Shown one piece after another: positions 1 through 22,278 of a stretch of 22,278 nucleotides of DNA; the stretch's first letter is position 1, and each line of letters begins with the position of its first letter. The DNA comes from a virus. The position numbers and the translations under genes were made by a program. A model generated the notes under the pieces. The model ran no database searches. It was not told the origin of the DNA and saw nothing but the letters and a program-made list of their open reading frames with translations. The DNA lies in the IMG/VR virus record IMGVR_UViG_3300023179_004195, positions 1 to 22,278 of that record, one strand, 5' to 3'.

Positions 1-95
1 AGCTGGAAACCCTTGAGACTGCTGCCAATATGGCATTCAGAACCCGTCCCAAGTACTGAATGCCATATTGGCAGCAGTCTCAAGGGTTTCCCGCT
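1..95. repeat. Near-perfect inverted repeat at window edge (probable fold-back artefact)
   Basis: Bases 1-40 are the reverse complement of bases 56-95 with a single mismatch (4 versus 92); bases 5-40 and 56-91 match perfectly over 36 positions. The loop is 41-55. The repeat runs exactly to the first base of the window and the arm 56-95 is coding sequence of uvsE, so arm 1-40 looks like a copied, flipped end of that gene. No T-tract follows in either direction, which argues against a normal terminator. The likely cause is strand switching during amplification or a misassembled contig end. A real hairpin or terminal redundancy is the alternative. Confidence 0.9.
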
Positions 96-783
96 GGCAG
101 AAGCGGTGGTGATGAATATCCAAAACCAGTTTGAGTCCCCCACACCGAGACGCAAGGGTTTCGTACAGATCACTCATGCTCCACATGGACGGCTTGTCGT
201 CGTTCTCCACCGTTAGGCGAGCACGAATGCGTGGAGCCAACGCCTCGTAGCGTTGGGCAAAGCGTTTAGCGGTTTCACTCTTGCCGTCGTACACGCCACC
301 CACATGGATATTGATGGCAAACTCGTCACCGTAACCCAACAAGTCCGCTAGCAGCGAGTGCATTTCCAAACACAGCACACTCTTGTCTGCAACCGCGTGG
401 TCAGGAGAACCCAAACAGGTGTACGGACCAGGATGGCACGACAGCCGCATGCCGTTGGCTTTGGCGTACTGCCCCGCAGCGGACAGACTAGCCACCACAC
501 TTTGGTAGTGCTCAAGTGGAATGTCGTACAGGGTGTACTGTAGTGTGGGGTGATCCATGAACGGGAACACACCGCTCCCAATGCGGAAGAACCGAATTCC
601 ATTTTCCACATTCCACTTCAGGATGGGCAAAAGGTCTGCGGCATTGCGAGCGGCTAGTTCTCCCACCCGTTGCAGGGTAAAGCGATCCATACGCAAAGTT
701 CGGTCGGTAAAGTACCGATCTTTGGGTTTACGCCCTTCCATGAGGGACAGGTTTTGGCATGCGTAGCCGAGATGGCGGATCAT
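37..783 (-). CDS. uvsE: UV-damage endonuclease UvsE/UvdE, 3' end probably lost
   Basis: Apurinic-independent UV-damage endonuclease (TIM-barrel, metal dependent), which nicks 5' of UV photoproducts and starts alternative excision repair. The N-terminus has the family signature HLGYACQNLSL (residues 4-14), followed by NAADLLPILKWN (47-58) and FFRIGSGVFPF (65-75). Likely metal ligands are H117, H160, E193, D222 and the HHH at 224-226. At 248 aa it is shorter than usual family members of about 300 aa. The native frame ends around STWDG (243-247); the last codon and TGA lie in the fold-back at 1-40, so the C-terminal His and Glu ligands expected in this family are missing from this sequence. The start is set by the conserved N-terminus; AGGGGC directly precedes the ATG. 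A strong promoter lies just upstream. Such a repair gene fits a phage of illuminated water. Confidence 0.88.
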   Translation of the reverse strand: MIRHLGYACQNLSLMEGRKPKDRYFTDRTLRMDRFTLQRVGELAARNAADLLPILKWNVENGIRFFRIGSGVFPFMDHPTLQYTLYDIPLEHYQSVVASLSAAGQYAKANGMRLSCHPGPYTCLGSPDHAVADKSVLCLEMHSLLADLLGYGDEFAINIHVGGVYDGKSETAKRFAQRYEALAPRIRARLTVENDDKPSMWSMSDLYETLASRCGGLKLVLDIHHHRFCQRETLETAANMAFSTWDGF

Positions 784-789
784 GCCCCT

Positions 790-817
790 AGTATAACACA
801 GGGGGAGGCGTTGTCAA
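790..817 (-). promoter_or_regulatory. Sigma70-like promoter for uvsE
   Basis: Read on the minus strand, TTGACA (817-812), a 16-base spacer and TATACT (795-790) form a near-consensus sigma70 promoter. The -10 ends only six bases before the uvsE ATG, so the transcript would be leaderless or nearly so. The -35 contains the TGA stop codon (816-814) of the preceding small gene. The same layout recurs before the dUTPase gene, which supports it being a real phage promoter type using host-like RNA polymerase. Not experimentally shown. Confidence 0.6.
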
Positions 818-1023
818 GTGGGCGGTTGAATATTTGACGAGATATCAAATGTTCCGTTGTTCCATATTTTAATCTGATCGGAACGAAAATGCCTAACGCT
901 GCCGTCACCTAACACCACAGCAAATATATCATTTTCCCATGTGCCGCCGTCACGCACATACCAAATATACCCGTCACCCAAATCTGTGTGAACAGGCACA
1001 GGATATTTGAATTCGTGAAACAT
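814..1023 (-). CDS. Small hypothetical phage protein (69 aa)
   Basis: I do not recognise this 69-aa protein. It is acidic to neutral and aromatic-rich, with a central stretch YIWYVRDGGTWENDIFAVVL (19-38) followed by GDGSVRHFRSDQIKIWNNGTF (residues 39-59 region), which suggests a small beta-rich fold, perhaps SH3-like. It starts one base after the stop of the Nmad1-like gene and is probably co-transcribed with dut and that gene. Its stop codon is embedded in the -35 box of the uvsE promoter. No strong Shine-Dalgarno sequence is visible before the ATG. Coding is supported by the tight packing and by the absence of a better frame; no function is proposed. Confidence 0.6.
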   Translation of the reverse strand: MFHEFKYPVPVHTDLGDGYIWYVRDGGTWENDIFAVVLGDGSVRHFRSDQIKIWNNGTFDISSNIQPPT

Positions 1024-1024
1024 T

Positions 1025-1345
1025 TTAACGGGAGTCTTTATCTTTCAAGTACGCAGCCAACAGCACCATGTAGTTGATAACATCCACACAGGTGTCCATG
1101 AACGACTCGTCCTGCACATTCATCTTGCCTGCGTGGATGAAAGACGACAGGCGGCTCATCTTGTCGGTGAGACGCACCATGAAGCCTTGCTCGGTCTTGC
1201 AGATGCCCATTGCTTCCACGCGGGTAAAGTTGGCAAACGGTTCAACGCCTTCCTTGCCTGCGTAGTCGCGGTTCTTGAGACTCATCAGATCACGAGCAGC
1301 CTTGCACAGTTCTGCGTGAAATTGCAGTAGTTCGTCTCTGGTCAT
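1025..1345 (-). CDS. Nmad1/DUF1599-like protein (MazG-related helical fold)
   Basis: All-helical 106-aa protein that matches what I know of the DUF1599 / nucleotide-modification-associated domain 1 family found in many phages. Recognisable blocks are LKNRDYAGKEGVEPFANF (23-40), GFMVRLTDKMSRL (54-66) and DESFMDTCVDVINYMVLL (79-96); the DK..RL and E..xDT..D.xNY pattern is typical. The family is linked by context to nucleotide metabolism and modified-base systems, but the reaction is not established. The start ATG overlaps the dUTPase stop in an ATGA, with AGGAG about 8-9 bases upstream. Pairing with dut supports a role in nucleotide-pool control. A MazG-like pyrophosphatase activity is possible but unproven. 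Confidence 0.72.
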   Translation of the reverse strand: MTRDELLQFHAELCKAARDLMSLKNRDYAGKEGVEPFANFTRVEAMGICKTEQGFMVRLTDKMSRLSSFIHAGKMNVQDESFMDTCVDVINYMVLLAAYLKDKDSR

Positions 1346-1887
1346 GCTCCAACTCCTGTGGAACCAAATCCACCGTTACGGGTTTCACGAACAGGTGCGT
1401 CAATGCACCATTGGATGTTTGTGGGAATGTTCTGCACCAACTCGCCCTGACACAGCCGCATGTTGTCGGTGAGCAGGATTCCGTTTGTTCCGTTTGCGGT
1501 GCTGGTATTGCTCACCATGACTAGTAGTTCTTGTGTGTAGTCGTGGTCAATCACGCCTTCAGCATTGGTTAGTACCAGCCCGTTCTTCAAGGCTAGCCCG
1601 CTGCGGGCGTGTAGACGCACAGAGTAGCCCTGCGGAATGTCTAGAATAATACCTGTGGGAATCAGTACACGCTGACCTGGGAATACCCACAGTTTCCGCT
1701 GTCCGTTGGTGGTGTCCACCTTCTTGCTTTCAGCGGTGCCTGTGTTGCCGTCGTAGTACACCACATGGTCTGTGTGTAGCCGTGCGTGGATATCAAAACA
1801 CGCAGAGCCTTCGGTTGCGAACTTGGGAAGCGTTGGATTGGTATTGGGGATGGCGTAAACGCCTAGTGTCTGCACGGTTTGGTACAT
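1342..1887 (-). CDS. dut: Trimeric dUTP diphosphatase (dUTPase)
   Basis: Hydrolyses dUTP to dUMP and pyrophosphate, keeping uracil out of phage DNA and feeding dTMP synthesis. All five motifs of the trimeric family are visible: motif 1 EGSACFDIHA (26-35), motif 2 with ARSG (94-97), motif 3 NAEGVIDHDY (108-117), motif 4 RLCQGELVQ (144-152) and the Gly-rich C-terminal motif 5 RNGGFGSTG (170-178). Length is 181 aa, somewhat above the usual 140-160 aa; the extra residues sit in a loop after motif 1 (about 40-65). AGGAG lies 7-8 bases before the ATG, and a promoter lies just upstream. It is the first gene of a short operon with the Nmad1-like and 69-aa genes. Confidence 0.93.
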   Translation of the reverse strand: MYQTVQTLGVYAIPNTNPTLPKFATEGSACFDIHARLHTDHVVYYDGNTGTAESKKVDTTNGQRKLWVFPGQRVLIPTGIILDIPQGYSVRLHARSGLALKNGLVLTNAEGVIDHDYTQELLVMVSNTSTANGTNGILLTDNMRLCQGELVQNIPTNIQWCIDAPVRETRNGGFGSTGVGA

Positions 1888-1905
1888 GATGAATCTCCTG
1901 TTGGG

Positions 1906-1933
1906 AGTTTACACGAAAAAGTCACGCTGTCAA
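1906..1933 (-). promoter_or_regulatory. Sigma70-like promoter for dut operon
   Basis: On the minus strand TTGACA (1933-1928), a 16-base spacer and TAAACT (1911-1906) stand upstream of dut. The expected transcription start is near 1899, leaving a short leader that holds the AGGAG ribosome site. As with the uvsE promoter, the -35 hexamer contains the TGA stop (1932-1930) of the upstream gene and the spacer is the same length. The repeated architecture makes chance less likely. Not tested. Confidence 0.6.
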
Positions 1934-2169
1934 GGGTACTGTTTGTAAACTGCTGTTCCGTCTGCTTTTTTCAAAAGTATTGCTGATCCGTTGTCTTGCT
2001 TGTACACATCCACATCTTTGAGTTGATTCAGGACTATGCCATTAGGCTTGGGACGAATGGTTATGATGTTTGGTTTTTTAATCAACAGTCTATTTTTTGA
2101 TGTCTTGATCCGCTCGTCAATGTTTGCGGTTATCTGATACGACTGCTCTTTTATTTTTAATTTGTTCAT
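1930..2169 (-). CDS. Small hypothetical protein (79 aa)
   Basis: Unrecognised 79-aa basic protein, rich in Lys and Ile: LKIKEQSYQIT (4-14), TSKNRLLIKKPNIITIRP (23-40), then a second half with VDVYKQDNGSAILLKKADG. The alternating hydrophobic pattern suggests beta strands. The ATG overlaps the stop codon of the upstream 151-aa probable virion protein (ATGA), so the two are likely translated together and this may be another small structural or accessory virion protein. That is inference from position only. Its own stop lies within the -35 box of the dut promoter. Confidence 0.6.
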   Translation of the reverse strand: MNKLKIKEQSYQITANIDERIKTSKNRLLIKKPNIITIRPKPNGIVLNQLKDVDVYKQDNGSAILLKKADGTAVYKQYP

Positions 2170-2621
2170 CGCACCACTTTGTCGCTAACCACAAAGCGAC
2201 CAGTCAGCAGTTCATTCACGGTGGCACCCTGAAGCAGATCAAATCCGTACACCCATGTACCCACAGGAACCTTGCCCATCGTTGTATAGTCTATGTTTAG
2301 ACGAATGCCACCAGTAAACACTCCACCTGTTTCTCCACTATTCAGGTAAATGCCACCTGTGCCTGCAACACCTTGAGACACCCATGTGATACCGTTTTTC
2401 ATGGTGGCACCCTCAAGGTAATCACCAGTACTTCCGCCTCCAGTCACACCACTTACTGTGGCATCCAAGTACTTGTAACTACTGGCAATGTTTGGACGCA
2501 CCTGAAACCGTGCAGTATAATTGGTAAGATTAACAGCATTTCCAGCGGTGTCGTAATACTCCACATGGAAGTTCAGGGTTTCATCCTGCTTGGCGTAGAT
2601 GTCGTAGTTTGCTGCTGCCAT
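2166..2621 (-). CDS. Probable phage virion-associated beta-sandwich protein (151 aa)
   Basis: A 151-aa Gly/Thr-rich, beta-strand-rich protein. The N-terminal pattern YDIYAKQDETLNFHVEYYDT followed by AGNAVNLTNYTARFQVRPN (residues 25-43 region) resembles a domain common in phage tail and baseplate accessory proteins, where a polar hydrophobic start, 'G-x-x-V-(D/N)-L-T-x-Y' and 'A-x-x-Q-(V/I)-R' recur. The C-terminal part (95-150) has further short strands. It starts in a TAATG overlap with the upstream GT2-TPR gene, with GAAAGAAG before the ATG. Function is inferred only from this resemblance; no enzyme motif is present. Coupling to a glycosyltransferase raises the possibility that it is that enzyme's target. 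Confidence 0.62.
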   Translation of the reverse strand: MAAANYDIYAKQDETLNFHVEYYDTAGNAVNLTNYTARFQVRPNIASSYKYLDATVSGVTGGGSTGDYLEGATMKNGITWVSQGVAGTGGIYLNSGETGGVFTGGIRLNIDYTTMGKVPVGTWVYGFDLLQGATVNELLTGRFVVSDKVVR

Positions 2622-3853
2622 TACTTCTTTCTCTCCTTGAAGCGAGCCGCTCTAGGAGGTATGTATGCCGATTTGGGTTGCTGCTTTGGTGGCTGTGGTT
2701 GTGTGGCTTGCTGTTGTGCCTGCATTTGAGCCTGCACCTGTTGTATCTCTGCTAGTTTCTGTGCATACGCTTGGTGGTTTTTCTGTACACGCTCCACCTC
2801 TGAAGGAGGAAGTCGGTTTTCTTTTAGCAATATTTCACAGGCAGCGTATCCGTTCTTGTAATCGTGCGTGTAAAACGCTGTAGCCCCTAGTTCATCCAAA
2901 GCCATCCACTTGTACACATTAGTGTCTATGAACAGGATGTCCTGCTGTGGATACGGAATTTGGGCGGCTTCCTTGGCAAACATATAAGCCGCACGAGGTC
3001 TGCCCATCATTCGTAGACTTCGTGCGATGGCATGGAGAGGTTCGGCACGGCACGGGCGGTAGTCGTAAGCGTCCAGCAACTTCTGCTGAATGATAGGCCA
3101 CTCTTTTTCCTGTGCCATAGCAATCAGAGCCACGCGGAACAGGGAGTAGTAACACTCTTCTTCCCATCCACCCATTTCCACACGCTTATAGTACGCTTCG
3201 GTTGCCTTGTCCCACTGCTGTGAATCAAAATACGATTGGGCTAGGTAGAACTGATACCGCGAGTTGTTGGGTTCAGTCTTGAGTGCTTCTAGCAGAGTTT
3301 CAGCGTCCTTAGAGTACTTCTCTACCTGTGTCACATTCACATTACGGTGTCCTAGAGTACGAGCCTCTAGGTGGTAATTGCCCTCAATCTTTTCTTGGTG
3401 TAGCGGCTGCTTTTCACAATGTGCGTACTCGTGTAGAACTCCAATATACTTCCAACCAATACCAGTCTTGAAGATTTGGTTTCGCCACCAAATGCACTGG
3501 TCGCGTCCACACTTCAGGGCGTACCCATCAGCAGTCATATTCCTGCCGTTGGGAAACTTGAAGTCACCAACAATCTTGTCGTCTGCATCAATCATCCATG
3601 CGTAGTCGGCTTTGCCGTCACATAAGGCTAGGGCTTCGGTGCGGTTATGACCGAAACTGACCCAAGGCTTTTCAATCAGTTCACCTGGGATTCCCTTTTC
3701 AGCAAAATAATTCTTGATGAGTTCTTGTGTTCCGTCTGTGGAACCTGTGTCAACGATTACCCAATAATCAATGTACTTGTGGATAGAATCCAAGCACTCG
3801 TGGATAATGTGCGTTTCGTTTTTGACAATCATTGAGAGGCATACTGTAGACAT
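2621..3853 (-). CDS. GT2 glycosyltransferase fused to TPR region (410 aa)
   Basis: N-terminal GT-A fold glycosyltransferase of family 2: strand and nucleotide-binding motif LSMIVKNE (6-13), VDTGSTDGT (34-42) and the metal-binding DADD (89-92). Residues about 175-300 form a helical TPR-like region (YQFYLAQSYFDSQQWDKATEAYY is centred at 200-222). The tail from 365 is Gln/Pro-rich and ends in a basic stretch, probably disordered. It would transfer a sugar from an NDP-sugar; donor and acceptor are unknown. GT2-TPR proteins are common in large phages. AAGGAG stands about 8 bases before the ATG. Its base composition is like the phage core, unlike the AT-rich genes just upstream, so it marks the left border of the cassette. 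The next gene, a probable virion protein, overlaps its stop codon. Confidence 0.85.
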   Translation of the reverse strand: MSTVCLSMIVKNETHIIHECLDSIHKYIDYWVIVDTGSTDGTQELIKNYFAEKGIPGELIEKPWVSFGHNRTEALALCDGKADYAWMIDADDKIVGDFKFPNGRNMTADGYALKCGRDQCIWWRNQIFKTGIGWKYIGVLHEYAHCEKQPLHQEKIEGNYHLEARTLGHRNVNVTQVEKYSKDAETLLEALKTEPNNSRYQFYLAQSYFDSQQWDKATEAYYKRVEMGGWEEECYYSLFRVALIAMAQEKEWPIIQQKLLDAYDYRPCRAEPLHAIARSLRMMGRPRAAYMFAKEAAQIPYPQQDILFIDTNVYKWMALDELGATAFYTHDYKNGYAACEILLKENRLPPSEVERVQKNHQAYAQKLAEIQQVQAQMQAQQQATQPQPPKQQPKSAYIPPRAARFKERKK

Positions 3854-3872
3854 TCACGGTTCTCCTTTAGGG

Positions 3873-4643
3873 TTATTTAGACAAAGCACGGAATGTGTTT
3901 TGGATTCCTTGACGCAATCCAACCAGATTAATTGGCGGCAGACCGCTTTCACCACAATACATTTGTAATTGTGTTTCGTTTTCTGTGATGATTGGTACTT
4001 TGTGGCTATCCAATGAGTTAATCATGTTGGCTATAGTCTTTAGTGTGTATTTTTCTTCGTAGCAACAGTTTATATCTTTTTCAAGATTGGTATTATCCAC
4101 ATAATACCTAACTGTAGATATAAAATCTTGCATATAGATAAAATCCATGACTTTGTTGGTGTGAATTATCATTGGCTCTTTTTTAATGTATCTCAACATG
4201 TTTGCTTTAATGAATCTTGTGAGCAACTCATTCTCGTCAAAAACATTAAAAATTCTCAAGTTATAGAAATTTTCTGTGTTTTGTATCGAATCTGCTATCT
4301 CTCGTTTACTATTAGCATATGGAGTATCTCCATGATACATTTCTGCACCAGAACCAAATGATATTAGTTTTTTAAAGTTGTGCCTATTTATACGCAAATT
4401 ATTATACATCGCTAGGTTTTGCTGTAGTACAACAGAATCATCTTCATGCAATCTGCTGCCGCCAGCAATAGCAGTATGCAACACAACATCAAATTGCCTT
4501 TCATTAAACCACTCACAAGTTGCATCGTAACTGCTCAGATTAAAGTTTTGTCTGGTTATTGTAGTTATGTTATATTTGTGTTTAAGACTCTCGTAAAGAC
4601 TTTTTGCCACATATCCATTTCCACCCGTAATTAGCATCTTCAT
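3873..4643 (-). CDS. SDR-type NAD(P)-dependent sugar reductase/epimerase (256 aa)
   Basis: Extended short-chain dehydrogenase of the sugar-nucleotide type. The cofactor motif is TGGNGYVAKSL (6-16), the catalytic region contains ISFGSGAEM (94-102) and YxxxK as YANSK (109-113). At 256 aa it is short for a 4,6-dehydratase and lacks the TDE triad, so a 4-ketoreductase or epimerase role (like GDP-fucose synthase or RmlD) is more likely. As last sugar gene of the cassette it could reduce the keto group left by the dehydratases and ThDP enzyme, as YerF does in yersiniose synthesis; this is inference. The ATG overlaps the HAD gene stop (ATGA); a second ATG two codons on is possible. Strongly AT-rich. 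Confidence 0.8.
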   Translation of the reverse strand: MKMLITGGNGYVAKSLYESLKHKYNITTITRQNFNLSSYDATCEWFNERQFDVVLHTAIAGGSRLHEDDSVVLQQNLAMYNNLRINRHNFKKLISFGSGAEMYHGDTPYANSKREIADSIQNTENFYNLRIFNVFDENELLTRFIKANMLRYIKKEPMIIHTNKVMDFIYMQDFISTVRYYVDNTNLEKDINCCYEEKYTLKTIANMINSLDSHKVPIITENETQLQMYCGESGLPPINLVGLRQGIQNTFRALSK

Positions 4644-5023
4644 AGTGTTTTTAAAAACTCAAGAGTGCGTATCATCGAATCGTTAGTGTTAAATTCCAAA
4701 CACTTGTCGTCTATGTAATAGTCTGCCATAATCTTTGGGCTATATCCAGATATTTTTTTCATTTCTTTCTCTGGAAGATTTTTATTGATAGCATCGAACT
4801 CCAGTCCTTGTTCCTTACACCAATTTACGGCTTCAGTTAAACATTTATATCGTTCGTTGTCTCCTCTATTTGTCCATAGAATTAATTTATGACCATTATT
4901 TCGTAATCCTATAAGGATGGTCATTAACTTTTTCTGTTGCTCTGTCTGTTTTCCAATATTAGGAAATGCGTAGGTGCACAAAGTACCATCAAAATCAATA
5001 GCAATAGTAAATTTATCTTTCAT
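4640..5023 (-). CDS. HAD-superfamily phosphatase-like protein (127 aa)
   Basis: Small HAD-fold hydrolase with motif I DFDGT (10-14), motif II Thr in LILWTNR (47-53), motif III Lys97 and the acidic motif IV in DYYIDDK (101-107). This pattern, with 'LWT-R' and 'IN-N', matches compact cap-less HADs that occur in bacteria and phages; the substrate could be a sugar phosphate or a nucleotide. The start at 5023 is chosen because GGAG lies 7 bases upstream and the conserved strand begins directly after; it overlaps the LdpA-like gene by 11 bases. Two in-frame ATGs further upstream (5035, 5050) lack such a site. In this context removal of a phosphate from a sugar intermediate is a reasonable guess, not shown. 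Confidence 0.8.
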   Translation of the reverse strand: MKDKFTIAIDFDGTLCTYAFPNIGKQTEQQKKLMTILIGLRNNGHKLILWTNRGDNERYKCLTEAVNWCKEQGLEFDAINKNLPEKEMKKISGYSPKIMADYYIDDKCLEFNTNDSMIRTLEFLKTL

Positions 5024-6188
5024 AGGTTTCTCCATAATTATTGTTAACATCTACTAGTTGCTTTGCAATTATGAATGCAGATCGTATATTATCTTCGTTT
5101 TCATAAAAATCATCAGGTGAGATATATTTTTCAATTACATCTCTGGCATAAGTTCCTATAGCAACTCCATTTATTCGTACATCTGTTTTTACAGAAAGTT
5201 CTTTGCTGTAGGAATTTGTCCCACCTGATAAAAGAATAGGAATGTTGTCATTATCATCTATGGATTTGTATATTTTCTTTGATGATATTTTTTCATTACC
5301 CACCGAATCCTTTTCTCGTTTCTTATTGATCTTGGTGTTGAATTTTTTGTTTATTATGTCAGCACAGGCAACTGCTTGTAGAGTAGTATTATAATCATTT
5401 TCGCCACCACTCATTGGCAGACCATCTGCTTGGATTATTACCCTATCTCTAGAAATCTTCTGAACTTGCTCAATACGATGTTCTAATTTCAAATTTCCCA
5501 AATTCAATCTGTCTAAACACATAGAATTGTAATTTGTGGCGTTGATTTCGTTTATCAATTTCCATTCTTCCATTGTGATATCTTCTTCTCCTACAGCAGA
5601 ATGCAATTCAAATAGTTCTGCTCCTGCTCTCATACATCTTGGTAACAATTCTCGTAGTTCTCTGGAATTGTGTCGGTACGAGATGATATCTGTTTTGGGG
5701 CAGATATTGCTACATTTACCACACCCAATACATAAATCTTTGATAACAATTTCTTTTGATTGGTCTTCTTTATCAAAACTACCACCCAAGTCTTTGAAAA
5801 TAGATAAATGTTGTATGAAATCTTTGGGAATAGCATCTGTTGGACATACAGGTATACACAAACTACACCCAATACATTTTGTGGGGTCTATGTATGATTT
5901 TCGTACATGATGATCTCCAGGCATTCCAACACTAACCATAATATAAGGTCTAGTTTTTATGGTAACATTTAATTTATTAGCGTAGTTATATGCTAAGTCA
6001 ATTCCTTCCATAGCAGACTGTACTACTTCTACATTGGCAGAAACATCTAATATAGTAGTTCCTGCTAAGGTATAGATAAATGCTAATTTTTTAACATGAT
6101 GTTTGTTTTCGTTTCCTGCACCACAAATCATCTTAAAGCATTTTTGCTTATGTAAGATTTCTTTTAAAATTTCATATCTGTTGGTCAT
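5013..6188 (-). CDS. LdpA-like iron-sulfur protein with two [4Fe-4S] motifs (391 aa)
   Basis: The N-terminal KMICGAGNENKHHVKKLAFIY-type segment (19-39) and LAGTTILDVSANVEVV (41-56) match what I know of LdpA, the cyanobacterial 'light-dependent period' iron-sulfur protein that feeds redox state into the circadian clock. Two ferredoxin-like clusters follow: C105, C108, C111, C115 and C153, C156, C159, C163. The rest (about 175-391) looks like an alpha/beta barrel-like domain with LPMSGGEND (256-264) and LLSGGT (319-324 region). The protein is 391 aa, versus about 350 aa for LdpA as I recall. Sitting between a ThDP enzyme and a HAD phosphatase, with tight spacing, it is more likely an electron carrier or enzyme of the sugar pathway than a clock part; that is inference. 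AAAGG precedes the ATG. AT-rich. Confidence 0.75.
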   Translation of the reverse strand: MTNRYEILKEILHKQKCFKMICGAGNENKHHVKKLAFIYTLAGTTILDVSANVEVVQSAMEGIDLAYNYANKLNVTIKTRPYIMVSVGMPGDHHVRKSYIDPTKCIGCSLCIPVCPTDAIPKDFIQHLSIFKDLGGSFDKEDQSKEIVIKDLCIGCGKCSNICPKTDIISYRHNSRELRELLPRCMRAGAELFELHSAVGEEDITMEEWKLINEINATNYNSMCLDRLNLGNLKLEHRIEQVQKISRDRVIIQADGLPMSGGENDYNTTLQAVACADIINKKFNTKINKKREKDSVGNEKISSKKIYKSIDDNDNIPILLSGGTNSYSKELSVKTDVRINGVAIGTYARDVIEKYISPDDFYENEDNIRSAFIIAKQLVDVNNNYGETYER

Positions 6189-6200
6189 ATAAAAATACCT

Positions 6201-8000
6201 TTATGAAATATCTACTAGCATTTCTGCCTTTAGTTCTTCTTCTGATAAAAATGGAGCCATGTCGTGTAGTCCTCCTTGAACTCCGTTGCTTTTGATTGCT
6301 TGAGCAGGAAGAACATCTAATGTATGTTTGCTGATAAATTCTACTATCACAGGATTTTTTAACCTGAGTATTTCTGGCATTTTTTCATCTAGTTCTTGGT
6401 TGTTTTGTATTTTAATATAATCCATCTCAAAAGCATTTGCAATCTTAGACAGGTCTGCAAAATAAATACCAGTATTACTGTTGACACCGTATAGATTTCC
6501 TCCAAAAAATTTTGTCTGTGTTTGTTTTAAACTCATGTATCCGTCATTATTGATTACAAAAATCTTTACGGGAATATTGTTCTTTCTTATAACTGCTAAT
6601 TCTTGCATATTGGTATGGAAACTTCCTTCGCCAATACACGCTATGATATTAGATTCTGGTGCTGCGAAATGAACACCAACTACTGCTGGAATGGCATATC
6701 CCATATCACCTTGTGCTGCCTGAACCATGTACTTCTGACCACGCTTCAACTTTAAGTTAGTGGAACAAATATAGCAAGGCTGACCTGCATCTGCAACAAC
6801 AATATCAATAGATTGCATGTTTCTGTTTAGACTCTCAACTATTTCATATAAATTTAAACCATCAGAATCCGAACGATGAGTTTCGTGATCGTAAATGGGC
6901 CACTTATTTTTCCAGTGCAAACACTTTTCCCCCCACCAAGACAGTTCCCAATTTTTGGATTCGTTGTTACATGCAAGTCTCAAAAAATCTTTAACATTTG
7001 CCTGTATAGGCACATCAATTTTTATATTTCCTTTAGACAATTCACTAGAGTCAATGTCTATCATAATTTTTTTACTATGTGGACTGAATGATTTGGTATC
7101 ATATCCCACATGAGTAACATTCATGGAACTGCCTAATATAATCAGACAATCAGAATTTTGTACGGCAAAGTTTGCTGCACGATTCCCTTTTATCCCCCAC
7201 ATTCCTATATTTTGTGGATGCTCGTATTCTATTATATCCCTAGTCAAAAAATTTGTTACAAAAGGAATTTTATACTTGTCGATAAATCTTCTAAACTCAT
7301 CAACACTATCACTGTGGCTGATTCCCGCTCCTGCTATTGCAACAGGTCTTTTGGAACGATAAACAACATCCATCAAAACATTTTCTATAGTGTGTTTTTT
7401 AGATTTTTCTAAAGAAATAGCATCAGGATTTTCTTCTGGAGAATAAATTTCATATTTTTCTGGCATGGGTGAGGTTTGTATGTTGGCTGGTATGTCCAAC
7501 CAAACAGGACCAAATCTACCAGTAGATGCAATGTGAATGGCTTTTTCTAATTCATAAGCAACCCTATTTACATCTTCAACAAGAACAGAATACTTAGTCA
7601 TAGTCTTGACGGTATTAACAATATCATGGTCTTGAATACCATATTTTCTCAAACTTATTCCTCTAGTCTTATTGATGTAAGAGGTTATATCTGTTAGTTT
7701 TGTGTTCCCGCTCAGAAATAAAACAGGAACACTTTCTTGCCAAGCGTTTAAACAACTTGTTAGTGCATTTGTACCACCACAACCAGTGGTAACATTTACA
7801 ACAGATATTTTTTTGTTGGTTCTGGCAGAACCAACTGCTGCATGACCTGCACCCTGTTCGTGATGAAAAGGTATGTAACAAATATTTGGGTTTTTAAAAA
7901 ATCCATCGTTTAATCCGGAACAACCACCTCCAACCATACCATAGACATGACTAACTCCCTCTTTGACAAGCCTTTCACTGATGTAATCGCAAACACGCAT
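6201..8000 (-). CDS. ThDP-dependent enzyme, acetolactate-synthase/YerE class (599 aa)
   Basis: Full-length three-domain thiamine diphosphate enzyme. The Pyr domain (about 1-170) carries the catalytic Glu48 in HHEQGAGHAAVG; the central domain (about 200-345) includes GAGIS; the PP domain (about 380-560) has the metal/ThDP motif GEGSF (457-461) and INNDGYMS (483-490). Here GEG replaces the more common GDG. The family decarboxylates pyruvate or another 2-oxo acid and adds the resulting unit to an acceptor. In sugar clusters the relative YerE adds an acetyl unit to a CDP-3,6-dideoxy-4-hexulose to form the branched sugar yersiniose; the nearby E1 homologue makes that role attractive here. Ordinary acetolactate synthase is less likely in this setting. 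AAGGAG is six bases before the ATG. Confidence 0.85.
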   Translation of the reverse strand: MRVCDYISERLVKEGVSHVYGMVGGGCSGLNDGFFKNPNICYIPFHHEQGAGHAAVGSARTNKKISVVNVTTGCGGTNALTSCLNAWQESVPVLFLSGNTKLTDITSYINKTRGISLRKYGIQDHDIVNTVKTMTKYSVLVEDVNRVAYELEKAIHIASTGRFGPVWLDIPANIQTSPMPEKYEIYSPEENPDAISLEKSKKHTIENVLMDVVYRSKRPVAIAGAGISHSDSVDEFRRFIDKYKIPFVTNFLTRDIIEYEHPQNIGMWGIKGNRAANFAVQNSDCLIILGSSMNVTHVGYDTKSFSPHSKKIMIDIDSSELSKGNIKIDVPIQANVKDFLRLACNNESKNWELSWWGEKCLHWKNKWPIYDHETHRSDSDGLNLYEIVESLNRNMQSIDIVVADAGQPCYICSTNLKLKRGQKYMVQAAQGDMGYAIPAVVGVHFAAPESNIIACIGEGSFHTNMQELAVIRKNNIPVKIFVINNDGYMSLKQTQTKFFGGNLYGVNSNTGIYFADLSKIANAFEMDYIKIQNNQELDEKMPEILRLKNPVIVEFISKHTLDVLPAQAIKSNGVQGGLHDMAPFLSEEELKAEMLVDIS

Positions 8001-8014
8001 TTTTTACTCCTTGC

Positions 8015-8776
8015 TTACATTCTACCAAGTATAGCGGCTTTTCTCTTTTTATCAGAAGAACATATTTTCTCATAGATTGCCAGTCGTCTCTCTAGATTCG
8101 ACAACTCAAATTTTAAGGCATGATCTATCGAACCTTCCTGAATGAACTTATCAACAGGTATTACCACTTTTCGTGTCTCTACATGATCTATCAAATTATA
8201 CAATTCTTCATCTGACAATAAAGATTCTACCGTGGCTTTGCTTACATTACCACCCATAGTTACTTTTAGTCCTCTAGACTTTGCTTCGTTAGCAACCTTT
8301 TTTACCATAGAGATGGTTTTTTCAGACTCTACACTACTACCACCGTAAGACGCGGTTAGATCATTTCTACCAATGGTAACTTCTGTCAAAAGAGTGCCCG
8401 CTTTGATTATACTGACTATATTTTCGACAGCAGTAACCGTCTCAATGGTAACGCCAACATGTTCAAAATGATTTGGAGGAACCATGTTGATAAACTTTTG
8501 CATTGCAAAAGATGATTCAATCATTGGAACAACTACAGAAGTTATCCCAATATTTACCAAATATTCCAAATTTGTTTTTGCTTCACTACCACCGATCTTA
8601 ATTAGATAATTAAGATCGTTTTTTGCAGCAAGTATTGCTTCTCTTGCAACTTCTATTTGGCACAACCCCTCTGCTTCCATCTCGCCTTTCAGAGAGACAA
8701 ATCCAAATACCTTTTTACCCTCTGCTAATAGTTCGTTTATATTGTTTTCTGTGTTAATCATTGATGCGTTTTCCAT
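8015..8776 (-). CDS. HpcH/HpaI aldolase / citrate-lyase-like TIM-barrel protein (253 aa)
   Basis: Matches the HpcH/HpaI (phosphoenolpyruvate/pyruvate-binding) superfamily: VVVPMIES (81-88), IETVTAVENI (111-120) and TIGRNDLTASYG (134-145) correspond to the family's metal- and substrate-binding loops; the acidic residues E112 and D139 are the probable metal ligands. Such enzymes cleave or form C-C bonds with pyruvate, oxaloacetate or acetyl-CoA partners. It lies immediately before the ThDP gene, 14 bases apart, so it may supply or trap the 2-oxo acid used by that enzyme. This coupling is inference. Start: GAGGA lies upstream of ATG 8776 at a long spacing; ATG 8761 is an alternative. Contains an internal hairpin (8593-8624). 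Confidence 0.78.
   Translation of the reverse strand: MENASMINTENNINELLAEGKKVFGFVSLKGEMEAEGLCQIEVAREAILAAKNDLNYLIKIGGSEAKTNLEYLVNIGITSVVVPMIESSFAMQKFINMVPPNHFEHVGVTIETVTAVENIVSIIKAGTLLTEVTIGRNDLTASYGGSSVESEKTISMVKKVANEAKSRGLKVTMGGNVSKATVESLLSDEELYNLIDHVETRKVVIPVDKFIQEGSIDHALKFELSNLERRLAIYEKICSSDKKRKAAILGRM
8593..8624 (+). terminator. Possible rho-independent terminator on the antisense strand, inside a CDS
   Basis: Bases 8593-8603 and 8608-8618 form a perfect 11-bp stem with the 4-base loop AGAT, followed on the plus strand by six T (8619-8624). In the minus (coding) direction the stem is preceded by A's and not followed by a T-run. So it would act only on antisense transcripts of the aldolase-like gene. 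The stem is AT-rich, so chance within an AT-rich coding region is a serious alternative. Confidence 0.3.
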
Positions 8777-8803
8777 TTTTATAAATGTCCTCGTTTTTAG
8801 ATT

Positions 8804-9754
8804 TTACCATACAAAAGTATTCTTGTAGTATTCTATGATACTACTCAATTCACCATCAAACTGTTTTTCTGGTTGCCATCCAAGAGTTCTGAGTTTGCTG
8901 TCATCTAAAGCGTATCGTACATCTTGTCCGGGTCTATTGCAAGAGAAATCTATGTATTTCTCTACATCTTTTTCATCTATGTTGTTTGTGGCTAGTATTT
9001 TCTTTACCGTATCCATATTGCTCTGTTCGTAACCACCGCATATGTTGTATATCTCGTTGGTCACTCCACACTCAATAATTTTAATCACAGCAGAAGCGGT
9101 GTCAGCAGCATGAAGCCAATTTCTGATTGGAGAACCTCCGTTGTGAAGCGGTATCTTTCTTCCAAGATGAAGATACTTGCAAACCTTTGGTATGAGTTTT
9201 TCTACATACTGCCCAATCCCGTAGTTGTTTGTTGGTCGTACAATAACATATGGAATAGCATATGTTCTTGCCCATGCCAACACCAACATATCTGCTGCTG
9301 CTTTGGTTGCAGCATATGGATTTGATGGTTTCAGCAAATCGCTCTCTGTGTGTGCTCCATTTGCAATATCTCCATACACCTCGTCTGTAGAAAAATGAAG
9401 TAGAATTGGCTTTTTCCCACTCTCCTGTCTGAAGTTCTTTATGAGTTCAAGAATATTATGAACTCCATTGATATTTGAATGCACGAAATCATCGCTATTT
9501 GCTATGGAGTTTCCTACATGGGTTTCCGCTGCTGTATTGATAATATAATCACAATCATACAAAAACTTCAAGTCGTTAATGTCGCAGTGCACAAAAGAGA
9601 AGTTTTTATGCTTGTTGAATTCTTCCAGTAATTCGTCGTTGGCAGCATAAGTGATCTTGTCCACACCTTTTACATACCACCCTTTTTCAAGGCATTGACG
9701 AGTCACATAAGAACCGATAAACCCCAAACAACCTGTCACATATACTATTTTCAC
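8804..9754 (-). CDS. RmlB-type NDP-sugar 4,6-dehydratase, second copy (316 aa)
   Basis: Extended SDR of the dTDP/CDP-glucose 4,6-dehydratase type. Cofactor motif TGCLGFIGS (7-15), VDKITYAAN (31-39), the dehydratase triad TDE in FSTDEVYGD (121-129), YxxxK as Y147/K151 and the C-terminal RPGQDVRYALD typical of RmlB. It should convert an NDP-hexose to the 4-keto-6-deoxy form, or act on a related substrate. Start: GTG at 9754, which forms a GTGA overlap with the methyltransferase stop; AAGGAG lies five bases upstream, deciding the start. It is clearly diverged from the other RmlB homologue of this cassette (10968-11987), so the two may use different substrates or one may be an epimerase/decarboxylase-like relative. 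Confidence 0.87.
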   Translation of the reverse strand: MKIVYVTGCLGFIGSYVTRQCLEKGWYVKGVDKITYAANDELLEEFNKHKNFSFVHCDINDLKFLYDCDYIINTAAETHVGNSIANSDDFVHSNINGVHNILELIKNFRQESGKKPILLHFSTDEVYGDIANGAHTESDLLKPSNPYAATKAAADMLVLAWARTYAIPYVIVRPTNNYGIGQYVEKLIPKVCKYLHLGRKIPLHNGGSPIRNWLHAADTASAVIKIIECGVTNEIYNICGGYEQSNMDTVKKILATNNIDEKDVEKYIDFSCNRPGQDVRYALDDSKLRTLGWQPEKQFDGELSSIIEYYKNTFVW

Positions 9755-10971
9755 AAATTCTCCTTCACGATAACACTTGGAAAATATTTCAAATACAAAT
9801 CCGAACTATTCGGTCGTACTTTCTTTATCCTGCCCACAATCTCATCAAAAAAGTTCCAAGCCAATGGAACAAAACAAATTAGAGAGTCTCTATAGTTATT
9901 TAGGTGTTCTATGCTGTGGATTGGAATGGAAGAACCGGGAGTAAACATTCCTTGCTTCATTGGGTTGTCGTCTATAATGAAATCTAATTCACAACCAGAA
10001 AAATTTAAGAATGTATTTCCTTTTGCCGGTGAGCCGTATCCAATAATCTTGTATCCGTCCTTCCGGATGGAATCTATTTTTGCTTTTGTATCTACGGATG
10101 TTTGTATTGCGGCTTTGGCGTACTTGGAATAGATTTCGTCTCCGTATAGACCATCATTCTTTTCCTGTTGAATTGCCAAGTCCACACTATCTGATTGTTT
10201 GTTGTTTGGAGATATCACGAATATGTAACTGTTCCCGTGTATTGGATGCACCAACACATCAACCAAACACATTCCGCTCCTCTCACACAAAACCCTCATG
10301 GAGTGAACAGAATAATACGAATAGTGCTCGTGATAGATGGTGTCAAATTCACCATGCTTTATCATGTCAGCCTGTGATGTGGTTATGAAGAGTAAGCCAT
10401 TCTCACTCATAAGTGTCTTGCACTTCTGCAAAAATTGATGCTGATTGTAATTGTGAGAAAACGCATTCTGACACACTATGGCATCGAATTTTACAGAAAA
10501 CTCAACATGGTCAAGATTAAAGTAATCGCAAACCACATTGTGTTTTTTTGAACTGATGGGGTGAAGATTTTCTGCTGGATCTACCCCATATGTGGAAAAC
10601 CCAATAGACTTAAAATAGTCCAACTGAGAACCATCATTGCAACCAATGTCTAGAACATTAGCATGTTCTACTCCAAGCCTATGCTTTACCATTTTTGAAA
10701 ACCAATCAAAATATGCTAATTGGGTGTTTGATGTTCCTGAAACATACAGATAGTTTTTGAACAACTCATTAGGATTCACCATGTGACTCAACTGTAGATG
10801 GTGACATGAAACACATCTGTTCAATATCAAAGGATAATAGGCTTCCTGTTCGTTTTGTGTTTTCTTGAAGGAATTTGCTAGTGGCTGCTCTTTCAAATCT
10901 AACACTTGTATCAGGTTTGACGAGCCACAAGCAATACAAGAATCAATAGGTACACAGGAAGATGTAATCAT
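9751..10971 (-). CDS. TylC3/EvaC-type sugar C-methyltransferase (406 aa)
   Basis: Three-part SAM-dependent C-methyltransferase acting on NDP-4-keto sugars. N-terminal zinc module: C12, C15, C53, C56. SAM-binding motif VLDIGCNDG (106-114). The signature FDTIYHEHYSYYS (209-221) carries the Tyr/His/Glu residues used in catalysis in TylC3 and TcaB9 relatives. The C-terminal alpha/beta domain (about 290-400) contains IIGYGSPAKGNTFLNF, also typical. It would add a methyl group, usually at C3 of a 4-keto-deoxy sugar, making a branched-chain sugar. Start: ATG at 10971 overlaps the upstream stop (ATGA); a GTG at 10983 is in frame but has no ribosome site. It is flanked on both sides by RmlB-type dehydratases that can make its substrate. 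Confidence 0.88.
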   Translation of the reverse strand: MITSSCVPIDSCIACGSSNLIQVLDLKEQPLANSFKKTQNEQEAYYPLILNRCVSCHHLQLSHMVNPNELFKNYLYVSGTSNTQLAYFDWFSKMVKHRLGVEHANVLDIGCNDGSQLDYFKSIGFSTYGVDPAENLHPISSKKHNVVCDYFNLDHVEFSVKFDAIVCQNAFSHNYNQHQFLQKCKTLMSENGLLFITTSQADMIKHGEFDTIYHEHYSYYSVHSMRVLCERSGMCLVDVLVHPIHGNSYIFVISPNNKQSDSVDLAIQQEKNDGLYGDEIYSKYAKAAIQTSVDTKAKIDSIRKDGYKIIGYGSPAKGNTFLNFSGCELDFIIDDNPMKQGMFTPGSSIPIHSIEHLNNYRDSLICFVPLAWNFFDEIVGRIKKVRPNSSDLYLKYFPSVIVKENL

Positions 10972-11987
10972 AGTTGCAACCACTTGGGATTAGCAAGATA
11001 CCAATCCGTGACTTGTTTGATGCGTTCAGACAACGAAACTGTTGGTTCCCATCCCAAAGACCGCATCAATTCTCCTGATAGAGAATATCGCATATCGTGT
11101 CCGGGTCTAGTGCTGTGAAAATCAACCATTTCATAGTTCAGTTCTTTGCCCTGTGCTTCTGCAATCATTTTTGCAAGTGAAAGGTTATCTACCTCTTGTT
11201 TTCCAACTATGTTGAACTTTGAACACTTTGCCCCTCCAAAATCTGGCTCGGACTTGATATCATTTTTCAACAAGAACAAAAGAGCATTAGCAACATCTGT
11301 TGCGTGGATATAGAATCTACTACCAGCAAAAGTCTTGCTTGGATCGGAATGAATGGTGATAAGTTCTCCGTTTTTGATTCTACGAATGCACAAAGGAATG
11401 AATTTTTCAGGAGTTTGTCTTTCTCCGAACACATTCATTGTATGGGTAATCTTCATTGGCATCTTATAGGTGTTCTCATAAGCCACACACAACTCTTCCG
11501 CTGCTGCCTTGGAAGCAGAATACGGATTGGTTGAATTGTAGCGATCTCTTTCCTTATAGTCAACACCCTTTGGAGCAGAACCAAATATTTCATCTGTGCT
11601 GAAGTACAGGAAATTTTCCAAGTAGTCTAATCTTCTAGCATACTCTAATAGATGAGCAGTGCCCAAGATGTTGTCGTTTATAAATTCCATCGGGTGTGTT
11701 ATCGACCGATCAACATGAGAACCAGCAGCCAAATGTAGTATGGTGTCACACTTTCCAATGAAGTTAGAAACCAGTGGATTCACTTCTGCCTTCAGATCGT
11801 GGAATACTACCTTTATTCGATTTTTATTTTCTGGTTGCTTTTGAATCAGTTCGTCTATTCTGTTCAAATTACCAGAATAATCCAAACGATCCAAAACAAC
11901 AATCTCGCAATCAGTATTTTGTAAGAAATAATCAATTACATGATGACCAATAAAACCTGCTCCACCTGTAACTAATACTTTTTTCAT
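10968..11987 (-). CDS. RmlB-type NDP-glucose 4,6-dehydratase, first copy (339 aa)
   Basis: Extended SDR with TGGAGFIGHH (7-16), LDRLDYSGNLNRI (32-44, the RmlB substrate/cofactor signature), HLAAGSHVDRSI (85-96), catalytic TDE (131-133) in STDEIFG, YSASK (156-160) and RPGHDMRYSL near the C-terminus. Length equals normal RmlB. The product would be an NDP-4-keto-6-deoxyhexose, the common precursor for the E1-like dehydrase and the C-methyltransferase. Whether dTDP- or CDP-glucose is used cannot be told from motifs. No nucleotidylyltransferase (RmlA or RfbF type) is present in the window, so the NDP-sugar must come from the host or from genes outside. AGAGG lies seven bases before the ATG. Confidence 0.9.
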   Translation of the reverse strand: MKKVLVTGGAGFIGHHVIDYFLQNTDCEIVVLDRLDYSGNLNRIDELIQKQPENKNRIKVVFHDLKAEVNPLVSNFIGKCDTILHLAAGSHVDRSITHPMEFINDNILGTAHLLEYARRLDYLENFLYFSTDEIFGSAPKGVDYKERDRYNSTNPYSASKAAAEELCVAYENTYKMPMKITHTMNVFGERQTPEKFIPLCIRRIKNGELITIHSDPSKTFAGSRFYIHATDVANALLFLLKNDIKSEPDFGGAKCSKFNIVGKQEVDNLSLAKMIAEAQGKELNYEMVDFHSTRPGHDMRYSLSGELMRSLGWEPTVSLSERIKQVTDWYLANPKWLQL

Positions 11988-11999
11988 AATATACCTCTT

Positions 12000-12779
12000 T
12001 CAATCTAGTACTATTTTTTCAAACTTTGCGATGTTGTGTTTGTTCTTCTTGACAAACTCTTCGTATGGATATTGTTGGTAATCCGGTATAACCTTTTTAA
12101 TAGGTGTTGGGTTCATTCCACATATTCCATCAGATGATTCCACATATGCCAACTTTGCAAATTCTCTATTGAAGCGTGGTTTGTTGTCTTGATGGTTTTC
12201 TATTTTTTCGTTTTTTAGATGATATGCTGCTTTATTGTAGATGCTTGGAATCGTTATGCTCGGTATCCAACTTCCAGTCATTCTTATGTATCTGTGTAGG
12301 ATGTCACCGTCTTCTTCTCCGAATCCACAAAGTCTCTCATCAAAATAACCAAGTTTGTGCATGATTGATTTTGTGCACACAAAATGAGAAAACCCATTGT
12401 TTATTTTGAAAAACTCCTGTTTGGTTTTCTTTATGTGTTCTATTATGATATTATACGCATTGGCGTTTCCATATTCCACATCATCTCCCATAATAAAGAC
12501 ATGTTCTGTTTTGCTAAAAATTATAAATGTATTGAACAGTTTGCAGATACTCTTGAACTCGGGACAGAAAATGGGGTATATGCCAACATACTGTTTTGCC
12601 AAATCTAACATATCCTGCCTATATTCTTCTGGCATATCCTCTTCGTTGTTTCCGTTTATTGCTAGGATAATATCAACGGATGTCGGAACAGAAGATCGGA
12701 TCTTTGCTACAAGATCCCGAATCAATTCTTTTCGTTGTCTGAATGTTATGATTCCTATAGTGAGTTTGATTTCGTCCAT
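12000..12779 (-). CDS. GT2-type glycosyltransferase (259 aa)
   Basis: GT-A fold glycosyltransferase: N-terminal strand LTIGIITFRQRKELI (6-20), nucleotide-binding DIILAINGNNE (36-46), metal site GDD (98-100) in FIMGDDVEY, and a later GFGEEDGD segment (about 163-170) like the E-D motif of GT2 galactosyl- and N-acetylgalactosaminyltransferases. Donor and acceptor unknown; no membrane segment, so it would act in the cytoplasm. The start at 12779 is preferred: AGGA lies about six bases upstream. An earlier in-frame ATG at 12791 overlaps the upstream stop (ATGA) and is the alternative. Confidence 0.82.
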   Translation of the reverse strand: MDEIKLTIGIITFRQRKELIRDLVAKIRSSVPTSVDIILAINGNNEEDMPEEYRQDMLDLAKQYVGIYPIFCPEFKSICKLFNTFIIFSKTEHVFIMGDDVEYGNANAYNIIIEHIKKTKQEFFKINNGFSHFVCTKSIMHKLGYFDERLCGFGEEDGDILHRYIRMTGSWIPSITIPSIYNKAAYHLKNEKIENHQDNKPRFNREFAKLAYVESSDGICGMNPTPIKKVIPDYQQYPYEEFVKKNKHNIAKFEKIVLD

Positions 12780-12787
12780 TATTTTCC

Positions 12788-13480
12788 TCATACAGTTCTT
12801 GGTATTAAGTAATCTGTGGGTTTTGTTTTATTGATTGTGGATATGCAATTTCTATCTTGAAATATTAGACTAGGAGTAAGCATATAAACATTCATTCCAT
12901 CTTGTATTACGCTGTCAATACAACCGTCTCCCCAAAATCTAAATTGTATATTTTTTGAAAAAAACCAATTATATGCTTTTGCGTTTATTGCAACAGCATG
13001 TGAGCCTGCTGCTTCCCATCCATGTGTGCATTTTACATATGAAAATTCTGTTGTGTCGTTCAGTTTACCATCATAATTAAGGCTACCAAGTATTACAATA
13101 TCCCAATCTGATGGAAGATTAGATGCTATCGTATTGATTTGCTTTGAGTCTAGGGATGAAACATCTCGTACAAAAGAATCATCATCACACATAATATGAA
13201 ATGGTGATTGTTTTTCTATTTCATCCATCAGTATCCGTATGGTTGTTAACTGACCACCAAAAAAACCAGCGGAAGAAGGATATTTAATATGAAACGGGCC
13301 ATGCTGAAAACTGAAATTTGAACTAACAAACTTCAAACCATCATATGCCGTTTCTATACTATACTTTAAACCTACTCTATCAAAAGATTCTTGAATCAAT
13401 TTTCGTCGTTCAACAGATTCGGATAGATTTTTGACATATACATGTCCAAATGTTTTGTTTATTACTTCTCCTATTGTCAT
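12788..13480 (-). CDS. GT25 family LPS/LOS-type glycosyltransferase (230 aa)
   Basis: Resembles glycosyltransferase family 25 (LOS galactosyltransferases such as LpsA/Lgt): VYVKNLSESVERRKLIQESF (14-33) is the family's N-terminal 'vINLxxsxeRR' block, AYDG (45-48) follows, the metal site is DDD (99-101), and HGWEAAGSHAVAINAKA (around 155-171) fits the C-terminal motif. Such enzymes add galactose or related sugars to lipooligosaccharide or glycans. Starts one base after the stop of the E1-like gene with AAGG nine bases before the ATG. Its presence beside dideoxysugar enzymes points to assembly of an oligosaccharide rather than a single sugar transfer. Acceptor unknown. Confidence 0.82.
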   Translation of the reverse strand: MTIGEVINKTFGHVYVKNLSESVERRKLIQESFDRVGLKYSIETAYDGLKFVSSNFSFQHGPFHIKYPSSAGFFGGQLTTIRILMDEIEKQSPFHIMCDDDSFVRDVSSLDSKQINTIASNLPSDWDIVILGSLNYDGKLNDTTEFSYVKCTHGWEAAGSHAVAINAKAYNWFFSKNIQFRFWGDGCIDSVIQDGMNVYMLTPSLIFQDRNCISTINKTKPTDYLIPRTV

Positions 13481-13481
13481 C

Positions 13482-14801
13482 TTACTGTCCTTTTAGTTTT
13501 GCAAAAAAACTATCCAACACTTTTTCAATGTAATCCAAATGCTCATCTGTTATCACAGGACTTGTTCCCAAGAAGAATGTGTCTGTCGTTATTTTTCGTG
13601 CATTTGGAAAATCAGAGATGACCTTGCTCGTATCCATCATGCCTGCATATGCGGGCTGAAGCATTATGTTTCCCGCAAAATACGGTCGAGTTTGAATCTT
13701 GTGGTTTTCAAAATGCTCCACAATATCTATCCGTTTGAACGGGCTTCCGTCCTTGATCGTTACAGCGAAGGCAAACCAAGCAGGATCAGAACCTTTGGTT
13801 GCTTTTGGCAAGATGAAATAATCTTCATACATTGCAAATATGTTACACAGGCGTGCATGATTGTGCTTTCTCATCTCAATGATTCTTGGAAGTTTCTTGA
13901 GTTGAGCAAGACCCATTCCTGCTTGCAAATCTGTTGGCTTCAAGTTATAACCAATCTCATCGTACACATATTTGTGATCGAAAATCTCATCAGGTAATGC
14001 AGGCAACCAATTAGAAAACCTATTCTTGCAAGTTCCATTCTTGAGAAGATTTGCCTTTTGCCCAACACAATAGCATCCTCTTCCCCATTCCCTAAAACTT
14101 CGTGCAACGGTTTCCTGTTGGTGTGTCTTGCAAGCAACAAAGCCACCCTCACCCATTGTGATGTGGTGAGCAGGATAGAATGAGCATGATGCAAATTCTC
14201 CATAACTTCCCAAAGGCTGTCCTTTGTAAGAAGAACCCAACGCATCACAGCAGTCTTCCAAAAAGATCAAATCGTATTTCTTAACAATTTCCATCAGCCT
14301 GTCCATGTTTGGAGGATTACCCAACACATGAGCAAAGGTGATAACCTTGCATCCCTGCTTTGCCTTTTCTTCCACTTGATCCAAATTAAGATTCAAAGTG
14401 TCTAGATCAATATCCACAAACTCTGGAGTGAATCCAACTTGAAATATTGGGTTTATTGTTGTTGGAAATCCTGCAATGGGTGTAATAACCTTTGTGCCTT
14501 TAGGCAGATTATACAGTCGCTTGGAGGCAAGAGCAGACATCATTATGAGATTAGAACTGCTGCCGCTATTTGTAAGAATACCAAACTGCTTTCCCATAAG
14601 TTTGGGAAACAGAGTTTCAAATCTGATACCGTTTTCTCCAAGCACCAGCCAACCCTTCAACAACGCTTTGGCAGATTCAGTATACTCTTCTGAATCAAAA
14701 TACGGGCCAGCATATTGAACCCAATCAACACCAGCAGTCCATTGCTTGGTGGATGTTTTCTTGTCTGCGTATTCTGCTATTAGTTTTAGAATTTCTTCCA
14801 T
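13482..14801 (-). CDS. E1-type PMP/[2Fe-2S] NDP-4-keto-6-deoxyhexose 3-dehydrase (439 aa)
   Basis: DegT/DnrJ/EryC1-fold protein of the RfbH/DdhC/AscC (E1) branch. These enzymes use PMP and a [2Fe-2S] cluster to remove the 3-hydroxyl of CDP-4-keto-6-deoxyglucose on the way to 3,6-dideoxysugars. Diagnostic is SFYPAHHITMGEGG (residues 207-220): a His replaces the PLP-binding Lys of ordinary aminotransferases. The E1 cluster spacing C-X57-C-X1-C is exact (C185, C243, C245), but the fourth Cys (C258) follows after 12 residues, not 7, because of a five-residue insertion. Length (439 aa) equals E1 (about 437 aa) when started at ATG 14801, which overlaps the upstream stop as TAATG. A second reductase (E3) is needed and is not seen here. 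Confidence 0.9.
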   Translation of the reverse strand: MEEILKLIAEYADKKTSTKQWTAGVDWVQYAGPYFDSEEYTESAKALLKGWLVLGENGIRFETLFPKLMGKQFGILTNSGSSSNLIMMSALASKRLYNLPKGTKVITPIAGFPTTINPIFQVGFTPEFVDIDLDTLNLNLDQVEEKAKQGCKVITFAHVLGNPPNMDRLMEIVKKYDLIFLEDCCDALGSSYKGQPLGSYGEFASCSFYPAHHITMGEGGFVACKTHQQETVARSFREWGRGCYCVGQKANLLKNGTCKNRFSNWLPALPDEIFDHKYVYDEIGYNLKPTDLQAGMGLAQLKKLPRIIEMRKHNHARLCNIFAMYEDYFILPKATKGSDPAWFAFAVTIKDGSPFKRIDIVEHFENHKIQTRPYFAGNIMLQPAYAGMMDTSKVISDFPNARKITTDTFFLGTSPVITDEHLDYIEKVLDSFFAKLKGQ

Positions 14802-15634
14802 TAGTGTATTCCCATACCCCAATCATTCAAATTTGGGATATTGTACTCTTTGATGCTGTCTTTGATGAATTTATATTTGTAACTTGATTTGATGTCTTGT
14901 TCTGAATACACATCATACCTGATCTTCAACGGAAAGTCAAATTCAGAATATTCCCATTGGAAATTAGCAACAGATTCATCATATGCTGTAACTGGTACTG
15001 TTTCTGTTTTATATTTGTTTCTAGTAATATAATCTGTTATCTTCCAAAAGTATTGCTTTACCGCAACTGTTGGTTTATCCAACCATTGTGCGTGTGCAAT
15101 AAACAGATGCGGAACATCAATTACTCCGTGTTTTCCGGGATATGGGATGTGTTCAGAGTGCATCTGTGCAGGTCTAAATATTGCTCTTTTACTATATGAT
15201 CCCACCCTATCTTTGTAATTAGTCTTCCAAGGCCCATCCACTCTGATTTGATTTTTATCTGTGTACTGTATCCATCTTAAATAAATTATCGTGTCTTTGT
15301 TATTTTCTAGTATACTTTCCAATTCTTTTTTTTGAATATTGCCATCCAAATATTCATCCGCATCTAAACATATGATATTTCCAGAATGCTTTAGTGCCTC
15401 GTCATATAATCTCTGCCTTGTGTCCGATTCGATATACAACTCATTACTTGTTTGATTACTTGGTATAACGCTTAAGATATTGAATTTTTCTTTGTTCTCC
15501 ATAAGGTACTCGTAAGTACCATCAGTCGATCTGTCGTCCATAAAAACAAAAGCATCTGCATACTTTTGCCAATGCGGCATCATCTCTTTAATGAGAAACA
15601 ACTCGTTTCGTGTCATTGTTATTTGAACAATCAT
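14801..15634 (-). CDS. GT2-like glycosyltransferase (Glyco_tranf_2_4 type, 277 aa)
   Basis: GT-A fold enzyme with N-terminal IVQITMTRNE (2-11), the nucleotide-binding FMDDRSTDGT (31-40) and the metal-binding DADEYL (91-96). It resembles the 'Glyco_tranf_2_4' group found in capsule and LPS loci. Conserved late residues such as HSEHIPYPGKHG (about 158-169) fit the acceptor side. Start at 15634: it follows the upstream stop directly and has GAAAAGAAG just before the ATG; an in-frame ATG at 15676 lies inside the preceding gene and would add 14 residues not typical of the family. Donor and acceptor unknown. Confidence 0.82.
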   Translation of the reverse strand: MIVQITMTRNELFLIKEMMPHWQKYADAFVFMDDRSTDGTYEYLMENKEKFNILSVIPSNQTSNELYIESDTRQRLYDEALKHSGNIICLDADEYLDGNIQKKELESILENNKDTIIYLRWIQYTDKNQIRVDGPWKTNYKDRVGSYSKRAIFRPAQMHSEHIPYPGKHGVIDVPHLFIAHAQWLDKPTVAVKQYFWKITDYITRNKYKTETVPVTAYDESVANFQWEYSEFDFPLKIRYDVYSEQDIKSSYKYKFIKDSIKEYNIPNLNDWGMGIH

Positions 15635-15635
15635 T

Positions 15636-16337
15636 TTACTTCTTTTCTCCAAACATAACATCCATATCAAAACCACGAGCCAATCGGGATTCGTATACCC
15701 TTTGGTCTATGCTATACATTTCTCTGTTTTCGTTTCGTGCATGAAGAGCATCAAATGGTTCTGGTGTCCATTCGTGTTTAATTATGCACAAATCACACTT
15801 TGCAAGTTTTCCTAAAGCCGCGCACACCTGCGTTTGCTCATTATCACAATACAATGATGTGTATTCTGGATTATAGATGTATCCAAACTGCTTGTATAGG
15901 GGAAACCCCATAACGGTAAGCGTCATCAACGGATCGTTTATGTCACGCAATCCGTCCCAAAACTTGATGGCTCCATCAAAATCCGGAAACGCTTGCTCAA
16001 AGCACTTTACTATTACATCATCATACGATCTTTGAATAGGAACCATGTCATCTGAAGCCAACAACAAAATATCGCCGTATTCGCCTTCCATGTCTGCGTT
16101 ACAGGCTTGAATCTTGCTTTTGGAGTGACCGTAGCAGTACTTGATATCCACAGACTTTTTTTGAGTATCAAACCACTCACGCATGGAATCGTTGTTCATG
16201 GTGGGATCGTCTATGTCCATACTAACAACAAAACGCACATCATGCCTACCACTTAGGTAAGTCATATAGCGAGTAAACACAGTCTTGAACTTTTCAGGGC
16301 GGTTCCGTGTTGGGAACTTTATCACGAGTCGGCTCAT
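15636..16337 (-). CDS. Glycosyltransferase-like GT-A protein (233 aa)
   Basis: Probable GT-A glycosyltransferase: an opening LVIKFPTRNRPEKF (4-17) like GT2 'PTRNRP' enzymes, VVSMDIDDPTMNND (37-50) and SDD (95-97) as possible metal site, then DGAIKFWDGL. No full family pattern is visible in the C-terminal half, so the call is moderate. It is the first gene after regA and the entry of the carbohydrate cassette. AGGAG lies about nine bases before the ATG, 18 bases after the regA stop, so transcription may read through from the replication block. Composition is intermediate between core and cassette. Confidence 0.72.
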   Translation of the reverse strand: MSRLVIKFPTRNRPEKFKTVFTRYMTYLSGRHDVRFVVSMDIDDPTMNNDSMREWFDTQKKSVDIKYCYGHSKSKIQACNADMEGEYGDILLLASDDMVPIQRSYDDVIVKCFEQAFPDFDGAIKFWDGLRDINDPLMTLTVMGFPLYKQFGYIYNPEYTSLYCDNEQTQVCAALGKLAKCDLCIIKHEWTPEPFDALHARNENREMYSIDQRVYESRLARGFDMDVMFGEKK

Positions 16338-16354
16338 TACGAATATCTCCTTTT

Positions 16355-16795
16355 TCAGTCTTCTGGCTTATTGCCAGGTTTGCTCCGTCCTATGTGGTAT
16401 TTAGGACACAGTTCCCATTCGCCCTTTTCTTTATGGGGCAGAATCTTTATTTTGTTCAGGGGCACTTTGTCTACAATCTTTTCCTTATTCACAATCTTGA
16501 GCAGACCCCACTCCTCTAGCAGACACGCAATTGTGTTTCGCCGTCCAATGTCTTCGCTGTCAATAGAGGTGGGCAGATCGTCTAGTGCAAACATTTCCTT
16601 GAAATGGACAATATAGTACTTGCCACGCTTGTGGAGAATATGGCACGACTGCCACAACTTCTTTTCTTTGCGAGACGAAACCCCAATACGGGTCAAGGTT
16701 TCACGAACCTTCAAGAAGTCATCAGGCTTTGCAATAGTGACTTCTAACAGGTCCTTGGGTTCAAGATCAATATATCGTTCGTTTGGTTGTTCCAT
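16355..16795 (-). CDS. regA: RegA-like translational repressor (146 aa)
   Basis: Sequence-specific mRNA-binding repressor of early phage genes. Close to T4 RegA: IAKPDDFLKVRETLTRIGV (21-39), LWQSCHILHKRGKYYIVHFK (47-66) and the C-terminal EWELCPKYHIG (125-135) align directly with T4. It is 146 aa against 122 in T4, with about 17 extra residues before the conserved start and a short C-terminal tail. No strong ribosome site is visible before ATG 16795, in keeping with weak or self-controlled translation, though this is not proof. Position after gp62 is as in T4. In T4 DNA polymerase gene 43 follows; here a glycosyltransferase does. Confidence 0.93.
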   Translation of the reverse strand: MEQPNERYIDLEPKDLLEVTIAKPDDFLKVRETLTRIGVSSRKEKKLWQSCHILHKRGKYYIVHFKEMFALDDLPTSIDSEDIGRRNTIACLLEEWGLLKIVNKEKIVDKVPLNKIKILPHKEKGEWELCPKYHIGRSKPGNKPED

Positions 16796-16843
16796 GCCTA
16801 TTCCACTTTCTTAAAAAATACCGACACGGAACTATTTAGCAGT

Positions 16844-17230
16844 TTACGGCTTTCCACCCTTGGCAGTAAGTGCAACGATTTCTGAAATTTGTTGGGGTGA
16901 CAACACAAGCAGGGCTTCTCGTGCCTTCTTGGCAGAGAACCCGTAGTACTCAATCAGGGCTTGCACCCGCTCGTCACTCTCCCGCTTGAGCCATTTGGAA
17001 AACCGTTTACGCTTTCGCACCGCTCCCCGAAGAAAGTCAAAGTGCATCTTGGGGTCAATGTGGGCACGGGTATTCATCTCGTTTACCGCAAACAGCGTAT
17101 CAGGAAAATACGAAAGGCACCTACCCACTACAAACGGTGGGTACGATGGCTTGCCCCATTCAGGGGTGTCCATCAACGGCTCCTTGGTTTCGTTGATGGC
17201 TTTCAAATAATCAGTCAGACCGTGGCTCAC
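16844..17230 (-). CDS. 62: Clamp loader small subunit gp62 (128 aa)
   Basis: Partner of gp44 in the ATP-driven loader of the gp45 clamp. The block FVVGRCLSYFPDTLFAVNEM (residues 33-52) followed by a HFDFLRGAVRKRKRFSKWLK-like helix (63-82) aligns with T4 gp62 (FMVENALSQFPE...; KRYGKWAK). At 128 aa it is shorter than T4 gp62 (187 aa); N- and C-terminal parts are reduced. Start: GTG at 17230 overlaps the gp44 stop (GTGA) with GGAG about 11 bases upstream; a TTG at 17266 would extend it by 12 residues but is less likely. Translational coupling to gp44 fits their shared complex, as in T4. Confidence 0.87.
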   Translation of the reverse strand: MSHGLTDYLKAINETKEPLMDTPEWGKPSYPPFVVGRCLSYFPDTLFAVNEMNTRAHIDPKMHFDFLRGAVRKRKRFSKWLKRESDERVQALIEYYGFSAKKAREALLVLSPQQISEIVALTAKGGKP

Positions 17231-18180
17231 TTGAATTTGCACTCCATCATTAATTGCACCATGCAAGCGGTCAGATTGATCTCTGCGTCTGCTGCGAACG
17301 CTGCCTTGTATTGGTAGTCTGCAAGAATCAGAATGGCTTGAGGAATGGAACCGTTTTCCATGTTCTCGTACAGGGCATCGTAAACGCTTCGGAACAGGCG
17401 AGTAGAGTCATTATCTAAATTCTCTACCACCCACTTGCGAACACCTGCAAAGTCCTTGCCCTTCATGCACTTGACCAATTCCTTGATCTGTACATCGGCA
17501 ATAGTGTTCAGAATACCAACATCAATGACCCCACCCGCAGAGTACCGCTGAAGTTCGTTCAGGGTACGGCGGAAGTCGGGGAAATGCTTGCCGACCAGTT
17601 GTGCCACCACCTTCTGATCGTATTGGATGCCCTCACGCTTCAAAATATCTTCGGCTCGCTTCAGGAAACGAACTGCCAGATTAGGCTTTTCCTTGTTGGG
17701 AATACGAAAATCAATACAGGTGCATCGGGAGTGCAGCGGCTCAATCACCCTATTCTTGAAATTGCAAGTCAGGATGAAACGGCAGTTGGCTGCAAACTCT
17801 TCAATAAAGCCGCGAAGGGCGGGTTGAGTGGACTGTGCATTGGAATAGTCAAACTCGTCAAGAATGACCACCTTCTTTGCCCCATCTGTCAGGGACACAG
17901 TAGAAGCAAACTGACGAATCTTGGTGCGGAGGGTATCAATATTACCGTCCTCCGAACAGTTAACCATCAACCAATCACAACCAAGATCGTTGCACAGAGC
18001 CTTTGCAACAGAAGTCTTGCCACAGCCTGCCCCTCCTGAAAGGAGCAAGTTCTGTGGTTCCTTCCGCTGCACCATTTGGGTAAACGCATCCTGTGTTTCT
18101 TGTGGCAGGATGCACTCGTCCACGCTTTGCGGACGATAACGCTCAACCCAAAGACCCTTCACGGCTTCATTTATTTTCAT
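17227..18180 (-). CDS. 44: Clamp loader ATPase subunit gp44 (317 aa)
   Basis: AAA+ ATPase that opens the sliding clamp and loads it on primed DNA. Motifs: WVERYRPQSVDE (11-22, the clamp-loader N-terminal box), Walker A GGAGCGKTS (49-57), Walker B VVILDEFD (104-111, same DEFD as T4), sensor 1 FILTCNFKNR (135-144) and the arginine-finger SRC (151-153). Length matches T4 gp44 (319 aa). AAGGTGAT directly before the ATG; 8 bases after the gp45 stop. Followed by overlapping gp62. Confidence 0.96.
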   Translation of the reverse strand: MKINEAVKGLWVERYRPQSVDECILPQETQDAFTQMVQRKEPQNLLLSGGAGCGKTSVAKALCNDLGCDWLMVNCSEDGNIDTLRTKIRQFASTVSLTDGAKKVVILDEFDYSNAQSTQPALRGFIEEFAANCRFILTCNFKNRVIEPLHSRCTCIDFRIPNKEKPNLAVRFLKRAEDILKREGIQYDQKVVAQLVGKHFPDFRRTLNELQRYSAGGVIDVGILNTIADVQIKELVKCMKGKDFAGVRKWVVENLDNDSTRLFRSVYDALYENMENGSIPQAILILADYQYKAAFAADAEINLTACMVQLMMECKFK

Positions 18181-18188
18181 ATCACCTT

Positions 18189-18896
18189 TCAGGCAGAATA
18201 AGTGGAATCAGAGTGATTAGCAATCCAATAAGTTACAGGCTCGTTCTTGCACGAGAACATGCTGATGCCCTTTTCAGAAATCTGAACACGATAGTCATTG
18301 GACAGAATCTTGAGATTATCCACATCCAAAATAAACTCAAAATCTGCGTCCCCTTCGTATTCTGCAACAACCAAAGAGTACTGATTAGAAGTTACATCGT
18401 CCTTGTCTCGTGCAACCACCTGAATGTGCTTACGGTCTTCGGTGGGTTCCACGCAGAGGTGCTGCACTTGTAGAACTGCTGCTGCCTTGAGAAGTTCAGA
18501 GAAGTCCTTGGCAGGCAGATCAAATTCCACAACTGGATTAGGCATGGATACCCGCTTGTTGGTGTGGTTCACCAACTTCTCGTCGCAGTAGTAATACTTC
18601 ATTGCAGACTTGCCGTTCTTGATTCCGATATAGTTCTGCTCAAATGTGAAATCAGGGTCTTTGAACAGGCTAACGGTTCCCAAGAACTTGTTCAGATCGT
18701 AAATACAGAACTGCTTGGGGAAAGTTTCGTCCACCTTGGCTTCCACCATGATGGTCTTGGTATTGGACACGGTGCTGATGGTATTACCCGTCTTTACCAT
18801 AATACCGGGATTAATAGCCGAGAAATTCTTGAGAATATCAAGTGTTCGCTTGCTGATCTTCATGGTGTCGCTCTTACTCTTCGTTGCTGTAGTCAT
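18189..18896 (-). CDS. 45: Sliding clamp gp45 (235 aa)
   Basis: Trimeric DNA polymerase processivity factor; in T4 it also activates late transcription. The call rests on KISKRTLDILKNFSAINPGI (from residue 13), the tandem clamp-like strands and on position directly upstream of gp44 and gp62; length is near T4 gp45 (228 aa). Start at ATG 18896 is chosen because AAAGG stands nine bases upstream and the length fits; it overlaps the end of the 59-aa ORF by 23 bases. The open frame extends upstream to 19019, but that part reads through the small ORF in another frame and is unlike clamps. ATG 18863 is another candidate with a weaker site. Confidence 0.9.
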   Translation of the reverse strand: MTTATKSKSDTMKISKRTLDILKNFSAINPGIMVKTGNTISTVSNTKTIMVEAKVDETFPKQFCIYDLNKFLGTVSLFKDPDFTFEQNYIGIKNGKSAMKYYYCDEKLVNHTNKRVSMPNPVVEFDLPAKDFSELLKAAAVLQVQHLCVEPTEDRKHIQVVARDKDDVTSNQYSLVVAEYEGDADFEFILDVDNLKILSNDYRVQISEKGISMFSCKNEPVTYWIANHSDSTYSA

Positions 18897-19053
18897 CGTA
18901 ATGTCCCTTTCTTCCATAATTGTAATCGTTTGCCCAATCACGCAACTGCTGTCGATCTTGGCTTTTCTTTCCCCGCCGCTTCTTGTTGCCAGCACTCTTG
19001 CGAGCCTTTTTGGCTGCACGGTCGTAATCGTCCCAACTTGGCTTGCTCTCCAT
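18874..19053 (-). CDS. Small highly charged protein between rnh and gene 45 (59 aa)
   Basis: Unrecognised 59-aa protein with a very basic middle (KKARKSAGNKKRRGKKSQDR, 14-33) and an acidic, Tyr-rich tail (DYNYGRKGHYDDYSNEE). Its ATG overlaps the stop of the nuclease gene (TGATG), with GGAG seven bases upstream; the end overlaps the clamp start. The basic region suggests nucleic acid or DNA-bound-protein contact. T4 carries the small RNA-polymerase-binding RpbA near gene 45, but I see no similarity to it. Confidence 0.65.
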   Translation of the reverse strand: MESKPSWDDYDRAAKKARKSAGNKKRRGKKSQDRQQLRDWANDYNYGRKGHYDDYSNEE

Positions 19054-19907
19054 CAAAAGTCTCCTATATCTGAAATTAGATTCTTTAGTCCCTTGCTAAT
19101 CATGTAGTTCAAAATCTTTGAACGATTAGCCTTAAACGGTTTGTTCCACTCCTCCATGATACGCTCTTGGTATTCTGTAGGAATGCACAGATGCGAGATG
19201 AGAGTCTCGTTTCTGTTCCAATTGGCTGCAACAGCATCAGGAACCTTGCCGCTTTCAGCCCAAGACTTTTCCAATTCCTCTAACCGCTTACGGGTAATAG
19301 GCTTTTGACGCTTGCCGTCTGTGACAAAACAATCGTCTTCAGACAGCACATTCGGAACACCGTCTGAAGAATCGCCCTTCACAATGTGTTCAAACAAGAA
19401 AGTTTTTGGATTGTCAATCGTGACAAACTTCTTCTGCATGGGCGAGTACTGCTGCACTCTATTGTAGATTTGCAGTTGCCCAAAATCTTTGTCTCCACTC
19501 AGAATCATAACAGGCTCCTGCTCATGCAGGTTTCGTGCAAGCACAGCAATCACATCGTCGGCTTCGCACCCTCTCACGGATATGTTCTTGTACGGGAACA
19601 CCTCACGAACCTCTGTTCTGATGGTGTCCATAATTTCATAAAACCGCTTCCACATGTCGGGATTGTCTTTGCGAGCCTCACGACGAGAAGCCTTGTAGTG
19701 TGGGAAAAACTTGCGTCGCCACGAGTACTCACCGCCCTGCCCTTCTTGGCATAGCACGAGTTCGCCGTACTCCTTGCCGAACCGCTTGCGGTACATGCGA
19801 TAGGTATTCAACACCATATGACGAATCAGCGACTCATCGGTGTAGTCCAAGTCCCGTTGTGCAAACAGGGACGACATAATCACTTGGCTGTTGTCTACGA
19901 GAATCAT
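19053..19907 (-). CDS. rnh: Phage RNase H / 5'-3' flap exonuclease (T4 Rnh family, 284 aa)
   Basis: FEN-1 family nuclease that removes RNA primers on the lagging strand. Active-site residues visible: D5 (VDNSQ), the YSWRRKFFPHYKASRR helix (61-76), E115/D117/D118 (GCEADDVIAVL), D139/D141 (SGDKDFGQLQ) and D179/D182 (VKGDSSDGVPN, the helix-hairpin-helix region). Length fits T4 RNase H (305 aa). One oddity: before the WRR motif most members have an Asp in a D-G-x-x-YWR context; here the segment is CQEGQGGEYSWRR, so Glu55 or Glu60 would have to replace it. Start overlaps the upstream stop (ATGA). Confidence 0.9.
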   Translation of the reverse strand: MILVDNSQVIMSSLFAQRDLDYTDESLIRHMVLNTYRMYRKRFGKEYGELVLCQEGQGGEYSWRRKFFPHYKASRREARKDNPDMWKRFYEIMDTIRTEVREVFPYKNISVRGCEADDVIAVLARNLHEQEPVMILSGDKDFGQLQIYNRVQQYSPMQKKFVTIDNPKTFLFEHIVKGDSSDGVPNVLSEDDCFVTDGKRQKPITRKRLEELEKSWAESGKVPDAVAANWNRNETLISHLCIPTEYQERIMEEWNKPFKANRSKILNYMISKGLKNLISDIGDF

Positions 19908-20998
19908 AGAGTCTTTAGCAACAAGCAGTGCTTGTTGATCCTTCCTGTTGGAGCCGCAGTCTTGGTCTTGGCATCTTCAAGTGCCTTGAGCAGTCCTGCT
20001 GTTTTCTTCAACCAGTCCTCCCACTTACGCACAGTTTTTTCGTATGACTTGGCGGTATCCCATCCTGTAATGGTAGACCCCTTGACACTCAACCCTGCTT
20101 TGGGTTCAGCGGCAACGAATACTGTAGCCTTGTGGTTCTTGGTGTTGAACACGAGCAGTCCTTGAGCACCAATAATACCACGAGGATCAACAGACTGCAA
20201 GCCGCTCTCGCTCTTTTGGCAATACTTTAAACGCTTCACCAATTTTTCAGGGTTCACCTTGCGGGGTTTGCGTGGCTTACGGGCGGCACTCATGCCACCA
20301 ATTTTTGAATCCACAGCCTCCACCGCTTCGTTGAATATTTCAAGTAACCGCTTCTGTGCAGGTCTTTTCAAATATGAATACCCCTCAACCAAATCGGGAT
20401 CAGTCTTGGAGTACGCTGCTTGCATTTCCTGTGCAACAGTTTGCAGCCTTTCCTTGACAATGAGTGCCGTTGGACGGGTCATGGTCTTGGAAGCGATCCA
20501 CGGGGCTATAGACGGCTTATACCGCTTGCTGTCAACCCCTGCGAAGGCTTCGTCAATCAGGGGTTCTAGTTCCACAAGGGTGTCATTAGCCTTGGCACGA
20601 AGGCGGTCTTGAATATTTGGAGCGTCCTCGTCCGCAGGTGCCGCTGCACGGGCTTCTGCCAACAGGTCAGTAATGTATTTTTGAATTGTCTCTGCCTGTT
20701 CAGGTGTCCACTGGTAGCCACGAGACTCCATACGGCAGTACGGACACACCAAGCGTAGGGTTCCCTTGGACACACGAGACACCAGTTTGGCATCGTCTTT
20801 GCGTCCCTTGCTCTTGAACCACTCGCTGATCCACTCCCGTGCATCAGACGGCGAGAACGACTGCCTGTAGAAGTACATGCCACGATCCAATGCCTTGGCA
20901 CGGGTTTCGTCGCTTGCAAAGTCTTCAGGAGTGAACAGCGGTTCGTCTCCACCGTTCAGGATTCGCTGTACTCGTTCCTTGGATAGTTTCTTGCTCAT
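19904..20998 (-). CDS. Conserved-looking hypothetical protein between gp46 and rnh (364 aa)
   Basis: I cannot name this protein. The N-terminal half is helical and charged, with LSKERVQRILNGG (5-17 region), ALDRGMYFYRQSF and SDAREWISEWFKSKGRKDDA; one CxxC (in LVCPYCRMES) could be half of a zinc site or a lone pair. The middle (110-240) is Ala-rich helical, then a basic KPRKPRKVNPEKLVKRLKY segment, and the C-terminal third (255-345) looks like a small beta domain (GIIGAQGLLVFNTKNHKATV). Located inside the replication block and coupled to gp46 by an ATGA overlap (start 20998; ATG 21007 is three codons earlier), so a DNA-metabolism role is likely but unproven. Confidence 0.75.
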   Translation of the reverse strand: MSKKLSKERVQRILNGGDEPLFTPEDFASDETRAKALDRGMYFYRQSFSPSDAREWISEWFKSKGRKDDAKLVSRVSKGTLRLVCPYCRMESRGYQWTPEQAETIQKYITDLLAEARAAAPADEDAPNIQDRLRAKANDTLVELEPLIDEAFAGVDSKRYKPSIAPWIASKTMTRPTALIVKERLQTVAQEMQAAYSKTDPDLVEGYSYLKRPAQKRLLEIFNEAVEAVDSKIGGMSAARKPRKPRKVNPEKLVKRLKYCQKSESGLQSVDPRGIIGAQGLLVFNTKNHKATVFVAAEPKAGLSVKGSTITGWDTAKSYEKTVRKWEDWLKKTAGLLKALEDAKTKTAAPTGRINKHCLLLKTL

Positions 20999-22278
20999 GG
21001 TGTGCATAGACGGCTAAAGTTGTTCACCTTCTTGAATGTAACTATGTTGGCAAATTTGTCAAGCAGTTGGTCAGATTTATGACTAATTACGAATACATTA
21101 TTTGCTGCACCCATATTTTGGAGAATCTTTATGACTTCTTCTGTGCCTACTCCGTCCAGAGACGAATCAAATACTTCATCCAAAATAAGCAGATTGGTGT
21201 TGGCTGAATTCTTCATTTTGGCAATGTCACGCCACGCCAATAGTAGCGACACATCTATTCGTAGTTTCTCGCCTTCGCTAAAGTTTTCGTAGGAGAACTC
21301 GTCGCGGTGGCGGCTCTTGATGATTTCCACAAAATCCTCGTTCAGCGTGAACTGTGCAAAGAAATCCATAGACACCAAGTACTTGTTGATAATTTTATTC
21401 AGGGCAGGAATGTACTTCTTGATAATCTTTCTCTTGATGCCGCTGTCCTTGAGCAGCACGGTGGCAATCTCCATTGTGTGGAGGTCTTCCACCACACCTT
21501 TACGCTCGTCTTCCTTTTCACCCTGCTGCTGCTGAATGCCTTCAAGTGCTGTACGCTCCGCAGCAATACTGTCTCGTTCTGCAATCGTCTTGGTTTGCAG
21601 ATCACGCAACTGCTTGATGTACTTCTTGGAAGACGCAATAGCAGAATCGGTTTTAGCCACTTCAGTCTGCTTGGCGTTCATGGCTTGTGATTCTTTTACC
21701 AAAGCATCCAAGTGTGCCTTTTCTTTGCCGATCATTTCTTCAATCTTATTGATAGCCGTTTGCAGTTCGTCTTGGCGAGCAGTCTTCTTGGCAATCATGT
21801 CATCACGGAAAGACTGTGGTAGATCGTGCTTGCACACAGGGCAGTCTTCGTTCTTCTGATAGAAGTCACTCTCTTCCTGTGCCTTCTTGATGTTGCTGCT
21901 CATCTGCTTCTTGAGTGTAACCATTTGATTCAGCGAATCCCGCTTGGCATCAATCGCAGCAGTATTGGCAGTCATGGCATTTATCTCTGTCTGCAACTCG
22001 TCCTTTCGCTTCAGGAGTTCGTCAAGCGTTTCCTGCTCTTCGGATTCCTGCGAACGATACGATTGGAGTTGTGAATCAGACTTCTGTTCAATCTTGCCAA
22101 TCAAATCCTTTTTGTGTTCCACCTTGAGTTTCAGGGTACTGATTTCTGCTTCCACTCCACGCAGAGTTTCCTTTGCGTCCTGTAGACGGGACTTCAGCAC
22201 ATCATTCATCTTGGAGAACACATCAATATCCAACAGGTTTTCCACGATGCCTCGTCTGTCTCCCGCAGGTAGACGCAT
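20995..22278 (-). CDS. 46: Recombination endonuclease subunit gp46 (SbcC/Rad50-like), N-terminus cut by window edge
   Basis: Partial SMC-like ATPase of the gp46/gp47 complex that resects DNA ends for recombination-dependent replication. The visible 427 residues contain the end of the N-terminal ATPase lobe (RLPAGDRRGIVENLLDIDVF, 2-21), a long coiled coil (about 25-270) broken by the zinc hook CPVC (146-149), the ABC signature FSEGEK (333-338), Walker B LLILDEVFD (363-371), D-loop SLDG and H-loop SHK (399-401). Walker A must lie beyond base 22278; the ATG at the very edge is almost certainly internal. The downstream gene overlaps its TGA. Confidence 0.95.
   Translation of the reverse strand: MRLPAGDRRGIVENLLDIDVFSKMNDVLKSRLQDAKETLRGVEAEISTLKLKVEHKKDLIGKIEQKSDSQLQSYRSQESEEQETLDELLKRKDELQTEINAMTANTAAIDAKRDSLNQMVTLKKQMSSNIKKAQEESDFYQKNEDCPVCKHDLPQSFRDDMIAKKTARQDELQTAINKIEEMIGKEKAHLDALVKESQAMNAKQTEVAKTDSAIASSKKYIKQLRDLQTKTIAERDSIAAERTALEGIQQQQGEKEDERKGVVEDLHTMEIATVLLKDSGIKRKIIKKYIPALNKIINKYLVSMDFFAQFTLNEDFVEIIKSRHRDEFSYENFSEGEKLRIDVSLLLAWRDIAKMKNSANTNLLILDEVFDSSLDGVGTEEVIKILQNMGAANNVFVISHKSDQLLDKFANIVTFKKVNNFSRLCTP

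Follow-up and report, generated by a model that had tools for sequence, protein, structure and literature searches.

On balance, the virus record IMGVR_UViG_3300023179_004195 probably encodes an erwiniose/yersiniose-type route to a nucleotide-activated, C4-branched 3,6-dideoxyhexose, in which a block of genes for an aldolase, an LdpA-like protein and a HAD phosphatase is predicted to provide the 2-oxo-acid donor. The computed part of this model comprises what the genes are, that their key residues are intact and that they are associated in a conserved manner. What is new is the conserved aldolase-LdpA-HAD block with its alternative partners, the LdpA-like enzyme being a new part of the pathway. 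An earlier note on this DNA had proposed a phage-borne, yersiniose-like route to a branched deoxysugar, and that proposal is supported in outline by an RfbH/E1-type dehydrase, a 4,6-dehydratase-like SDR, a YerE-like ThDP enzyme and a reductase-like SDR.

The record is 22,278 bases long (its whole length is referred to here as the window) and T4-like in character. A minus-strand gene block at ~3.9-16.3 kb has a GC content of 33-40%, compared to 45-53% in both flanks, and contains mainly sugar enzymes and glycosyltransferase-like proteins. A gene at 37-783, recognised by eye only, resembles a UV damage endonuclease. The relevant features are as follows.

3873..4643, minus strand: RmlD/epimerase-type SDR, assigned by family matches
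4640..5050 (likelier start: 4640-5023), minus strand: small BT0820-like HAD phosphatase, overlapping the LdpA-like gene
5013..6188, minus strand: LdpA-like TIM-barrel protein with two [4Fe-4S] ferredoxin motifs (C105-C115 and C153-C163)
6201..8000, minus strand: YerE-like ThDP carboligase with all three TPP domains, catalytic Glu48 and a GEGS...NNDGY ThDP motif
8015..8776, minus strand: HpcH/HpaI-fold aldolase of a distinct subfamily (Pfam HpcH_HpaI), with K30, K60, E112, GR-x-D139 and E200-x-R202
8804..9754, minus strand: NDP-hexose 4,6-dehydratase-like SDR (TIGR01181, 304 bits, below the cutoff of 365)
9751..10983, minus strand: sugar C-methyltransferase (Pfam Methyltransf_13/23/14)
10968..11987, minus strand: second RmlB-like NDP-sugar 4,6-dehydratase-like SDR (TIGR01181, 258 bits, below the cutoff of 365)
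13482..14822, minus strand: RfbH/E1-type 3-dehydrase of the PMP and [2Fe-2S] type, with conserved His and Cys (NF011936 RfbH, over cutoff)
17227-22278: T4-like core genes (sliding clamp, clamp loader, RNase H-like exonuclease, SbcC-like recombination protein)

The earlier note had described a tight run of four genes at 5013-8776. This interval contains three, for the HpcH-fold aldolase, the ThDP enzyme and the LdpA-like Fe-S protein, which are consecutive on the minus strand with gaps of 12-14 bp; the HAD gene lies almost entirely outside and overlaps only the LdpA-like stop. SDR genes were located on either side of the run, at 8804-9754 and 3873-4643; the note had mentioned one, a downstream reductase. 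The C-methyltransferase and the second RmlB-like SDR (9751-11987) are accessory genes, the latter outside the conserved block, and may serve another, C-methylated sugar. Both are missing from the closest sister loci, L005 and L006.

Single-sequence searches with the aldolase (phage records) and with the LdpA-like protein (phage and plasmid records) returned nothing, whereas profile scans of viral contigs were successful. A full-length LdpA-like gene was identified in 24 contigs, some of them near-duplicates, so that the following counts are not independent events. A small HAD gene directly follows the LdpA-like gene in 23 of the 24, usually overlapping it, while the HAD of the remaining contig (L031) is larger. 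Of the 24 contigs, 22 contain the aldolase, which abuts the LdpA-like gene in 21; the ThDP gene lies between the two in L006, as in the window. Since some two dozen further viral contigs have the same genes side by side, the run is not a chance arrangement. The neighbourhood described by the earlier note thus recurs in phages; bacterial O-antigen loci have the aldolase with ThDP or Rfb genes, but without LdpA. Two damaged genes, a ThDP gene broken into two reading frames (L013, 5444-7202) and an LdpA-like gene shortened to 83 aa (L032, 8001-8252), are decaying copies or assembly errors.

Co-occurrence was assessed on 32 viral contigs carrying the aldolase or the LdpA-like gene, 17 with a ThDP gene and 15 without. 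RfbH was found in 15/17 contigs with ThDP compared to 1/15 without (p=7e-6), and the 4,6-dehydratase-like SDR in 15/17 compared to 0/15. PseF-like cytidylyltransferases had the opposite distribution (0/17 compared to 9/15, p=2e-4), and neither PseF nor KdsB was detected in any of the 17 ThDP-type loci, in which a reductase-like SDR of the RmlD/epimerase type recurs. Loci without ThDP encode PseF-like enzymes, often together with MptE-like proteins, or canonical HpaI with a KdsB over cutoff (L023 and L029). The partners of the block are exclusive: either ThDP enzyme, RfbH and SDR, or CMP-sugar cytidylyltransferases (PseF-like, KdsB), never both. SAR11 carries the block in 2 of 297 sampled genomes (L001 and L063). 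As for the CMP-KDO and CMP-pseudaminic acid routes, other phages and SAR11 have a KdsB or PseF-like gene directly adjoining the block, whereas the window has neither. The LdpA-like member does fall outside the known pathway, as the earlier note had held, for it belongs to a block also found without ThDP or RfbH beside CMP-sugar cytidylyltransferases.

The E1-type dehydrase that the note had reported upstream was confirmed as RfbH, with 466.7 bits against the curated NF011936 cutoff of 423. In E1, a His takes the place of the PLP lysine, and four Cys form the [2Fe-2S] site. The window protein has His at this position (AHHITMGEGG) and the Cys cluster C192-X57-C250-X-C252-X12-C265, the last spacing being X7 in a known E1; the His and the four Cys are invariant in four phage homologues. 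RfbH/E1 enzymes require electrons. A motif scan for an E3-type reductase found no plant-type ferredoxin motif in any fetched phage locus, and the window has neither RfbF nor RfbG. The E3 ferredoxin reductase function could come from a host enzyme, and the missing RfbF would likewise be host-supplied. The window shares the 4,6-dehydratase, RfbH/E1, YerE-like ThDP enzyme and SDR reductase with the erwiniose and yersiniose A systems (ErwE, YerE), which branch a CDP-3,6-dideoxy-4-ketohexose. It differs from them in being phage-borne, in having an RmlB-like dehydratase (8804..9754, closer to dTDP- than to CDP-dehydratases) in place of RfbG, in lacking RfbF and E3, and in the linkage of this aldolase subfamily, an LdpA-like protein and a HAD to the pathway genes.

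The best PDB match of the ThDP enzyme was 8rph (283.9 bits), which is JanthE, a YerE-like ketone carboligase (PMC12188165); the next was an acetolactate synthase (AHAS, 204.7 bits). The enzyme retains HHEQ, which includes catalytic Glu48, and NNDGY, and has GEGS where GDGS is usual (E for D). On the scores and the NNDGY motif, a reading as an acetolactate synthase was rejected. In the tree, the window enzyme grouped with those of L006 and L015 (100/100) and JanthE with other phage ThDP enzymes (100/99); AHAS was a single long-branched outgroup, and JanthE stays with the phage enzymes. As judged from sequence, the ThDP enzyme is closest to YerE-like enzymes. It is most likely a carboligase predicted, by analogy with these, to add the acyl unit of a 2-oxo acid to a ketone sugar.

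The aldolase scored 30.8 bits against Pfam HpcH_HpaI (cutoff 25), and its predicted structure (pLDDT 94) had HpcH/HpaI proteins as best matches; a PDB sequence search with the single protein gave one chance match only. The predicted structures agree with the earlier note on the fold and give a TIM barrel for the LdpA-like protein, but the aldolase active site departs from HpaI. Profile alignment to canonical HpaI proteins of related phages (96.8%) matched E112 and D139 with the Glu and Asp metal ligands of HpaI, whereas the catalytic His was absent (A or D in that column) and the pyruvate-binding Arg was replaced by an invariant Lys60. Compared to the class II pyruvate aldolases HpaI and YfaU, the fold and metal-ligand columns are alike, and the window subfamily has in addition an invariant K30 and an ETR motif. 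With neither the catalytic His nor the pyruvate Arg of HpaI in place, the enzyme cannot be assumed to perform aldol chemistry on pyruvate, and its substrate may be a different one.

Aldolases of the same subfamily, unaccompanied by LdpA, were found in a small number of Pseudomonadota genomes (5/289 and 8/399 in two samples, the SAR11 genome counted), mostly in O-antigen-type loci. The gene orders are RfbF-RfbG-RfbH-aldolase-HAD-ThDP-SDR in L115 and RfbF-RfbG-...-ThDP-aldolase in L112; L125 and L126 combine RfbF/G/H with aldolase and ThDP, and L122-L124 combine aldolase, a reductase-like SDR and a C-methyltransferase with ThDP or RfbH. The aldolase is a regular partner of sugar-branching pathways, contrary to the earlier note, which had considered it alien to them. 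The aldolases of the window, L005 and L006 grouped with that of L115 (100/99), apart from those of other phages. From this clustering, a bacterial aldolase of sugar-branching origin seems to have taken the place of the earlier one in this phage lineage, with LdpA and HAD retained. L015 has two aldolases of different clades (2047-2850 and 7246-8001), one bacterial-type and one LdpA-associated. In two alphaproteobacterial genomes, a subfamily aldolase lies directly 3' of kdtA- and lpxK-like genes (L113, 9533-10327; L114, 9510-10304). This context raised the idea of a KdsA replacement, which was ruled out since both genomes have KdsA over cutoff.

The LdpA-like protein scored above the Pfam cutoffs for LdpA_Fe-S-bd, LdpA_C and DUF561 (PF25160 and PF12617 included), and below that of the LdpA equivalog NF045992 (138 bits compared to 450). 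Its predicted TIM barrel (pLDDT 86) matched aldolase-type barrels best, with modest TM scores, leaving a reading as a dihydropyrimidine-dehydrogenase-like FMN enzyme unsupported. A role as a simple ferredoxin for RfbH is disfavoured by the contexts without RfbH. The HAD is only a relative of the BT0820 family (91 bits compared to a curated cutoff of 165).

In the proposed route, the RmlB-like SDR would generate a 4-keto-6-deoxy sugar nucleotide, from which RfbH/E1, given its strong family membership, would remove the 3-OH to yield a 3,6-dideoxy-4-ketohexose. The recurrent context suggests that the HpcH-fold aldolase, the LdpA-like Fe-S TIM-barrel enzyme and the HAD phosphatase may make a functionalised 2-oxo acid, a redox step being our preferred guess for the LdpA-like protein. 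The YerE-like ThDP enzyme would decarboxylate this acid and transfer the acyl unit to C4, as for ErwE and YerE, and the RmlD-like SDR, the probable ketoreductase of the branch with a YerF-like role, would reduce the branch ketone. By the same logic, the user of the 2-oxo acid in ThDP-free loci would be a CMP-ulosonate synthetase. The product would most likely serve to glycosylate the surface polysaccharide of the infected host. If so, the synthesis of a sugar from one of the least common groups in bacteria is almost fully encoded by lytic phages, which probably use it to alter the coat of the host they infect.

ErwE uses 4-hydroxy-2-oxo acids as donors with CDP-4-keto-3,6-dideoxyglucose (PMC12247030). 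Such acids are aldol products, and we infer from its context beside a YerE-like enzyme and RfbH that the aldolase most plausibly supplies the donor acid. That the block, where ThDP is missing, sits with PseF-like enzymes or KdsB, also users of 2-oxo acids, was counted for this reading. The replaced His and Arg, the missing RfbF, RfbG and E3, the dTDP-like SDR and the placement of the L115 ThDP enzyme in a different clade from that of the window count against it. Alternatively, the ThDP enzyme might use host pyruvate, the preferred donor of YerE, to form a yersiniose-type sugar, while a separate product of aldolase, LdpA and HAD, such as an ulosonic acid, goes into a different residue of that glycan. 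The presence of the block without ThDP or RfbH in many phages and SAR11 fits this view. However, since the ThDP-type loci lack PseF and KdsB (0/17), they would offer no means of activating a free ulosonic acid, and the bacterial aldolase directly adjoins ThDP and RfbH genes without LdpA; we regard a separate product as unlikely, though worth keeping in mind.

The LdpA-like protein could instead act mainly as electron donor to RfbH/E1, in place of the missing E3, and have no part in donor synthesis. The electron requirement of RfbH/E1, the lack of an E3 motif in the phage loci and the two ferredoxin-type 4Fe-4S motifs would all accord with such a role. It is nevertheless improbable, as the protein remains paired with aldolase and HAD where RfbH is absent, bacterial RfbH loci lack it, and polar barrel residues beyond the Fe-S clusters are conserved. 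It is very improbable that the cassette is host DNA which was captured recently, is not under selection and plays no part in infection: its low GC content relative to the flanks would suit a recent capture, but many distinct phage contigs have the set complete, with overlapping genes and conserved active-site residues.

A broader reading of the aldolase-LdpA-HAD block as a donor source, which we advance tentatively as possible but short of probable, is that it is an undescribed module making a 3-deoxy-2-oxo acid, routed either to CMP-activation (PseF-like, KdsB) or to ThDP branching, with the LdpA-like protein as a redox TIM-barrel enzyme. LdpA, the cyanobacterial clock protein, would then have a metabolic enzyme as its ancestor or would itself still be one. 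LdpA is described as a redox sensor linked to the clock, and how it affects the abundance of CikA has yet to be worked out (PMC13421787); the module would give a testable handle on the biochemistry of a family so far known only in that capacity. The window protein resembles cyanobacterial LdpA over its full length, including both 4Fe-4S motifs and core residues, and differs in its sugar-operon context and in the GAGNED and C224-D226-R227 (C-x-D-R) motifs. Phage proteins and LdpA from photosynthetic genomes have in common the eight cluster Cys, K19, D48, D92, H94, K97, E194, H196, Q253 and D255. Among the homologues L128-L132 and L089-L106, the phage-type polar barrel residues are kept in LdpA of photosynthetic-sized cyanobacterial genomes, hinting, at the level of sequence, at a present or past active site in the clock protein. 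Since it recurs beside sugar-acid genes, the LdpA-like protein looks like a metabolic enzyme, and a metabolic ancestry of LdpA is a reasonable hypothesis. Within the cyanobacterial phylum, LdpA homologues were found beside HAD, an HMGL-type aldolase, an aldolase of the window's subfamily, or HAD-KdsB-HMGL. One such locus (L089, 13782-15506) has an FAD-linked oxidase-like gene, another possible redox partner, after LdpA-HAD-KdsB-HMGL.
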